Positions 1 through 64,000 of a stretch of DNA of 64,000 nt are shown here, one piece after another. Every line of letters begins with the position of its first letter. Position 1 is the stretch's first letter. The notes under the pieces are model-generated. The model had not been told where the DNA came from. It worked only from the letters and a program-made list of their open reading frames with translations, and ran no database searches. The position numbers and the translations under genes are program-made. Source of the DNA: Ruminococcus sp. FC2018 (GTDB lineage Bacteria; Bacillota; Clostridia; Oscillospirales; Ruminococcaceae); assembly GCF_000621805.1 (NCBI RefSeq), contig NZ_JHXH01000003.1, positions 124,001 to 188,000 of the forward strand, written 5' to 3'.

Positions 1-322
1 GGTTAAGAACCAGGTTCTTGCCCTGCTTCTGTCCTCTGTAACCTACACCTACGATCTCCAGCTGCTTTGTGAATCCATTTGTTACACCCTCGACCATATT
101 GTTGAGAAGTGTTCTTGTAAGACCGTGCAGTGACTTGTGCATCTTGTCCTCGCTTGGACGCTCAACAGTGAGCACACCTGCATCGTTCTTGATTATCATA
201 TCACCATGAAGCTTCTTGGTGAGTGTTCCCTTTGGTCCCTTGACCGTAACCAGATTGCCTTCCGCAATTGTTACATCCACACCTGCAGGAACACTAATCG
301 GCTTGATACCTATTCTTGACAT
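1..322 (-). CDS. rplF: 50S ribosomal protein L6, C-terminal part cut off by window edge
   Basis: L6 binds 23S rRNA near the sarcin-ricin loop and helps form the elongation-factor site. The visible 107 codons begin [15 protein letters not shown] and continue through [18 protein letters not shown], the typical first L6 domain. The gene runs off the left end of the window, so the second domain is not seen. The start ATG is preceded by AAGGAGG, 14 nt after the rpsH stop. It is the last visible gene of the S10-spc cluster, in the expected order after rpsH. Confidence 0.97.
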
Positions 323-336
323 AACATTAGTCCTCC

Positions 337-735
337 TTACCAGATGAATGCGAGAACTTCTCCGCCCACGTTCAGCTCACGAGCCTTCTTATCGGTGATA
401 ACGCCCTTGGATGTTGATACGATGGCAACACCAAGACCCTTTATTACCTTAGGCATATCCTCGCAGCTTGCGTAGATCCTCAGTCCCGGCTTAGACACTC
501 TTCTAAGACCTGTGATGACTGAATTTCTGTTCTCGTCATATTTAAGAGTAATTCTTATTATACCCTGCTTACCGTCCTCAATGATCTTGAAGTCCTTGAT
601 ATAGCCCTCGTCCACGAGGATCTGTATGATGGACTTCTTCATATTAGATGCAGGAACGTCAACAGTTGCGTGCTTTGCAGAACTTGCATTACGAATTCTG
701 GTCAATAAATCTGCTATTGTATCAGTAATTTGCAT
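337..735 (-). CDS. rpsH: 30S ribosomal protein S8
   Basis: S8 is a primary 16S rRNA binder in the central domain of the 30S subunit. The 132-residue product has the family length, the N-terminal [17 protein letters not shown] and the C-terminal motif [14 protein letters not shown]...GGEVLAFIW. The start has a strong AAAGGAGG site. In other bacteria S8 also represses the spc operon by binding its own mRNA; I saw no obvious S8 site here, but the spc genes are fused to the S10 operon. Confidence 0.98.
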
Positions 736-750
736 GCTTGTTAACCTCCT

Positions 751-936
751 TTACCAACTTGCCTTCTTAACGCCCGGGATCTTACCCTCATGAGCCAGTT
801 CTCTGAAGCAGATACGGCAGATGCCGAACTTTCTCAGATATGCATGAGGTCTTCCGCAGATCTTACATCTGTTGTAAGCACGAGTTGAATACTTAGGCGC
901 AGCCTGCTGCTTGTTTATCATAGACTTCTTAGCCAT
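751..936 (-). CDS. rpsZ: 30S ribosomal protein S14, short zinc-binding type (S14Z)
   Basis: S14 sits in the head of the 30S subunit. This is the 61-residue zinc form: C24 and C27 (CKIC) plus C40 and C43 (CRIC) form a zinc ribbon, unlike the roughly 90-100 residue cysteine-free form. Zinc-dependent S14 is the normal housekeeping copy in most Firmicutes, with a zinc-free paralog elsewhere in some species; none is in this window. It lies between rplE and rpsH with gaps of 19 and 15 nt. Confidence 0.97.
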
Positions 937-955
937 TACTTATATCCTCCTCTTC

Positions 956-1498
956 TTACTTCTCTGCAAAAGGTGCGCCCATCAGTGAGAGCAGCTCTTT
1001 TGCCTCTTCATCGGTGTTTGCGGTAGTGATAAAGTTGATATCCATACCACGAACCTTGTCGATCTTATCGTACTCGATCTCAGGGAAGATCAGCTGCTCT
1101 TTGATACCGGTGGAGTAATTTCCTCTGCCGTCGAAAGAGTTTGCGCTGATGCCTCTGAAGTCACGAACACGTGGGAATGCAACATTGAAAAGTCTGTCAA
1201 CAAACTCATACATCTTTTCCGATCTGAGTGTTACCTTAACGCCGATCACCTGTCCGTCACGAAGCTTGAAGTTAGCAACAGACTTCTTGGACTTGCACAC
1301 TACAGGCTTCTGTCCTGTGATCGCTGCAAGGTCAGCCATGATAGCGTCGATGACCTTCTTGTTATCCTTATCAGCTCCGCAGCCAACGTTGATGACTACC
1401 TTATCGAGCTTTGGGATCTGCATTACGTTTGAATAGTTGAACTTCTTCATCATAGCAGGAGCTACGGTGTTCACATATTCTTCTTTAAGTCTTGACAT
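956..1498 (-). CDS. rplE: 50S ribosomal protein L5
   Basis: L5 binds 5S rRNA and forms part of the central protuberance, contacting the 30S head. The 180 residues match the family length. Recognisable segments are the N-terminal [39 protein letters not shown], and [11 protein letters not shown] followed by [16 protein letters not shown]. The ATG is preceded by AAGGAGGAG. Standard neighbour order rplX-rplE-rpsZ. Confidence 0.98.
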
Positions 1499-1515
1499 CG
1501 TTTAACTCCTCCTTA

Positions 1516-1833
1516 TCATATTTCTTCGCTGCAGCTCTTGCAGACTCTGACTTTAGAGCCGTCCTCAAGGATCTTGTGAGCGATCCTTGTAGGCTTGCTG
1601 CACTTAGGGCAAACCAGCTGTACCTTGCTTGCATACATAGCTGCCTCAGCCTCTACGATGCCGCCCTGCTCGCCCTGTCTTCTGGGCTTAACGTGCTTTG
1701 TTACAACATTAAGTCCCTCAACGATTACCTTACCTTCCTTGGGAGATACCTGAAGTACCTTACCCTGCTTGCCCTTATCCTTACCGGAAAGAACAACGAC
1801 GGTGTCGCCTGATCTTACGTGTACCTTATTCAT
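1516..1833 (-). CDS. rplX: 50S ribosomal protein L24, with zinc-ribbon tail
   Basis: L24 is an early assembly protein of the 50S subunit. A KOW motif lies near residues 5-30 ([20 protein letters not shown]). The C-terminal part carries CPKC (C75, C78) and CKSC (C98, C101), which suggest zinc binding; this cysteine pair is present in many but not all L24 proteins. Length 105. Preceded by GGAGGTG, 15 nt after rplN. Confidence 0.98.
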
Positions 1834-1848
1834 TTACGACACCTCCGA

Positions 1849-2217
1849 TCAAAGAACTTCAGGAGCCAGAGACAGGATCTTCAGATAATCCTTTTCTCTC
1901 AGTTCCTTTGCAACAGGTCCGAATATACGGGTTCCTCTTGGGTTCTTATCTTCCTTGATTATTACAGCTGCGTTCTCGTCGAAACGGATATATGTTCCGT
2001 CAGAACGACGAAGACCCTTTGCTGAACGAACGATTACTGCTTTAACAACATCGCCCTTTTTAACAACTCCGCCTGGTGTTGCTTTTTTAACAGAACAAAC
2101 GACAACGTCACCGATGTTTGCATACTTTCTGCGAGTTCCGCCAAGAACTCTGATGCACATAAGCTCCTTAGCTCCGGAGTTATCTGCAACCTTAAGGTAA
2201 GTCTGCATCTGTATCAC
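1849..2217 (-). CDS. rplN: 50S ribosomal protein L14
   Basis: L14 lies at the 50S interface and forms an intersubunit bridge. The 122 residues are full length, with [20 protein letters not shown] near the start and [24 protein letters not shown] at the end. The start codon is GTG with AGGAGG 8 nt upstream; it gives the [16 protein letters not shown] beginning typical of L14. Conserved order rpsQ-rplN-rplX. Confidence 0.98.
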
Positions 2218-2262
2218 AGTGCGTTCCTCCTTTCAAATATAAGTGCTTTTGCACGATACTTA

Positions 2263-2523
2263 TTACTTAGCCTTCTCAAGAATCGAAACCAGTCTCCATC
2301 TCTTGTCCTTGGACAGCGGACGGGTCTCCATTACCTTTACTCTGTCACCGATGCCGCATTCATTCTTCTCATCGTGTGCCTTGAGCTTAACGGTCTTCTT
2401 GATGATCTTCTTGTACAGAGGGTGCTGAACGTTATCCTTGATAGCAACTACGATGGTCTTATCCATCTTATCGGATACTACAACACCGACTCTGGTCTTT
2501 CTGAGGTTTCTCTCTTCGCTCAC
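2263..2523 (-). CDS. rpsQ: 30S ribosomal protein S17
   Basis: S17 is a primary 16S rRNA-binding OB-fold protein. The 86 residues contain the family core [19 protein letters not shown] and [23 protein letters not shown]. The start is GTG, 7 nt after AGGAGG. The product ends with [11 protein letters not shown], as expected. It sits 20 nt after rpmC. Confidence 0.98.
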
Positions 2524-2543
2524 AGTAGTTCCTCCTTCACCTT

Positions 2544-2741
2544 TTACTGAATTTCAGACTCTTGCTTACGAATGACTGTTTTAACACGAGCAATATCCTT
2601 CTTTACAGCCTTTAATCTCATTGGATTCTCCAACTGATTAACGGCGTGCTGGAAACGAAGGTTGAAAAGCTCCTGCTTGAGTTCAGCCAGCTTGCTGTTA
2701 AGCTCGTCGGCTGTCATGTTATTGATTTCATTTGCCTTCAT
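2544..2741 (-). CDS. rpmC: 50S ribosomal protein L29
   Basis: L29 lies at the exit of the peptide tunnel, near the SRP and trigger factor docking site. The 65 residues form the usual two-helix protein: [23 protein letters not shown], then [20 protein letters not shown]. The start ATG overlaps the rplP stop (TAATG), implying translational coupling. Confidence 0.98.
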
Positions 2742-3172
2742 TACTGCTCACCACCCGTTTCTTGAGTATCTCTGGTTATAAACTTACACTTGATAGGCAG
2801 CTTGTGCATTGCAAGACGCATAGCCTCTCTTGCAGCCTCCTCGCTAACGCCGGCGATCTCGAACATTACTCTGCCCGGCTTAACAACTGCTACCCAGTAA
2901 TCAGGAGCGCCCTTACCTTTACCCATTCGGGTACCAAGCGGCTTTCTTGTTGCCGGCTTGTCCGGGAACACCTTGATCCAGACCTGACCGCCACGCTTGA
3001 TGTATCTTGTCATAGCGATACGGGCAGCCTCGATCTGATTTGATGTGATCCATGCAGGCTGAAGAGCCTGGAGACCGAACTCACCGTTTGAAACCTTGTT
3101 TCCACGCATTGCCTTACCGGTCATGCGTCCACGGTGCTGTTTTCTGTACTTAACTCTCTTTGGAAGCAGCAT
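2741..3172 (-). CDS. rplP: 50S ribosomal protein L16
   Basis: L16 contacts the tRNA elbow near the A site and is needed for late 50S assembly. The 143-residue product starts [17 protein letters not shown] and contains [22 protein letters not shown] and [19 protein letters not shown], including the loop near the peptidyl transferase centre. The ATG overlaps the rpsC stop as TAATG. Confidence 0.98.
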
Positions 3173-3990
3173 TAGTTGTTACCTCCTTCTCTTTTCATTT
3201 CACGAGCCTTGTTATACTCTCTGCGGTTATCCTTAGCTCTGTCGTTCTGACGGGGTCTGCGTCTTCTGTCGCTTCTCTCGCCCTGGTCTCTTCTGTCGGA
3301 AGGAGCAGCCTCACCCTTGAGGACCTCTCCTCTGTAGATCCAGACCTTTACGCCCAGCTTACCGTATGTGGTAAGTGCCTCTGCGAAACCGTAGTCGATA
3401 TCAGCTCTGATTGTCTGAAGCGGGATAGTACCCTCGTGGTAGCTCTCGCTTCTTGCGATCTCAGCACCTGCAAGTCTGCCGGATACTGTTGTCTTTATAC
3501 CCTTTGCGCCCAGCTTCATAGCTCTGCCGATGGACTGCTTCATAGCTCTTCTGTACGAGATTCTGTCCTCAAGATCGTGTGCGATCTTCTCGGCAACCAG
3601 CTGTGCATTAAGGTCAGGTGACCTTACCTCTACGATATTTACGGCAACACTCTTGCCGATCATCTTCTCAATGTTTGCACGAAGCTTGTCGATCTCTGCT
3701 CCGCCTCTGCCGATCACAAGTCCCGGCTTTGCACAATGAATGTGCACCTTGACCTTTGAACTGCCGTCTTTATCAGCGAATCTTTCGATCTCAATCTTCG
3801 GAACACCTGCATATACGCACTTATCGTTAGGGTTCTTCGATCTTCTGTTAAGCTCTCTCATAATGAACTTACGGATATTGAAGTCCTCTACCAGTGTGTC
3901 GCCAAAGGTGCTCTTATCTGCAAACCAGCGGGAATCCCAATCCTTGATAACACCTACACGAAGTCCGTGTGGATTAACTTTCTGTCCCAT
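3172..3990 (-). CDS. rpsC: 30S ribosomal protein S3, long charged tail
   Basis: S3 lies at the mRNA entry site and contributes to helicase activity. It has the N-terminal [22 protein letters not shown], a KH domain with [20 protein letters not shown], and the C-terminal S3 domain with [17 protein letters not shown]. At 272 residues it exceeds the usual 210-240 because of an Arg/Asp-rich tail from about residue 232 (repeated RRD, RSDRRRR). The tail is probably disordered and may bind RNA; this is inference. Confidence 0.98.
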
Positions 3991-4008
3991 AGTTTACCTC
4001 CTCTTAGC

Positions 4009-4344
4009 TTATTCCTTTTCCTTGAGAACTACTGTTATATGAGAAGTTCTCTTCAGGATCCTAAAGGCTCTGCCCTGTGCTCTTGGCATTATCCTCTTCA
4101 TGATCGGTCCCGGGCAAACATAACACTCGCTTACGAACAGATTGTTCTTGTCCATGTTATGATTGTTCTCAGCGTTGTGAGCGGCGGACTTGAGAAGCTT
4201 TTCCAGATATTCACTTGCAGCCTTTGGTGTATGCTTTACAGTTGCCATTGCAACTTCAAAATCTTTTCCTCTGATAAGGTCCAGAACGATCTGTACTTTA
4301 CGAGGAGCAATTCTGGCATTTCTCACTATTGCTTTTGCTTCCAT
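4009..4344 (-). CDS. rplV: 50S ribosomal protein L22
   Basis: L22 lines the peptide exit tunnel. I start it at [17 protein letters not shown] (111 residues) because AAGGAGG lies 7 nt upstream of that ATG; the open frame extends 7 codons further but without a site. The tunnel beta-hairpin region is recognisable as [20 protein letters not shown]. Neighbours rpsS and rpsC are in the standard order. Confidence 0.97.
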
Positions 4345-4364
4345 GTTGTTTTCCTCCTTCCGCA

Positions 4365-4646
4365 CTACTTACCACTATTTGAGGTCTTGGAGCCTGCATG
4401 ACCCTTAAAGGTCCTTGTGGGTGCGAACTCTCCCAGTTTATGACCTACCATATCCTCAGTCACATATACGGGAACGTGCTTACGTCCGTCGTGAACTGCG
4501 AATGTATGACCTACGAAATCAGGGAAGATCGTGGAAGCTCTGCTCCAGGTCTTGAGCACCTTCTTTTCACCTGCTTCGTTCATTGCTTTGACTCTCTTGA
4601 GAAGGACCGGCTGTACGTATGGTCCCTTCTTTACGCTTCTGCTCAT
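4365..4646 (-). CDS. rpsS: 30S ribosomal protein S19
   Basis: S19 is in the 30S head and contacts the A-site tRNA and the 50S through S13. The 93 residues show the canonical [19 protein letters not shown], the central [21 protein letters not shown] and the tail [14 protein letters not shown]. The ATG follows AAAGGAGG. Confidence 0.98.
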
Positions 4647-4668
4647 TTAAAATCGTCCTCCTTTCAGC

Positions 4669-5502
4669 TTACTTACCGTTTCTGCGCTTTACGATAAACT
4701 TATCGGAGCGATTGTGCTTTGCTCGAGTCTTGTAACCCATTGTAGGCTTACCCCAAGGTGTAACAGGGGAAGGACGTCCGATAGGAGCTCTGCCCTCACC
4801 ACCACCGTGTGGGTGATCGCATGGGTTCATTACAGAACCACGAACTGTCGGTCTCCAGCCCATATGGCGCTTTCTGCCGGCTTTACCGATGTTTACGTTC
4901 TCGTGGTCGATGTTGCCGACCTGTCCGATAGTAGCCATACAGTTGATAGGCACCTTTCTCATCTCACCGGAAGGAAGTCTTACAAGTGCGTACTTGTCTT
5001 CCTTACCCATAAGCTGCGCCATGTTGCCGGCTGATCTTACGAGCTGAGCGCCCTTTCCGGGATAAAGCTCGATGTTGTGGATAAATGTACCCACAGGGAT
5101 GTTTGCCAGTGCAAGTGCGTTGCCGGGCTTGATGTCGGCATCTGCGCCTGCTCTTACGGTATCGCCTACCTTGAGTCCGTTAGGAGCGATGATATATCTC
5201 TTCTCTCCGTCCTCGTACTCAACCAGTGCGATGAAAGCTGAACGGTTTGGATCGTACTCTATGGTGAGCACCTTAGCGTTCATATCAAGTTTATTTCTCT
5301 TGAAGTCGATAATACGGTATTTTCTTCTCACTCTTCCGCCTCTGTGGCGAACGGTGATCCTACCATAGCTGTTTCTGCCTGAATGTGCCTTCAGAGGCTC
5401 AAGCAGAGACTTGCATGGAGCAACCTTTGACAGATCGGAATAGTCCGTAACAGTCATGCCACGGCGACCGTTTGTCGTAGGCTTGTAGCTCTTTATTGCC
5501 AT
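4669..5502 (-). CDS. rplB: 50S ribosomal protein L2
   Basis: L2 is required for subunit association and supports peptidyl transfer. The start is placed at [18 protein letters not shown], 277 residues, the family length, because AAGGAG precedes that ATG; an upstream in-frame extension of 14 codons lacks a site. The C-terminal loop [18 protein letters not shown], with the conserved histidine, is intact. Unlike the other genes of this operon it is separated from its upstream neighbour rplW by 244 nt. Confidence 0.97.
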
Positions 5503-5746
5503 AATTGATACACTCCTTAATCTGAAGTTTTGCGAAAAGGTCAAAGCTTTTCAGCCAAGCACCCTTCCATACTTACGCCTGCGGTAAATGCGGTCATTTG
5601 TTCCGGCTTTGCATCAACTTGCTCCGCCGCTTTCTGACCAGCAGCCCTCGCCGCCTCGCAGGTCACCTCTGCGCCGCTTCGGTATAGCTCGGCGCAAAGT
5701 CCGTATGCGGCGTTATGCCGCACCCTCTTTCAGACGGTCCCGGGTA
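5503..5746 (-). other. Structured 244-nt spacer between rplW and rplB
   Basis: In related operons rplW and rplB are almost touching. Here the gap holds three clean hairpins in the transcript: TGCGGC/GCCGCA (5706-5722), TGCGCCG/CGGCGCA (5670-5696) and GAAAAG/CTTTTC (5534-5552), the last just before the rplB ribosome binding site. A GTG-started 60-codon frame (5541-5723) spans most of the gap, but its putative Shine-Dalgarno touches the start codon and the protein is unfamiliar. I treat it as an untranslated processing or control region. The function is inferred. Confidence 0.5.
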
Positions 5747-6037
5747 TTAGTACATACCCTCAAAGAACTCGATAGTCTTTTCTCCGTCAAGAGTAACGAT
5801 CGCCTTTTTCCAGTCGGCACGGTAACCGGTAAATCTACCCATTCTCTTTTCCTTGCCCTTGACGATCATAGTGTTAACGCTTGCGACCTTAACGTCGAAA
5901 AGCTCTTCAACAGCCTTTGCGATCTCGATCTTGTTAGCGTCCTTAGCTACCTTAAAGGTGTAAACATTGTTCTGAAGTCTGTCCATTGCATCTTCTGTGA
6001 TGACAGGCTTAATAATAATATCCTGAGCAGTTTTCAT
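5747..6037 (-). CDS. rplW: 50S ribosomal protein L23
   Basis: L23 at the tunnel exit is the docking point for trigger factor and SRP. The 96 residues have [23 protein letters not shown] shortened to KPVITE, then [19 protein letters not shown] and [17 protein letters not shown], all family hallmarks. The ATG overlaps the rplD stop (TAATG). Confidence 0.98.
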
Positions 6038-6660
6038 TATGCATAAACCTCCTCGATCTTCTTTACAGCCTCTGAGGAAACGATAAACTTATCGTAATTC
6101 ATAATGTCGTAAACGCAGAGTGTGTTTACTGTAGCTGTCTTTACGCCGGGGATGTTATTTGCACTCTTTACTACCTTTGCATCTGCCTCGGCAGTAACTA
6201 TAAGTGCCTTGCCCTCTACCTTAAGTGCCTTGAGCATCTCAACGATAGTCTTTGTCTTGAACTCATCCATTGCGATGTTGTCAACGACTACCATGTTCTC
6301 GTCAGCCACCTTAACGGAAAGTGCGGACTTCATTCCCAGTCTTCTTTCCTTCTTGTTGAGCGAATAGCCATAATCTCTTGGCTTAGGTCCCAGTGCGATA
6401 CCGCCGTGAACCCACTGAGGAGCTCTGATGGAACCCTGTCTTGCATGACCTGTACCCTTCTGTCTCCAAGGCTTTCTTCCGCCGCCGCTTACCTCAGTTC
6501 TGGTAAGTGTGGACTGTGTGCCCTGTCTCTGATTTGCAAGGTAGTTGACTACCATTGCGTGAAGGATAGCCTTATTTGGCTTTATGCCGAATATTTCATC
6601 GTTAAGCTCAGTGTCGGTAACTTTTTTACCTGTCATATCAAATACTGAAATCTGTGACAT
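6037..6660 (-). CDS. rplD: 50S ribosomal protein L4
   Basis: L4 is an early 50S assembly protein lining the tunnel and, in gamma-proteobacteria, represses the S10 operon. The start [14 protein letters not shown] (207 residues) is chosen because AAGGAGG lies 7 nt upstream. The tunnel loop is recognisable as [20 protein letters not shown]. Whether L4 acts on the long leader upstream of rpsJ here is unknown. Confidence 0.97.
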
Positions 6661-6677
6661 ATCTATTCCTCCTTCCA

Positions 6678-7313
6678 CTAAGCCTTCTTAACGCAGTCAA
6701 CTATCGTTACGGTGCCGTTCTTAGGACCGGGGATAGCGCCCTTGATCGCGATAAGATTATTTTCAGCGTCTACCTTTACCACCTCAAGGTTCTGTACAGT
6801 CACCTTTGTGTTACCGTACTGTCCCGGCATCTTCTTGCCCTTGTAGATCCTTGAAGGATCGGAGCAAGCGCCGTAGGAACCTGCATGTCTGTGTACAGGA
6901 CCCGAACCGTGGGTTTCCTTAAGTCTGTGGCCGTTGTGACGCTTGATCGTTCCGGAAAATCCGTGACCCTTGCTTGTGCCGCTTACATCTACGATGTCGC
7001 CTGCTGCAAAGGTGTCAGCCTTTACGATGTCGCCTACGTTGAGCGCTGAACAATCAGCGAGTCTGAACTCCTTGAGTGTTCTCTTCATTGCAACGTCTGC
7101 CTTCTTGAAATGACCCTGGAGAGGCTTGTTGACTCTCTTGGCTCTGATATCGCCGAATCCCAGCTGTACTGCTTCGTAACCGTCGTTCTCTACAGTCTTC
7201 TTCTGAACAACTACGCATGGACCGGCTTCAACTACTGTTACAGGAACTACTTTTCCTGCTTCATCGAAGATCTGTGTCATACCGATCTTCTTACCGATGA
7301 TTCCTTTTTCCAT
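6678..7313 (-). CDS. rplC: 50S ribosomal protein L3
   Basis: L3 reaches the peptidyl transferase centre and initiates 50S assembly. The 211 residues begin [20 protein letters not shown] and contain the loop [15 protein letters not shown] followed by [20 protein letters not shown] and GKKMPGQYG, including the glutamine methylated in other bacteria. AAAGGAGG precedes the ATG. Confidence 0.98.
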
Positions 7314-7402
7314 TATTTTTTCCTCCTTTGGTTATTGGTTGGTTTCCCAACATGACCTGCGTGCCATTGTGTTTTGAGATCACCTGTGATCTCCGTTGGA
7401 AA

Positions 7403-7717
7403 CTACTTGGTTTCCATAACAATGTTTACACCGGCAGGAAGTTCAAGACTTTCAAGGGATGCAACTGTTTCCTTTGTAGGTCTGATAACAACGATAAGTC
7501 TCTTGTGAGTTCTCATCTCGAACTGCTCACGGCTGTCCTTGTACTTGTGTACCGCACGGAGAATTGTGATTATCTCCTTGTCGGTAGGAAGTGGGATAGG
7601 ACCTGAAACCTGTGCGCCGGAACGCTTAACAGCCTCCACGATCTTTACCGCTGCTGCATCTACTACAGCGTGCTCATAACCCTTGATCTTGATTCTGATC
7701 TTTTCATTGACTGCCAC
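7403..7717 (-). CDS. rpsJ: 30S ribosomal protein S10 (also NusE)
   Basis: S10 is a 30S head protein that also acts with NusB and NusG in antitermination. I start at a GTG (reading [16 protein letters not shown]), 9 nt after GGAGG, giving 104 residues, the usual size. The longer frame to 7756 has no site. The product includes [20 protein letters not shown] and [13 protein letters not shown]. It is the first gene of the 17-gene S10-spc operon and follows a very long leader. Confidence 0.96.
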
Positions 7718-8293
7718 TTTGATCCGCCTCCTTAAAATTTTTGAATTAGGGGGCAAAGCCTTGTTTTTCCGGCAAAGCCTGAGTCAATTGCGTCTACGAT
7801 CGACTCACCGCTTTTTGTCCTTGTCTATCGCAAACGCAATTGACAGGTTTTGCCCAAGACCTTTCCGGAATACCCTTATTATAAATTTACACTCTGCCGT
7901 GTGTTCCCTGCCTTCTCACAAAAAATTCCGAAACCGCTCAATACGGTTCGGACGTTAGATAGCAGACACCACATAGCCATACACACCCATGCCAAAGCAA
8001 GGTCATCCCCTGCCATCGCAAGAAGCATAAGCACATACTGTGTCAGTATTCCAGTCGCCCGGTTTAAAATCGGACATACTCCACGGAAATTACCCGGTCA
8101 ACCGCCGGCAACCTTCCGCTTCAACGCATATCTTGACCGTTCTGCCGATGCCCGTGCTGATACGGCAGACCCCGTCGGGTCATCCGATTACCTCATGTGC
8201 TCCCGTCGAAGCCCATCAGGCATTTTACAAGCGTCTGTAAGAACGGTGTTGCTGGATCTGTATTCACGCAGATCCAATCTGTGCAGTCACGCA
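7718..8293 (-). promoter_or_regulatory. Long untranslated leader of the S10 operon
   Basis: From the predicted start near 8293 to the rpsJ GTG there are about 575 nt without a convincing gene. Near the 5' end lies a 7-bp hairpin GGATCTG/CAGATCC (8254-8275). Near the 3' end a long imperfect hairpin spans 7771-7854: GGCAAAGCCTGAGTCAATTG pairs with CAATTGACAGGTTTTGCC. No uridine run follows, so it is not a simple terminator. Its length and structure suggest autogenous control, perhaps by L4 or another product of the operon; that is inference. Plus-strand frames here (7850-8353) have no ribosome binding site. Confidence 0.6.
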
Positions 8294-8299
8294 AGTGTC

Positions 8300-8328
8300 A
8301 TTATACACCATAACATAGGCAATTTCAA
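8300..8328 (-). promoter_or_regulatory. SigA-type promoter of the S10 operon
   Basis: On the minus strand TTGAAA (8328-8323) and TATAAT (8305-8300) are separated by exactly 17 nt. This is the only strong promoter seen upstream of rpsJ. Confidence 0.85.
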
Positions 8329-8573
8329 GCATTTTTTCTCAATTCTCCCGTAGAATTTTTGCTGTTTTTTAATCGTCTTTTTATACACTTTGCACAACGC
8401 AGCTGTATCATTTAACGACGGCAACAATATGTAGTATTTATCGGCTTGTCTCCCACTAAATTCAGTGCCCGTCATTTTACGTTTCTATTATAAAGGTATA
8501 TGAAAAAGAAAAGGCTTACGAAAAAGACTCGCTCCCAAGCCGTGGCGATATCTGCAAAACAGCGCAAAACCGC
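8329..8573. other. Divergent intergenic region, no gene seen
   Basis: The 245 nt between the S10 promoter and the promoter at 8574 are AT-rich. Two short minus-strand frames (8287-8475 and 8472-8699) lack ribosome binding sites and familiar sequence, so I see nothing coding here. Confidence 0.5.
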
Positions 8574-8602
8574 TTGACAAATATGAATGTTTAGTTTATA
8601 AT
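8574..8602 (+). promoter_or_regulatory. SigA-type promoter for the zinc-ribbon gene at 8669
   Basis: TTGACA (8574-8579) and TATAAT (8597-8602) are both perfect and spaced 17 nt apart. The predicted start leaves a leader of about 60 nt before the ATG at 8669, including the site GGGAGG. Confidence 0.9.
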
Positions 8603-8668
8603 GTTCAATGGAAATGTTACCGACGCAGGTGACATTATTGGAGAGAAATTTTTTGGGAGGATATAGGT

Positions 8669-9301
8669 ATGTCAAAATTTTGCGGTCATTGCGGTACAAC
8701 TTTAGCGGATAACGCTACATTCTGCCCCAGCTGCGGTGCTCCTGTCCAGGCTCAGGGTGCTCCAGCACAGCCACAGTTCAATCAGCCGGCTTTCCAGCAG
8801 GCAGGTGCTATGGGTGCTCCTAAGGCAGGAATGAGCAAAAATGCCAAGCTGGCGATCATAATCGGATGCAGTGCAGTTGCACTTGGTCTTATCATCTGGC
8901 TTCTCATCGTTCTTCTTGGCGGAGGATATGAAAAGCCGCTTAAGAACTATGTAAAGGCGCTTGAAAAGCAGGATGTTGATCTTTTTGTTGAGTCTGTAAC
9001 TCCGAGCGGATCTCTGGGAGCACTTGCTACCCTTTCCGAGAGCGGGGCTAAATCCCAGTACTCAAGCAGAGTCAAGAACATCATCAACAAATACGGCGAG
9101 GATTACAAGATCTCCTATGAGATACTTGAAAAAACCGAAATGAGCACCACCGAGACCCTTGGTCTTGTGGACAAGGGATATACCCTCAAGGTTAAATTCA
9201 CAGTAGCAGGTTCCAAGAAGGAAGGCTCCGTCACCAAGACCGTCAAAGTTCTTAAAACAGACGGAAAATGGTGTCTGGGAAGCGCACCTACTCTGACCTG
9301 A
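8669..9301 (+). CDS. Zinc-ribbon, single-pass membrane protein of unknown function
   Basis: The 210-residue protein starts with a zinc ribbon (C5-x2-C8 and C19-x2-C22), followed by a Gln/Pro/Ala-rich linker (about 25-55), one transmembrane helix (about 61-85) and a roughly 120-residue outer domain. The zinc ribbon should be cytoplasmic and the C-terminal domain outside. The outer domain begins YEKPLKNYVKALEKQDVDLF, resembling the small folded domains often found after zinc ribbons in Firmicute membrane proteins. GGGAGG lies 9 nt before the ATG. Its own promoter is at 8574 and a terminator follows. Function is not known; a sensor or envelope-associated role is a guess. Confidence 0.85.
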   Translation: MSKFCGHCGTTLADNATFCPSCGAPVQAQGAPAQPQFNQPAFQQAGAMGAPKAGMSKNAKLAIIIGCSAVALGLIIWLLIVLLGGGYEKPLKNYVKALEKQDVDLFVESVTPSGSLGALATLSESGAKSQYSSRVKNIINKYGEDYKISYEILEKTEMSTTETLGLVDKGYTLKVKFTVAGSKKEGSVTKTVKVLKTDGKWCLGSAPTLT

Positions 9302-9321
9302 CGCAGCAGGATCTTTATTAC

Positions 9322-9366
9322 GGCATACCCGCCCGACACTACGGCCGGGTGTGCCTTTTATTTTTA
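9322..9366 (+). terminator. Intrinsic terminator after the 8669 gene
   Basis: GGCATACCCG (9322-9331) pairs with CGGGTGTGCC (9346-9355) with one G-U pair, followed by TTTTATTTTT. It lies only 12 nt before the next gene's ATG, so that gene depends on read-through or is reduced by it. Confidence 0.8.
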
Positions 9367-9377
9367 AGGTACCGGAT

Positions 9378-9881
9378 ATGAAAAAAATCAGACTTTTTGT
9401 TTTTCTTATGATCTCCGTTTTGTCATGCGTGATGTTCAGCGGCTGCGGAGGCAGCAGCAGCGTTCTTGTCACCAACCACGATCGCCCTGTATATAATCTT
9501 TGTTCAAGTATTTCCCATAAAGACGGAGCAACTTATCTTAATTGCTTTATGCCCGCAGCCAGGAAAGCCTATCTGGCGTCAAAGGACTCTGCGGGACCGG
9601 AAGAAATAGTTGCCGGAGTGCTTGAAAAAAGCGGACTGGAAAGTGACAGCGAGCTTAGGTGTGAAATAATTTCCCGCACCGAAATATCCGACAGCGAAAA
9701 AGAAAAACTCCAGCACCAATACAAGAAAAACTATTCAAAAAACGACACGATAGAAAAAGCCTTTTTGTTGAGCGCTGCCATCGCAGGCGGCAAAAGGACC
9801 ATTGTGAAGGATCTTACGGTGGTGCTTATAGATGATAGCTGGTACATTTACGGCGATGTTATCGAGTCATTTAAATTTTAG
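9378..9881 (+). CDS. Predicted lipoprotein of unknown function
   Basis: I start at MKKIRLFVFLMISVLSC, giving 167 residues with a lipoprotein signal peptide and lipobox FSGC (lipid on the cysteine near residue 24). The upstream part of the frame overlaps a terminator. The mature part has a helical segment, CFMPAARKAYLASKD, and ends DSWYIYGDVIESFKF. This resembles the outer domain of the neighbour at 8669, which also ends in a DGKWCLG-type strand, suggesting a related fold used here as a free lipoprotein. It sits between two zinc-ribbon membrane proteins and may act with them. No function recognised. Confidence 0.75.
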   Translation: MKKIRLFVFLMISVLSCVMFSGCGGSSSVLVTNHDRPVYNLCSSISHKDGATYLNCFMPAARKAYLASKDSAGPEEIVAGVLEKSGLESDSELRCEIISRTEISDSEKEKLQHQYKKNYSKNDTIEKAFLLSAAIAGGKRTIVKDLTVVLIDDSWYIYGDVIESFKF

Positions 9882-9901
9882 GATAAAAGAAGGGGTAAAC
9901 A

Positions 9902-10528
9902 ATGAAATACTGTCCGATCTGCAATTCCCAATTATCAGACGATGCAAAATTCTGCACCGGCTGCGGGACACATTTAGACAACGATCTCACCGGCGAGATA
10001 CAGCAACCGTATATGCAGCAAGCTGCTCCCGAAATGGAGGAAATAGTTCCCCCGGTAATAAACGACAACAGCTTTCAGCAGCCATTGTCAGCACCACCTG
10101 TTCAGCCTGTAATGCAGCAGGGCTTCCAGGGCGGCTTTCAGCAGCCTCAGAACCTTCAGCAAACCTTTGACCAGCCCAATCAGTTCCCGCCGCAGCAGAA
10201 CTATGCTCCCCAGCAGCCATTCAGCTACGACAACAGCGGACTGGGTCAGTCATACTCTCAGGCACCTATTGAGCCGGGCTTCACACAGCCGGGACAGGAT
10301 ATGCAGCAGGAAACTCCCGATTACGTAAACCCTGCATCTCCCAATATGCCGGGAACAGTCCCCGGGAAAAAAGGCGGTTCGCTTGTAGTTCCCATAATTC
10401 TGATAATACTTATTATCGCCGTTATCCTCATCGACGTGTTCTGGCTTTTCAAAAAGCAGATCTGGGGCGACGACAGCAGCAGCTCCACGGCGGCGGCAAG
10501 CTACTCAATAGATCTTGACGAAAATTAG
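9902..10528 (+). CDS. Zinc-ribbon, Gln/Pro-rich membrane protein of unknown function
   Basis: The 208-residue product has a zinc ribbon at the N-terminus (C4, C7, C18, C21), about 130 residues of Gln/Pro/Asn-rich low-complexity sequence, a transmembrane helix near 160-185 (LVVPIILIILIIAVILIDVF) and a short Ser/Ala-rich tail. It follows the lipoprotein by 20 nt with GAAGGGG as ribosome binding site. The protein has no visible enzymatic domain. The N-terminus matches the zinc-ribbon class at 8669 and 53609, so the three may share an upstream signal or assembly role; that is inference. Confidence 0.8.
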   Translation: MKYCPICNSQLSDDAKFCTGCGTHLDNDLTGEIQQPYMQQAAPEMEEIVPPVINDNSFQQPLSAPPVQPVMQQGFQGGFQQPQNLQQTFDQPNQFPPQQNYAPQQPFSYDNSGLGQSYSQAPIEPGFTQPGQDMQQETPDYVNPASPNMPGTVPGKKGGSLVVPIILIILIIAVILIDVFWLFKKQIWGDDSSSSTAAASYSIDLDEN

Positions 10529-10545
10529 ACAAATAACTACAACAA

Positions 10546-10582
10546 AAAAAGACAGCACCTTGAAAAAGATGCTGTCTTTATT
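10546..10582. terminator. Bidirectional terminator between zinc-ribbon gene and rplL
   Basis: AAAGACAGCA (10548-10557) pairs perfectly with TGCTGTCTTT (10570-10579), flanked by A and T runs on both sides, so it can stop transcription from the plus-strand genes and from rplJ-rplL. Confidence 0.85.
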
Positions 10583-10597
10583 ATTTCAAGTCTTATA

Positions 10598-10969
10598 TTA
10601 CTTGAGCTCAACAGTTGCGCCTGCAGCCTCGAGCTTAGTCTTGATCTCCTCAGCGTCAGCCTTGGAAACGCCTTCCTTGATAGCCTTAGGAGCAGCCTCA
10701 ACCAGCTCCTTAGCCTCTTTGAGTCCCAGACCTGTGATCTCCTTAACAGCCTTGATAACGCCCATCTTAGCGTCACCGAAGGAAGCAAGAACTACGTCAA
10801 ACTCTGTCTTCTCCTCAGCAGCAGCACCTGCAGCGCCTGCAGCAGGTGCAGCAGCGATAGCAGCTGTTACGCCGAACTCTTCCTGGATAGCGTCAACGAG
10901 CTCGGAAAGCTCGAGAACGGAAAGTGTCTTGATCTCTTCTACGAAATTCATAATTTTCTCTGAAGCCAT
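10598..10969 (-). CDS. rplL: 50S ribosomal protein L7/L12
   Basis: L7/L12 forms the flexible stalk that recruits translation factors. The 123 residues show the N-terminal dimerisation helix ([20 protein letters not shown]), the Ala/Gly-rich hinge (residues about 38-52) and the C-terminal domain with [20 protein letters not shown] and [19 protein letters not shown]. The gap to rplJ is 154 nt, longer than usual. Confidence 0.98.
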
Positions 10970-11123
10970 GATAATAATTCTCCTTTAAATCATATTTTAC
11001 ATTTACGGCAAACGCCGCGGGGATATCCCCCTGTTTTCAGAGCTTTCGCCCTGCCTCATGCGGAGCTTTTCGCCACGCTTTATGCGGACCTTTTCATCCG
11101 CCGTTCAAGCCGCTGTGCCGCAA
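10970..11123 (-). other. Structured rplJ-rplL spacer
   Basis: The spacer holds the perfect palindrome GGGGATATCCCC, a 5-bp hairpin GCGGA/TCCGC and a repeated ATGCGGA...CTTTTC motif, all GC-rich compared with the leader upstream. In other bacteria the higher dose of L7/L12 over L10 (4-6 to 1) is set in part by translation signals in this gap, so this may be a control region. That is inference. Confidence 0.4.
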
Positions 11124-11636
11124 TTATGCAGCGTCGCCGCTCTTGCTGTCTGCAACAGCCTTGAGTGTAGCAGCAAGCTTCTGGATAGGACCCTGAAGGG
11201 AGCCAACCAGCTGTGCAAGCAATGTCTCTCTGGAAGGGATCTTGGAAAGAGCCTTCACGCCGGCTGCATCGTAAGTATCCTCACCGATGTAACCTGCCTT
11301 GAGGATAAGCTTTTCACCGTTGAACTGCTCACCGAATTTTCCGAGTACTCTTGCAGGAGCTGTCTGGTCGTCATTGGAGATCGCAAAAGCGGTGGTTCCC
11401 TCCAGAACTCCGTCAAAGTTCTCGTAACCTGCGTTGTGCAGTGCAAAACGAAGGATAGTGTTCTTCTCTACGAAGTAGGTAACGCCTGCCTCTCTCAGCT
11501 CTCTTCTGAGCTTTGTGTCCTCCTCAACGGTAAGTCCCTTGTAATCAACAAGTACACCTGCTGCCGAATTCTTGATGAGGTCTGTAAGCTTGGCTACCTT
11601 TTCCTGCTTTGCAAGCAAAACCTTTTCACTTGGCAT
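11124..11636 (-). CDS. rplJ: 50S ribosomal protein L10
   Basis: L10 anchors L7/L12 dimers at the stalk base. The product of 170 residues begins MPSEKVLLAKQEKVAKLTDL and contains GVLVDYKGLTVEEDTKLRRELREAGV and KNTILRFAL. AGAGGTG lies upstream of the ATG. Translation and transcription are probably controlled by L10 or the L10-L12 complex through the leader at 11684-11816. Confidence 0.98.
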   Translation of the reverse strand: MPSEKVLLAKQEKVAKLTDLIKNSAAGVLVDYKGLTVEEDTKLRRELREAGVTYFVEKNTILRFALHNAGYENFDGVLEGTTAFAISNDDQTAPARVLGKFGEQFNGEKLILKAGYIGEDTYDAAGVKALSKIPSRETLLAQLVGSLQGPIQKLAATLKAVADSKSGDAA

Positions 11637-11683
11637 CTTCTTATATTCACCTCTTTGAAAATGATTTGCAAAGCGTAAACTAA

Positions 11684-11816
11684 AAAAGAAAAACTCTTTC
11701 GCCGCAAAGACAAAAGAGAAACAAAGTCAATATAAGCTATAAACTTTGCTATTCTTTCCTCGGCGGGTCTTACAAACGGAAATTCCGCTCTGCCAGCTGT
11801 CTTTAGATACGAATGC
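11684..11816 (-). promoter_or_regulatory. L10-type ribosomal leader with attenuator
   Basis: The transcript segment 11806-11752 reads CTAAAGACAGCTGGCAGAGC, then GCCGAGGAAAGAATA, matching the conserved L10 leader core of Firmicutes (AAGACAGC...CCGAGG). Downstream, CTCTTT (11718-11713) pairs with AAAGAG (11699-11694) followed by TTTTTCTTTTTT: an attenuator-terminator. The L10(L12)4 complex is known to bind such leaders and lower expression. Confidence 0.8.
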
Positions 11817-11822
11817 TCATAT

Positions 11823-11851
11823 ATTATAACAAAGCTTTTGTGCTTTGTCAA
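11823..11851 (-). promoter_or_regulatory. Promoter of rplJ-rplL
   Basis: TTGACA (11851-11846) and TATAAT (11828-11823) on the minus strand, 17-nt spacer. Both boxes are perfect, so the stalk genes have their own promoter and do not depend on rplK-rplA. Confidence 0.9.
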
Positions 11852-11920
11852 GGGCATACAAAGCAAAGATTATAAATTTTTTGTGAACCGCCCCTTGGAG
11901 CATATCTCCGTCACAAGGGC

Positions 11921-12040
11921 AAAAAAATGGCAGAGCTACGAGGCTCTGCTGAAACAAAACAAAAAAACTATGTGTAGAACAAAAGAAAGGAGACAACAAA
12001 ACGGATGTTAAGACGGGCATTATCCCCGTGCTTATCATCA
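11921..12040 (-). ncRNA. Candidate small RNA, about 120 nt
   Basis: A strong minus-strand promoter (12075-12047) leads to a sequence of about 120 nt that ends in a perfect terminator hairpin, GCAGAGC/GCTCTGC (11949-11930), followed by ATTTTTTT. There is no convincing gene between them. Near the 5' end is a hairpin ACGGG/CCCGT (12029-12013). The middle is unpaired and pyrimidine-rich and contains TGTCTCCTTTC (11995-11985), complementary to Shine-Dalgarno sequences of the AAAGGAG type. A base-pairing regulator of translation initiation is the simplest reading. The next promoter, for rplJ, starts only after the terminator. Confidence 0.6.
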
Positions 12041-12046
12041 ATTATG

Positions 12047-12075
12047 ATTATATATTGTTTTCTCCGTAAAGTCAA
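12047..12075 (-). promoter_or_regulatory. Promoter of the candidate small RNA
   Basis: TTGACT (12075-12070) and TATAAT (12052-12047) with a 17-nt spacer, minus strand. It lies in a 490-nt region otherwise lacking genes. Confidence 0.75.
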
Positions 12076-12185
12076 GGCTTAACTATTAAATTCCCTTATT
12101 TTTGTCATATTTTGTTGTTTTGCACAAAAATGCCAAGCCTATATTCTACCAGCCGGGATATGTATTGATTTTTCGTTCATAATTT

Positions 12186-12307
12186 AGAAAAAGCTTCAGC
12201 ACTGGGAAAGGAAGCCCTTGATTCGGTGTTTCTGCGGCGTAATGCAGACCCTGTTTTTCTGCACCGCAAAACTGCCGAAAAAAGACTTCCCTGCCCAATG
12301 CCGAAGC
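12186..12307 (-). ncRNA. Long structured 3' element after the DUF378 gene
   Basis: Starting 14 nt after the DUF378 stop, a transcript segment of 115 nt folds on itself: GCTTCGGCATTGGG (12307-12294) pairs with CCCAGTGCTGAAGC (12206-12193), then CGG/CCG and GTTT/AAAC, then TGCGG/CCGCA, then TGCAGA/TCTGCA with an AAAACAGGG loop. Differences between the arms are G-U or compatible. TTTTT follows, so it can terminate transcription. It is far longer than a normal terminator and may be a stable RNA or a 3' sponge. No Rfam family was recognised by eye. Confidence 0.45.
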
Positions 12308-12320
12308 CAAGCCGCAGGAA

Positions 12321-12527
12321 TTATTGCTCTCTTACAAGCTCGTTGTCTCTGAACAGCAGCGAGATGCACCACAATGCGCTTACTGCTACCAGGCTGTAGA
12401 TTATCCTGCTGATGACCGCTCCCATTCCGCCGAAAAGGAACGCCACAAGGTCAAACTGGAATATACCGATAAGTCCCCAGTTTATGCCGCCTATGATAAG
12501 CAGCACCAATGCTATCCTGTCTAACAT
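12321..12527 (-). CDS. DUF378 (YuzA-like) small membrane protein
   Basis: The 68-residue protein has the DUF378 signature MLDRIALVLLIIGGINWGLIG and FQFDLVAFLFGG, with two predicted membrane helices (about 4-24 and 37-58). AGGAGG lies 8 nt before the ATG. The family is widespread in Firmicutes with no established function. A hairpin CAGAGCA/TGCTCTG (12562-12543) lies just upstream of the ribosome binding site. Confidence 0.85.
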   Translation of the reverse strand: MLDRIALVLLIIGGINWGLIGIFQFDLVAFLFGGMGAVISRIIYSLVAVSALWCISLLFRDNELVREQ

Positions 12528-12664
12528 TTAAAAACCTCCTTTCAGAGCATCATCGTGCTCTGTATGACTATTATTGACCTTCCTTTTGTTTTTATTCAGC
12601 GTTTTTTTGGTAAATACTACTTAAAAAACACGGACAAATTCTATGAAATAATTTGTATAAATAC

Positions 12665-12693
12665 TGGACAAAAAATAGAGAATGTGATATAAT
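12665..12693 (+). promoter_or_regulatory. Promoter of the epimerase-cellobiose phosphorylase genes
   Basis: TGGACA (12665-12670) and TATAAT (12688-12693), spacer 17 nt. It leaves a leader of about 32 nt before the ATG at 12733. No operator palindrome was recognised. Confidence 0.75.
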
Positions 12694-12732
12694 AACTTTA
12701 TGTAAATCAAACAAAGAAAAAGGAAAGTTCAA

Positions 12733-13740
12733 ATGAACAGTATAATTAGTGACTATGACTTCAAAGGCATCAGGTGTGTAAAAATGCAGCACGGAAAATA
12801 TTCCTGTGTTGTGGCTCCTTCTCTGGGCGCATCGGTGCTTCGTCTTCGTGACGAAGAAAACAAGATAGACGTTTTCCGTTATGATGAAAACGCATCTGCA
12901 CAGCAGCTTGAAACCGAGCGAGAGATCTGGGGACTTCCCACTCTTTATCTTCCCAACCGTTTTGAGGACGGAAAAATAAAGACCTCGGACGGACTTTACA
13001 AAATGCCGATAAACGTGCCGGATCAGCACAACTATATGCACGGCTGGGTGCACAGACGCCCCCACGTGATAGAGAGCACAAGTGACACTGACGACAAATG
13101 CGTGCTTGTAACATCATTCACCCATGACAGCAGCGATGAGATGTACACATTTTTCCCTGTTGATTTCAGGATATCCTATACTTTCACCCTTTCCGATGAG
13201 GGTCTGAAACAGGAGATAAACCTTATAAATCTCAGCGAAAAAGCTCTTCCGGTCACCCTTTGCACCCACACGACCATCAATGCTCCAATGGTGGACGGAG
13301 GAGAGGAAAAGGATCTGAGGCTGTTCGTTCCCATAGGCAAAAGATGCGAGCTGAACGAAAGATGCCTGCCCACCGAAAAGCTTTTGGAGCTTAACGACTG
13401 GGACAAGGAGTATCTCACAGGCAAAATGCCTACCCTTCAGGTCATTGACAACGATATGTACACAGCCGGAACGAACAAGCTTGACGACGAGGATTTCTAT
13501 GGCGCATATGTTAAGGATACCGCAAAGGGCACACTTGTTCTCAACGAGGTGTCAAGGGAGTTCAGATTCTGGAATATGTGGAACCACAACGGAGTAAACC
13601 ACTACTTCTGCCCAGAGCCTATGACGGCAATGATAAACTGCACCAATCTTTCACTTCCCCATGAAGTATCGGGATACTGCGAGCTTTCAAAGGGACAAGT
13701 CTACACCTGCTGGCAGAGATTTGCCACAAGGAAAGCTTAG
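12733..13740 (+). CDS. Aldose 1-epimerase-like protein (GalM superfamily)
   Basis: GalM-family proteins interconvert alpha and beta anomers of sugars in the cytoplasm. The 335-residue protein has the beta-sandwich pattern of the family, with YMHGWVH (H103, H107) in the place of the substrate histidines and FCPEPMTAMINCTNL containing a glutamate at the position of the catalytic base. No signal peptide. AAAAGGAAAG precedes the ATG. It lies upstream of a membrane protein and cellobiose phosphorylase on the same strand, so a role in anomerising glucose or cellobiose for the phosphorylase is plausible; specificity is inferred only from context. Confidence 0.8.
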   Translation: MNSIISDYDFKGIRCVKMQHGKYSCVVAPSLGASVLRLRDEENKIDVFRYDENASAQQLETEREIWGLPTLYLPNRFEDGKIKTSDGLYKMPINVPDQHNYMHGWVHRRPHVIESTSDTDDKCVLVTSFTHDSSDEMYTFFPVDFRISYTFTLSDEGLKQEINLINLSEKALPVTLCTHTTINAPMVDGGEEKDLRLFVPIGKRCELNERCLPTEKLLELNDWDKEYLTGKMPTLQVIDNDMYTAGTNKLDDEDFYGAYVKDTAKGTLVLNEVSREFRFWNMWNHNGVNHYFCPEPMTAMINCTNLSLPHEVSGYCELSKGQVYTCWQRFATRKA

Positions 13741-13742
13741 AT

Positions 13743-14414
13743 ATGAGACTGTGGGAAAGTTTTGATGCGGCGGCGGAAAGATACCGTGCGATGCAGAAAG
13801 AAAAGTCAAAATGGGGACCTTTGTTCGCAATTTTCGCACTGCTGTGTATAGGCGCAGCGCTCATAAAGGAAGCCATGGTAAAGGGTGCCGATTATCTCGG
13901 CGGAAAAGCCACGGTGGAAAAGTTCTTCAGAGCAAATCTGGTGCGATTTGTGATAATGTGTGTACTAATAATTGCTTTTATCGTTGTATTCATAAAGACA
14001 TGGAACGGCAGACAAAGCTCTATCGAACAACTGATATTTTCATTCGGCACAGGCATCCTGGTCATCTTTTTTGCGGCAACTTCACTAATGCCTGTTCTTA
14101 GAATAAGGGGCGAGCTTAAACATCCACGCACCGCAGAGCTGAGCAGCTATACCCTTTGCAAGGACAAGTCGGGGAAATACTACGCCGCCTTTGATGATAA
14201 CGGCGACGGGATACTTCTTGAGATCCCGCAGGATAAATACAGCGAGCTTTGCGCAGGAAATTATTCCGACACAGGCTCCGGATTTGCTTATAACCAGATA
14301 TCGGAAGCAAAGGACAAATATACCGACGTTTCCTTTTATCGTTCAAACGCAAAAATAGTATACTACGACAGATCCGTAATATACAAAAGTGCAGAGCTTG
14401 TTTCAACAGGGTAA
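13743..14414 (+). CDS. Membrane protein of unknown function
   Basis: The 223-residue product has three predicted membrane helices (about 24-42, 61-82 and 96-116), an N-terminal amphipathic region and a soluble C-terminal part of about 100 residues with YTLCKDKSGKYYAAFDDNGDG. The ATG lies only 2 nt after the epimerase stop and has a weak AGGA site, so translation is probably coupled. No domain recognised. Its position suggests, but does not prove, a link to cellobiose use. Confidence 0.7.
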   Translation: MRLWESFDAAAERYRAMQKEKSKWGPLFAIFALLCIGAALIKEAMVKGADYLGGKATVEKFFRANLVRFVIMCVLIIAFIVVFIKTWNGRQSSIEQLIFSFGTGILVIFFAATSLMPVLRIRGELKHPRTAELSSYTLCKDKSGKYYAAFDDNGDGILLEIPQDKYSELCAGNYSDTGSGFAYNQISEAKDKYTDVSFYRSNAKIVYYDRSVIYKSAELVSTG

Positions 14415-14466
14415 TAATTAATGAAAATTAATTTTTATACATATTAACACGAAAGGTGGAACACTT

Positions 14467-16920
14467 ATGAAATTTGGATTTTTTGATGACGTAAACAAGG
14501 AATATGTCATCACAAACCCACGTACTCCATACCCATGGATCAACTATCTGGGAACACAGGAGTTCTTCTCCCTTATCTCCAACACCGCAGGAGGATATTC
14601 TTTCTTTAAGGATGCCAGACTGAGAAGAATAACACGTTATCGTTACAATAACGTTCCTGTTGATATGGGCGGAAGATATTTCTACATCAACGATAACGGT
14701 GATGTATGGAATCCTGGCTGGAGCCCTGTTAAGGCAGAGCTTGAAAACTATTCCTGCCGCCACGGTATGGGTTATACCATCATCAAGGGCGAAAGAAACG
14801 GGATCGAGGCTGAGGTGTCCTTCTTCGTTCCTCAGAATTATAACGGCGAGGTCCAGAAGGTCGTTCTCAAGAACACCTCCGGCGCACCAAAAAGCTTTAA
14901 GCTGTTCTCGTTCCTTGAGTGGTGCCTGTGGAACGCTCAGGACGACGGTGAAAACTTCCAGAGAAACTTCAACACCGGCGAGGTGGAGATCGAAGGCTCT
15001 ACTATATTCCATAAGACCGAGTATAAAGAGAGAAGAGACCACTTTGCATTCTATACTGTAAACACCGATATAAGCGGTTTTGATACCGACAGAGAAAGCT
15101 TCATGGGCGGCATCTACAACGGCTTTGCTAACCCGGGCACCGTTTTTGAGGGCAAGCCTTCCAACTCCGTTGCAGACGGCTGGTCACCTGTTGCTTCACA
15201 TTGCGTTGACGTTACTCTGGCAGCAGGCGAGGAGAAAACTCTGGTGTTTATCCTGGGCTATGTTGAGAACGGCGCAGACAAGTGGAACGCTGACGGAAGC
15301 ATGAACAAATCCAAGGCTTACGCTATGATCGAGGCTATGAACACAGCTGAAAAGGCTGACAAGGCTCTTGCTGATCTGAAGGATTCCTGGAACGCTCTGC
15401 TTGCACAGTATCACGTTGAAACAAGCGACGAAAAGCTCAACAGAATGGTCAACATCTGGAACCAGTATCAGTGCATGGTTACATTCAATATGTCAAGATC
15501 TGCTTCCTACTTTGAAAGCGGTATCGGCAGAGGAATGGGCTTCCGTGACTCCAACCAGGATCTTCTCGGCTTCGTTCACCAGATCCCTGACAGAGCAAGA
15601 CAGAGGATCCTCGATCTTGCCGCTACACAGTTTGAGGACGGCGGATGCTATCACCAGTACCAGCCTCTTACAAAGAAGGGCAACGATGCTATCGGCGGCG
15701 ACTTCTCCGACGACCCGCTGTGGATGATCCTTTCTACCGCACAGTACATAAAGGAAACCGGCGACTACTCAATTCTTGACGAGCAGGTTCCTTACGATAA
15801 CGACGAGAGCAAGGCTCAGTCCCTTATGCACCACCTGAAGATGAGCTTCTGGCACGTTGCAACAAACGTTGGTCCTCACGGACTGCCTCTGGCTATGCGT
15901 GCTGACTGGAACGACTGTATCAACCTTAGCTGTCATTCCGACACTCCGGGCGAGAGCTTCCAGACATATACCAGCCCTAAGTACGGCGAGCAGAAGTTCA
16001 GCCGTGTTGCAGAGTCCGTTCTGGTTGCTACAATGATGGCATTTGTAGGACCTGAGTACGTTGCACTTTGCAAGCATCAGGGTCTTGACGACGAGGCTGA
16101 CAAGGCTCAGGCTGAGATCGACAAGATGAACAAGAACACAATGGATCACGCTTTCGACGGCGAGTGGTTCCTCAGAGCTTATGATGACTTCGGCAAGAAG
16201 ATGGGCTCCAAGGAGTGCGAAGAGGGCAAGATCTTCATCGAGCCACAGGGCTTTGCTGTTATGGCCGGTCTTGGCAAGGAGTCCGGAAAGGATATCCTTA
16301 CCATGCAGAGCGTGGACAAGTACCTTAATACCAAGTACGGTCTTGTTCTTAACAACCCTGCATTTACAAAGTATTATAAAGAGTACGGTGAGATCTCCAC
16401 TTATCCGGGCGGATATAAGGAGAACGCAGGTATCTTCTGCCACAACAACGCATGGATAATCTGCGCTGAGGCTGCTATCGGTCACGGCGACAAGGCATTT
16501 GAGTACTACTCCAAGATCGCTCCGGCATATCTTGAGGACATCTCCGATCTGCACAGAACTGAGCCATATGTTTACGCTCAGATGATAGCAGGTAAGGATG
16601 CTAAGCGTCACGGCGAGGCTAAGAACTCCTGGCTAACAGGTACAGCTTCCTGGAACTTTGTTGCAATTTCCCAGTACATCCTTGGCTGTATCCCTGACTA
16701 TGACGGTCTGAAGATCGATCCGTCTATTCCTGAAGCTTGGGACGGCTTCAAGCTCAGAAGAATGTTCAGAGGAAACACCTACAACATCACCATTACCAAC
16801 CCGGATCACGTTTCAAAGGGCGTTAAGTCCGTTGTTTGTGACGGCGTAAAGGTAAATGGAAATGTTCTGCCTGTATTTGAAAGCGGCACAGAGCACACCG
16901 TTGAGGTAGTAATGGGCTAG
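14467..16920 (+). CDS. Cellobiose phosphorylase (GH94)
   Basis: The enzyme splits cellobiose with phosphate into alpha-D-glucose 1-phosphate and D-glucose, saving ATP in cellulose users. The 817-residue product has the family length. The N-terminal domain starts [18 protein letters not shown] and [10 protein letters not shown]. The (alpha/alpha)6 domain contains [20 protein letters not shown], and the ADWNDC motif (D480, D483) carries the catalytic acid of GH94. Similarity to Ruminococcus and Cellvibrio-type cellobiose phosphorylases makes cellobiose more likely than cellodextrin or chitobiose as substrate. AAAGGTGG lies upstream of the ATG. No signal peptide, so the sugar must be imported. 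Confidence 0.93.
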
Positions 16921-16925
16921 TTATA

Positions 16926-16960
16926 TCAATATCCCCTGCACATGCAGGGGATATTTTTTC
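16926..16960 (+). terminator. Terminator of the cellobiose phosphorylase gene
   Basis: AATATCCCCTGCA (16928-16940) and TGCAGGGGATATT (16943-16955) form a perfect stem with a CA loop, followed by TTTTT. Confidence 0.9.
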
Positions 16961-16976
16961 TGCATTTTCAGGCACA

Positions 16977-17012
16977 CAAAAAGAGCTATGGAACAAACCA
17001 TAGCTCTTTTAA
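16977..17012 (-). terminator. Terminator of the rpmG-rplA operon, bidirectional
   Basis: AAAAGAGCTATGG (17010-16998) pairs with CCATAGCTCTTTT (16991-16979) on the minus strand, followed by a T run. It is symmetric enough to work in both directions and stands between convergent cellobiose phosphorylase and rplA. Confidence 0.88.
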
Positions 17013-17040
17013 ATTCACAATTCCATTCAGTTATATCAAA

Positions 17041-17736
17041 TCAGTTGCCGTACTTAGCAGTGCTGATCTTGATTCCGGGACCCATTGTAGAAGCTACAAC
17101 AACGCTCTTAAGGTACTGACCCTTTGCAGCAGCCGGCTTAGCCTTTACGATAGCGCCGATAAGTGTCTCAAAGTTCTCGTTGAGCTTTTCAACACCAAAA
17201 GAAGCCTTACCGATGGGGCAGTGGATGATGTTTGTCTTGTCAAGACGATACTCGATCTTACCTGCCTTAGCCTCTGTAACAGCCTTTGCAACGTCAGGTG
17301 TAACTGTACCTGCCTTTGGGTTTGGCATAAGTCCACGAGGACCGAGGACCTTACCAAGACGTCCTACAACGCCCATCATGTCGGGTGATGCAACTACAAC
17401 GTCAAATTCCATCCAGTTTTCCTTCATGATCTTGTCAACAAGATCCATGCCGCCAACATAGTCAGCACCTGCCTCCTTGGCAGCGTCGTACTTATCCTCC
17501 TTGCAGAATACGCAGACTCTTACGGTCTTACCTGTTCCGTTAGGAAGTACGACAGCACCTCTTACCTGCTGGTCAGCGTGTCTTGAGTCAACGCCCAGAC
17601 GAACGTGGAGCTCGATTGTTTCGTCAAATTTTGCCTTTGCACCCTTAGCTGCCAGTTCAAGAGCCTCAGGAGCTTCATATGCTTTAGTTCTGTCGACAGC
17701 CTTTGCGCTCTCAACATACTTCTTGCCATGTTTCAT
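17041..17736 (-). CDS. rplA: 50S ribosomal protein L1
   Basis: L1 forms the mobile stalk that moves deacylated tRNA out of the E site, and represses its own operon by binding mRNA. The start [20 protein letters not shown] (231 residues) has AGGAGG 7 nt upstream; the longer frame to 17781 is not used. Recognisable are [20 protein letters not shown] and [16 protein letters not shown] matching L1 binding site lies in front of rplK. Confidence 0.97.
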
Positions 17737-17810
17737 TAGTATTTCCTCCTCTAAAGTGGTAATGCGGAATAATCCTCCCACCTCTGCGCAAAATTTTACG
17801 CAGCGATCAA

Positions 17811-18236
17811 TTAACCTTCAACTACAACGCCCATTGAACGGCATGTGCCCTCGATCATGCTCATTGCACTTTCAAGGCTGGAAGCGTTCAGGTCAGGCAT
17901 TTTCTGCTCTGCGATCTTCTGGATCTGCTCCTTGGTGATCTTTGCGACTTTCTTCTTGTTTGGCTCGCCTGATGCGTGCTCGATCTTACAAGCCTTCTTG
18001 ATAAGAACTGCTGCAGGCGGTGTCTTTGTGATAAATGTAAATGATCTGTCGGCATAAACCGTGATAACAACAGGGATGATAAGACCTGCATCGTTCTTGG
18101 TCCTCTCGTTGAAATCCTTTGTGAATGCCATAATGTTTACACCGTGCTGACCGAGTGCCGGACCAACCGGTGGTGCAGGAGTTGCCTTTCCTGCCGGGAT
18201 CTGCAGCTTGATATAGCCTACTACCTTCTGTGCCAT
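17811..18236 (-). CDS. rplK: 50S ribosomal protein L11
   Basis: L11 binds the GTPase-associated region of 23S rRNA. The start [18 protein letters not shown] (141 residues) has GGAGGTG upstream and the family [19 protein letters not shown] with the proline-rich linker. C-terminal rRNA-binding domain with [19 protein letters not shown]. Length matches. Operon order nusG-rplK-rplA is standard. Confidence 0.97.
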
Positions 18237-18257
18237 TATTTGCACCTCCATAATTAA

Positions 18258-18292
18258 GTGGTAAGGCGAGCTGACTCTTTCAGCTCTCCCAC
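18258..18292 (-). promoter_or_regulatory. L1 operator hairpin in the rplK leader
   Basis: The transcript reads GTGGGAGAGCTGA, then TCAGCTCGCCTTACCAC: GTGG/CCAC and AGCTGA/TCAGCT helices with an asymmetric internal loop (GAG opposite CGCCTTA). This is the known mRNA mimic of the L1 binding site of 23S rRNA, located just before the ribosome binding site of rplK. Binding of free L1 would stop translation of rplK-rplA. Confidence 0.8.
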
Positions 18293-18298
18293 GTTTTT

Positions 18299-18330
18299 GG
18301 AAGCTTTTATATAAATAAAAAATTGCTTCC
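18299..18330 (-). other. Hairpin after nusG
   Basis: GGAAGC (18330-18325) pairs with GCTTCC (18304-18299) across an A/T-rich loop, between the nusG stop and the L1 operator. No uridine run follows the stem, so it is more likely a processing or stability signal than a terminator. Confidence 0.35.
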
Positions 18331-18356
18331 GTTACGAATGATTTTTCCCTCTTTCC

Positions 18357-18887
18357 TTACGCCTCAGGCTTGACCTGTGTAAGCGGAAGGGTAACTGATG
18401 TTTCTCTGCCGAACATTGAAACAAGTACATCTGCGGTCTGTGCATCAAGGTCGATCTTCTCGACTTTGCCCACAAATCCTTCAAAGGATCCGCCTGTTAC
18501 TTCAACATTGTCGCCAACTTTGAAGCTTACAGTGATGTTTTCGCTTCTCTTGGTCTCAACGCCCAGAGCCTTGACCTCTCTTTCCGAAAGGGGAACAGGC
18601 TTGCTTGCAGGACCAACGAATCCGGTAACGCCTCTTGTGTTTCTCACAATGTACCAGGAGTCATCTGTCAGCACCATTTTCACCAGCACATAGCTTGGGA
18701 ACAGCTTTTTCTCCACCTCAACGGTCTTACTGTCCTTTACCTCGGTAACGATCTCCGTAGGGATCTTGACCTCGGGAATAAGATCGTGAAGCTTACGGTT
18801 CTCAACAACCTTCTCAATATTCTCTGCTACCTTATTCTCATATCCGGAATAAGTGTGCACCACATACCATTTTGCTTCCTCTGACAT
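18357..18887 (-). CDS. nusG: Transcription termination/antitermination factor NusG
   Basis: NusG binds RNA polymerase and couples it to Rho, S10 and translation. Start MSEEAKWYVVHTYSGYENKV (176 residues) has GGAGG 8 nt upstream; the frame extends 5 codons further. The NGN domain (about 1-115) includes GYENKVAENIEK and VRNTRGVTGFVG. A C-terminal KOW domain contains VGDNVEVTGGSFEGFVGKVE. Gene order secE-nusG-rplK is conserved. Confidence 0.97.
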   Translation of the reverse strand: MSEEAKWYVVHTYSGYENKVAENIEKVVENRKLHDLIPEVKIPTEIVTEVKDSKTVEVEKKLFPSYVLVKMVLTDDSWYIVRNTRGVTGFVGPASKPVPLSEREVKALGVETKRSENITVSFKVGDNVEVTGGSFEGFVGKVEKIDLDAQTADVLVSMFGRETSVTLPLTQVKPEA

Positions 18888-18935
18888 GCTTTTGACCTCC
18901 ATATCTCGAAGTTGTCTTAAAACCTACAAGGACTA

Positions 18936-19199
18936 TCAGCTTCCTATTTTCAGTATGACATTTTCAAGAAGCTTGGTAAGACCAAGGTCCACCGCACCCA
19001 GGAATATTCCCATGAACGTCATAACGCCCAGAACGATACCTGTGTTGTTGATGACCTTTTTCCTTGTTGGCCAAACGACTTTTTTCATTTCGCTTTTAAG
19101 CTCCTTGAACCAGCGTCTGAGCCCACCTTTCTTCTTAATCGGTGTCACAGCTTTTTTAGCCTTGTCCTTTGAAGACTTAGTAACATCATTCTTAGCCAT
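18936..19199 (-). CDS. secE: Preprotein translocase subunit SecE
   Basis: SecE stabilises the SecY channel. The 87-residue short form has a basic N-terminus (KKAVTPIKKKGGLRRWFKEL), the conserved amphipathic helix KSEMKKVVWPTRKKVINNTG and one membrane helix (about 52-76). AGGAGC precedes the ATG. It is between rpmG and nusG, the normal context. Confidence 0.95.
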   Translation of the reverse strand: MAKNDVTKSSKDKAKKAVTPIKKKGGLRRWFKELKSEMKKVVWPTRKKVINNTGIVLGVMTFMGIFLGAVDLGLTKLLENVILKIGS

Positions 19200-19222
19200 T
19201 ATTCATAGCTCCTTTCTGACTA

Positions 19223-19372
19223 TTACTTAGTCTCTTTGTGAAGAGTGTGCTTCTTGCAGAACTTGCAATACTTGTTCATTTCAAGTCTGTCAGGGTCATT
19301 CTTCTTGTTCTTTTTTGTGTTGTAATTTCTCTGCTTACATTCTGTACATGCAAGTGTGATCTTTACTCTCAT
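19223..19372 (-). CDS. rpmG: 50S ribosomal protein L33, zinc-binding
   Basis: The 49-residue product [20 protein letters not shown]... ends [13 protein letters not shown]. Zinc ligands C9, C12, C35 and C38 identify the zinc form of L33. AGGAGG lies 7 nt before the ATG. It is the first gene of the rpmG-secE-nusG-rplK-rplA unit and is too short to appear in common ORF lists. Confidence 0.96.
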
Positions 19373-19535
19373 TTCGGCACCTCCTGACGAAATTTGTACC
19401 CCGCAAGAACTATCGGAGCACAGTCTGCCTCCCTCACTTTATGGCTTTTTCAAGCCCTGAGGTAACTTATGATCCTTGCTCTCCCGCCGTCAAAAAACGG
19501 GCGCAAAAAAATAGACCTCAATACGAGGTAAAGCT

Positions 19536-19564
19536 ATTATACCTCATTTTATATCCTTTGTCAA
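19536..19564 (-). promoter_or_regulatory. Promoter of rpmG-secE-nusG-rplK-rplA
   Basis: TTGACA (19564-19559) and TATAAT (19541-19536), spacer 17 nt, minus strand. A small hairpin ACCTC/GAGGT follows within the first 25 nt of the transcript. The leader to rpmG is about 157 nt. Confidence 0.9.
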
Positions 19565-19624
19565 GCCCTTTTTCGCCGTTTTTATCTTTTTTTATTAAAA
19601 CCCGGCTTTTTTATCCCCCATCAG

Positions 19625-19703
19625 GGGCAAACGCCTGCGCCGCAGGCGCAGGGCGGGGCAGCTTCGCTGCCCCGGTCGTGGGCGTTAAGCCCACCGTTTG
19701 CCC
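19625..19703 (-). repeat. Cloverleaf-like palindromic element
   Basis: An outer helix GGGCAAACG/CGTTTGCCC (19703-19695 with 19633-19625) encloses three adjacent perfect hairpins: GTGGGC/GCCCAC (19694-19678), GGGGCAGC/GCTGCCCC (19673-19655) and CGCCTGCG/CGCAGGCG (19648-19632). The element is much richer in G+C than its surroundings and begins directly at the stop codon of the small gene at 19704. It could be a terminator array, a stable 3' end, or a dispersed palindromic repeat of the REP or attC-like class. Confidence 0.6.
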
Positions 19704-19985
19704 TCAGGAGACCTTGAGCCATGCGCAGGCGATATCCAGCGCATCGTAAAGGCTGTCCTTCTTTGCGGTCTTAACAATAGCCTCAAGAGGGCTGATAGTC
19801 ATATCGGTGGACATTTTTCTTATCATGACCTTGTCAGCCACTTCCAGCTCGCCCACCTTCTTGGTGCTCAGTATTTCCATCTGCACCACAAACTCATCGT
19901 ACATATTTCCGAAATAGAGCTGATTGCCCTTTCTCACCAAGGGAAGTCCCTTGTAGGTGAAAAACTTGCTTTTTTCGTTTGCCAT
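19704..19985 (-). CDS. Small conserved-looking protein of unknown function
   Basis: Starting at MANEKSKFFTYKGLPLVRKG, with AAGGAGG 6 nt upstream, the product has 93 residues, no membrane segment and no signal peptide. It contains GNQLYFGNMYDEFVVQMEIL and ends DALDIACAWLKVS. I do not recognise a family. It is downstream of the DUF4340 gene with about 43 nt between, and probably in the same transcript as the ABC genes. The frame upstream to 20057 is not used. Confidence 0.7.
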   Translation of the reverse strand: MANEKSKFFTYKGLPLVRKGNQLYFGNMYDEFVVQMEILSTKKVGELEVADKVMIRKMSTDMTISPLEAIVKTAKKDSLYDALDIACAWLKVS

Positions 19986-20028
19986 ATTTATTCCTCCTTG
20001 AATGTTGCGGTCTTTCCGCTTTTTATAT

Positions 20029-21462
20029 TTATGTCCTGATCTCTCCGCCCTGTTCAAGAGCAGTTATATTAACAACCAGCGCATCCACCCAGCTTTTATC
20101 CACAAGGTACGACATTTTTCCGTTGATCCTTGCCCCATAGCCTTTGTCCGTCTGCACCAGCTCCAGCTTGTCAGCCTTGCCGTCAGACCTGTTGTATATC
20201 ACGGTTATGCGTGGGCTGTTATTATCATCTTTTGTGTATATCTGTGACACGGGGCATTTCATAAGGAACTCGTAGAATCTTCTGAACTGCGCCAGATCCA
20301 ACTCCGCCCCGTCCTTAGTGACCTTTTCGGTGGTGATCTTTGAAATATCCCCGCTTGCGACTCCTTCGCCCGTATTATATATAGTGTATTCCCTTGTCTT
20401 GCCCTCTGCGTTTATGACAATGCTTTTAAGCCGGACAAGATAATTGGGTATCATGGTCTGTGAGATAATATCCTGCGGCGTGATCTCCGCCCAGGGGACG
20501 TATTCTTTGTCCACGGCAAATATACAGTCTGCCGAAGGCTCGCCCTCAAGATAACAGTAAAGCTTATCTCTTTCCTCGCCCTGTGATTTCACTGCGGGAG
20601 AGCCGATATACAGCACAAATGTCTGTTTTCCCTGTTCAAGCTTCACCTTTACCGAATCAGCACCGATCCCATGGGCTTTCTTTGCCTCATCATCAGGGTG
20701 GACCGTCTCGCAGTATTCTGCGGTAAGGCTGAATATGCCGTTTATTGTGCCCGTGGACTTTTGCTCATCAACATAGGCGTTTATCGGCGCACTCATCGAC
20801 CAGTCACCTGCCCTGCGCTCAAGGACCATGTCCTCTGACCCGGGCTTTGTTACGGTGATCTTAGCATCAGCCGTATTATCCTTATCTATCCGAGGGGACA
20901 TGACCGTGGAAACATAGTCCCTTGCGCTGCCGGAAAAATACATCTGTATATTTTTCTCGACCAGCCACACCTTGTCCTGCCCCTGTATCATGGTGTAACA
21001 CTGGCTGCCGTCCACCGACATTTCCCCCATGCACACCTTGACACTTTTGCCGTCCTTATAGTTTATTGTCGCAGCAGATACCGGCTTATCAAGTCCGTAT
21101 TTTTCAAGGCTCTGCGGGTGCTCCTCCACCAGCTTTGCCGCCTTTACCGATTTGCAAAGCTCCAAAAGTGCCTTTTTGCGTATCTCGTCCTGGCGCAGAC
21201 CGGAAAGCTCCTTTATCTGAGTTTCCCCCGAGGACAAAACCTCCAAGGTGAAGCTTTCGCTGCCCTTTGACACAGTCACAGCGGAAATATCCTCACCGCT
21301 TACTATCACCATGTCATCATGCTCATGCACCTCGCCCGACTGCTCTGTGTGTTCATGTTCATGCTCCTGCTCTTTTTCCGGCAGGCTCATATATATTATA
21401 ACTCCTATAAAGCACCCACAGCACAGCAGTCCTGCGATTATCCCCACAAGTTTCTTTTTCAT
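20029..21462 (-). CDS. DUF4340 membrane-anchored protein, His-rich linker
   Basis: The 477-residue protein has an N-terminal membrane helix (about 4-26), a histidine-rich segment EHEHEHTEQSGEVHEHDD (about 33-50) and a DUF4340-type repeat: SVKAAKLVEEHPQSLEKYGL, then VYVSTVMSP-like segments and VKLEQGKQTFVLYIGSPA. DUF4340 proteins often lie next to GldG-type ABC components. The product is likely extracytoplasmic. It follows the GldG-like gene by 9 nt. The histidines could bind zinc or nickel, but that is inferred. Confidence 0.8.
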   Translation of the reverse strand: MKKKLVGIIAGLLCCGCFIGVIIYMSLPEKEQEHEHEHTEQSGEVHEHDDMVIVSGEDISAVTVSKGSESFTLEVLSSGETQIKELSGLRQDEIRKKALLELCKSVKAAKLVEEHPQSLEKYGLDKPVSAATINYKDGKSVKVCMGEMSVDGSQCYTMIQGQDKVWLVEKNIQMYFSGSARDYVSTVMSPRIDKDNTADAKITVTKPGSEDMVLERRAGDWSMSAPINAYVDEQKSTGTINGIFSLTAEYCETVHPDDEAKKAHGIGADSVKVKLEQGKQTFVLYIGSPAVKSQGEERDKLYCYLEGEPSADCIFAVDKEYVPWAEITPQDIISQTMIPNYLVRLKSIVINAEGKTREYTIYNTGEGVASGDISKITTEKVTKDGAELDLAQFRRFYEFLMKCPVSQIYTKDDNNSPRITVIYNRSDGKADKLELVQTDKGYGARINGKMSYLVDKSWVDALVVNITALEQGGEIRT

Positions 21463-21471
21463 CTGCCTCGC

Positions 21472-23037
21472 CTATCTGCGTTTTCTTCTCACCGTGACCA
21501 CTATGCCTGTAACTGCCACAGCCACAGGGATGATCACGATAAATGTCCATTTAAGCACCTGTTTCTGCCCCTGGGTAATGTCGAAGGCACCGCCTTGCAG
21601 GACTTTCGGTTCTATCTTTATCCCCGGGGTCTTGTCAGTCATTTCAGAAAACAGAGCTAAGATAAACTCTCTGTTCTGATACTGTCCGTATGCCATAAAG
21701 CGGTCCTCCGCCAGTGAGGAGGTCCCGATAACTGCTGCGCCCGACCCTGTAACGGTGTTTGTACCCAGAGCTGCATAGCACTGCTTTGCGTTTTTGAGCA
21801 CCACCACATTGTCGTTCACAAGCTCATCTGTCCTTGCGGTGAATGCTGCGTCGGAACTTTGCAGCAGCTTTTCCGCCTTAATATCCGAGCTGCCCGTATC
21901 CGGTGTTTCCACAGGTCGTGACTGTGCCACAAGGAGCCTTGGAGCATTGCTGTCTATATGCTTTTCAAGCTCACGGGAAATATCCTGCGCAAGGGTGTAA
22001 TAGGGCTGGTTGTAATACTTATCCGTATCCCTTTCGCATATCGTTCCCTCTCCCACACTCACGCCGTACTTTTTCAGCAAGCCGTTGATAAGGGGCGTGT
22101 CACTCTGTGCCGCATGGGAAAAGCAAAGAATATGCTTGTTTTTCCCCGACAGGAACTTTTCAAGCTTATCTGTTTCCGGCTGCATATAATCAGTCCGAGG
22201 TGCACATATAACGGCAACATCTGTATCTGCCGGTATCTCGCCGCCGGTAATATCCAGCGAAGATACGTTATATCCGTTAGCCGACAGCAGAGTTTTCATA
22301 TACCCCAGCTCAGCCAGCTCCCCACGCCCTGTGAGAAAGACTACATTCACAGGCTTTGGGTCTGTCACAGCCAGAAGCGCCGAGGTAAACGCCTGCTCGG
22401 CATTTGACGATTGGATATAGTTTGAAAAGTACTGCACAAACGCAGCCTGCGACCCTTCGAGATTATTTTTAGCGTAGGAATCAACAGTATAACCCGAATT
22501 TGACAGTCCTTCAACAAGTCTGTCCTGAAAATTGATGATATCCGATACTCCGACTTTTCTGGTCCTGGATATATCTCCCGACTTTGTTTCAAAGACAATG
22601 TCCATCTGCCGCACATCATTATAGCTGCGGGCAATATCAGGATTCTTGTCTATGTCCACAAATCTGTATTTTATGCGGCTGTTTTCACGGCTGTAATTTT
22701 TCAGCAGCTCCATTGCCTGCTTGTTATACGGGTAATTGAAAGACGTATATGTCTCCTCGTCGGCAAAGACGGTGACCGTAACATCGGTGTCTATCTTCTT
22801 CACATATTCAAGGGACTTATCGGAAATAGTGTAGATCTTTTTGTCCGTCATGTCGATCGTAAGGGGATAACGGTCAAAGACCATTGTTGCCGCTGCATTT
22901 GCCAGTACCACCGCTGCAACCACAACTACCGTAAGTATCATGGACAATGTGGAGTGCCTGAACTTTGCGGACAAGCCTTTTGAGGGCTTTCTCTTTTTTT
23001 CGCAGACTTCTTTTTTCTTGTCACTCAATCTCTGCAC
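21472..23037 (-). CDS. GldG-like ABC transporter auxiliary protein
   Basis: The 521-residue product has a cytoplasmic basic N-terminus, one membrane helix (about 33-55), an extracellular domain of the GldG/ABC_transp_aux type with DVTVTVFADEETYTSFNYP and VVFLTGRGELAELGYMKTLL, and a C-terminal membrane helix (about 495-515) before a basic tail. The start is GTG with GGAG upstream, 3 nt after the permease stop. These proteins work with a two-component ABC transporter; the gliding function of GldG in Bacteroidetes is not expected here. Confidence 0.82.
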   Translation of the reverse strand: MQRLSDKKKEVCEKKRKPSKGLSAKFRHSTLSMILTVVVVAAVVLANAAATMVFDRYPLTIDMTDKKIYTISDKSLEYVKKIDTDVTVTVFADEETYTSFNYPYNKQAMELLKNYSRENSRIKYRFVDIDKNPDIARSYNDVRQMDIVFETKSGDISRTRKVGVSDIINFQDRLVEGLSNSGYTVDSYAKNNLEGSQAAFVQYFSNYIQSSNAEQAFTSALLAVTDPKPVNVVFLTGRGELAELGYMKTLLSANGYNVSSLDITGGEIPADTDVAVICAPRTDYMQPETDKLEKFLSGKNKHILCFSHAAQSDTPLINGLLKKYGVSVGEGTICERDTDKYYNQPYYTLAQDISRELEKHIDSNAPRLLVAQSRPVETPDTGSSDIKAEKLLQSSDAAFTARTDELVNDNVVVLKNAKQCYAALGTNTVTGSGAAVIGTSSLAEDRFMAYGQYQNREFILALFSEMTDKTPGIKIEPKVLQGGAFDITQGQKQVLKWTFIVIIPVAVAVTGIVVTVRRKRR

Positions 23038-23040
23038 CCC

Positions 23041-23745
23041 CTAACTCCAGCGGCGCTTTTCAACGACCCTTACCGTAAGGAAAAGGAAGATGAAAACTGC
23101 GCTGAGGAAGAACAGTAGATTTGACATATCAAAAAGCCCGTAGGTAAATGCGTAGTATCTCTTTGAAAAAGCTATCTTGTCCGCAGCTTTAACAAGAAAT
23201 TCAAATGGCAGCTGTGCAGCCACGGCGGAAATAAAGCTGAAAAACATCAGCACACCGAAGCACAGCACCGCAGCTACCGCCTGACTTTCCGTGCAAGCGG
23301 AACAGAATATCCCCACGGCTATACAGCCTGCGCCCAGAAGTGCCAGTCCTGTAAAGCTGCCCAGCACCACGCTCCAGTCGGGGGGCGAATAAACCGCACA
23401 GATAAGTGCCATTACCAAAGTTATTGAGATCGCCATCAGATACACTGTAAAGGCTGCAAAGAATTTACCCAGCACCATTGACCATATGCTTACCGGAGAG
23501 GTGAGGATACATCTGTCGGTCTTTGCCCTGCGCTCCTGTGCCATTGTACTCATGGTCAGTATGGGAACGATGACCACCAGTATTATCAGCAGGGAGCTGA
23601 AAAGCATATCCATATGAGTTCTGCCCTCCGACAGCCCTGTAACATAGAACATAAGCCCTGCGTAGCAATAAAATGCCGCAAGGAACACATAGCCTATGGG
23701 CGAGATGAAATAGCCCTTCAGCTCACGCTTGAAAATCGCTCTCAT
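23041..23745 (-). CDS. ABC-2 type permease (GldF-like)
   Basis: The 234-residue protein has six predicted membrane helices, an N-terminal MRAIFKRELKGYFISPIGYV typical of GldF-type ABC-2 permeases and the motif IVPILTMSTMAQERRAKTD followed by LTSPVSIWSMVLGKF. It overlaps the ATPase gene at one base. With the ATPase and the GldG-like and DUF4340 genes it forms a four-gene export system with unknown substrate. Confidence 0.87.
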   Translation of the reverse strand: MRAIFKRELKGYFISPIGYVFLAAFYCYAGLMFYVTGLSEGRTHMDMLFSSLLIILVVIVPILTMSTMAQERRAKTDRCILTSPVSIWSMVLGKFFAAFTVYLMAISITLVMALICAVYSPPDWSVVLGSFTGLALLGAGCIAVGIFCSACTESQAVAAVLCFGVLMFFSFISAVAAQLPFEFLVKAADKIAFSKRYYAFTYGLFDMSNLLFFLSAVFIFLFLTVRVVEKRRWS

Positions 23746-24701
23746 CAGCCCACCTCCTCTTGCACATCCGTGCCGCTTTCGGTAAGGCGTATGAATATTT
23801 CCTCCAGCGTCAGCTTTGACGAACGCATCTCAAGGATCGTCCAGCCGTTTTTAGCCGCCGTGTCAAACACCGCTTTGCGAATGTCGCAGTCCTTTTGTGC
23901 CGTTATCTCCACATCCAGCGAGCTTTTTCTCTCCTTTGCAAAGCTGACTGTCTTAACGCCCTTTAGCTTTTCCACTGCACTGCGGATAGTTTCTCTTCCT
24001 GCGCCCTCAACGGTAAGGAAAAGCTTTCTCTCCTCCTCAAAGGAAGTCAGAATATTCTCCTCTGTGTCGTCGGCAACTATTCTTCCGTGGTTTATGACCA
24101 CTATCCTGTCGCACACCGCCTGTATCTCGGGAAGTATGTGGGAGGAAAGTATCACCGTATGCTTTTTCCCCAGCTTCTTGATAAGGCTTCTTATCTCCGC
24201 TATCTGCCGTGGGTCAAGCCCTACGGTAGGCTCGTCAAGAATAAGTATCTTCGGGTCCCCCACCAGTGCCTGGGCAAAGCCCACACGCTGTTTATATCCC
24301 TTCGAAAGGTTCTTTATCACCCTGTTGTACACGCTGTCTATGCCAACAAGAGAGCAGATGTCCTTCATGTGGGATATTTTAGGGAGCTTGCATTTTTTCA
24401 GGTCATATATAAAGTAAAGATACTCCTTTACGGTCATGTCCTCATAAAGAGGCGGTATCTCGGGAAGGTATCCCATTTGTTTTTTTGCATAGGCAGGAGC
24501 TTCCACTATATCCTTTCCGTCCACCAGCACCTTGCCGGAGGTGGAGGATATATAGCCTGTGATAATATTCATGACCGTGGACTTTCCTGCTCCGTTGGGA
24601 CCGAGAAAGCCCAGTATCTCCCCTTCGTTCACGCAGAAGGACACATCTTCAACAGCCTTTTGCGAACCGTATCGCTTGGTGATATTTTTTACCTCTATCA
24701 C
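23745..24701 (-). CDS. ABC transporter ATPase (GldA-like)
   Basis: The 318 residues contain Walker A GPNGAGKST (about 33-41), Q-loop, signature LSKGYKQRVGFAQAL, Walker B KILILDEPTVGLD and H-loop VILSSHILPEIQAVCD. The C-terminal 90 residues have the extra domain common in such export ATPases. It drives the permease encoded directly downstream. Preceded by AGGAGGACAC, 31 nt after gltX. Confidence 0.93.
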   Translation of the reverse strand: MIEVKNITKRYGSQKAVEDVSFCVNEGEILGFLGPNGAGKSTVMNIITGYISSTSGKVLVDGKDIVEAPAYAKKQMGYLPEIPPLYEDMTVKEYLYFIYDLKKCKLPKISHMKDICSLVGIDSVYNRVIKNLSKGYKQRVGFAQALVGDPKILILDEPTVGLDPRQIAEIRSLIKKLGKKHTVILSSHILPEIQAVCDRIVVINHGRIVADDTEENILTSFEEERKLFLTVEGAGRETIRSAVEKLKGVKTVSFAKERKSSLDVEITAQKDCDIRKAVFDTAAKNGWTILEMRSSKLTLEEIFIRLTESGTDVQEEVG

Positions 24702-24732
24702 TTTGTGTCCTCCTTTCGTTTTCTGCTTTGTT

Positions 24733-26181
24733 TTACGAGAGCTTTTCTATGCCCTTATTTATCCTGTCAATAGTATCCTGTTTGCCGATAATGTAGGCTA
24801 TCTCAACTCCTCCGCCGGGTGTTGACTGCTTGCCCGAAAGCGCAACTCGCAGAGGCCACAGGATCAAGCCGTTCTTTACGCCCAGCTTTTCGATAAGTCC
24901 GAACAGCGCATCGTGAATACTCTCAATGCTCCAGTCTTCAAGCGCCTGCATTACAGGCAGCACCTGCTTGAGCGACTGAAGGGAGTTTTCAAGGTTAGTC
25001 TTCATCTTCTTGTGACAGTACATCTCGTTGTCGTACTCAGGCAGGGCGTCGATAAAGTCCACCATTCCGGGAATGTCGGTGAACACCTCTGTCCTTGCCT
25101 GTAAAAGTGATGCGATATATTCAAGGTCAACATCATCTCTCTTTACCGACTGCTTTATATATGGTATAGCGTACTGCGCAAACACCTCAGGCTCCAGAGC
25201 CTTGATATACTTTGCATTTATCGCCTTCATCTTCAGCGGATCGAATATGGCCGGTGCCTTTGAAAGCCCGTGAATGTCAAACTCCTTTACCAGCTCCTCA
25301 AGGGAGTATATCTCGTTTTCCCCCTTTGGTGCCCAGCCAAGAAGTGCGATATAGTTCAGCACAGCCTCTTTCAGATAGCCCTTTTCCATAAGATCCTGGA
25401 AAGAAGCATCGCCGTCACGCTTGGAAAGCTTATGCTGTTTATCTTTCATAATGTGCTCAACGTGTATGTACGTAGGCACCTCCCAGCCGAAGGCTTTGTA
25501 CAAAAGCTCATACTTTGGTGCGGAGGAGAGATATTCGTTGCCTCTCACAACATGGGTTATACCCATAAGGTGGTCGTCAACCACGTTTGCAAAGTTATAT
25601 GTGGGCATACCGTCGGTCTTTATAAGGATCTGGTCCTCAAGCTCTGCACAGTCAACAGTGATGTCGCCGTAAAGCTCGTCGTGGAAAGTCACCTGACCCT
25701 CGGTCGGCATTTTCTGTCTTATAACATAAGGTGTGCCTGCATCAAGCTTTGCCTGAACCTCCTCTTTGGAAAGGTCACGGCAATGTCTGTCGTAGCTGTA
25801 TGTCTTGCCCTGAGCTTCAAGCTCCGCTTTCAGTCCGTCCAGCCTGTCCTTGTCACAGAAGCAGTAATATGCCTCGCCCTTTTCGATAAGCTCAAGGGCA
25901 TACTTTTTGAACATACCCATTCTTTCCGACTGTACGTACGGTCCCACAGGACCTCCGATATCCGGTCCCTCGTCCCAGTTAAGTCCCACATCTTTAAGGG
26001 TTTTGTATATAACATCCACTGCACCCTCAACATATCTTCCCTGGTCGGTGTCCTCTATACGCAGTATAAAGTCGCCTCCCTGCTGTTTTGCGATAAGATA
26101 CGCAAAAAGCGCAGTACGAAGATTTCCTATGTGCATATAGCCCGTAGGTGAGGGGGCAAATCTTGTCCTTACCTTATTCAT
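24733..26181 (-). CDS. gltX: Glutamate-tRNA ligase
   Basis: Class I synthetase that charges tRNA(Glu), and in many Firmicutes also tRNA(Gln) for later amidation. The 482 residues show [20 protein letters not shown] (HIGH at 17-20) and [10 protein letters not shown] (KMSKS equivalent near 250). Length is typical. It follows ribF by 21 nt and precedes the ABC genes. Whether it is discriminating cannot be said from the sequence alone. Confidence 0.97.
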
Positions 26182-26202
26182 CTTTCATCTCGTCCTTTCC
26201 GC

Positions 26203-27138
26203 TTACTCTTTCAGCATTGCGCCTGTGCCTTTATAGTACTGCTGCGCCTGCCTTGTGTCCTCATTTATCTGCTCTTTCAGCTTCCCCGGGTCATCAAATT
26301 TCTTTTCCGCTCTGATAAAGCTGTCGTAGCGCACCTGTACGGTCTGTCCGTAAAGGTCCCCGTCATAGCCGATTATGTATGTTTCAGCCAGAGGTGAGGT
26401 GTGCATTTCAAAGGTGGGTTTTACGCCCACATTGGTCACCCCTGCATACTGTTTTTCCCCTATCAGCACTCTGGTACAGTACACACCGAACCTGGGGATA
26501 ACCTGTGTGTCAGGTATCCTCTGATTTATTGTGGGGTGCTCCAGCTTTCTTGCGATCATCCTGCCATGCTCAACAGGAAGCTCCATGAAAAATGTGTACC
26601 CGAGCATGGAGTTTGCGATCTCGATCTCTCCGCAGCGTATGGCGCTTCTTATTACGGTGGAGCTTATAACGCCGTTGTTATCGCAAAGCTGACGTACAAC
26701 CTCGACTTTGATACCGTACTTTTCACCAAGCTCACTCAGTGTATTGTGGTCTCCTGCCGCTGCTTTTCCGAAACGGAAATCCGTTCCGCATACCGCCGCC
26801 TTGCAGTTGAGCCTTTCCCTTAGCACGCCCCTTACGAAATCCTCGCAGGACATATCCTTATACTCTCCAAAGCCCGGAGAGAACAGGTAGTCCACTCCCA
26901 GCTTTTCAATACGCCTGTGCTTCCCACGGTCCGTGAGTATCATCTCTATTCTGCCGTTATTTCCCTTTGTGGTCACCGTGTCCGTCTTAAAGGTAAATAC
27001 AGCAGAGCGCAGACCTTGCTGTTTATATCCGCACGCCTTTGCGATCACCAGCTGGTGTCCACGGTGTACCCCGTCAAACAGCCCCAGAGCGCAGGCAGTA
27101 CCTTCTTTTACCGTTTCATCATCTTTAAGGTATATCAA
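26203..27138 (-). CDS. ribF: Bifunctional riboflavin kinase/FAD synthetase
   Basis: The enzyme makes FMN then FAD. The N-terminal adenylyltransferase domain has LGLFDGVHRGHQLVI (HxGH at the nucleotide site), VCGTDFRFGKAAAGD and GVISSTVIRSAI. The C-terminal kinase domain has YAGVTNVGVKPTFE and YGQTVQVRYDSFIRAEKKF. Length 311. The start appears to be TTG at 27138, with GGGGG upstream. It is separated from nudC by 16 nt. Confidence 0.93.
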   Translation of the reverse strand: MIYLKDDETVKEGTACALGLFDGVHRGHQLVIAKACGYKQQGLRSAVFTFKTDTVTTKGNNGRIEMILTDRGKHRRIEKLGVDYLFSPGFGEYKDMSCEDFVRGVLRERLNCKAAVCGTDFRFGKAAAGDHNTLSELGEKYGIKVEVVRQLCDNNGVISSTVIRSAIRCGEIEIANSMLGYTFFMELPVEHGRMIARKLEHPTINQRIPDTQVIPRFGVYCTRVLIGEKQYAGVTNVGVKPTFEMHTSPLAETYIIGYDGDLYGQTVQVRYDSFIRAEKKFDDPGKLKEQINEDTRQAQQYYKGTGAMLKE

Positions 27139-27154
27139 AATATTACCCCCGAAG

Positions 27155-27973
27155 TTACCTCTGTGAGCTTTTGAAAGCCCACATCATTTCTCCCGTAAGG
27201 CTTATCCCTCCCGGCTGCGCAGGCACGTCCTCACGCTTTACCCACACCGCCTCAGAAAGCTCCTGTGTGTCCATTTTGATTTCACGTGAGCCTTTGACTT
27301 GCGCAAAATATCCAACAAGCAGATTTTGTGCAAAGCCCCATGGCTGGGAAGCAAAATACTCTATATCCGTTATTTCAAGCCCGGTTTCTTCCATAGCCTC
27401 ACGCTTTGCAGCCGCTTCTGCGCTTTCGCCCATTTCCACAAAGCCTGCCACAAGGGCGTATTTTTTATACTCCCTGTCCGCATAGCGTGTAAGCAATATA
27501 CTGTCCGTTTCCCGGTCGATTATACCAAGTATGACCGCAGGGGCTATCTTGGGATACACCTCGTTGCCGCAGCCTGTACACACCATGCACCGCTTTGCTC
27601 CGTCATGCTCCAGCTTTGCGCCGCATACGCTGCAAAACTTATTCTCCATGTGGAAGCAATAATAGTGGAAACCTGTTACCACCGCATACTGGGCTGTGTC
27701 AGGCTCAACGTGTCTTATCCTGTTCAGGGGCTGAAACTCAAACCCTTGTGCGCAAGCCTTTTCAAGACAGAGAAAAAACCTTATGCCGTCCGCTTTGAAC
27801 GCAAACACAGTTTTAATGCCGCTTACCAGCTCACATAGCTTTGGCAGCACCGCTCTGTTTTCATCAATACGCACCAGCACGCTCCTGCCGTCAAAGCACA
27901 GCACGCTGTCGCCGCCATTTGCAGGCAGCGGGTCAAACTCTATATCCACACTGTCAGGTATATCCTGAAACAT
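27155..27973 (-). CDS. nudC: NAD(+)/NADH diphosphatase-like Nudix hydrolase
   Basis: NudC-type enzymes hydrolyse NADH to NMNH and AMP and can remove NAD caps from RNA. The 272 residues have a degenerate N-terminal domain, a zinc ribbon (CSVC...CMVCTGC, about residues 114-132), a Nudix box GFVEMGESAEAAAKREAMEETG and the NudC hallmark SQPWGF (SQPWPF in most). An unusual place between truB and ribF. Confidence 0.9.
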   Translation of the reverse strand: MFQDIPDSVDIEFDPLPANGGDSVLCFDGRSVLVRIDENRAVLPKLCELVSGIKTVFAFKADGIRFFLCLEKACAQGFEFQPLNRIRHVEPDTAQYAVVTGFHYYCFHMENKFCSVCGAKLEHDGAKRCMVCTGCGNEVYPKIAPAVILGIIDRETDSILLTRYADREYKKYALVAGFVEMGESAEAAAKREAMEETGLEITDIEYFASQPWGFAQNLLVGYFAQVKGSREIKMDTQELSEAVWVKREDVPAQPGGISLTGEMMWAFKSSQR

Positions 27974-27981
27974 AATATCAC

Positions 27982-28890
27982 CTAATAAAAATTCTTCACA
28001 CTTGTGAGCATATCGTCCTTAAACGCCGCAAGCCCCAGAAAGCTGCCCTCAGAGCCAAACACCCTGAAAGTGTTTTCTGCCGGTGTGTCCGTCTTTACCT
28101 GTCTGCGGTAAAGCTTCACTCCGTTTTTGTACAGTCCCGTGAGCCGCCGGTCAAGATGTATCTCACCGTACATTTCAAAGGCTTTTTCCACAGGCATCAT
28201 CGCCTCACTGAGCCTGCCCCTGGCACAGATATCCTCTATTTGCTCTATGGTGAGACAGTCCTTTATGTCAAAGCCTCCCGAGTATGTCCTCACAAGGCTT
28301 GTCATCACCGCTCCCGTACCAATGGCACTTCCCATATCGTCGATAATAGTGCGCACATAGGTCCCCTTTTCGCAGGAAATTGTCATTTCCCCCTCACGGG
28401 TTTTCTCGTCGTATAATATTATCTCAATGGAATGTACAAGGCATTTTCTTGGTGTGCGCTGCGCCGTTTTACCCTCTCTTGCAAGCTGGTAAAGCCGCTT
28501 TCCGTCCACCTTAACAGCCGAATACATAGGCGGCAGCTGGGTTATTTCACCAACAAACTGCTCCCTTACCTTTTCCAGCTGCTGTGCCGTCACATCGCCG
28601 GCATCTTCACTCAGCACCTTACCGGTAATATCCAGCGTATCGGTGGTAACGCCCAGTCTGAAGCCTGCGGTGTACACCTTTTTTGTGTCCGGGAGTATGT
28701 CGCACGCCTTTGTTGCCTTTCCCACAAATACAGGGAGCACTCCCTCTGCCATAGGATCCAGCGTTCCTGCGTGTCCCAGACGCTTTATTTTCAGTACGCC
28801 TCTGAGCTTTGCCACCACATCAAAGGATGTCCAGCCCTTTGGCTTGTTCACAGGCAGTATGCCCATTATATTATTATCACTTGCGCTCAT
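27982..28890 (-). CDS. truB: tRNA pseudouridine(55) synthase TruB
   Basis: TruB makes pseudouridine at U55 in the T-loop of tRNAs and acts as a tRNA-folding chaperone. The 302 residues contain GILPVNKPKGWTSFDVVAKL and LGHAGTLDPMAEGVLPV, with the catalytic aspartate D45. The typical SCEKGTYVRTIIDDMG segment is also seen. It overlaps closely with nrnA upstream (2 nt), indicating one transcript. Confidence 0.95.
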   Translation of the reverse strand: MSASDNNIMGILPVNKPKGWTSFDVVAKLRGVLKIKRLGHAGTLDPMAEGVLPVFVGKATKACDILPDTKKVYTAGFRLGVTTDTLDITGKVLSEDAGDVTAQQLEKVREQFVGEITQLPPMYSAVKVDGKRLYQLAREGKTAQRTPRKCLVHSIEIILYDEKTREGEMTISCEKGTYVRTIIDDMGSAIGTGAVMTSLVRTYSGGFDIKDCLTIEQIEDICARGRLSEAMMPVEKAFEMYGEIHLDRRLTGLYKNGVKLYRRQVKTDTPAENTFRVFGSEGSFLGLAAFKDDMLTSVKNFY

Positions 28891-28892
28891 AA

Positions 28893-29840
28893 TTACTCAA
28901 AAAGCTTTGCCGCCTCGTCAAGCAGCATCTTTACCACATCATCCAGCTTTCCCTTTATCTCGCACCCTGCGGCTCTTATATGTCCGCCGCCGCCGAATCT
29001 CTGGCAGAATTCCGATGCGTTGAGCTTATCGGTAGTCCTTACGGATATCTTATAATAATCGGTATGTCTTTCCTTGACCGTTATGCCGATATCCACCCCT
29101 TCTACGCAAAGGGGCACCGATGCCAGTCCGTCAAACTCCGACTGGTCCGCACCGCACTGAGCCATAAGCTGCTTGGTGAGCACTATCATGGTGCATCTGC
29201 CGCCGAAATAGTATTTCATGTTGCTGATGACCTGCTGCTCAGCCTGTATCCTTCCGTGGCTTTTCACATCAAACATCATTCTGTTCACGTTGGCATAGTC
29301 GATATTGTACGCCATAAGCTCCGCAGCGATAATGTGCGCCTCGGGTGTGGTGTTTTCATACTTGAAGCAGCCTGTGTCGGTGGAAATACCTGTGTAAAGG
29401 CACTTTGCCATTATGTCGGTCATTTTCTCGCCGCTTGCCTTTATTACCTTATATATAAGCATAGCCGCTGCAGAAGCGTCACCGTCAACATAGGTCTTTT
29501 TTGCGAACTGCTTGTTTGAAATGTGGTGGTCTATACAAAGGTCAACTGCACCGGGCTGCTGATACTGTGCAAGCCTGCTTCCGATAAGGTTGGGGTCGGC
29601 GATATCCACCGCCACCACAAACTTTTCCTCAAACTCCTCAGACGCATATCCCTCATACATAAAGCTGTACCTGTCGGGCAGCTCCTCGCTGTTGAGCACA
29701 TTTGCCTTTTTGCCCATATTTTTCAGAAAATGCCACAGTGCAAATCCTGAACCCAGGGTATCTCCGTCGGGGCTTTTATGGGTGAGTATGGTGAAATTGT
29801 CGTTGCTTTTCAAGATGTCCACGATCTCCTGAAAGTTCAT
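28893..29840 (-). CDS. nrnA: DHH/DHHA1 phosphoesterase, NrnA-like
   Basis: NrnA-type enzymes degrade short oligoribonucleotides (nanoRNA) and, in some species, pAp. The 315-residue protein has the D-rich motif HKSPDGDTLGSG (D25, D27), DIADPNLIG (D79), the DHH motif (D104-H106) and a DHHA1 tail with FGGGGHIRAAGC. It lies between rbfA and truB in the usual Firmicute order (rbfA-nrnA-truB). Confidence 0.92.
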   Translation of the reverse strand: MNFQEIVDILKSNDNFTILTHKSPDGDTLGSGFALWHFLKNMGKKANVLNSEELPDRYSFMYEGYASEEFEEKFVVAVDIADPNLIGSRLAQYQQPGAVDLCIDHHISNKQFAKKTYVDGDASAAAMLIYKVIKASGEKMTDIMAKCLYTGISTDTGCFKYENTTPEAHIIAAELMAYNIDYANVNRMMFDVKSHGRIQAEQQVISNMKYYFGGRCTMIVLTKQLMAQCGADQSEFDGLASVPLCVEGVDIGITVKERHTDYYKISVRTTDKLNASEFCQRFGGGGHIRAAGCEIKGKLDDVVKMLLDEAAKLFE

Positions 29841-29874
29841 ATATAAAAGTCCTTTCTCACATCTTTGTCACTGC

Positions 29875-30246
29875 TTATTGCTCCTCATCCTGCTGCTCAT
29901 CCGGCACAAGCTCCTTGAGCCTGTTGGTTATCCTTGCCGAACGCTCTATGGAATTGTCAGCCACAAAGCTCAGCTCGGGGCACTTTTTTGTTCCCAGTAC
30001 CTTTGAGATCTCCTTTTTGATAAGTCCCTTGGCACTGTCAAGTCCCTTTACTGCTTCCTTTGCGCTTTCAAATCCCTCAAAGCTTGAAATATACACCTTG
30101 CAGAATGAGCCGTCGTGCGCCATGTCGCACCTTACCACCGTCAGCATCATGCCGCCGTGCAGGCGGGGATCTTTAAGCTCCCGCATCATGCCCGAGACTA
30201 TTCTTTTTATGTCCTCGCCCATGCGTCCTGCCTTGTGTGAGCCCAT
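29875..30246 (-). CDS. rbfA: 30S ribosome-binding factor RbfA
   Basis: RbfA matures the 5' end of 16S rRNA and helps cold adaptation. I start at MGSHKAGRMGEDIKRIVSG (123 residues), with AAGGAG 7 nt upstream; the open frame extends 22 codons further without support. A KH-type fold is suggested by LTVVRCDMAHDGSFCKVYIS and KKCPELSFVADNSIERSARI. The gene follows infB. Confidence 0.95.
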   Translation of the reverse strand: MGSHKAGRMGEDIKRIVSGMMRELKDPRLHGGMMLTVVRCDMAHDGSFCKVYISSFEGFESAKEAVKGLDSAKGLIKKEISKVLGTKKCPELSFVADNSIERSARITNRLKELVPDEQQDEEQ

Positions 30247-30345
30247 AGCAATTCTCCTTCCTGCGGATCTTTCTAAGGTCCTGATATCTGTATTACAAAA
30301 TAATAGTGTCAATAGTTTTCTGGCGTTGTTTTTGAAGCTAAAAAA

Positions 30346-32874
30346 CTAATCTCTGTACTCCTCCATGATGTAGCCCTCAAGGATATCTCCTTCCTTGATA
30401 TCGGAGAACTTTTCAAGTGTGATGCCGCACTCAAAGTTTGCAGCAACTTCCTTAACGTCGTCCTTGAATCTCTTAAGGCTGGACATCTTGTCGTCTGCGA
30501 TTATTATACCATCTCTCACAACACGGATAAGGTCGTTTCTTCCGATCTTTCCGCTGAGAACATAAGATCCTGCAACGGTACCCACGTTGGAGATCTTGTA
30601 AACCTGTCTTACCTCTACTCTTGCGGTGTCTACCTCTCTGTACTTAGGAGCAAGCATACCCTTCATTGCAGCGGTAAGATCCTCGATAGCGTCATAGATT
30701 ATCCTGTAAAGTCTTATGTCAACACCGTTCTGCTCTGCGTTCATCTTAGCAACGGGATCGGGACGCACGTTGAACCCCACGATAATAGCCTTTGATGCGT
30801 TTGCCAGCATTACATCGCCCTCGGAGACAGCACCCACTGCACCGTGGATGACCTTGACCTTGACCTCTTCGTTGGACAGCTTTTCAAGCGACTGCTTTAC
30901 AGCCTCCACAGAGCCCTGAACATCTGCCTTTACGATGACAGGCAGCTCCTTCATCTCGCCCTCGCTGATCTGCTCAAAGAGATTGTCCAGAGTGACCTTA
31001 TTGTACTGGCTGAACTCCTGCTCCTTAGCCTCGTGCTTTCTCTGCTCAACAAGCTCTCTTGCCAGCTTTTCGTCTGCAACCGCATTGAACACGTCGCCTG
31101 CGCTTGGCACTTCCCCAAGACCTGTTATCTCAACAGGTGTGGAAGGTCCTGCATGCTCAATAGCTCTGCCCTTGTCGTCGGTCATGGTTCTCACTCTGCC
31201 CACAGATGTGCCTGCAATAAGCACGTCGCCCGAATTGAGCGTACCGTTTTGCACCAGAAGTGTAGCAACAGGTCCCTTGCCCTTATCAAGCCTTGCCTCG
31301 ATTACTGTACCCTTTGCCAGCTTGTCAGGGTTAGCTTTAAGCTCCTTGACCTCAGCCACCAGCAATATATTTTCAAGCAGGTCGTCGATACCCATTCCGG
31401 TCTTTGCGGAAACAGGCACAGCGATAACGTCGCCGCCCCACTCCTCAACGACCAGGTCGTGCTCGGTGAGCTGCTGTTTGATCCTGTCGGGATCTGCGGT
31501 ATCCTTATCCATTTTGTTTATGGCAACGATTATGGAAACTCCCGCTGCCTTTGCGTGGTTGATAGACTCAACTGTCTGAGGCATGATACCGTCGTCGGCT
31601 GCCACAACAAGGATAGCGATATCGGTGATATTTGCACCTCTTGCTCTCATTGACGTGAACGCCTCATGTCCCGGGGTATCCAGGAAGGTTATCTTCTCGC
31701 CCTTGTAATTTACCTGATATGCACCGATATGCTGAGTGATACCGCCTGCCTCGCCGTCGGTAACGTGAGCGTTTCTTATCTTGTCAAGGATAGATGTCTT
31801 ACCGTGGTCAACGTGACCCATTACGACCACAACAGGGCATCTTGGCTTGAGGTCCTCTTCCTTGTCCGCATCATCAACGATAAGCCTTTCCTCGATAGTA
31901 ACAACGACTTCCTTTTCCACCTTTGCGCCCAGCTCATCCGCAACGATAGCCGCCGTGTCAAAGTCCACCACTTCGTTGATGCCTGCCATAACGCCCAGAC
32001 CCATAAGCTTTTTGATAACAACGCTTGCTGTGACTTTAAGTCTTGAAGCCAGCTCGGAAACAACTATCTCGTCGGGTATCATGACCTTGAGCTGCTGCTT
32101 TCTTGCTCTTTCAAGCTCCAGTCTGCGCAGCTTTTCAGCCTCGGTCTCCTTCTTGTGTGAGAACTGCTGTTTTTTATGCTGCTGGGACTTCTGCACCAGC
32201 TTTTGCTTTCTTGCCTGGTTATCCTTGCTCTTATTATGCTTGGTATTGGCAAGATTATCGTACTTTTCGTTGTACTTATCAAGCTCTACATAGCTTCCCC
32301 TTGTGTCAATGGTAGTGGTTTTTGAATATCCGCCCTCATCGTCAGAGGAAAGAGTGTAGCCTTTATCATCAGAGGCAGAGGCAAATCCGCCAAGACGGGT
32401 CTTTACGCCAACGTCCTTCTTCTTTGCAGGCTCATGCTTCTTTGCAGGCTTCTTTTCAGCCTTTTTCTCCTCTTGCTTGACCTCTTTCTTCTCGGCAGGC
32501 TTTTCAGCTGCCTTTGGCTGAGCCTTTTCGTCCTTCTCCGGCTTCTCCGCCTTCTGCTCAGACTTTTTGGCTGCCTCGGGCTTTTCCTCGGGCTTTTCAG
32601 CCTTCTTTACAGTTTTCTTAGCTGCCTTTTCGGGCTTTTTCTCCCCTTGGGGGCGAACATTGTTGGCAAAGTACTCGTTGAAGTTCTCCACCTGGTTATT
32701 CTGGGTGAAGTACTCAAGAACGTATCCCACCTCCTCGGGCACAAGTGACGCCTGAGTCTTGCGGGTCTCGCCGTCATATGTTTCAAGGCACTTGACGATG
32801 TCACCGTTTGACACCTTCAGGTCCTTTGCAAGCTCACCAAGCTTGGTTTTTACTACTTTCTTTTCCATAGGCAA
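30346..32874 (-). CDS. infB: Translation initiation factor IF-2
   Basis: IF-2 is the GTPase that brings initiator tRNA to the 30S subunit. The 842 residues have an N-terminal domain, a long Lys/Glu/Ala/Pro-rich linker (about 75-150), a conserved pre-G segment with [15 protein letters not shown], then G1 GHVDHGKTS (about 352), G3 DTPGHEAF and G4 NKMD. The start is either TTG at 32874 (6 nt after AGGAGG) or the ATG two codons later; the TTG spacing is better. Confidence 0.97.
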
Positions 32875-32921
32875 TTATGTCCTCCTTGCTGCAGCGCCCC
32901 TACATGAAGCGCTTTCACAGA

Positions 32922-33254
32922 TCATGATTCAAATTGGTTTTTATCAGTTCCGATCTCCTCAAGGTCTTTTGCACAGGACCTTGCAAAGCCCCTGTCGGTC
33001 ATTGCAACAACTCCCGTTCTTTTACCCATTGTAAGATCCATATCGTCCATTGTCATATCCAGCCGGTAAAGCTTCACATTGTACTTTGCACAGGTAAATC
33101 TGACTTCCTTGAACGATTTTTCGGATAAGTCCTTTGTAACGAACACTGCCGACGCTGCGGCATCACAGCAGGCTCTTTTCACCATATCCATACCCGTAAC
33201 AAGCTTTCCTGCCTTGCGTGACATGGTTATTATCCCTGCTTTGTTACTGCTCAT
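32922..33254 (-). CDS. L7Ae-family ribosomal protein (YlxQ)
   Basis: The 110-residue protein has the L7Ae fold pattern: ITMSRKAGKLVTGMDMVKRA, then AAASAVFVTKDLSEKS, matching the YlxQ proteins encoded between ylxR and infB. It probably binds kink-turn RNA. The start overlaps the ylxR stop. Confidence 0.88.
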   Translation of the reverse strand: MSSNKAGIITMSRKAGKLVTGMDMVKRACCDAAASAVFVTKDLSEKSFKEVRFTCAKYNVKLYRLDMTMDDMDLTMGKRTGVVAMTDRGFARSCAKDLEEIGTDKNQFES

Positions 33255-33501
33255 TTTCTATCTCAGCCTCCAGCTGCTGTATTATCTCATCTGTCACTCT
33301 GAGTTTTTTGGACTTTCCCGCTTTTTTCAGACATTCGGTGCTTTTACAAATATATGCGCCTCTGCCTGCTTTTTTACCTGTGGGGTCAACGCTCACAGTT
33401 CCCTCGGAGTCGGTGACTATGCGGATAAGCTCTTTTTTCGGCTTCATCTCACCGCAGCCCACGCACATTCTCATAGGTATCTTTTTGGTTTTCATAGGCA
33501 T
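33244..33501 (-). CDS. YlxR/RnpM-family RNA-binding protein
   Basis: The 85-residue product has RMCVGCGEMKPKKELIRIV and the GRGAYICKSTECLKKA core of the YlxR (DUF448) family, described as an RNase P modulator in Bacillus. Start at M1 or the second Met (33495); GAGGAA fits the second one better. It lies between nusA and the L7Ae gene as in most Firmicutes. Confidence 0.92.
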   Translation of the reverse strand: MPMKTKKIPMRMCVGCGEMKPKKELIRIVTDSEGTVSVDPTGKKAGRGAYICKSTECLKKAGKSKKLRVTDEIIQQLEAEIENEQ

Positions 33502-33508
33502 TTCCTCG

Positions 33509-34582
33509 TTATTCGCTTACAGGCACCTGGGGAAGAATATCTATCTTGTATCCTGTAAGTCCGGCAGCCAGCTTTGCGTTCTGACCCTTATTTCCGATAG
33601 CCAGCGAAAGCTGATTGTTGGGAACGATGACCTGGCATCTCTTTTGTACCTTATCTCCGTCCACCAGATCCTCCAGCAGGTCAACTCTTATGACCTCTGC
33701 AGGAGCAAGAGCCTTTGCGATAAATTCCGCAGGATCCTCGCTGTATGTTATAACGTCTATCTTTTCGCCGTTAAGCTCGTCTACAACAGCAGATATCCTG
33801 GACTTTCTCGGTCCTATGCAGGCACCTACCGCATCAACATTGGGGTCATTTGAGATAACAGCGATCTTGCTTCTTGCGCCTGCAACTCTTGAGATAGCCT
33901 TTATCTCCACCGTACCGTCTGCGATCTCGGGAACTTCGATCTCAAACAGCCTCTTGACAAATTCCCTCTGTGTTCTGGAAATTCTGATAACAGGCTGTCT
34001 CTTTTCGGAATTTGCTATGCCTGCCACATACACCTTTATCATGTCGCCGGCTTTGAGGACTTCGCCCGGTATCTGTTCTTTTCTTATGAAATATACCTCG
34101 TTTTTGTCAATAGTAACGATAGCGTTAAGTGTTCCCGGCTCCACCTTCTGAACAACGGCGGACACCACCTCACGCTCTTTGTCCTGATACTGTTCGATGA
34201 GCTTAGCTCTTTCGTAGTCCTTGATGTCATGCTTTATGGACTGCTTTGCGTTCTGCGCAGCAACTCTTCCGAACCTTGCCGGATCAAGAGGAATATCTAT
34301 CCAGTCGCCAACCATTACGTTGGGATCGTATGTCCTTGCTTCCTCTATCCAGATCTCGTTGTCGGGATCGTCAACATACTTAACGTCCATGACCTCTTTT
34401 TGCAGCTTCATCTCGAACTTATTGTTATCCGGGTCGATATCCACTACAATGTGCTCGCTCATGGGGTAATCTCTCTTGATCGCCTTCATGATGCCCTGCT
34501 TTATCTTTTCGATAAGCACGTCCTTTTCAATATGGTTTTCCTTTTCCAATGCGCCCAGTGCGTCAAATATCTCTTTGTTCAT
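33509..34582 (-). CDS. nusA: Transcription termination/antitermination factor NusA
   Basis: NusA slows RNA polymerase and supports hairpin-dependent pausing. The 357 residues cover an N-terminal domain with FDALGALEKENHIEKDVLIE, an S1 domain (QKVEPGTLNAIVTIDKNEV) and two KH domains with VGACIGPRKSRISAVVDELN and LAIGNKGQNAKLAAGLTGYK. There are no C-terminal acidic repeats, as expected for Firmicutes. Confidence 0.96.
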   Translation of the reverse strand: MNKEIFDALGALEKENHIEKDVLIEKIKQGIMKAIKRDYPMSEHIVVDIDPDNNKFEMKLQKEVMDVKYVDDPDNEIWIEEARTYDPNVMVGDWIDIPLDPARFGRVAAQNAKQSIKHDIKDYERAKLIEQYQDKEREVVSAVVQKVEPGTLNAIVTIDKNEVYFIRKEQIPGEVLKAGDMIKVYVAGIANSEKRQPVIRISRTQREFVKRLFEIEVPEIADGTVEIKAISRVAGARSKIAVISNDPNVDAVGACIGPRKSRISAVVDELNGEKIDVITYSEDPAEFIAKALAPAEVIRVDLLEDLVDGDKVQKRCQVIVPNNQLSLAIGNKGQNAKLAAGLTGYKIDILPQVPVSE

Positions 34583-34705
34583 TTTTCCTACCGTTCCTTT
34601 CTGTTATGGTCTGCCTTTCGGCTTGGTTGATTTTTATTGATAAGGAGCAATGCTCCGTTAGTTAAGATGATATATCTGTATATTGATAAGGGTCACAGGT
34701 CGTGG

Positions 34706-35209
34706 TCATATCCCGTCAAACAGATCTTCGTCGTCGTTGAGTCTGACATAAGCGCAGTCGCTGAGCTCAAACTCAACATTTTCCACTCCGTTGCCGTTTT
34801 CGTCAAGCGTCTGACAAAGCAGTTTATCCTTTTCGTACCCCACAAGCCCCACGACAAAATCTCTCTCTCCGTTTTCATCGGGTCTTATGAGCCTTATTCT
34901 TATAACATCACCGATACACACCTGAAAATGCTCCGCTCTTCTCAGCTCTCTGCCAAGTCCCGGGCTTCCGCATTCAAGCACATAGCTTTGCTGTATAGGG
35001 TCCGCTTCATCGAGGGCTTTGTTCATAGGTCTGGTGAACGCCTCGCAGTCGTTCATATCCACGCCGCCGTCCTTGTCGATAAGCACCCGAAGATACCACA
35101 TCGAACCTTCCTTTTCAAACCGCACGTCCCAAAGGAAAAGCCCCAGTTCATCGGCTATGGGCTGTGCAAGCTCCCATACTTTTTCAACGGTGCTTTTTTT
35201 ACTCTCCAT
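34706..35209 (-). CDS. rimP: Ribosome maturation factor RimP
   Basis: RimP helps early 30S assembly around S12. The 167 residues begin with KVWELAQPIADELGLFLWDV and contain LRVLIDKDGGVDMNDCEAFTR and YVLECGSPGLGRELRRAEHF, the conserved core. GGAGGG precedes the ATG. First gene of the rimP-nusA-ylxR-ylxQ-infB-rbfA operon, as in related species. Confidence 0.94.
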   Translation of the reverse strand: MESKKSTVEKVWELAQPIADELGLFLWDVRFEKEGSMWYLRVLIDKDGGVDMNDCEAFTRPMNKALDEADPIQQSYVLECGSPGLGRELRRAEHFQVCIGDVIRIRLIRPDENGERDFVVGLVGYEKDKLLCQTLDENGNGVENVEFELSDCAYVRLNDDEDLFDGI

Positions 35210-35230
35210 AAAATCCCTCCATACAAAATC

Positions 35231-35260
35231 AAAAGACCGGAAGTCAAATTCCAGTCTTTT
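35231..35260 (-). promoter_or_regulatory. Attenuator-like hairpin in the rimP leader
   Basis: AAAAGACTGGAA (35260-35249) pairs with TTCCGGTCTTTT (35242-35231), 12 bp with one G-U, followed by GATTTTG. It lies between the promoter and the rimP start, 21 nt before the ATG, so part of transcripts may stop here. It could set expression of the whole translation-factor operon. Binding partner unknown. Confidence 0.55.
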
Positions 35261-35280
35261 AATAAAAGCCTATTGTAGTT

Positions 35281-35309
35281 AGTATACCATATTTATTGTT
35301 TTTTTGCAA
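35281..35309 (-). promoter_or_regulatory. Promoter of the rimP operon
   Basis: TTGCAA (35309-35304) and TATACT (35286-35281), minus strand, 17-nt spacer. Confidence 0.75.
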
Positions 35310-35373
35310 GGCTAAAAACCGTTTTTAAAGAGGATTTGATGAATATTCGCAGGGGTATTTTGTAAATATTCTG

Positions 35374-35847
35374 TTAACTCTCCTCATTTCTTGATTTTTT
35401 ATTCCTTCCGAACAGCTTATGCTTTTTCGCCGCCTTTTCAGGCTCCTTGCTCTGTTGCTGCACAGCAGTCTGTTCATCAGGCTCCGCAATCGCAGGCTCA
35501 AAGCTGCTGCGGTTTTTCCTTGTGCCTTCCACAAAGTCTATGGGCACAGTGAACATTATACCTGTGTTCGGATGAGACAGATCGCCAACGGTGTTATAGA
35601 CCACCTTTCTTGCTATCTCAAGCTGGTCATTGCGTATAACCGACAAAATGGTGCGGTTATCCTCTTCGGCACCGCTGAGTATAGCTCTGATAGATGCGCT
35701 TATAATGCTGCTGTCCAGCCTTGAAAGAGTGGTGGCAAGTCCCGAGGATTCTATTATCGTTGCGCCTCCAAGACCTGCTGCGGACATTCCCTCAAGCAGG
35801 CTGTCAAGGGCATCGGTCTTGTTGAGGATTATAACCATTAGCTTCAT
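35374..35847 (-). CDS. PII-like protein with basic tail
   Basis: The first 110 residues follow the GlnB/PII-like pattern: MKLMVIILNKTDALDSLLEG, then AGLGGATIIESSGL, and a C-terminal strand near NTGIMFTVPIDFVEG. PII-type proteins sense small molecules in trimers. A T-loop tyrosine is not seen and the region is short. An extra tail of about 45 residues is rich in Glu, Lys and Arg. GGGAGA lies 8 nt before the ATG. The gene follows the LCP-like gene by 29 nt. No nitrogen-transport gene is near, so a classical GlnK role is unlikely. Confidence 0.6.
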   Translation of the reverse strand: MKLMVIILNKTDALDSLLEGMSAAGLGGATIIESSGLATTLSRLDSSIISASIRAILSGAEEDNRTILSVIRNDQLEIARKVVYNTVGDLSHPNTGIMFTVPIDFVEGTRKNRSSFEPAIAEPDEQTAVQQQSKEPEKAAKKHKLFGRNKKSRNEES

Positions 35848-35876
35848 TATTGTGTTCTCCCGTAAATTTGTTTATC

Positions 35877-36812
35877 TTATTCCGGCTCGGTAGGCTTGGT
35901 GGTAACTACGGAGCTTTCCGGCTGCTTCACACCGAATGCCGACGCAACGGATGACCTGAACTCATCCTTCATGGTAAATGCGGTGTAGTCGTTGTTCCAG
36001 AAGCCCTCGGGCTGCATTACCCTTGCAGGGATATCTCTTTCGTCCAGCATGGTATTAAGATATTTTCTTATCTCGTTAAAGACTTCTTTGGTTATGTTTG
36101 TGTCGCTGCCCACCATAAGTATCTCGTAAATGTTATACAGGTTGTCCTTGAGCATTGTTGCCTGTCTGAAGCCGTTGTTCACGATCTCCTCCATTGCCTG
36201 TCCCATAAACTCCAGGTTGCCCTGCTTATTATTATTGAAGATCTTAAGGTCCATAAGATTTCTTATCTGCCGTGCGTTAAGGGTAGCTCTGTCGCCTTTT
36301 TGCAGCGATATATCGTCCTTTCCGCTCTTCTGAGAAATGTGGTAAAGCTCCTGGGGTGCGGTATATGTCATTCCGCCCATTATGTCTGCCACCTGCTCAA
36401 ATGCCGAATCGGTAACTGTTGCATGGTAGTCTATCTGTATTCCCAGAGCCTGTCCCACGGCTCTTTCCAGACCGTTGATGCCGGACTCCGCCATTACCTC
36501 ACGGTACTGTTTTCCTGTGGCTGTTTTAGTAACATCGGGCTGAGGTACTATTATTATCTCTTTTTTCACAGAGTCTATTCTGAAAACGCAAAGATCCTTG
36601 AACTCGCCGGTTTCGCTCACCCTTGCAAAAAGCAGATTTACACTGGTGGACTTTTCCGACTGGGAGCTTTCGTCTTCGGACTTGAAAACATCATATTTTT
36701 TCAGAAAATAATAAGACACTCCTCCCACAAGCGACAATGCCAGCAAAAGTGTAATAAAATACACCAGGGCAACCGGTGCCTGAGATCTCTTTTTTGCCTT
36801 TTTTCTTGCCAT
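35877..36812 (-). CDS. Degenerate LytR-CpsA-Psr-like membrane protein
   Basis: LCP enzymes move glycopolymers from lipid carriers to peptidoglycan. The 311-residue protein has one N-terminal membrane helix (about 18-39) and an outer domain with LCP-like order: LCVFRIDSVKKEIIIVPQPD, GLERAVGQALGIQIDYHATV, FEQVADIMGGM and LNARQIRNLMDLK. The catalytic IPRDT-type motif reads VPQPDV and lacks the key arginine. It may be an inactive or sensory paralog. AAGGAG precedes the ATG. Confidence 0.7.
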   Translation of the reverse strand: MARKKAKKRSQAPVALVYFITLLLALSLVGGVSYYFLKKYDVFKSEDESSQSEKSTSVNLLFARVSETGEFKDLCVFRIDSVKKEIIIVPQPDVTKTATGKQYREVMAESGINGLERAVGQALGIQIDYHATVTDSAFEQVADIMGGMTYTAPQELYHISQKSGKDDISLQKGDRATLNARQIRNLMDLKIFNNNKQGNLEFMGQAMEEIVNNGFRQATMLKDNLYNIYEILMVGSDTNITKEVFNEIRKYLNTMLDERDIPARVMQPEGFWNNDYTAFTMKDEFRSSVASAFGVKQPESSVVTTKPTEPE

Positions 36813-36884
36813 TTTTCTTTCTCCTTATTTATTTTTTCAGTTTTTTTCGCAAAACTATTGAACTTATAACCGTTTGGGTGTAAA

Positions 36885-37511
36885 CTATAAGGGTAAGTTT
36901 TTTTCGTTGTATATCTCAAGCTTGCGGTCGATACCCAAATCGGTATCAACATAAAGCTGCGGATTGTTCGCAAGTGATACTATCTTCATTTCTATCCCTG
37001 CACGCTTTGCCATATTAAGCGTCTGGAGCGTTCCGGATCCTCTCTGCTTTTCTTTCATCACGCCTATGATCCTGGACGAATTGTCCACCATGAACTTATT
37101 GCGCAGCTTATATCTGTCGGGATCGCTCTTTTCGGAAACGATCACCCTTTCATCGCAGCTGTTTATTATAATGGAATACTTGTATTTGTCAAGAGCACTG
37201 TGTATCTCGTTATACTGTTCACGGTAAGGCAGAGCGCAGATAAGTCTGATGTCGCCGTATCTTTTGCTCAGGATCAACTGTCGGACGATATCGGCACAGA
37301 TAAGGTCTATGCCGTCGGACATTCCGGAAATAAAGGTCTTGAAGCCGTCGGAAACCGCCTCCACCACAAGCAGCTGAAGGGTGCTGTAAAGGCACTTCAT
37401 CCCCTGTTTATGCAGGTCGCCTTTGAATGGCAGATCACGGCTGCGGTGACCGCTGAAACAACAGGTAGAAAGCCTGTCGCACTCAAAGCTATTGATGCTG
37501 ACTTCTTTCAA
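36885..37511 (-). CDS. YpsA-family SLOG protein (DUF1273)
   Basis: The 208-residue protein matches the YpsA/DUF1273 family of the SLOG (SMF/DprA-LOG) fold: CCFSGHRSRDLPF, SGMSDGIDLICADIV, RLICALPYREQYNEI and NSSRIIGVM. In Bacillus YpsA overexpression affects cell division; its ligand is not known. Start TTG with GGAGG 9 nt upstream. It precedes the LCP-like and PII-like genes on the same strand. Confidence 0.85.
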   Translation of the reverse strand: MKEVSINSFECDRLSTCCFSGHRSRDLPFKGDLHKQGMKCLYSTLQLLVVEAVSDGFKTFISGMSDGIDLICADIVRQLILSKRYGDIRLICALPYREQYNEIHSALDKYKYSIIINSCDERVIVSEKSDPDRYKLRNKFMVDNSSRIIGVMKEKQRGSGTLQTLNMAKRAGIEMKIVSLANNPQLYVDTDLGIDRKLEIYNEKNLPL

Positions 37512-37545
37512 CCGGTTTCACCTCCGCCCACACACCATTTAGAAT

Positions 37546-37574
37546 ATTATAGCACATTGTTTTATTTTTTTCAA
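37546..37574 (-). promoter_or_regulatory. Promoter for ypsA and downstream genes
   Basis: TTGAAA (37574-37569) and TATAAT (37551-37546) with 17-nt spacer on the minus strand. No clear separate promoter for the divergent alr gene was seen in the 75 nt that remain. Confidence 0.75.
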
Positions 37575-37624
37575 TAGCTATTCTTTTATTCCCTTCAAAA
37601 ATACAGACAAAGGAAGTAATGAAA

Positions 37625-38743
37625 ATGGAATTTTTACGCCGCTGCTGGGCTGAAATAGACATGGACAGCCTGCGGTACAATCTACGGCAGTACAAAAACT
37701 GCATAAAAAGTCCCACAGAGCTTATGTGCGTTGTAAAAGCCAACTGCTACGGTCACGGAGCAGATATTATCGTGCCCTGTCTTGAAAAGGAGCTGGGCGT
37801 AAAGTGGTTTGCGGTGGCAAATCTCACGGAGGCTTTACAGCTGCGTGAATACGGCGTAAAGGGCGAGATACTCATACTGGGATACACTCCCCCACGGCAC
37901 GCTGACAGGCTTATTGAAAGCAATATAATACAAGCCTGCACCGAGTACAGCTTTGCTGAAAAGCTCTCACAAGCTGCTTCAAAGGGCAGGGTGCGCCTGC
38001 ACGCAGCCATTGACACAGGAATGACACGGATCGGGCTTCACGGGGACGTTAAGGCAAACGCCGACGAACTTGAAAAGATCTCCCGGCTTGAAAACATATC
38101 CCTTGAGGGAATATTCACCCACTATGCTGTTGCCGACTCGGACAGCGAGGACAACGTCGCATACACCGCCGCACAGACGCAGAAGATACTGGCTGTATAC
38201 GACGAGCTCAAAAAGCAGGGGCTTGATCTTGAACAGGTGCATTTTCTCAACTCTGCCGGCGGGGTGTATCACACCACCGACAAAAGCACCCTTGCAAGGC
38301 TCGGGATAATTCTTTACGGGCTGTATCCCGACCCCGGTCTTTCGCTGCCCTTTGTTCCAAAGCCTGTTATGACGCTTAAAGCGGTGATCTCCCAGATAAA
38401 ATACATAGAAAAAGGCACCTGCGTCAGCTACGGGCGCACCTTTACCGCCCAAAAGCGCATGAAGCTGGCAACTGTTACCGCAGGATATGCTGACGGCTTC
38501 CCACGGGGACTGTCCAACAAGGGGGAGGTCATTGTAAGGGGTGTAAGATGTCCTATTGTGGGGCGTATCTGCATGGACCAGTTCATGTGCGATGTTTCCG
38601 AATTGGATGAGGTATCCACAGATGATGAGGTAATTCTTTTCGGAAGTGAGATAACCGCTGACCACATCGCACATCTTACAGATACCATTGGTTACGAGAT
38701 AGTCTGCGGCATAACCGCAAGGGTACCCAGGGTAAAGATATAA
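37625..38743 (+). CDS. alr: Alanine racemase
   Basis: PLP enzyme making D-alanine for peptidoglycan. It has CVVKANCYGHG (PLP lysine K38), TGMTRIGLHG, and the C-terminal catalytic tyrosine motif CVSYGRTFTA, followed by GYADGFPRGLSN. I start at MEFLRRCWAEI because AGGAAG lies 8 nt upstream; a Met two codons earlier is closer to the site. 372 residues, typical length. Confidence 0.95.
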   Translation: MEFLRRCWAEIDMDSLRYNLRQYKNCIKSPTELMCVVKANCYGHGADIIVPCLEKELGVKWFAVANLTEALQLREYGVKGEILILGYTPPRHADRLIESNIIQACTEYSFAEKLSQAASKGRVRLHAAIDTGMTRIGLHGDVKANADELEKISRLENISLEGIFTHYAVADSDSEDNVAYTAAQTQKILAVYDELKKQGLDLEQVHFLNSAGGVYHTTDKSTLARLGIILYGLYPDPGLSLPFVPKPVMTLKAVISQIKYIEKGTCVSYGRTFTAQKRMKLATVTAGYADGFPRGLSNKGEVIVRGVRCPIVGRICMDQFMCDVSELDEVSTDDEVILFGSEITADHIAHLTDTIGYEIVCGITARVPRVKI

Positions 38744-38762
38744 CATAAAACATAAACGGGGT

Positions 38763-38791
38763 ATGAGCATACAGCTCATGCCTCTTTTTTC
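38763..38791 (+). terminator. Terminator after alr
   Basis: ATGAGC/GCTCAT hairpin with an ATACA loop followed by GCCTCTTTTTT. Confidence 0.65.
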
Positions 38792-38800
38792 TGCCGCACA

Positions 38801-38836
38801 AAAAAGAGGTCAGACCATAAGGTCCGACCTCTTTGA
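38801..38836. terminator. Bidirectional terminator between alr and PFOR gene
   Basis: AAAGAGGTCAGACC (38803-38816) pairs with GGTCCGACCTCTTT (38821-38834), with A-runs and T-runs on the two sides and an ATAA loop. Confidence 0.85.
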
Positions 38837-38850
38837 TGTTTATGGGAAAA

Positions 38851-41800
38851 TTACTTCTTTTCCTCGTTGTTGTAGAGCTTAGCGTATCTTACCAGATAAT
38901 CATATCTGTCAGCTGCGTTCTTGATAGCGCTGCTGAACAGCTTTTCAGCTCTCTCAGGGTTCTGTCTTGCAAGAGCATTATATCTTACCTCACCCATGAT
39001 GAACTCCTTATAATCAGCTGTTGGAGCCTTGGAGTCCAGAGTAAACGGATTCTTGCCCTCTGCCTTCAGCTCAGGATTGAATCTGTACAGATGCCAGTAA
39101 CCTGCCTGTACTGCCTTCTTCTCCTCAGTCTGAGCGATGGACATACCGCCCTTGATACCATGGTTGATACATGGAGCATAACCGATGATAAGGGATGGTC
39201 CGTGGTAAGCCTCAGCCTCGCTGATAGCCTTGATACACTGGTTCATGTCAGCACCCATTGCGATGTGTGCAACATAAACGTAGCCGTAAGACATTGCGAT
39301 ACCTGCCAGATCCTTCTTCTTAACTTCCTTACCTGCTGCTGCGAACTGTGCGATAGCACCGGTAGGAGTTGACTTGGAGGACTGTCCGCCTGTGTTGGAG
39401 TAAACCTCGGTATCGAATACAAAGATGTTTACGTCCTCGCCGGAAGCGATAACATGGTCAAGACCAGAGAATCCGATATCATAAGCCCAGCCGTCGCCGC
39501 CGAAGATCCACATGGACTTCTTCTTGAGGTAATCAGCATCCTTAAGGATCTCATCAGCTGCCTTTGACTTGTTCTTCTTCAGAGCTGCTACCAGAGCTTC
39601 TGTTGCAGCGCCGTTGCTTGCACCGTCGTCAACGGTTGCAAGATATTCCTCACAAGCCTTCTTCAGACCTGCGTTCTTTGTAGCTTTGGAAAGGTCAAGT
39701 ACCTTGCCGATAGCTCTGTTTCTTACAGCGGACTGAGCCAGGAACATACCGTAGCCGTACTCAGCGTTGTCCTCGAACAGGGAGTTAGCCCATGCAGGAC
39801 CCTTGCCGTCCTTATTTGTTGTGTAAGGAGTTGAAGGTGCGGAGCCGCCCCAGATAGAGGAGCATCCTGTTGCGTTGGCGATATACATTCTGTCGCCGAA
39901 CAGCTGTGTGATGAGCTTAGCATAAGGTGTCTCACCGCATCCTGCGCAAGCGCCGGAGAACTCAAGCAGAGGCTGCTTGAACTGTGAGCCCTTAACAGTC
40001 TTCTCGTTGAACTTTGCAAATACCTCAGGCTTTTCAGCAAGAGTCAGACCGTAGTTGAATACCTCCTGCTCAGCAAGCTGGCTCTCCAGAGGCATCATAG
40101 AAAGTGCCTTGTTGCCTTTCTTTCCGGGACATACGTTTACGCAGGAACCGCAGCCTGTGCAGTCCAGAGCGGACATTGTCATTACAAAGTTGTATCCCGG
40201 CATACCCATGCATGGGATAGCCTTTTCCTGAGCAAGCTTAGGAGCCTTCTTCAGCTCAGCATCTGTCATGATAACAGGTCTGATAACTGCGTGCGGGCAG
40301 ACATAAGAGCAGAAGTTACACTGGATACAATTCTCATTGTTCCATGCAGGAACGTCAACAGCGATGCCTCTCTTCTCAAATGCAGCTGAGCCCTGTGGGA
40401 ATGTACCGTCTGCCATCTTCACGAATGTGGAAACAGGCAGCTTGTCGCCTTCCTGAGCGTTGCATGGGATCTGGATGCTGTTTACGAAATCCTGAAGTGT
40501 CTTGTTGCCTGCGACCTTAACCTTAGGCATACCCATCTTGGAATCCTTAGCGTTCTTCCAGGACTCAGGTACCTTGACCTCGACTACCTGCTGGCAGCCT
40601 GCGTCGATAGCGTCATGGTTCATCTTTACGATAGCCTCGCCCTTCTTGGAATAAGAAGCGGTAGCAGCGTCCTTCATATACTTGATAGCGTCCTTGATAG
40701 GAATGATGTTTGCAAGCTTAAAGAATGCAGACTGGAGCACGGTGTTGATCCTGTTGCCCAGACCGATCTCCTTACCGATCTTAACGCCGTTGATGATATA
40801 GAACTTGATGTTGTTCTGGGCAATATATCTCTTAACCTGTCCGGGGAGGTGCTTGTCAAGCTCCTTCTCTGTCCACTGACAGTTGAGCAGGAATGTTCCG
40901 CCCGGCTTGATGTCGTTAACGATGTTGTACTTGTTGATGTACGACTCGTTATGGCAGGCAACGAAGTCAGCCTGGTTGATGAGGTAAGTGGACTTGATAG
41001 GTGTCTTACCGAATCTGAGGTGAGAAACTGTTACGCCGCCGGACTTCTTGGAGTCATAAGCGAAGTAAGCCTGAGCATAAAGGTCGGTGTGGTCACCGAT
41101 GATCTTGATGGAGTTCTTGTTTGCACCAACGGTACCGTCAGCGCCAAGACCCCAGAACTTACAAGCAGTTGTGCCCTCGGGAGCAGAGTTAAGCTTGCCC
41201 TCGGATTTGAGTGAAAGGCCTGTAACGTCGTCCTCGATGCCGATAGTAAATCTTGGCTTGAAGGTATCCTTCCAGGAAGCGTTCCAGTAAACTGCCTTGA
41301 TCTGGTCAGGAGTTGTATCCTTGGAACCAAGACCGTATCTGCCGGATGCAACGGGAACATCATGGAACTGAGTGCCCTTGAGAGCTGCAACAACGTCCAG
41401 ATACAGAGGTTCGCCAAGAGAACCCGGCTCCTTTGTTCTGTCAAGAACAGAAACCTGCTCGCAGGTGCTTGGGATAGCCTCTACCAGCTTGGAAGCTACG
41501 AAAGGTCTGTAAAGTCTTACCTTAACAAGACCAAGCTTTGTGCCTTCGGTAGCGTTGAGGTAATCGATAGTCTCCTCGATAGTATCACATACAGAGCCCA
41601 TAGCAACGATTACGTGAGTTGCATCGGGAGCACCGTAGTAGTTGAACAGCTTATAGTCTGTACCGATCTTCTTGTTTACCTTGTTCATGTAATCCTCAAC
41701 GATGCCGGGGATAGCGTCATAGTAAGGATTGCAAGCCTCACGAGCCTGGAAGAAGATATCAGGGTTCTGAGCTGTACCACGAAGTACAGGATGCTCAGGG

Positions 41801-42426
41801 TTGAGAGCTCTCTTTCTGAACTCGTCGATCTTCTTGAAGTTTACCATGCTTCTTACGTCTTCGATGTCCCATGTCTCGATCTTCTGGATCTCATGAGATG
41901 TTCTGAATCCGTCGAAGAAGTGAAGGAAAGGAACTCTGCCTTCGATTGTCGAAAGGTGAGCAACTGTACCAAGGTCCATAACCTCCTGAGGGTTGGATGA
42001 GCACAGCATTGCGAAACCTGTCTGACGGCAAGCATACACGTCAGAGTGATCGCCGAAGATGTTAAGTGCATGGGAAGCAACACATCTTGCAGATACATGG
42101 ATAACGCAAGGGAGAAGCTCACCTGCGATCTTGTACATATTTGGGATCATAAGGAGAAGTCCCTGGGATGCTGTGTAGGTAGTTGTCAGTGCACCTGCTG
42201 CAAGAGAACCGTGAACTGTACCGGAAGCGCCTGCCTCAGACTGCATCTCTGCAACCTTTACCGGTGCGCCGAACAGGTTTTTCTGTCCCTTTGCAGACCA
42301 CTGGTCTGTTACCTCTGCCATAACGGAAGAAGGTGTGATCGGATAGATAGCAGCGACTTCTGTAAACGGGTATGATGCCCATGCAGCAGCGTTGTTACCA
42401 TCCATGGTTTTCATTTTTCTTGCCAT
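38851..42426 (-). CDS. nifJ: Pyruvate:ferredoxin (flavodoxin) oxidoreductase
   Basis: The single-chain PFOR converts pyruvate and CoA to acetyl-CoA, CO2 and reduced ferredoxin, the central oxidation step in anaerobic sugar fermentation. The product of 1191 residues (start MARKMKTMDGNNAAAWASYP, with AAAGGA upstream) has the pyrimidine domain YPITPSSVMAE, the ferredoxin domain with two 4Fe-4S motifs (CIQCNFCSYVCP and CTGCGSCVNVCP), and the TPP/third cluster domain with CAGCGETPYAKL, GDGWAYDIGFSGLDHV and NVFVFD-type elements near EVYSNTGGQ. All ligands are present. Confidence 0.97.
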   Translation of the reverse strand: MARKMKTMDGNNAAAWASYPFTEVAAIYPITPSSVMAEVTDQWSAKGQKNLFGAPVKVAEMQSEAGASGTVHGSLAAGALTTTYTASQGLLLMIPNMYKIAGELLPCVIHVSARCVASHALNIFGDHSDVYACRQTGFAMLCSSNPQEVMDLGTVAHLSTIEGRVPFLHFFDGFRTSHEIQKIETWDIEDVRSMVNFKKIDEFRKRALNPEHPVLRGTAQNPDIFFQAREACNPYYDAIPGIVEDYMNKVNKKIGTDYKLFNYYGAPDATHVIVAMGSVCDTIEETIDYLNATEGTKLGLVKVRLYRPFVASKLVEAIPSTCEQVSVLDRTKEPGSLGEPLYLDVVAALKGTQFHDVPVASGRYGLGSKDTTPDQIKAVYWNASWKDTFKPRFTIGIEDDVTGLSLKSEGKLNSAPEGTTACKFWGLGADGTVGANKNSIKIIGDHTDLYAQAYFAYDSKKSGGVTVSHLRFGKTPIKSTYLINQADFVACHNESYINKYNIVNDIKPGGTFLLNCQWTEKELDKHLPGQVKRYIAQNNIKFYIINGVKIGKEIGLGNRINTVLQSAFFKLANIIPIKDAIKYMKDAATASYSKKGEAIVKMNHDAIDAGCQQVVEVKVPESWKNAKDSKMGMPKVKVAGNKTLQDFVNSIQIPCNAQEGDKLPVSTFVKMADGTFPQGSAAFEKRGIAVDVPAWNNENCIQCNFCSYVCPHAVIRPVIMTDAELKKAPKLAQEKAIPCMGMPGYNFVMTMSALDCTGCGSCVNVCPGKKGNKALSMMPLESQLAEQEVFNYGLTLAEKPEVFAKFNEKTVKGSQFKQPLLEFSGACAGCGETPYAKLITQLFGDRMYIANATGCSSIWGGSAPSTPYTTNKDGKGPAWANSLFEDNAEYGYGMFLAQSAVRNRAIGKVLDLSKATKNAGLKKACEEYLATVDDGASNGAATEALVAALKKNKSKAADEILKDADYLKKKSMWIFGGDGWAYDIGFSGLDHVIASGEDVNIFVFDTEVYSNTGGQSSKSTPTGAIAQFAAAGKEVKKKDLAGIAMSYGYVYVAHIAMGADMNQCIKAISEAEAYHGPSLIIGYAPCINHGIKGGMSIAQTEEKKAVQAGYWHLYRFNPELKAEGKNPFTLDSKAPTADYKEFIMGEVRYNALARQNPERAEKLFSSAIKNAADRYDYLVRYAKLYNNEEKK

Positions 42427-42489
42427 TTCTTGAATCATTCCTTTCTGAATATTTAGCCCTCAGGCAAAATTAGAAATTCTTTTTTGTCT

Positions 42490-42516
42490 GCCCGGCAAAG
42501 CACACGGCAGACTTGA
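42490..42516 (-). other. GTCTGCC...GGCAGAC hairpin in PFOR leader
   Basis: A 7-bp stem GTCTGCC/GGCAGAC with a 13-nt loop lies in the transcript between the promoter and the nifJ start. The same stem occurs with a 1-nt loop in front of serS. It may be coincidence or a shared regulatory element. Confidence 0.35.
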
Positions 42517-42591
42517 CCTCTTGCAAAGCTTAAACTCTGCGTAAGACAAAAAGCAAAACGCAAAAATACTTTCTGTCATTTTAACTATTAT

Positions 42592-42620
42592 AGTATATCA
42601 CTTATTTTTTGATTTGTAAA
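42592..42620 (-). promoter_or_regulatory. Promoter of the PFOR gene
   Basis: TTTACA (42620-42615) and TATACT (42597-42592), 17-nt spacer, minus strand. The leader to nifJ is about 155 nt. Confidence 0.7.
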
Positions 42621-42734
42621 TAGCTTTCCGCTTTTTTGTTGAAAAAATTTCCCTTAATTATTTTAAATTTTTGATGATGTGCCCGTGTCATTTTCAAACG
42701 CAGACTTTCATCGTGAAAGTTTCTCACGGGTAAC

Positions 42735-42766
42735 AAAAAAGCCCGCCGTTTTTTATCGGCAGGCAA
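42735..42766 (-). terminator. Terminator after cbiB/cobD-like gene
   Basis: GCCTGCCG (42764-42757) pairs with CGGCGGGC (42748-42741) with one G-U pair, followed by TTTTTT on the minus strand. Confidence 0.8.
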
Positions 42767-42810
42767 TGGAAAAATCCGCTTGATATACATATTGTTTCTG
42801 ATTCAATTTT

Positions 42811-43779
42811 TCAGATATATTTCATCAGGAAAAACAGTCCCACTCTCACCGCTGCGACCAGCATGAGCATGAACATCGACGAGCCGGAGATAAGCTGATT
42901 GACCCAATAGATACTGGCGGTGCCGGGAGTCTGTGTTTCTTTTCCCAGCGTCATCGTTACGCTGTTGGGATAGCCGCTGTCAATGGAAATATCCAGCAGT
43001 CCTGCGCACGCCGCCTGGGTCTGTGCCGCATTCCTGTTTGCCGAATCTGCTGCAAATCTTTTCACCGTCTGGGATGCGTTTTTTGAATCCAGCATAAGCA
43101 GCGAGCCGTCGGCAACGCAAAGCTTTGCGGCGATCCTTGAAGGCACAAAAGTAAAGAACTTATTTATTGCCGTGGGGACCCGTCCGGAGGTATCCTCGTA
43201 GCCTCCCATCCTGCCGCCGACTCTGTCGGCGATATTGACACAGCGGTACACAAATCCCCCGGCTCCCCCAAGCAGTCCTATCCAGAATATAGGCGCAACT
43301 GCGTGGTCGGTTATATTAGCCGAGGCAGACTCCAGGGTGCATCTTACGATATCCTCCGAGTCAAGGTCATCGGCATTCATTCCGGTAAGCTCTGTAAAAA
43401 ACTCTCTTGCACTCTGAAGGTCGTTTTTCTGCAGCGACCTCATTATCTGTGCGGCAAGGGTCTTTGAATTTCTTATGGAAAGTGCGGCTGCACACATGAT
43501 GCTTTCCACAAAGATCCCTACCACATTTGAAATAAGATATCCAAGGATATACAGACCCACGGAGGGTATCACCGCACTCAGCAGCACGATGAACTCAAAC
43601 ATTCCCCCGGCTGCATTTCTTGCTTCCTTTGAATCGGCATATGCATTTTTTATCCTGCTGTCAACGACAGTTATGTATTTTTTTATCAGTCCCGGAAGAA
43701 ATCTCCCCACCGAGGTATCTCCCAGCAGCGCATCAAGCACAAAACCTATTGCCAGTGCGCAAAGTGTATTCATTATCAT
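42811..43779 (-). CDS. cbiB: Adenosylcobinamide-phosphate synthase-like membrane protein
   Basis: CobD/CbiB joins adenosylcobyric acid to aminopropanol phosphate in B12 synthesis. The 322-residue protein has the N-terminal motif FVLDALLGD, several membrane helices, and the diagnostic SASANITDHAVAPIFW, followed by GGAGGFVYRCVNIADRVG (AENxSDGVVAPLFW and AYKAVNTLDSMVG in most members). The substrate motif at the N-terminus (DPxxxPHPV in most) reads DTSVGRFLPG, so it is divergent. No other cobalamin gene is in the window. Confidence 0.78.
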   Translation of the reverse strand: MIMNTLCALAIGFVLDALLGDTSVGRFLPGLIKKYITVVDSRIKNAYADSKEARNAAGGMFEFIVLLSAVIPSVGLYILGYLISNVVGIFVESIMCAAALSIRNSKTLAAQIMRSLQKNDLQSAREFFTELTGMNADDLDSEDIVRCTLESASANITDHAVAPIFWIGLLGGAGGFVYRCVNIADRVGGRMGGYEDTSGRVPTAINKFFTFVPSRIAAKLCVADGSLLMLDSKNASQTVKRFAADSANRNAAQTQAACAGLLDISIDSGYPNSVTMTLGKETQTPGTASIYWVNQLISGSSMFMLMLVAAVRVGLFFLMKYI

Positions 43780-43825
43780 ATCGTTTCTCTCCGTTCCGCT
43801 GCATCAGAAACTGACGCTGTCATAC

Positions 43826-43854
43826 ATTGTATCACAATTACAACTTTTTTTCAA
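43826..43854 (-). promoter_or_regulatory. Promoter of cbiB/cobD-like gene
   Basis: TTGAAA (43854-43849) and TACAAT (43831-43826), spacer 17 nt. Confidence 0.75.
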
Positions 43855-43947
43855 CAGCATTTGCAAACTTTTTTCTCCCAATCCACCATATGTGCAAATT
43901 GCTGTTTTTGTTAACAGTGAGTTTGATATTTTTTACATTTGCGTTTA

Positions 43948-43976
43948 TTGACTTTTAGGCTGAAATGGTGTATCAT
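43948..43976 (+). promoter_or_regulatory. Promoter of guaB
   Basis: TTGACT (43948-43953) and TATCAT (43971-43976), spacer 17 nt. The leader is about 50 nt and has no purine riboswitch. Confidence 0.7.
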
Positions 43977-44011
43977 GAAGAATAATATTTTTGACGAAGT
44001 TTGAAGTATGA

Positions 44012-45511
<1,500 letters not shown>

Positions 45512-45516
45512 TAAAT

Positions 45517-45550
45517 ACAAAGCCGAGAGAGATCTCGGCTTTTAGTTTTT
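45517..45550 (+). terminator. Terminator of guaB
   Basis: AGCCGAGA (45521-45528) pairs with TCTCGGCT (45533-45540), preceded by AA and followed by TTTAGTTTTT. Confidence 0.85.
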
Positions 45551-45605
45551 AAGAAAAAAAGATAAGATGTAAGAACTTGTTGTCTGAAATACATATCTGC
45601 GTCTG

Positions 45606-45776
45606 CTCAGCTGACAGCTGAGGGTATTTCTTCTGAAAAAAGTTTTCTCTTAACTCTCTCTGAGCCTCTCACTACTTTTTCGTTATCGGGGTCGAAGATC
45701 CCCGATGGCGAAAAAGCAATAAAAGGTTTCTGAAGGGGGGTTGGGGGGGAACTCTTCTCCAAAAGAGCCCCCCCAA
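45606..45776. repeat. Three-hairpin intergenic element, candidate dispersed repeat
   Basis: Three inverted repeats follow each other without a gene: CTCAGC/GCTGAG (45606-45622); TTTTTCG...ATCGGGG/CCCCGAT...CGAAAAA (45676-45715); and TTGGGGGGG/CCCCCCCAA (45741-45776) with an inner CTCTT/AAGAG. The last has an extreme G-run. G-run hairpins of this form are known to me as recurrent intergenic sequence in Ruminococcaceae genomes; that it is dispersed here has not been tested. Confidence 0.5.
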
Positions 45777-45823
45777 ACTATCAGTTGAGTGGCGCAAATG
45801 CGTTGTTTTCAACCGTCAGTTTG

Positions 45824-45852
45824 TTTACATTTCATTATTCGTGTGCTATGCT
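45824..45852 (+). promoter_or_regulatory. Promoter of the XRE-Yxl gene cluster
   Basis: TTTACA (45824-45829) and TATGCT (45847-45852), spacer 17 nt, 28 nt before the XRE start. Confidence 0.65.
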
Positions 45853-45879
45853 GAGTACATGAAAGGAGGACATTCCCCG

Positions 45880-46506
45880 ATGATCGATATGATAAAGATC
45901 GGCAAATTCATCAGTCAGTGCCGAAAAGAAAAAGGACTCACTCAGGCACAGCTTGCAGAGAAGTTCGGCATCACCGACAGAGCTGTTTCCAAATGGGAAA
46001 CAGGAAAGAGCATTCCCGATGCGTCGATAATGCTTGAGCTTTGCGCAGAGCTTGGGATAAGTGTCAACGAACTGCTCAGCGGGGAAAAACTAAACGATAT
46101 GACAAACTATAATGAACAAGCAGAGAAAAACCTGCTTGACCTCAAAGAGAGAGAGGAAAAGGCAAGCAGAAATATGCTCACGATGGAAGTAGTCATCGGT
46201 TTCATCTCAACAGCCGCATTTCTTGCACTTTTGCTGTTCGGGGTCTTTGCGCCGGGGCTTTCACAGGTATGGCGTATCGTACCGTGCATTATCGGAGCTA
46301 TTATCTTTGCGGTGTCGATGCACGTTTGCATAAAGATAGAGCAGACCGCAGGCTACTATGAGTGTCCGCACTGCAAGCACACTTTCGTGCCGACACTGAA
46401 GCAGACCTATATGGCTCAGCATATCGGCAGAACAAGAAAAATGAGATGTCCGCACTGCCACGAAAAAGGCTGGTGCAAAAAAGTGCTCACAAAGAACGAA
46501 GAATAA
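45880..46506 (+). CDS. XRE-type regulator with membrane and zinc-ribbon tail
   Basis: The start MIDMIKIGKFISQCRKEKGL (208 residues) has AAAGGAGG about 10 nt upstream. The N-terminal helix-turn-helix (about 6-60) has LTQAQLAEKFGITDRAVSKWE and KSIPDASIMLELCAELGISV. Two membrane helices (about 104-126 and 132-152) follow, then a zinc ribbon of CPHC...CPHC type (about 162-196). The fusion of DNA-binding, membrane and zinc parts suggests a membrane-tethered regulator of the ABC genes that follow. Confidence 0.85.
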   Translation: MIDMIKIGKFISQCRKEKGLTQAQLAEKFGITDRAVSKWETGKSIPDASIMLELCAELGISVNELLSGEKLNDMTNYNEQAEKNLLDLKEREEKASRNMLTMEVVIGFISTAAFLALLLFGVFAPGLSQVWRIVPCIIGAIIFAVSMHVCIKIEQTAGYYECPHCKHTFVPTLKQTYMAQHIGRTRKMRCPHCHEKGWCKKVLTKNEE

Positions 46507-46532
46507 ATAAAGAATAATCGGAGGAAACAACT

Positions 46533-46766
46533 ATGAACATTTTAGCAGAGATAAAAAACTTTGAGGACCTTAAAGAATATTTGCCGTTTATCATTCCGCT
46601 GTGCGTTTTGCAGTTCGGACTGATGATCGCCGCACTTGTCAGCATTTTCAGGCACAAAACATATAAAACAGGCAACAGAGCAGTCTGGGTAGTGATCACG
46701 CTGCTTGTCAGCATGGTAGGACCTATCCTCTATTTCGTGCTCGGCAAAACTGACGAGGAAGAATAA
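46533..46766 (+). CDS. YxlE-like small membrane protein (PLDc_N domain)
   Basis: The 77-residue protein has two membrane helices and the motif RAVWVVITLLVSMVGPILYF, typical of the PLDc_N domain found in YxlE. In Bacillus yxlE precedes yxlF and yxlG, which encode an ABC transporter; the same order is seen here. GGAGG lies 9 nt before the ATG. The stop is adjacent to the next ATG. Confidence 0.85.
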   Translation: MNILAEIKNFEDLKEYLPFIIPLCVLQFGLMIAALVSIFRHKTYKTGNRAVWVVITLLVSMVGPILYFVLGKTDEEE

Positions 46767-47663
46767 ATGAACGTGCTTGAAATTAAAGACCTGCACAAAA
46801 GCTTCGGCTCAAAGACGGTGCTTGACGGCTTGACCTTTTCGGTAAGCGAGGGCAGCGTATTTGGCTTTATCGGCAGAAACGGCGCAGGCAAAACAACTAC
46901 AATGAAAATAATCCTCGGTCTGCTGCAAGCCGACAGCGGTGAGGTCACCGTCTGCGGCGAGAAAGTGACTTACGGCAGCACGGCAGCGAACAGATTCATA
47001 GGGTATCTGCCAGACGTGCCGGAATTCTACGGATACATGACGGCGAGGGAATATCTGAAGCTGTGCGGCGAGGTCACGGGAATGAAACAAAGCGAGATAA
47101 AGTCACGCTCCGCCGAACTTCTGGAGCTTGTCGGACTTGCAGGCGAAAAGCACCGCATCAAAGGTTATTCCCGAGGAATGAAACAGCGTCTTGGAATTGC
47201 GCAGGCGCTTATCAACAAGCCGCGTCTGCTAATCTGCGACGAGCCGACATCGGCTCTCGACCCCGTCGGCAGAAAAGAGATACTTGAAATAATCCGCTCT
47301 GCAAAGGGCGAGACCAGCGTCATTTTTTCAACACACATCCTTTCGGACGTTGAAAAGATTTGCGATGATACCGCCATACTCGAAAAGGGCAGGACTGCTC
47401 TGTGCGGCACCGTCAGCGAGCTGAAGGCAAAGCGCTCGGGCAGCGATGTGCAGATAGTGCCTGCAAATGCGGGCGATACCGAAAAGGCTGCAAAGCTGCT
47501 CGGCGGCGAGGCGCAAAGCGGCACTGTTATAGTCAGAAATGCATCACAGGAAAAGATGCTGAGCATACTCAAAATAATAAGCGAAAACAGGATCGCCGTG
47601 CAGAAAATCGAGCACACCGAGCCTGACCTTGAACAGCTTTTTATGGAGGTGATCGGCAAATGA
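46767..47663 (+). CDS. ABC transporter ATPase (YxlF-like)
   Basis: The 298 residues contain Walker A GRNGAGKTT, Q-loop, signature YSRGMKQRLGIAQAL, Walker B LLICDEPTSALDPVG and H-loop FSTHILSDVEKICD. Paired with the permease at 47660. No ribosome binding site is obvious, so translation is probably coupled to the preceding gene. Confidence 0.93.
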   Translation: MNVLEIKDLHKSFGSKTVLDGLTFSVSEGSVFGFIGRNGAGKTTTMKIILGLLQADSGEVTVCGEKVTYGSTAANRFIGYLPDVPEFYGYMTAREYLKLCGEVTGMKQSEIKSRSAELLELVGLAGEKHRIKGYSRGMKQRLGIAQALINKPRLLICDEPTSALDPVGRKEILEIIRSAKGETSVIFSTHILSDVEKICDDTAILEKGRTALCGTVSELKAKRSGSDVQIVPANAGDTEKAAKLLGGEAQSGTVIVRNASQEKMLSILKIISENRIAVQKIEHTEPDLEQLFMEVIGK

Positions 47664-48430
47664 ACGGCTTTTCACCCTTTCTGAAAAAGGAGTTTTTCGA
47701 GCTTTACCGCAAGGGCAGACTGCTGCTTTTCGGTATACTCTTTGTATTCTTCGGCATCGAAGCGCCTGCGCTGGCAAAGCTCACCCCTGCGCTTTTTAAA
47801 TTGATGTCTGACGAGTTCGAGCAGCAGGGCGTTATCGTCAAAGACGTGACCTCGACCGCTGCGGTCTCGTGGGATCAGTTCTTCGGGAACCTGCCTGTCA
47901 TACTGATTGTTTTTGTGATAGTCTTTGCATCAAGCGTCACAAGCGAGTTTTCAAGCGGCAGCATTATACCGCTTCTCACCAAAGGACTTTCGCGCACCGC
48001 CTTTATGCTCTCAAAGCTCACAAGCGCACTGATAACATGGTCTGCGGGGCTGTGGCTGTGCTTTGGCATAACCTACGCCTACACTGCGTATTACTGGAAG
48101 GATGACTCTGTGCAGAGCCTTATCCCGACTCTGCTGCTGTGGTGGCTGTTCTCGGTAATGGTGATATGCCTGATGTACTTTTTCGCATCGTTTGCACAAA
48201 CGCACATTCAGGTGATGATAGGCACGGGCTGCGTCGTTTTCGTGATGTCGGTGATCGGTGTTGCCGATCCGGTCAAGAAATATCTTCCGTCAACTCTTAC
48301 AGACAGTATGAATTTCTGCACCGGCGCACAAAGCATTTCAACGATAATCCCCGCAATAGTAATCACCACGCTGGTGACCGTATGCTCTGTGGTGTTCAGT
48401 TTAGTGCTTATCGGAAAAAGAAAAGTTTAA
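47660..48430 (+). CDS. ABC-2 type permease (YxlG-like)
   Basis: The 256-residue protein overlaps the ATPase gene by 4 nt. It begins MNGFSPFLKKEFFELYRKGR, has six predicted membrane helices and the ABC-2 permease motif FASSVTSEFSSGSIIPLLTK, then LSRTAFMLSKLTSALI. Likely exports an unknown substrate, perhaps an antimicrobial, given the Bacillus sigY context of the homologues; no substrate gene is present. Confidence 0.88.
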   Translation: MNGFSPFLKKEFFELYRKGRLLLFGILFVFFGIEAPALAKLTPALFKLMSDEFEQQGVIVKDVTSTAAVSWDQFFGNLPVILIVFVIVFASSVTSEFSSGSIIPLLTKGLSRTAFMLSKLTSALITWSAGLWLCFGITYAYTAYYWKDDSVQSLIPTLLLWWLFSVMVICLMYFFASFAQTHIQVMIGTGCVVFVMSVIGVADPVKKYLPSTLTDSMNFCTGAQSISTIIPAIVITTLVTVCSVVFSLVLIGKRKV

Positions 48431-48485
48431 AAAAACAATTCTGCAAAATAATTACGCTTTTGGTTCTATTTTTTGGAATTTTGGT

Positions 48486-48515
48486 ATTGCAATAGATTTT
48501 AATATGTGTTATAAT
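48486..48515 (+). promoter_or_regulatory. Promoter upstream of the four-hairpin array
   Basis: TTGCAA (48487-48492) and TATAAT (48510-48515), spacer 17 nt. The -10 box is also the first half of a 12-bp inverted repeat. Confidence 0.7.
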
Positions 48516-48679
48516 TAATGTGTCCTTAATAACCGCTGTCAAGCGGTTATTGCCCCGAACTGCGTTCGGGGAGCGCAAATTCTTAACATAATAGGGAATT
48601 TGCGCATCACATTTCTTGATGTCAAGCTCATTTTTGCCCTAAAGGGCAAATCAGAGTGCAAGAAAAAACATTAATTATA
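48510..48679 (+). repeat. Four-hairpin array with 12-bp terminal inverted repeats
   Basis: TATAATTAATGT (48510-48521) and ACATTAATTATA (48668-48679) are perfect inverted repeats. Between them four consecutive perfect hairpins occur: AATAACCGCT/AGCGGTTATT (48528-48551), CCCCGAAC/GTTCGGGG (48553-48571), GCGCAAATTC/GAATTTGCGC (48573-48605) and TTTGCCC/GGGCAAA (48633-48650). There is no coding frame. It may be a mobile palindromic element (MITE-like), a structured leader of the next gene, or a stable RNA. Confidence 0.65.
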
Positions 48680-48718
48680 GCTAGACATTTTATAAACTAA
48701 GGAAGTGCCATTCTCATT

Positions 48719-49060
48719 ATGATAAAAAAATCTATTACAGCCCTGCTCACGTGTGCAGCGATGTGCCTTGCGCTGACCAGCTGCGGTGACGAGTCTCAAT
48801 ATTCGGGAAAGCTGCAGACTTATTCCATAGCTTCTCAGCAAACCACCACCAATAACAGCTCAAAGAAGGACGACAGCTCAAAGGCAGCTACCACCAAAAA
48901 GACAACTACCACCAAAAAGACAACTACCACCCAGGAGTCAACTACAACTACCACTACAACTTCTGCCACCACCACTACCCAGTGGGCGCAGCCTACCGAG
49001 CAGTGGACTACCCAGTGGACACAGCCTGTATACACCCAGCCTCAGCTGTATTATCAGTAA
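48719..49060 (+). CDS. Threonine-rich predicted lipoprotein
   Basis: The 113-residue product has a lipoprotein signal with LTSC (cysteine near residue 22), then a low-complexity region of KKTTTT and TTTT runs (about 55-85) and a Trp/Gln/Thr tail. The nearest AAGGA is 17 nt from the ATG, so the start is uncertain. The sequence would form an extended, possibly glycosylated stalk on the cell surface. It lies downstream of the four-hairpin array. Confidence 0.65.
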   Translation: MIKKSITALLTCAAMCLALTSCGDESQYSGKLQTYSIASQQTTTNNSSKKDDSSKAATTKKTTTTKKTTTTQESTTTTTTTSATTTTQWAQPTEQWTTQWTQPVYTQPQLYYQ

Positions 49061-49138
49061 GATCTCAGCGGCGGATATCTGAACGCTTGGTAGATAACGT
49101 GGTGAAAAATACAACAAAATACTACATATGGTATAAAA

Positions 49139-49170
49139 AAGCGGTGGAAAAATCTGCCGCTATTTTTTTT
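49139..49170 (+). terminator. Terminator after the first lipoprotein
   Basis: AGCGG/CCGCT stem with a 12-nt loop followed by ATTTTTTTT. Confidence 0.6.
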
Positions 49171-49180
49171 GAAAAAAGGC

Positions 49181-49209
49181 TTGCAAAATGCGAAACTATG
49201 TGTTATAAT
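49181..49209 (+). promoter_or_regulatory. Promoter of the second lipoprotein gene
   Basis: TTGCAA (49181-49186) and TATAAT (49204-49209), spacer 17 nt. Confidence 0.75.
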
Positions 49210-49267
49210 GTGACTTACAACGACGTAAAAAACCTTATGAGATACAGATATTTAAGGGAGTGTAAAA

Positions 49268-49843
49268 ATGAAAACAACAAAACTTTTTGCTTCGATCTTG
49301 TCTGCAAGTCTGGCACTTTGCCTTTTCTCGGGCTGTGCAAAAGACACCACCAGCGACAAGGGTTCTCCCGATGTTGAGGAGATCGAGGTGATCCGCACGG
49401 TTGATTCCCAGGGCGAGGACGTAAAGCAGACCGACAAGAAGGGCGAATGGAACGTTGATCTTCCCCAGGCTCAGAGCCAGGTCACAACCACTGCAAAGAG
49501 TGCTGAGACCAAAAAGGAAGAGACTGCCACAACCACAAAGAAGTCTACCATAGCTCAGCAGATGGAATCTGCTACACAGCAGAGCACACAGCAGCAGGTT
49601 TGGACACAGCAGACACAGGAAAGCTCAAGGACTTATGCGGCAACTACCACCAAGGCGGCAGCAGCTACTACCACAAAGGCGACAACAAAAGCAACTACAA
49701 AAGCTACTACCAAGGCGACTACCAAGGCGACTACCAAGGCGACTGTAAGAACAACCACGAGAGCCACTACCACGACAAGGGCTACCACAAAGGCTACCGA
49801 GGCGACCACAAAGGCAGGAACCGTCTGGACGGGTATTTCCTAA
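49268..49843 (+). CDS. Threonine-rich lipoprotein with TKAT repeats
   Basis: The 191-residue protein has a lipoprotein signal with FSGC (cysteine at about 23), a charged linker, then Gln/Ser and Thr-rich sequence with repeated T-K-A-T units (about 135-157) and R-A-T units. AAGGGAG lies 7-9 nt before the ATG. The tail suggests a surface stalk or mucin-like glycosylated region. It is the second such gene in tandem (see 48719), probably a duplication. Confidence 0.7.
   Translation: MKTTKLFASILSASLALCLFSGCAKDTTSDKGSPDVEEIEVIRTVDSQGEDVKQTDKKGEWNVDLPQAQSQVTTTAKSAETKKEETATTTKKSTIAQQMESATQQSTQQQVWTQQTQESSRTYAATTTKAAAATTTKATTKATTKATTKATTKATTKATVRTTTRATTTTRATTKATEATTKAGTVWTGIS
49666..49746 (+). repeat. 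Tandem 12-nt repeats in the lipoprotein gene
   Basis: About six copies of a 12-nt unit of the form ACNAARGCNACT code for T-K-A-T. The best-conserved copies read ACCAAGGCGACT three times. Length may vary by slippage. Confidence 0.75.
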
Positions 49844-49855
49844 TTACATACATCC

Positions 49856-49885
49856 TGCGGCAGGAATTTTCCTGCCGCTTTTTTG
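49856..49885 (+). terminator. Terminator after the second lipoprotein
   Basis: GCGGCAGGAA (49857-49866) pairs with TTCCTGCCGC (49869-49878), followed by TTTTTT. Confidence 0.88.
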
Positions 49886-49915
49886 TACCCAAAATTTTTT
49901 GAGCTCAAAAAAGAA

Positions 49916-49958
49916 AAGCCCTCCCCTGTCCGTTTACAGACAAGAGAGGGCGCTTTTT
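49916..49958 (-). terminator. Terminator of serS
   Basis: On the minus strand GCCCTC pairs with GAGGGC around a TGTCTG/CGGACA inner stem, followed by TTTTCTTTTTT. Confidence 0.75.
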
Positions 49959-50004
49959 TCAATAAGGGATATCGTCCCGTTATTCAAGCACGACCGGTCA
50001 TATC

Positions 50005-51288
50005 TTACTTTGAAAGCTTGTCCTTTCCACCCATGTACATTCTCAAAGGCTCGGGGATAGCTACGCTGCCATCGGCTTGGAGATTGTTCTCCAAAAATGC
50101 GATAAGCATTCTCGGAGGCGCAACAACGGTGTTGTTAAGAGTGTGTGCAAAATACTTCTGTCCGTCTGCACCCTTTATCCTTATGGCAAGTCTTCTTGCC
50201 TGTGCGTCGCCCAGATTTGAGCAGGAGCCTACCTCAAAGTACTTCTGCTGTCTTGGACTCCACGCCTCAACGTCACAGCTCTTCACCTTCAGATCTGCAA
50301 GGTCGCCCGAGCAGCATTCCAGAGTTCTTACCGGGATATCAAGGCTGCGGAAGAAGTCAACGCTGTTCTGCCACAGCTTATCATACCACGCCATTGAATC
50401 CTCAGGCTTGCAGACAACGATCATTTCCTGTTTTTCAAACTGGTGTATCCTATATACCCCACGTTCCTCAATGCCGTGTGCACCCACCTCTTTTCTGAAG
50501 CATGGCGAATAGCTTGTCAGCGTCTTGGGAAGCTCGCTCTCGGGGGTGATGGTATCAATGAACTTGCCTATCATGGAATGTTCCGATGTACCGATAAGAT
50601 AAAGGTCCTCCCCCTCGATCTTGTACATCATGTTCTCCATTTCCGCAAAGCTCATAACGCCTGTAACAACGTCGGAACGGATCATAAACGGGGGAACGTA
50701 GTATGTGAATCCCCTGTCGATCATAAAATCTCTTGCATAGGAAAGAATTGCAGAGTGAAGTCTTGCAATGTCGCCCTTGAGGTAGTAAAAACCGTTGCCC
50801 GATGTTCTTCTTGCAGCGTCAAGGTCGATACCGTCAAACTTCTCCATAATGTCAACGTGATACGGTACCTCAAAATCAGGCACAACAGGCTCGCCAAAAC
50901 GCTGGATCTCAACGTTCTCGCTGTCGTCCTTGCCGATAGGCACGCTGTCATCGATAATATTAGGGATGACCAGCATTCTCTCACGGATCTGAGATTCGTA
51001 GATGGTCTCGTCCTTTTCCAGCTGCTCAAGCTCTGCACCGATAGCGGTCACCTCGGCTTTTACCTTTTCCGCCTCGTCCTTGAGACCCTTGCCCATAAGA
51101 CCGCCGATCTCCTTGGACATTACCTTTCTCTTATTGCGCAACTCGTCGCATCTTGTCTTGGCTGCTCTGAACTTTGTGTCAAGCTCCAGCACCTCGTCAA
51201 CAAGCACCAGCTTTTCATCCTGGAACTTCTTTCTAATGTTTTCCTTAACAAGCTCCGGATTTGTACGCACCAGTTTTATATCCAGCAT
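50005..51288 (-). CDS. serS: Serine-tRNA ligase
   Basis: Class II synthetase for tRNA(Ser). The 427 residues have the N-terminal coiled coil (about 28-105), motif 2 with SYSPCFRKEVGAHGIEERG and YRIHQFEKQEMI, and motif 3 near GDAQARRLAIRIKG. GTSEHSMIGKF replaces the common TAEVPLT, as in many Firmicute enzymes. The ATG follows AGGAGAGG. Confidence 0.96.
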   Translation of the reverse strand: MLDIKLVRTNPELVKENIRKKFQDEKLVLVDEVLELDTKFRAAKTRCDELRNKRKVMSKEIGGLMGKGLKDEAEKVKAEVTAIGAELEQLEKDETIYESQIRERMLVIPNIIDDSVPIGKDDSENVEIQRFGEPVVPDFEVPYHVDIMEKFDGIDLDAARRTSGNGFYYLKGDIARLHSAILSYARDFMIDRGFTYYVPPFMIRSDVVTGVMSFAEMENMMYKIEGEDLYLIGTSEHSMIGKFIDTITPESELPKTLTSYSPCFRKEVGAHGIEERGVYRIHQFEKQEMIVVCKPEDSMAWYDKLWQNSVDFFRSLDIPVRTLECCSGDLADLKVKSCDVEAWSPRQQKYFEVGSCSNLGDAQARRLAIRIKGADGQKYFAHTLNNTVVAPPRMLIAFLENNLQADGSVAIPEPLRMYMGGKDKLSK

Positions 51289-51305
51289 ATTTTTCCTCTC
51301 CTTTT

Positions 51306-51320
51306 GTCTGCCGGGCAGAC
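51306..51320 (-). other. GTCTGCC hairpin before serS
   Basis: GTCTGCC/GGCAGAC (minus strand 51320-51306), a nearly perfect palindrome just before the serS ribosome binding site, with the same stem as in the PFOR leader. No T-box features are seen (no specifier loop, no conserved T-box sequence in the short 5' region). Confidence 0.4.
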
Positions 51321-51344
51321 TTTTCTTAATAAAAATACACTAAT

Positions 51345-51373
51345 AATATACCACCAATATGCCTTTTTGTCAA
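51345..51373 (-). promoter_or_regulatory. Promoter of serS
   Basis: TTGACA (51373-51368) and TATATT (51350-51345), spacer 17 nt. Confidence 0.8.
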
Positions 51374-51465
51374 CAACGACCCCCTGTTTCCAAAGTTATA
51401 CGCCTCCCTTAAACATATGGTAATAATTTTTTTGCCGCAAGTTCAAAATTTCATTTAAAAAGTGC

Positions 51466-51494
51466 TTTATTTTTCGTAAAAAATGTAATATAAT
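51466..51494 (+). promoter_or_regulatory. Promoter of murC-lexA
   Basis: TATAAT (51489-51494) is perfect; the -35 TTTATT (51466-51471) at 17 nt is weak. A candidate LexA box starts 6 nt after the -10. Confidence 0.6.
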
Positions 51495-51500
51495 AGAGGT

Positions 51501-51512
51501 GAACAAATATTC
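51501..51512 (+). promoter_or_regulatory. Candidate LexA box
   Basis: GAACAAATATTC has the GAAC-N4-GTTC form of Firmicute SOS boxes with one mismatch (A for G). It overlaps the transcription start of the murC-lexA promoter, where a repressor would block initiation. Evidence is motif plus lexA in the same unit; not proven. Confidence 0.5.
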
Positions 51513-51535
51513 GAATCTGAAGCGAGGTCTTTTCC

Positions 51536-52969
51536 ATGATAAATGACGAGATCCTGAAAAATATTGAGCGTGTGCATTTTATCGGCATAGGCGGCTCGGG
51601 AATGTACCCGATCGTGCAGATCTTTCACAGCAAAGGATATAAAATAACCGGTTCGGACAACAACGAGACCGAGACCCTTGATGCAGTACGCAAAATGGGC
51701 ATTCAGGTCTTTATGGGACAAAGAGCCGAAAATATAGGCGATGCTCAGCTTATAATTTACACCGCCGCAATAATGGCGGATAACCCGGAGCTTATCTCGG
51801 CTAAGCAAGCCGAAAAGGAAGGCAGAGCTTATGTCTGCGAGAGAGCGGATATCCTGGGGCTTATCACAGGCTGGTACGAGGATGCGGTGTGCGTTTGCGG
51901 GACCCACGGTAAGACTACCACCTCTTCAATGCTCACACAGATATTCCTGGACGAGGGAGTTGACCTTTCCTGCGTTATCGGAGGCAAGCTGCCAAGCATT
52001 AACGGCTCAGGCAGAAGCGGCTCCAGCAGCATTATGGTCTGCGAGTCCTGTGAGTATCAGGACCATTTCCTCAAATTCCACCCGGACGTTGCGGTTATAC
52101 TCAACGTTGATGCGGATCACCTGGAATATTTCAAGAACATTGAAAACATTATAAAGAGCTTTAACGTCTTTGCGCAAAAAACCACCAAGTGCATAATCTT
52201 CAACGGCGACGACGAAAACTCCCACAAGGCAGTTGACGGCGTGGACAAGGAAAAGATAACCTTCGGCTTTGACAAAAGCAACGATTACAGCGCAGTTATC
52301 CTGAATAAAAAGGGCTTAAAAACAGAGTTCGAGGTTTACTGCAAGCAGGATATGCAGCCCAGAAAAATGGCTATACACGTTCCCGGCGACCACAACGTGC
52401 TCAACGCCCTGGCGGCGATCGCTGCGGCAAGGTACGAGGGAGTGTCCTGGGAGGGCATCCGCAAGGGGCTTGACAGTTTTTTCGGCGCAGTAAGACGTTT
52501 TCAGAAGATAGACGAGGTAAAGGGCGTGACAATAGTTGACGATTACGCTCACCACCCCAAGGAGATAGAATGTACTCTAAAAGCCGCAAAGGGACTTGAC
52601 TTCAACAGAGTCTGGGCGGTGTTCCAGCCATTCACCTATTCAAGGACAAAGATACTTATGGACGATTTTGTAAGTGCCCTTGAGATAGCTGATACTGCGG
52701 TCATAACCGATATTATGGGCAGCCGTGAGAAAAACACAGACGGCATTTATGCCGAGATGCTAGGCGAGAGGATAAAAGATTCGGTTTATTTTCTCACCGA
52801 CCATGAGCTTGTGGACAAGCAGACTGCTCAGCAGAAGGAATACAACTTCATGCAGTGTGTGGACTATATTGCTCAAAATGCACAGCAGGGCGATCTGGTG
52901 ATAACGCTGGGCTGCGGAGATGTATACAAGCTGGCGAAGATGCTGGCACAGAAGCTGAAGCAAATGTGA
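51536..52969 (+). CDS. murC: UDP-N-acetylmuramate-L-alanine ligase
   Basis: First amino acid addition to the peptidoglycan precursor. The 477 residues contain the N-terminal VHFIGIGGSGMYPI (UDP-binding), the ATP site CGTHGKTTTSSML (about 121-133), CESCEYQDHFLKF, DADHLEYF and VDDYAHHPKEIECTL. GAGG lies 8 nt before the ATG. It is followed by lexA after 22 nt. Confidence 0.96.
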   Translation: MINDEILKNIERVHFIGIGGSGMYPIVQIFHSKGYKITGSDNNETETLDAVRKMGIQVFMGQRAENIGDAQLIIYTAAIMADNPELISAKQAEKEGRAYVCERADILGLITGWYEDAVCVCGTHGKTTTSSMLTQIFLDEGVDLSCVIGGKLPSINGSGRSGSSSIMVCESCEYQDHFLKFHPDVAVILNVDADHLEYFKNIENIIKSFNVFAQKTTKCIIFNGDDENSHKAVDGVDKEKITFGFDKSNDYSAVILNKKGLKTEFEVYCKQDMQPRKMAIHVPGDHNVLNALAAIAAARYEGVSWEGIRKGLDSFFGAVRRFQKIDEVKGVTIVDDYAHHPKEIECTLKAAKGLDFNRVWAVFQPFTYSRTKILMDDFVSALEIADTAVITDIMGSREKNTDGIYAEMLGERIKDSVYFLTDHELVDKQTAQQKEYNFMQCVDYIAQNAQQGDLVITLGCGDVYKLAKMLAQKLKQM

Positions 52970-52991
52970 TTTTGCCGAAAGGACAGAAAAC

Positions 52992-53579
52992 ATGACTCTT
53001 AACGAAACCGAAAAAAAGGTATATGATTTTATAAGAGACAGTATCGAAAAGGGGTATCCTCCAACGGTGAGAGAGATATGCTCAAAGATGGATTTCAGAT
53101 CCACCTCCACCGCTCACAGATACATCAATTCCCTTGCCGATAAAGGTCTTATAGAAAAAGGCAGCAATCAGAACAGAGCCATACGACTGGCAGGCAGAGG
53201 CGCAGTACGAGTCCCTGTGGTGGGGCGTGTCACTGCGGGAAAGCCTATAACTGCCATTGAGGACATTACGGATTATGTGAGCTTTGTTCCACAGAAAAGC
53301 TATCAGAACGAATTGTTCGCTTTGAACGTAAAAGGCGAATCCATGATAAACGCTGCGATCCTTGACGGCGACACGGTTATCGTGGAGCAGACACCGTATG
53401 CGGAAAACGGCGAGATAGTTGTGGCACTTGTGGACGGGTCAGATGCCACGGTAAAGAGATTTTTCAAGGAAAAAGGTCATTTCCGCCTTCAGCCGGAAAA
53501 CGACACTATGGAGCCTATAATCTCGGACAATGTCCAGATAATGGGCAAGGTCGTAGCTGTAATGAGATATATCCAATAA
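52992..53579 (+). CDS. lexA: LexA repressor
   Basis: Controls the SOS response; RecA filaments trigger self-cleavage. The winged helix (about 1-65) includes GYPPTVREICSKMDFRSTST. The cleavage bond is A82-G83 (VTAGKPI), the catalytic dyad S117 (KGESMINA) and K155 (DATVKRF), with the usual spacing of 38. 195 residues. AAAGGA is 9 nt before the ATG. Confidence 0.97.
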   Translation: MTLNETEKKVYDFIRDSIEKGYPPTVREICSKMDFRSTSTAHRYINSLADKGLIEKGSNQNRAIRLAGRGAVRVPVVGRVTAGKPITAIEDITDYVSFVPQKSYQNELFALNVKGESMINAAILDGDTVIVEQTPYAENGEIVVALVDGSDATVKRFFKEKGHFRLQPENDTMEPIISDNVQIMGKVVAVMRYIQ

Positions 53580-53608
53580 AAACAATTATTATTTAGGAGT
53601 GCATCGAT

Positions 53609-54373
53609 ATGAGCAACACCTGTAAATACTGCGGAGCAACACTTGAAGACGGTTCAATGATATGCACCAACTGCGGAAAGGTGGTCCCCAGGACCCACCG
53701 GGCTGCTGTCCACAGTCAAGCCAATCAGTTCAGCGCAATAAACACCGGTATGTATAAAAACGAGCAGATGACCGATTCCAAAAGGCAGTTCCAGCCTACA
53801 ATGGAATCCAGCAACCAGACCTACAACAAAGTCCGCAAGCACGTTGCCGATCAGGTCTACAGCAAAAACCGCAAGGGACAGAACTCAAACAATTCCATTA
53901 AGATGAATTTTGCCAACACCAACTTTGATGCCCAGGCAAAAAGCTTCCGTGCCACGGAGCTTGAGACTACCAGCGGAAACGAAAAGAAAAGCTCCCTGCA
54001 CCCTGTTCTAAACAAGCTGGGCTGGATAATCGTTGCGATAGTGTTCCTTTACTTTACCTTTGGCGGTATAATGATACTTATAACCAAAAACGATACATAT
54101 GATTTCGATATCCCCGGCTCCAACCCGCTGGTAGCCGATACATACGGCGAGGCAATATACAACTATTTTGACTCCGGCTGGTGGCATTACCGCTTTACAA
54201 AGGGGGTTTATTTCACCGGGAAAAGAGCCGGAAAGGAATATGAGGTATATTTCGGCGTGGAGAACAAAAAACGTGTGGTGACCAAGCTTGTGGAGGACGG
54301 AAAAGAAGTTGAGGCAACCGACCTTATGGGCACACGGATAATGGGAATGTTCATGGCGGACAAACGAGCGTAG
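53609..54373 (+). CDS. Zinc-ribbon single-pass membrane protein of unknown function
   Basis: The 254-residue protein has an N-terminal zinc ribbon (C5, C8, C19, C22), an Asn/Gln/Ser-rich polar linker of about 110 residues, one membrane helix (about 139-162) and an outer domain that includes YGEAIYNYFDSGWWHYRF and AGKEYEVYFGVENKKRV. Layout resembles the genes at 8669 and 9902. GGAG precedes the ATG, 29 nt after lexA. It might be in the same transcript and so respond to LexA, but that is inference. Confidence 0.82.
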   Translation: MSNTCKYCGATLEDGSMICTNCGKVVPRTHRAAVHSQANQFSAINTGMYKNEQMTDSKRQFQPTMESSNQTYNKVRKHVADQVYSKNRKGQNSNNSIKMNFANTNFDAQAKSFRATELETTSGNEKKSSLHPVLNKLGWIIVAIVFLYFTFGGIMILITKNDTYDFDIPGSNPLVADTYGEAIYNYFDSGWWHYRFTKGVYFTGKRAGKEYEVYFGVENKKRVVTKLVEDGKEVEATDLMGTRIMGMFMADKRA

Positions 54374-54387
54374 CGTTTATAAAAATA

Positions 54388-54422
54388 TAAGACCTCTGCA
54401 CCAAAATGCAGAGGTCATTTTT
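54388..54422. terminator. Bidirectional terminator
   Basis: GACCTCTGCA (54391-54400) pairs with TGCAGAGGTC (54407-54416) with a CCAAAA loop; T/A-runs follow on both sides. Confidence 0.85.
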
Positions 54423-54427
54423 ATCTC

Positions 54428-55567
54428 TTAAAGTGCTTTTTTCTGTTTCTTGACAATGAGGGATACTGCGAAGATCGCCGCTGCAAACAGTACCTGCACG
54501 CCGATGCACATCATGACGGTGGAGAGCTTGAACTGCTCCGAACCAAGACCGCACACCATGTTGTTTGCCTTGACGTACCAGAACGCCGGCAGGAATCTTG
54601 CCACGGAGAGCACACCGCTTGAAAGCGTCTCCATAGGGACGAACATTCCGCACAGAAAAGCCATTCCAAGACCGAGCACCTGAGTGAGGAACGAAAGAGC
54701 GTTGTCGCTTACGCCAAGCTCTGCGAACAGCAGTGCGATAGCTACGCACACCAGGGTAAATGCAACGCTGTTGAGCACCGCATACCACATATTGCCCGAG
54801 AACATTCCGCCGTTCTTGCCTATGCCCAGCGCCATAAGTATCAGCCAGATGATGACTACAAAGATGCTGCTTGCGGCAATAGTCTGTACGGATACGCTGG
54901 AGGTCTTTATGCTGGAGCACTTTGTGCGGAAACCCACCTCTTTCTTGTTCATGGCAACGATCACCGGACAAAGAGCGCTGACGATCATGCTCAGAAGAGC
55001 ATAGGGAAGGTAGTTGAAAAATGATGCTGCCTTGCTCTGTGATGACTCGTTAGAGAACGTCTCGAAAGTTACGTCCGTCTTTTCCGAAAGTGCCTCTGCG
55101 GCTGCGTCAATGGCTTTGGAAAGCTCCATGCCCCCTGCCATGTAAGCCTTTACAGTGGAAACGTAGGTGTCAAGGGTGGAATCTGCCAGCTTGTTTGTGT
55201 AGCTGTCGTGGAGATAGCGTGTGGAGAAAAGTCCGTCTGTTTCCCCCTTTGAAAGCTTATCCTGGTAGCCCTCGTTTATGGTGATGACATAGTTTGTGGA
55301 GGTAACATACAAAGCGTCGATAAGCTTGTCGTTGTCGTCCTCAAAATCAACGATGATGTTGTCCTTTTTGAGATATTCGCAAAGCTGCCTGCTGGCAGTC
55401 GTGTTATCCTTATCGTAGACGGTCAGCGCCATTTTTGAAGTGGCAAAGGAATTACTTTCGCCGCTGACATTTGTAAAGTTGAGTATCATAAGGAATATCC
55501 CAATGTACACAAGCATTGAAAGCCACTTTGTCTTTGATATCCTGAAAAACAGCTTAAAGACTTGCAT
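54428..55567 (-). CDS. ABC-2 permease subunit 2
   Basis: The 379 residues have an N-terminal membrane helix, a large outer domain of about 150 residues (KMALTVYDKDNTTASRQLCE) and five or six C-terminal helices with VIVAMNKKEVGFRTKCSSIK and GLGMAFLCGMFVPMETLSSG, as in YhgE/ABC-2 families. It overlaps the second permease by 14 nt. AGGAGG is 7 nt before the ATG. Confidence 0.87.
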   Translation of the reverse strand: MQVFKLFFRISKTKWLSMLVYIGIFLMILNFTNVSGESNSFATSKMALTVYDKDNTTASRQLCEYLKKDNIIVDFEDDNDKLIDALYVTSTNYVITINEGYQDKLSKGETDGLFSTRYLHDSYTNKLADSTLDTYVSTVKAYMAGGMELSKAIDAAAEALSEKTDVTFETFSNESSQSKAASFFNYLPYALLSMIVSALCPVIVAMNKKEVGFRTKCSSIKTSSVSVQTIAASSIFVVIIWLILMALGIGKNGGMFSGNMWYAVLNSVAFTLVCVAIALLFAELGVSDNALSFLTQVLGLGMAFLCGMFVPMETLSSGVLSVARFLPAFWYVKANNMVCGLGSEQFKLSTVMMCIGVQVLFAAAIFAVSLIVKKQKKAL

Positions 55568-56693
55568 ATTTGCGCCTCCTTGTCATTAAAAGTCCAAGTG
55601 TGATAAATACCACTACCGTTATTATCATAGTTACTACACACTGAATATATCTTGTGTAGTCCTCGTAGATGTTAAGGCTGAAAAAGCTCTCGCACATAAC
55701 TGCCGCCGGGTTGACTTTGTTGAACCAAGCAAACGAGGATTCTGCGATCTTCTGCTTGATGCTTGCGTCCATAAGCCCGCTGCAGAAGCAAAGCAGAAGC
55801 GATGATGCAGTACACAATGCGTTCTTTGTGCTTTCATTGAATCTTCCTATCGAGCCTATCACAAAGCCAAGAGAGCTGCCCACAAAGCCTGCAAGTATCG
55901 CCGTGAGGTAAACAAGAGGGATCCTGTTTCCCATATCCACACGAAGCACTGTGATTATGAACGTTACCGCTATCGCCATACACATCGCCTGTACGGCAAA
56001 TGTGGCGCACAGATTTGAAAGTATGGTTTTTATCTTGGGTGTGGGGGAGATGCACTTTCTTGCGCCAAGGGGTGAGAGATTTCCCTGATTATGGGTTGCA
56101 ACGTGCAGACCTGCAAGCGAGCCGAACATTGCTACCATCGCCAGGAGATTATAAAAATACTGGTCGTACATATTGGTGTTGCCCTTTGAAAGAGCCTGTG
56201 ATCTGACTGTGCTTATCTCCTCTGTGAGAGCCTGTGTTACCGTCTGTATCTTAGCGGGGTCGATTTTTGCTGTGTCTGTGATTATCTTTGCGTTAAGGTT
56301 ATACTTTTCAACAAACTTTTCAAGCATGGTGCTCTTGAGGCTGTTTGATGCAACGGTAAGGGAAAGCTTATCATCAACAAAGATTATTCCCCGCACGTCC
56401 TCGTCCTTGAGCTGTTTGAGAGCATCATCCTTGTCGGTGTAGACAAAACTGAACGCTGCGTCGTCATCCTGCCCGATCGCTTCTGCCACCTGACGGAAGG
56501 CTTTGCCGTTTTGCTCCGAATTTATCACCACGGCGGTCTTGACGGCGGTGAACTTGATGTCGTTGTCGTAGATGTTTCCGAAAGCCACTTTGAAGAATGT
56601 GCCAAGAGCTATGGGGTAGATGATGAGCCATATGATAACTTCTTTGACACGCAAGGTGGTAAGAATGTCATATTTGAAATTATGCCTGAACAT
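55554..56693 (-). CDS. ABC-2 permease subunit 1
   Basis: Like its neighbour it has 379 residues, one N-terminal helix (about 15-36), an outer domain with KTAVVINSEQNGKAFRQVAE and a C-terminal membrane domain with LHVATHNQGNLSPLGARKCI. Two permease genes of equal size and one ATPase suggest a heterodimeric channel. AAAGGAG precedes the ATG. Confidence 0.87.
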   Translation of the reverse strand: MFRHNFKYDILTTLRVKEVIIWLIIYPIALGTFFKVAFGNIYDNDIKFTAVKTAVVINSEQNGKAFRQVAEAIGQDDDAAFSFVYTDKDDALKQLKDEDVRGIIFVDDKLSLTVASNSLKSTMLEKFVEKYNLNAKIITDTAKIDPAKIQTVTQALTEEISTVRSQALSKGNTNMYDQYFYNLLAMVAMFGSLAGLHVATHNQGNLSPLGARKCISPTPKIKTILSNLCATFAVQAMCMAIAVTFIITVLRVDMGNRIPLVYLTAILAGFVGSSLGFVIGSIGRFNESTKNALCTASSLLLCFCSGLMDASIKQKIAESSFAWFNKVNPAAVMCESFFSLNIYEDYTRYIQCVVTMIITVVVFITLGLLMTRRRKYASL

Positions 56694-56713
56694 ATCGTTT
56701 CTCCTTTACCATG

Positions 56714-57661
56714 TCATTCGCTGTCTCTCAGCTGTTTGCCTGTGATTTCAAGGAACACGTCGTTTAGGGTTGGAAGCTCGGAATAAACTCTGCCGAAGTG
56801 GATATCCTTTTCCTGCAAAACTCCCAGTATCCTTATGAGATTGTGTTTTCCGCCGGAACAGTAAACATAAAGCTTTCCGTCGTTGTAGCTTACCTCGTAA
56901 ACATGGGGCAGCTCTCTGAGCTGCTGTATCACGCTGTCCTCAGGCTGTGCTGTTTCGATGGACACCGTTTCGGTGTTCTTTATCATCTTTTTAAGCTCTG
57001 CCTTGGTGCCAAGGGCGATATTCTTGCCCTTATCCATTATTGCTATCCGTGAACATATCTGCTCTACCTCCTCCATGTAGTGGGAGGTATATATAATAGT
57101 TGCGCCCTGTGCGTTAAGCTCAAGGATACCCTCAAGTATCCTGTTTCTGCTCTGGGGATCAACCGCAACGGTCGGCTCATCAAGTATTATCAGCTCAGGC
57201 TTATGGGCTATCCCGCAGGCGATGTTCAGACGTCTTAAAAGACCGCCGGAAAGCTTTTTGGGTCTGAACTTTGTGAACTCCTCCAGCCCGACAAATTTTA
57301 TTGCCTCGTCAACATACTGTTTTCTTGTTGCCTTATCGGTGATATAAAGTCCGCAGAAATAATCTATATTCTCGTAGACCGTAAGCTCGTCGTAAACTGC
57401 AACGTTCTGTGAGATAACTCCTATGCGCTTTTTCAGGGCGTAGTTTGTGGGAGTCATTTTCTCTCCGAAGATCTCTATCTCGCCCTTGTCAAAATCAAGC
57501 AGTGAAAGCAGGCAGTTGATAGTCGTGGTCTTTCCCGAACCGTTTGGTCCCAGCAGACCGAACACCTCACCCTGCTTTATTTCAAGGTCAAAGTGGTCAA
57601 CTGCGATAAGCTCCTTATATCTCTTTACCAGATTTTCTATCTTTACTACTGTGTTTGCCAT
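56714..57661 (-). CDS. ABC exporter ATPase
   Basis: Starting at MANTVVKIENLVKRYKEL with GGGAGG upstream (the frame extends 24 codons further), the 315-residue product has Walker A GPNGSGKTT, signature LSGGLLRRLNIACG, Walker B LIILDEPTVAVDPQS and H-loop IIYTSHYMEEVEQICS. It serves the two permeases. Gene order ATPase-permease-permease, opposite to a two-component system, is typical for drug or peptide exporters. Confidence 0.93.
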   Translation of the reverse strand: MANTVVKIENLVKRYKELIAVDHFDLEIKQGEVFGLLGPNGSGKTTTINCLLSLLDFDKGEIEIFGEKMTPTNYALKKRIGVISQNVAVYDELTVYENIDYFCGLYITDKATRKQYVDEAIKFVGLEEFTKFRPKKLSGGLLRRLNIACGIAHKPELIILDEPTVAVDPQSRNRILEGILELNAQGATIIYTSHYMEEVEQICSRIAIMDKGKNIALGTKAELKKMIKNTETVSIETAQPEDSVIQQLRELPHVYEVSYNDGKLYVYCSGGKHNLIRILGVLQEKDIHFGRVYSELPTLNDVFLEITGKQLRDSE

Positions 57662-57696
57662 TTCGATTCCTCCCGCTTTATTTTTTCTGTAACTTA

Positions 57697-57725
57697 AATA
57701 TATCACAACGAAAACGTTTTTGTAA
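57697..57725 (-). promoter_or_regulatory. Promoter of the ABC exporter
   Basis: TTACAA (57725-57720) and TATATT (57702-57697), minus strand, spacer 17 nt, in the divergent region with the kinase. Confidence 0.6.
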
Positions 57726-57772
57726 GTGAACACCGTAACAAATCAACATGACAAATGTAATATTGTTTGTGA

Positions 57773-57802
57773 TTGACAAAAAGCGTGAAAGTGTGATATA
57801 GT
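57773..57802 (+). promoter_or_regulatory. Promoter of the two-component pair
   Basis: TTGACA (57773-57778) and TATAGT (57797-57802) with 18-nt spacer. The start would fall at about 57809, after the first ATG of the kinase frame (57807). Confidence 0.6.
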
Positions 57803-57806
57803 TGTT

Positions 57807-58928
57807 ATGAATCACACCGCAGGAAACTTAAAAAGGAGGGCGGACATCATATCTGAGCTTGCAGAAAAACTCATACTTGTGCTTATGTGTTCCACCTGCC
57901 TTTCTGACATGGAATACACCGCCGTCATGCCTGTTATAGCAGTCCTGAGCTGCATTACATTGGGCTGCCTCTCCACCGTGGCAAAAAGCAGAGCTGTGCA
58001 GTATATCATCTCGTCGGCGTATATCATATGCTGCTTTGCACACCCTGTTTTTGCGCTTTATCTCCCTCTGACAGCTTACGACATTTCACGGCGCAGACTT
58101 TATCCTCTTATAGCCCCTGCGCTGGCTGCTCTTATATACTGCACGGCAGAGGAAAATATGTGGCTTCTTGTAAAGGTGCCTGCGTTTGTGGTGGTGGCTG
58201 TGCTGGTTGAAAAACTCAGCAGCCGCTCCGGCAGGCTGGGACGGGAGCTTATCGTTACCCGTGACAGTGCCGTGGAATACAGCAATGCGCTTATGGAAAA
58301 AAACCAGCGTCTGCTTGAAGCCCAGGACAACGAGGTGCACCTTGCCAAGCTCAAGGAGCGTAACCGCATTGCCCGTGAGATACACGACAACGTGGGACAT
58401 ATGCTCACACGCACCATACTGCAAATGGGTGCCATACAGATAATCAACAAGGACGAGGAGCTTAAAGAACCTCTGGAAAGCATTAAAACCACCCTTGATG
58501 AGGCAATGGACTCAATACGCAGAAGTGTCCATGACCTGCACGACGATTCCATTGACCTGGAGGGCTCTTTGCGTGATGCTATTGCTCCGCTGAGGGACAA
58601 TTACAGGGTGAACTTTGAGTATGACATTTCTGACCACATAAACGGCAAGATAAAATACTGCTTTATTGCCATTGCCAAGGAAGCGGTGAACAATATCATC
58701 AAACACTCAAACGGCGATGCTGTCACCATTACCGTACGGGACCACCCGGGTATGTGCACCATGTGCGTTGAGGACAACGGTCAGTGCAGCAAAAGTATAG
58801 GCACCGGGGGTATCGGTCTTGAAAATATGCATGAACGTGTGGCTGCGCTTGGGGGCGTGCTCAATATAACCCCGGGCAAACAGGGTTTTAAGATATTTGT
58901 GAGCATAATGAAAAAGAACGGAGAGTAA
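57807..58928 (+). CDS. NarL/DesK-type sensor histidine kinase
   Basis: The product (373 residues from the first ATG) has four predicted membrane helices (about 24-135), a coiled coil, the HisKA_3 motif RNRIAREIHDNVGHML (H193), and a HATPase_c domain with KEAVNNIIKHSNGD, VEDNG and GTGGIGLENMHERV. The start is doubtful: AAAGGAGG (57832-57839) lies inside the frame and 9 nt before ATA at 57849, with no ATG, GTG or TTG nearby. The kinase probably controls the divergent ABC exporter. Confidence 0.9.
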   Translation: MNHTAGNLKRRADIISELAEKLILVLMCSTCLSDMEYTAVMPVIAVLSCITLGCLSTVAKSRAVQYIISSAYIICCFAHPVFALYLPLTAYDISRRRLYPLIAPALAALIYCTAEENMWLLVKVPAFVVVAVLVEKLSSRSGRLGRELIVTRDSAVEYSNALMEKNQRLLEAQDNEVHLAKLKERNRIAREIHDNVGHMLTRTILQMGAIQIINKDEELKEPLESIKTTLDEAMDSIRRSVHDLHDDSIDLEGSLRDAIAPLRDNYRVNFEYDISDHINGKIKYCFIAIAKEAVNNIIKHSNGDAVTITVRDHPGMCTMCVEDNGQCSKSIGTGGIGLENMHERVAALGGVLNITPGKQGFKIFVSIMKKNGE

Positions 58929-58933
58929 AACTG

Positions 58934-59554
58934 ATGAACATAGTAGTTATTGACGACGACAAGCTTGTTGCCATATCGCTTAAAACCATTCTGGAAAGCA
59001 CAGGCAAAATAAATATTTCCGCCATGGGACACAGCGGCGAGGAGGCAATAACTCTTTACGAGCGTTACCTCCCTGACGTTATGCTTATGGACATTCGTAT
59101 GCAGGGAATGAGCGGACTTGAGGCGGGTGAAAAGATACTTTCCACACACAAGGACGCAAAGATACTGTACCTTACCACCTTTTCCGACGACGAGTACATA
59201 GTAAAGGCTTTGAACATCGGCGCAAAGGGATATATCCTCAAGCAGGATTACGGCGGCATCGAGCCTGCGCTTCAGGCGGTGATGAACGGACAGCGGGTGT
59301 TCGGGGAATCGGTAATTGACCGGCTGCCGGAGCTTATTTCGGGAAGCGAAAGCTTTGACTATTCCCGCTATGGGCTTACCGATAAGGAATGGGAGCTTAC
59401 AACTCTTGTTGCCAGAGGCATGAGCAACAAGGAGATAGCCGGCGAAATGTTCCTCAGCGAGGGCACCGTGCGCAACTATCTCAGCCAGATACTTGAAAAG
59501 CTGGACCTGCGTGACCGCACCCAGCTGGCTATATTTTATTTCAACCACAAATAG
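58934..59554 (+). CDS. NarL-family response regulator
   Basis: The 206 residues have a receiver domain with VVIDDDK, phospho-acceptor D53 (MLMDIRMQG), K at GYILKQD, and a C-terminal LuxR-type HTH with GLTDKEWELTTLVARGMSNK and SEGTVRNYLSQILEKLDL. It is 5 nt after the kinase stop, its partner. Probable target: the promoter of the ABC exporter opposite. Confidence 0.94.
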   Translation: MNIVVIDDDKLVAISLKTILESTGKINISAMGHSGEEAITLYERYLPDVMLMDIRMQGMSGLEAGEKILSTHKDAKILYLTTFSDDEYIVKALNIGAKGYILKQDYGGIEPALQAVMNGQRVFGESVIDRLPELISGSESFDYSRYGLTDKEWELTTLVARGMSNKEIAGEMFLSEGTVRNYLSQILEKLDLRDRTQLAIFYFNHK

Positions 59555-59565
59555 CACACAGGCAT

Positions 59566-59596
59566 AAAAAAGACCGGGGAGCTCCCGGTCTTTTAT
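59566..59596. terminator. Bidirectional terminator between regulator and cheW
   Basis: AAAGACCGGG pairs with CCCGGTCTTT around a GAGCT loop, with A-run and T-run flanks. Confidence 0.85.
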
Positions 59597-60057
59597 TATT
59601 CCTCTTTTTCAAATATCCTCTCATCGCCCAGTTTTATCACCTTTTCCGGGTCGATAAGTCTGCACTCTCTGCCTGAGGCATCGGTAAATTCCCCTTCAAG
59701 GAACCTTGCGCTTGCATCCCGGTTAAGCTCCACCGCAGGCTGTATCTGCTCAGCGGTCTTTTCCTCAAATCCGAATATCCTGTCCACCAGCAAAGCCGCC
59801 CGTTTCTCGGTGTTTGTAACGATAAAGCAGTCCCTGTCCCCTATTTCCTTTGGGGTGTATCCGAATCTTCTGCGCAGGTCTATTACCGGCACATACTTCT
59901 CCTCAAACCTGAATGTCCCCGGAACATAATCGGGAAAGTCGGGTATACTTTCCGGCTTCACCGCAGGCACTATCTGCCTTACGTTTTTAAAGTCCACCGA
60001 AAAAATATGTCCGTCCACCTCAAACACCAGGTATTTCTCAGCTTCCGCCATATCCAT
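59596..60057 (-). CDS. cheW: Chemotaxis coupling protein CheW
   Basis: CheW links chemoreceptors to CheA. The 153 residues contain YLVFEVDGHIFSVDFKNVRQ and VPGTFRFEEKYVPVIDLRRR, then FGYTPKEI and the C-terminal AALLVDRIFGFEEK. The start overlaps the cheB stop (TAATG). No cheA or receptor gene is in the window. Confidence 0.92.
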   Translation of the reverse strand: MDMAEAEKYLVFEVDGHIFSVDFKNVRQIVPAVKPESIPDFPDYVPGTFRFEEKYVPVIDLRRRFGYTPKEIGDRDCFIVTNTEKRAALLVDRIFGFEEKTAEQIQPAVELNRDASARFLEGEFTDASGRECRLIDPEKVIKLGDERIFEKEE

Positions 60058-61076
60058 TACCGCTCACCTTCCTTATCCATAGTTTTAAGCCTCAGTTCGA
60101 TCTCCCCTGCCATTCTTTCAAGGCTCACCTGACGCTTTACGCTGCCGTTTTCAAAGGCAGCTCTGGGCATTCCGTAAACAACGCAGCCTTCACGGCTCTG
60201 TCCCAGCGTCACAGCACCCATTTTCCTCATATTGAGCAAACCTGCGGCACCGTCCGAGCCCATTCCTGTAAGGATAACTCCCAGCGCATTTTTCTTTCCG
60301 CAGTAAGCCACCGAGTCAAAAAGCACATCCACCGAGGGACAGTGCCCCGAGACCTTTATACCCTCCTCGGAAGTGACAAAGTAGCCTTCCTTGTCGCTGA
60401 AAACTCTGAGATGCTCTCCGCCCTTTGCAATGACAACCATGTTGTTTTTAAGATACAGTCCGCTGTGCGCTTCCACAACGTCAAAGCGAGTGGTCTTGTC
60501 AAGCTGCTGGGCATATATCCGGGTGTACTCCCTTGGCATATGCAGCACCGCAACGATAGGGGGCATATCACCTTTTAACCCTTCAAGTATAACCGGCAGA
60601 GCCTGTGTGCTCCCTGTGGAGCCGCCGATAGCGATCAGCTTACCAAGCCTGTGTCCCAGGTGGCTTACCGGGGCTGTACTTGCGACATACCCTTTTTTCA
60701 AAAGTCTTTCAAGGCTGGAACAAAGCCTTGACGAAAACAGCTCGCTATCCTCCTCCGGCTTCATCACAACGTCCGATGCTCCTGCACTCATAAAGCCGTA
60801 ATTTGAGTTATGCTTTACAGTACACACGATAAGCGGTCTTGAATACTTGGGCATAAGATTTCGGATATATTCCGCTGTTTTTTCCTTTGAGTACCTGTCC
60901 CCGTCCATGATTATAACATCGGGCATAGTCTCTTTGACTGAGTTTTTACCCTGGGGCAGCAGGCAGGTCTCTATCACAAGGTCAGAGCACGATTGCTTTT
61001 TGACCAGCTCCTGAATTACAGATGTGAAGCGCTGGTCATCAGCAATGATAAGTATTTTCCCTTTTCCCTTTATCAT
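60057..61076 (-). CDS. cheB: Chemotaxis response regulator methylesterase CheB
   Basis: Removes methyl groups from glutamates on receptors. The N-terminal receiver has IIADDQ, acceptor D58 and K106; the C-terminal CheB domain has the triad S153 (GGSTGST), H179 (LHMPREY) and D275 (TGMGSDGA). 339 residues. It overlaps cheR by 4 nt (ATGA). Confidence 0.94.
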   Translation of the reverse strand: MIKGKGKILIIADDQRFTSVIQELVKKQSCSDLVIETCLLPQGKNSVKETMPDVIIMDGDRYSKEKTAEYIRNLMPKYSRPLIVCTVKHNSNYGFMSAGASDVVMKPEEDSELFSSRLCSSLERLLKKGYVASTAPVSHLGHRLGKLIAIGGSTGSTQALPVILEGLKGDMPPIVAVLHMPREYTRIYAQQLDKTTRFDVVEAHSGLYLKNNMVVIAKGGEHLRVFSDKEGYFVTSEEGIKVSGHCPSVDVLFDSVAYCGKKNALGVILTGMGSDGAAGLLNMRKMGAVTLGQSREGCVVYGMPRAAFENGSVKRQVSLERMAGEIELRLKTMDKEGER

Positions 61077-61900
61077 CTGCTCTCCACCACCTTTCTGTAA
61101 ATGGCGGTAGATATGCGTTTGTATGGCATATCATCGGGTATGCTCTCGGCGTGCCCTGTGTAGAGATATCCCCCCGGCTCTGTGGCATCGTAAAACTTTT
61201 TGCAAAGCTTTGCCCTTGCCTCGTCGTTGAAATATATCATTACGTTGCGGCAGAAGATAAGGTGGAACTTTCTCTTGAAGGCAATGTCCTCCATAAGATT
61301 GTGATACCTGAACACAACGTTATTTCGTATCTCGTCTATGACCTTATAATCTCCGAACTGGGTGTGGGTAAAATACTTTTCCCTCCACCTGTCCGGCACA
61401 TTCTTAATGGCAGAGGGGGAGAAAACCCCGTTTGATGCACTCTTTAATGCATTGTATGAAATATCCGTGGCAAGTATTTTCAGATCCCACTGTTTTCTTT
61501 GTTCGCCGAAGTACTCGTCAAGGCACATGGCAATATTATAAGGCTCGTTGCCGTAAGAACAGCCTGCACTCCAGATACTCAGGGTCTTATCCTTGACATT
61601 CTTTTCCGCATAGGGCAGGAAAATGCCCATCATATGCTGAAAGTGCGCTGTTTCACGCATAAAGTATGTATGGTTGGTGGTGAGCCTGTTTATCATATTC
61701 GCCACTTCGCGCTGAGTGGAATCGTTATAAACAAGCCTGAGATAGTCGGAAAAATTGTCAAATCCGCAGTCAAGAACATAGTTGCTCAGACGGCTCTCCA
61801 CCAGTATTTTTCTGTCCTCAAGGTTAAGTCCGTAGCGGTCTTTTATAAACTTTACAAGCTTTACAAAATCTTCATTGGCTATTTCCAACAATCGCATCAC
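61073..61900 (-). CDS. cheR: Chemotaxis receptor methyltransferase CheR
   Basis: The 275-residue SAM enzyme adds methyl groups to receptors. N-terminal helices include LNLEDRKILVESRLSNYVLD; the SAM site is IWSAGCSYGNEPYNIAM (WSAACSTGEEPYT in most), then DLKILATDIS and FHLIFCRNVMIYFN. The start is unclear: GTG (61900), the next ATG, or TTG two codons later, which has the best spacing to AAGAGG. Confidence 0.93.
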   Translation of the reverse strand: MMRLLEIANEDFVKLVKFIKDRYGLNLEDRKILVESRLSNYVLDCGFDNFSDYLRLVYNDSTQREVANMINRLTTNHTYFMRETAHFQHMMGIFLPYAEKNVKDKTLSIWSAGCSYGNEPYNIAMCLDEYFGEQRKQWDLKILATDISYNALKSASNGVFSPSAIKNVPDRWREKYFTHTQFGDYKVIDEIRNNVVFRYHNLMEDIAFKRKFHLIFCRNVMIYFNDEARAKLCKKFYDATEPGGYLYTGHAESIPDDMPYKRISTAIYRKVVESR

Positions 61901-61941
61901 CCTCTTGTTACGTGATATATGCCTGTCACTTTTTCCAAGGC

Positions 61942-64000
61942 TCAGCTCTTTGCATCATACCAGCTATGCCCGCTGTGTACATCTGCGGTAAAGGGCACTG
62001 CAAGTCTTACTGCGCCCTCCATCTCCTCTTTAAGGAGCTTTTCAGCCTTGTCTTTATCCTTTTTCGATACCTCTATTATAAGCTCGTCATGCACCTGCAA
62101 TATAAGCCGTGCATCAAGCTTTTCCTGCTCTATCCTCTGATACACCCTGACCATGGCAAGCTTGATTATGTCAGCCGCAGCTCCCTGTATGGGGGCGTTC
62201 ATGGCTGCTCTTTTGCCGAACTCCTGCACCATTTTGTTTGATGCGTGAAGCTCGGGGATATATCTGCGCCTGCCGAAAATGGTGGTGACATAGCCGTTTG
62301 CTATGCCGTCCTGCACGGTCTTATCCATAAACTCCGACACCTTCGGATAGTTGGCAAGGTAGTTTTTGATATACTGCTTTGCCTCCGCCACGGTGACTCC
62401 TATATCCTTTGAAAGAGAAAAGGCACCGATACCGTAGATTATACCGAAATTAACTGCCTTTGCAGCACGCCTCATCTCATCGCTTACAAAATCCTCCGGC
62501 AGGTCAAATACCTGCGCCGCCGTTGAGCGGTGGATATCCTTTCCGCTGAGGAACGCCTGCTGCATATTCTCATCGCCGCACACACAGGCAAGCACACGCA
62601 GCTCTATCTGGGAATAGTCCGCATCCACAAGCTCATACCCATCCTTTGCAACAAAGAACTTTCTCATGTTGCGCCCTATCTCCTTGCGAACGGGGATATT
62701 CTGCATATTCGGCTCCGCCGAGGATATACGCCCGGTCCTTGTCTCCGTCTGCTTGAATACAGAGTGGACACGACCGTCCTGTCCTATCTGTTTGAGCAGC
62801 CCCTCAACGTAGGTGGAATCAAGCTTTGTTAGAGTGCGGTATTCGAGTATCAGCGGAATTATGGGGTGCTTGTCCGAAAGCGATTCCAGCACCTCTGCGC
62901 CGGTGGAATAGCCGCTTTTGGTTTTCTTTTTGGCGGGCAGTCCCAGCTTTTCAAAGAGTATGCTCCCAAGCTGCTTTGTAGATGCGATATTGAACTCCTC
63001 GCCGGCATATTCGTATATCTGTCCCGTGAGCTGAGCTATCTTGTCTTTAAGCCCCTCTCCGAACTGCTTTATGCCCTCAACATCAGCCTTTACACCATAA
63101 AACTCCATAGATGCCAGCACCCGGCAAAGGGGCAGCTCAATGTCATTGAAAAGCCCTGTCATACCTGTCTGCTCCAGCTGCCCTTCAAGGTTTTCCCACA
63201 GTCCGGGCAGGCTGGCTATATCGGCATTTTCACCGCAGTCGCTGCGATATGTCACCTTGTATGCAAGACAGAGATTTTCCACGGTGTAGTCGCTTGACTG
63301 GGAGTTTAAAAGATAGCCTGCCAGGTCGCAGCAGAAAGCAAGCTCTCTCACCACGGTGCCCTGTCCCAGCGCAAACATATGCAGGCTCTTGCCTTCAAAA
63401 GCCCCCTTTACACACTCCGACTCCAGCACCGCCGTAATAAGCTCTCTGTCTTTTGTCACATAGACCGTATTGCCGCAGATAACTTTCAGGGTGTCGTCTT
63501 TAAGCTGCAAGCCGATTCTTTTTGCCTTTTCAAAGATCCCGATACAGCTTTGGTCAAGCTCTTCACAGTCTATTTTTTCAAGCTGTGAAAGCTTCAGCTT
63601 TTCCTCCGGCTCTGCCTGTACTCCCTCACCGCTTGCGCCAAGCCTTTCCATTAGTCTGAACATTTCAAGCCCTGCCAGAAGCTCACCGGTCTTTACTTTG
63701 TCGCCCCCTGTAAGCTTGTAATTCTCAATATTGGTGTCAATAGGCACTTCAAGAAAGATCTCCGCAAGAAATCTGCTGTCAAGGGCATCCTTGTGCCCGT
63801 TTTCAAGCTTTGCCCTCACCGACGGGGTAAGCTTTATATCGGCAAGCTTTTCATAAAGTGCGTCAACGCTCCCTGTCTGCTGTATAAGGCTGAGAGCTGT
63901 TTTCTCGCCAATGCCCGCAACGCCCTTTATGTTGTCCGAGGCATCCCCCATAAGCGCCTTGACCTCTATCATCTGACGGGGCTGTACGCCGTATTCTTCC
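61942..64000 (-). CDS. polA: DNA polymerase I, N-terminal part cut off by window edge
   Basis: The frame is open to the window end, with YGVQPRQMIEVKALMGDASD and GVAGIGEKTA from the 5'-3' exonuclease domain. A middle domain without clear 3'-5' exonuclease acids follows, then the polymerase domain with DYSQIELRVLACVCGD (motif A), RRAAKAVNFGIIYGIGAFSL (O helix) and LQVHDELIIEV (motif C). At least 685 residues. It is followed by cheR after 41 nt, an unusual neighbour. Confidence 0.97.
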   Translation of the reverse strand, partial: EEYGVQPRQMIEVKALMGDASDNIKGVAGIGEKTALSLIQQTGSVDALYEKLADIKLTPSVRAKLENGHKDALDSRFLAEIFLEVPIDTNIENYKLTGGDKVKTGELLAGLEMFRLMERLGASGEGVQAEPEEKLKLSQLEKIDCEELDQSCIGIFEKAKRIGLQLKDDTLKVICGNTVYVTKDRELITAVLESECVKGAFEGKSLHMFALGQGTVVRELAFCCDLAGYLLNSQSSDYTVENLCLAYKVTYRSDCGENADIASLPGLWENLEGQLEQTGMTGLFNDIELPLCRVLASMEFYGVKADVEGIKQFGEGLKDKIAQLTGQIYEYAGEEFNIASTKQLGSILFEKLGLPAKKKTKSGYSTGAEVLESLSDKHPIIPLILEYRTLTKLDSTYVEGLLKQIGQDGRVHSVFKQTETRTGRISSAEPNMQNIPVRKEIGRNMRKFFVAKDGYELVDADYSQIELRVLACVCGDENMQQAFLSGKDIHRSTAAQVFDLPEDFVSDEMRRAAKAVNFGIIYGIGAFSLSKDIGVTVAEAKQYIKNYLANYPKVSEFMDKTVQDGIANGYVTTIFGRRRYIPELHASNKMVQEFGKRAAMNAPIQGAAADIIKLAMVRVYQRIEQEKLDARLILQVHDELIIEVSKKDKDKAEKLLKEEMEGAVRLAVPFTADVHSGHSWYDAKS

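Follow-up and report, generated by a model that had tools for sequence, protein, structure and literature searches.

A short hairpin-rich repeat in a Ruminococcus promoter is very probably a MITE-like transposon

Introduction

According to the accessible sections of the relevant papers, Correia elements (CREE/NEMIS) of Neisseria are short, bear terminal inverted repeats, lie mostly adjacent to genes, fold when transcribed and affect expression (PMC10969869; PMC2229807). The corresponding section on Streptococcus pneumoniae, a Firmicute, describes BOX, RUP and SPRITE as dispersed, hairpin-rich MITEs, with BOX being modular, and reports their over-representation between convergent genes (PMC3049150). 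The IS1202 family, in the excerpt of its description that was available, adjoins dif/pdif and uses strict, oriented targets (PMC10132070).

Here, we analyzed a locus within a 64,000-nucleotide stretch of the Ruminococcus sp. FC2018 genome (hereafter, the window). An earlier note, made from the letters of this stretch, had described a promoter followed by four perfect hairpins between 12-bp inverted repeats, and had read the block either as a MITE-like mobile palindrome with a built-in promoter or as a structured leader or RNA for the lipoprotein gene downstream. The comparisons reported below indicate that the block is very probably a copy of a non-autonomous, MITE-like DNA transposon inserted into a host promoter at a TATAATTA-like site, with a 6-bp duplication of the target. 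The family has in common with Correia elements that it consists of short repeats with terminal inverted repeats that lie near genes and fold; however, Correia elements carry their own promoter, whereas the promoter here is that of the target. The ends and the TA duplication of Correia elements also differ from those of this family. BOX, RUP and SPRITE are likewise dispersed and hairpin-rich, but the present family often sits in −10 boxes. Its likeness to the IS1202 family lies in a single orientation relative to a functional DNA site, although it has no transposase and its target is a promoter hexamer rebuilt by the duplication. The accessible sections on Correia, BOX and RUP elements describe no insertion into a −10 box rebuilt by a duplication (PMC10969869, PMC2229807, PMC3049150), and the excerpts available from the open-licence literature contained no account of the family or of targeting of this sort.

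Results

The window locus

The inverted repeats, the hairpins and the promoter match reported in the earlier note are all real. The 12-bp arms (48510–48521 and 48668–48679) are perfect, but half of each is duplicated target, each arm combining the 6-bp duplicated word TAATTA with 4 bp of element end and a TA from the flank. All four stems fit in 123 nt; three have the claimed lengths of 10, 8 and 10 bp, while the fourth measures 8 bp rather than 7. The match TTGCAA-17-TATAAT spans 48487–48515, with its −10 (48510–48515) at the start of the left repeat as described. Taken alone, this match is not above chance (1 found versus 1.4 expected in shuffles of a 331-bp stretch), and the promoter is credible because it is conserved in relatives that lack the element at this site (G020 and G015). 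The features of the locus, in window coordinates, are as follows.

48487..48492, plus strand: host −35 TTGCAA, outside the element; same −35 and same 17-bp spacing in element-free G020 and G015
48510..48515, plus strand: host −10 TATAAT, overlapping the left target duplication; kept in element-free G020 and G015
48512..48517, no strand: probable target-site duplication TAATTA, left copy, assigned from the family; G020 and G015 read TAATCA
48518..48671, plus strand: the element, an internally deleted copy of 154 bp, delimited by comparison of copies
48518..48528, plus strand: left terminal repeat ATGTGTCCTTA; family consensus ATGTGTCCTCA
48528..48551, plus strand: hairpin H1, 10-bp stem (48528–48537/48542–48551), with covariation
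48553..48571, plus strand: hairpin H2, 8-bp stem (48553–48560/48564–48571), in the covariation table
48573..48605, plus strand: hairpin H3, 10-bp stem (48573–48582/48596–48605), without two-sided changes in subfamily A
48608..48630, plus strand: inner junction, consisting of CACAT, the 6-bp spacer TTCTTG and ATGTCAAGCTCA; strongly conserved, joining the two modules
48633..48650, plus strand: hairpin H5, 8-bp stem (48633–48640/48643–48650), in the covariation table
48654..48668, plus strand: hairpin H6, left half alone, recognized by comparison with copies L002, L003 and L004
48672..48677, no strand: probable target-site duplication TAATTA, right copy
48719..49060, plus strand: small ORF for a Thr-rich, lipoprotein-like product, lying downstream of the element

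The downstream ORF presumably encodes a lipoprotein, judging by its start, and its product had no match in Pfam or NCBIfam at E 0.001. A second Thr-rich, low-complexity lipoprotein-like gene neighbors it at 49268–49843, and relatives carry similar lipoprotein-like genes with variable repeat tails after an ABC-2 permease gene. Elsewhere in the window, Rfam ribosomal protein leaders lie on the minus strand (L10_leader, 11679–11824; S10-Clostridia, 8052–8132). A GC-rich, multi-hairpin "cloverleaf" palindrome at 19612–19710 occurs at a single place in this genome; it is neither a tRNA according to ARAGORN nor a member of an Rfam family at gathering score, and we saw no link between it and the element.

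Copies and their distribution

The genome itself holds four copies with 89–100% identity. A degenerate 23-base core pattern retrieved at least 114 stretches from species-level genomes, a lower bound on a set biased towards high-copy genomes, and nhmmer matched 113 of 114 among the stretches listed. With a six-copy nhmmer profile, 128 of 129 loci, duplicates counted, scored E 0.001 or better, a few of them only weakly; L063 was the one missed. We removed L005, L011, L012, L037, L072, L108 and L129 as duplicates, and also dropped nhmmer hits that scored under 36 bits, left ends whose flank was shorter than 40 bases, and flanks that recurred. The exact 12-base end pattern gave, among the matches listed, 38 in G322 and 69 in G323; the reversed control pattern gave 4 and 0 there.

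The sources are Ruminococcus flavefaciens strains, YRD2003, XPD3002 and SAb67 among them, and assemblies labelled Ruminococcus, Ruminiclostridium, Ruminococcaceae, Clostridiales or Clostridia, many of which carry rumen or omasum sample names. Within the genus of the window, DNA matches were obtained in 6 of 29 genomes, and the sampled family yielded them in at least 3 of 297, with few candidates scored per genome; the window's own genome is included in both counts. Neither the plasmid nor the phage collection contained a match, and a phage or plasmid origin was rejected on that ground. One viral contig (L129) does have a copy, with listed flanks identical to those of the bacterial contig L114. 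Many of the MAG contigs among L015–L128 start or stop inside the element, which probably breaks short-read assemblies of high-copy genomes.

Extent and architecture of the element

Full copies of both subfamilies, A and B, run from ATGTGTCCTCA to TGAGCAGACAT, which form imperfect terminal inverted repeats. Complete copies are of narrow size: 51 of 56 measure 239–258 bp, with 27 of 31 in subfamily A, to which the window copy belongs, at 239–244 bp and 22 of 23 in subfamily B at 251–258 bp. Their ATG-to-stop ORFs reach 81 aa at most (median 42). Predicted ORFs of at least 50 aa, up to 81 aa, were seen in 19 of the 56, including copies of subfamily B.

Each full copy consists of two tandem modules: ATGTGTCC, three hairpins, then GGACACAT (subfamily B) or CACAT (subfamily A), a 6-bp spacer, ATGTCAAGCTCA, three further hairpins and TGAGCAGACAT. 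Beyond the point where the right arm of the window copy stands, other copies continue through the second half of H6 and a seventh hairpin to TGAGCAGACAT, the true right end. The window copy has neither the right half of H6 nor H7 and most of its right terminal repeat is gone, leaving 4 bp (ACAT). It terminates at ACATTA, a word found twice in copy L002, once in the loop of hairpin 6 and once at the right end. About 88 bp would thus have been lost, probably by recombination between two ACATTA repeats, and the likely order of events at this locus is insertion first and deletion afterwards.

The junction between the modules, CAT-6 bp-ATG, resembles the outer junction of end and target. Single-hairpin palindromes of about 45 bp with similar ends were observed in L097 (about 3082–3138) and L164 (about 240–290), and are possibly ancestral single modules. 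Given these forms and the likeness of the inner junction to the outer one, the element may be a fused pair of simple palindromes. We also considered a tyrosine-recombinase origin, because the inner CAT-6 bp-ATG mimics the outer junction.

Target-site duplications and empty sites

Identical 6-bp flanks border 40 of 55 complete copies, compared with 13.2 on average and 22 at most when flanks were re-paired at random (5000 shuffles). In the other 15, the 6-bp flanks are not identical, and some of these are 7-bp duplications. The duplicated words vary from copy to copy, with TAATTA or TAATAA being commonest; TAAATA, TAAGTA, TAACTA and some 7-bp TAATATA also occur. The target-site duplication that the earlier note had proposed to look for is thus present in most complete copies.

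Relatives without the element show what the sites looked like when empty. In G000 the element lies between TATAATTA and TAATTATCAGG upstream of a D-Ala-D-Ala carboxypeptidase gene (Peptidase_S11), where G017 is empty and reads TTGACAAAATGCCAACTTGGGGATATAATTATCAGG. At a FIST-domain gene, G017 is again empty, with the same TTGCAC and TATAATTA. Empty sites in G017 contain a single TAATTA at two loci. In the purA promoter, the element of G028 lies inside TATAATTATTGGG; in the 13 of 29 loci viewed, G028 among them, all 12 other relatives are element-free and have TTTACA, accompanied by TATAAT in 10 and TATACT in 2. At the window locus, G020 and G015 are empty and retain TTGCAA-17-TATAAT before the neighboring lipoprotein-like gene. 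Three further relatives are also element-free there but more diverged around the promoter, in a comparison for which the gene end was located in six of eight loci (all except L228 and L230). The target in G020 and G015 is TATAATCA (TAATCA), and since the right end of the window copy is only ACAT, we infer its own duplication from the family.

In all four promoter sites checked, element-free relatives keep the host promoter. The −35 and −10 therefore belong to the host, and the built-in promoter of the earlier note was rejected; the mobile palindrome itself is borne out by the existence of several copies, by their terminal inverted repeats, by the duplicated targets and by the empty sites. The fourth copy in the window's genome lies behind recR, the last codon and stop of which form TATAAT. 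There is no −35-like hexamer at this site, which is empty in G017 and reads TATAATAA.

Target preference and direction

The consensus of the insertion site is TATAATTA, loosest at bases six, seven and one. TATAAT stands at a fixed place in 52 of 96 distinct left ends, or in 59 when 7-bp duplications are allowed, and 37 left ends are not at TATAAT; only 42 of the 96 combine TATAAT with a −35-like hexamer or TGn. Among the 52 left ends with TATAAT, 29 match at least 4/6 of TTGACA at a spacing of 17, and 19 match at least 5/6; at each of the 17 other spacings from 8 to 25, between 0 and 5 of the 52 reach 4/6. None of the 69 mirrored right ends has TATAAT, so the direction relative to TATAAT is fixed, with the left end towards the −35. 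The same count gives no support to an invertible promoter. Neighboring genes were assigned by a crude ORF rule that sometimes predicts ORFs within the element. Complete copies with TATAAT and a −35-like hexamer have their next gene on the same strand in 18 of 20 cases, those with TATAAT only in 10 of 16 and those not at TATAAT in 7 of 19 (18/20 versus 7/19, p 0.0008).

This strand bias is what would be seen if survival rather than targeting shaped the set: many AT-rich sites would be hit, and sense insertions in −10 boxes would persist, sparing promoter and gene. Gene-disrupting insertions would be lost, and the copies here are no unselected set of insertions. Other intergenic TAANTA/TAATAA sites, however, should be about as harmless, yet TATAAT accounts for 59 of 96 element sites versus 64 of 388 such background sites (p about 2e-17), the latter drawn from loci around copies with coding guessed from ORFs of at least 100 aa. 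Moreover, copies without a −35-like hexamer or TGn still prefer TATAA (25/46 versus 48/310 in the background), and the TATAAT at the end of recR was hit as well. Survival in place of targeting is unlikely on these figures.

Targeting through RNA polymerase or a sigma factor in the open complex, not through DNA sequence, would account for the exact 17-bp spacing and the fixed direction. The duplicated stretch also falls within the region usually melted at promoters. Nevertheless, once TATAAT is given, element sites show no significant excess of −35-like hexamers (35/59) over background sites (35/64, p 0.72) or, at 17 bp, over background TATAATNA sites (42/84, p 0.31), and the recR copy took a stop-codon TATAAT that has no −35. 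We regard this explanation as very unlikely. As half of the intergenic TATAATNA sites near copies have a −35-like hexamer, many copies land in −10 boxes. Sequence preference would be enough to explain the targeting, given the excess of TATAAT, the lack of a significant −35 excess, the taste for TATAA without a promoter signature and the recR copy; survival bias or polymerase-linked targeting could be additions, neither of which is needed.

Fold and covariation

The block folds strongly compared with dinucleotide shuffles, with z −7.8 as RNA (48486–48679) and z −9.1 as DNA (48510–48679). In subfamily A (29 copies), 98.3% of cells in 75 pairs are paired, and 17 of the 75 pairs have two-sided changes, versus 5.7 in shuffles and 2–5 when partners were slid by 1–3 columns. 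Subfamily B (22 copies) has two-sided changes in 27 of 95 pairs in the RNAalifold table, with the shuffle and slide controls covering subfamily A only. RNAalifold left the first module of subfamily A unclosed, and two helices of this subfamily are weakly tested, with a single two-sided change in the stem that closes the second module and none in helix 3. The earlier note had held that a single copy without compensatory changes in relatives would argue against both of its readings; the element is dispersed and its stems covary.

This strong fold, the two-sided changes in both subfamilies and the conserved core between the modules would all suit a dispersed family of regulatory leader RNAs, such as a riboswitch, attenuator or antiterminator. 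The five neighbors examined, however, are of unrelated kinds (purA, a carboxypeptidase, a FIST protein, the lipoprotein-like gene and recR), and the occurrence of the element in genus and family is patchy. An RNA selected copy by copy should also tolerate more G-U pairs, yet G-T and A-C mismatches are about equal, at 16:16 and 10:15 for singletons and 26:20 and 30:33 for all cells, so the stems show no strand-specific tolerance of G-U. Rfam has no family at gathering score for the window element, and all scores of two full copies were far below gathering; a known RNA family was rejected accordingly. The window copy was also scanned for terminator-like sites and gave none, which is consistent with read-through. 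A leader RNA family is highly improbable, and of the leader proposed for the lipoprotein gene what survives is the expectation that the element is now transcribed from the host promoter.

Covariation may, alternatively, be mutational. Intrastrand template switching can repair imperfect palindromes into perfect ones, and it would do so with the structure unselected. Each stem is indeed a simple palindrome, and several stems have an entirely different sequence in A and in B yet stay paired. Against this, the two-module arrangement and the end sequences are common to A and B, which suggests that source copies need them. Unselected structure is a somewhat doubtful explanation that still carries weight. 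To judge by the even mismatch counts, the stems seem to be maintained as features of the mobile DNA, or through palindrome repair, or, in old copies, not at all.

Search for a mobilizing partner

Exact end patterns revealed no autonomous element with the same ends in 6 genomes, among the matches listed, nor in a scan of the 29 genomes of the genus. Allowing one mismatch per end in loci L001–L164, we obtained 12 end pairs more than 300 bp apart, none of them a candidate. Three had at least 4/6 matching flank bases, the other nine having 0–3: the pair in L073 spans 322 bp with a longest ORF of 42 aa, that in L160 spans 354 bp of nested fragments, and that in L119 spans 2281 bp with poor ends and flanks and was taken as chance. 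Exact end-pattern hits in the window's genome (L161–L163) contained no hairpin element on reading. Positions 260–614 of L160 form a composite of element fragments, in which an internal TTGACC..TATAAT leads into a second fragment, as in a nested insertion.

Discussion

Comparison of copies and relatives establishes dispersed copies, terminal repeats, duplications, empty sites, a target consensus and covarying stems. The element is short, has no transposase gene, ends in terminal inverted repeats, is flanked by target-site duplications and occurs in multiple dispersed copies, as MITEs do. The most probable course of events is that an enzyme acting in trans on the two ends, with a 6-bp stagger, inserts the element at TATAATTA-like sites, whereby 6 bp (sometimes 7) of target would be duplicated. 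The duplication would leave TATAAT whole on the left beside the old −35, so that the old promoter survives. Transcription would then begin at the left end or immediately within it, and the element would be read as a structured 5′ leader. The window copy would have entered the promoter of the lipoprotein gene in this manner. A more specialized variant, in which the machinery reads the −10 (as DNA or open complex) in a fixed direction and the element's own folded RNA, once transcribed, is needed for mobility or protects the host, is distinctly unlikely.

For a non-autonomous transposon of this kind, the sequence comparisons suggest that a promoter, even that of purA, can be entered without being destroyed, as the duplication would regenerate the −10 hexamer. 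The occupied and empty loci constitute a natural experiment: at several loci, and in cultured R. flavefaciens strains, the same promoter can be compared in the presence and absence of a folded leader of 240 nt, which bears on how an inserted structure affects transcription, RNA decay and translation. The element also marks likely promoters in rumen Ruminococcus genomes, and prompts the question of which enzyme takes a promoter hexamer as its target.
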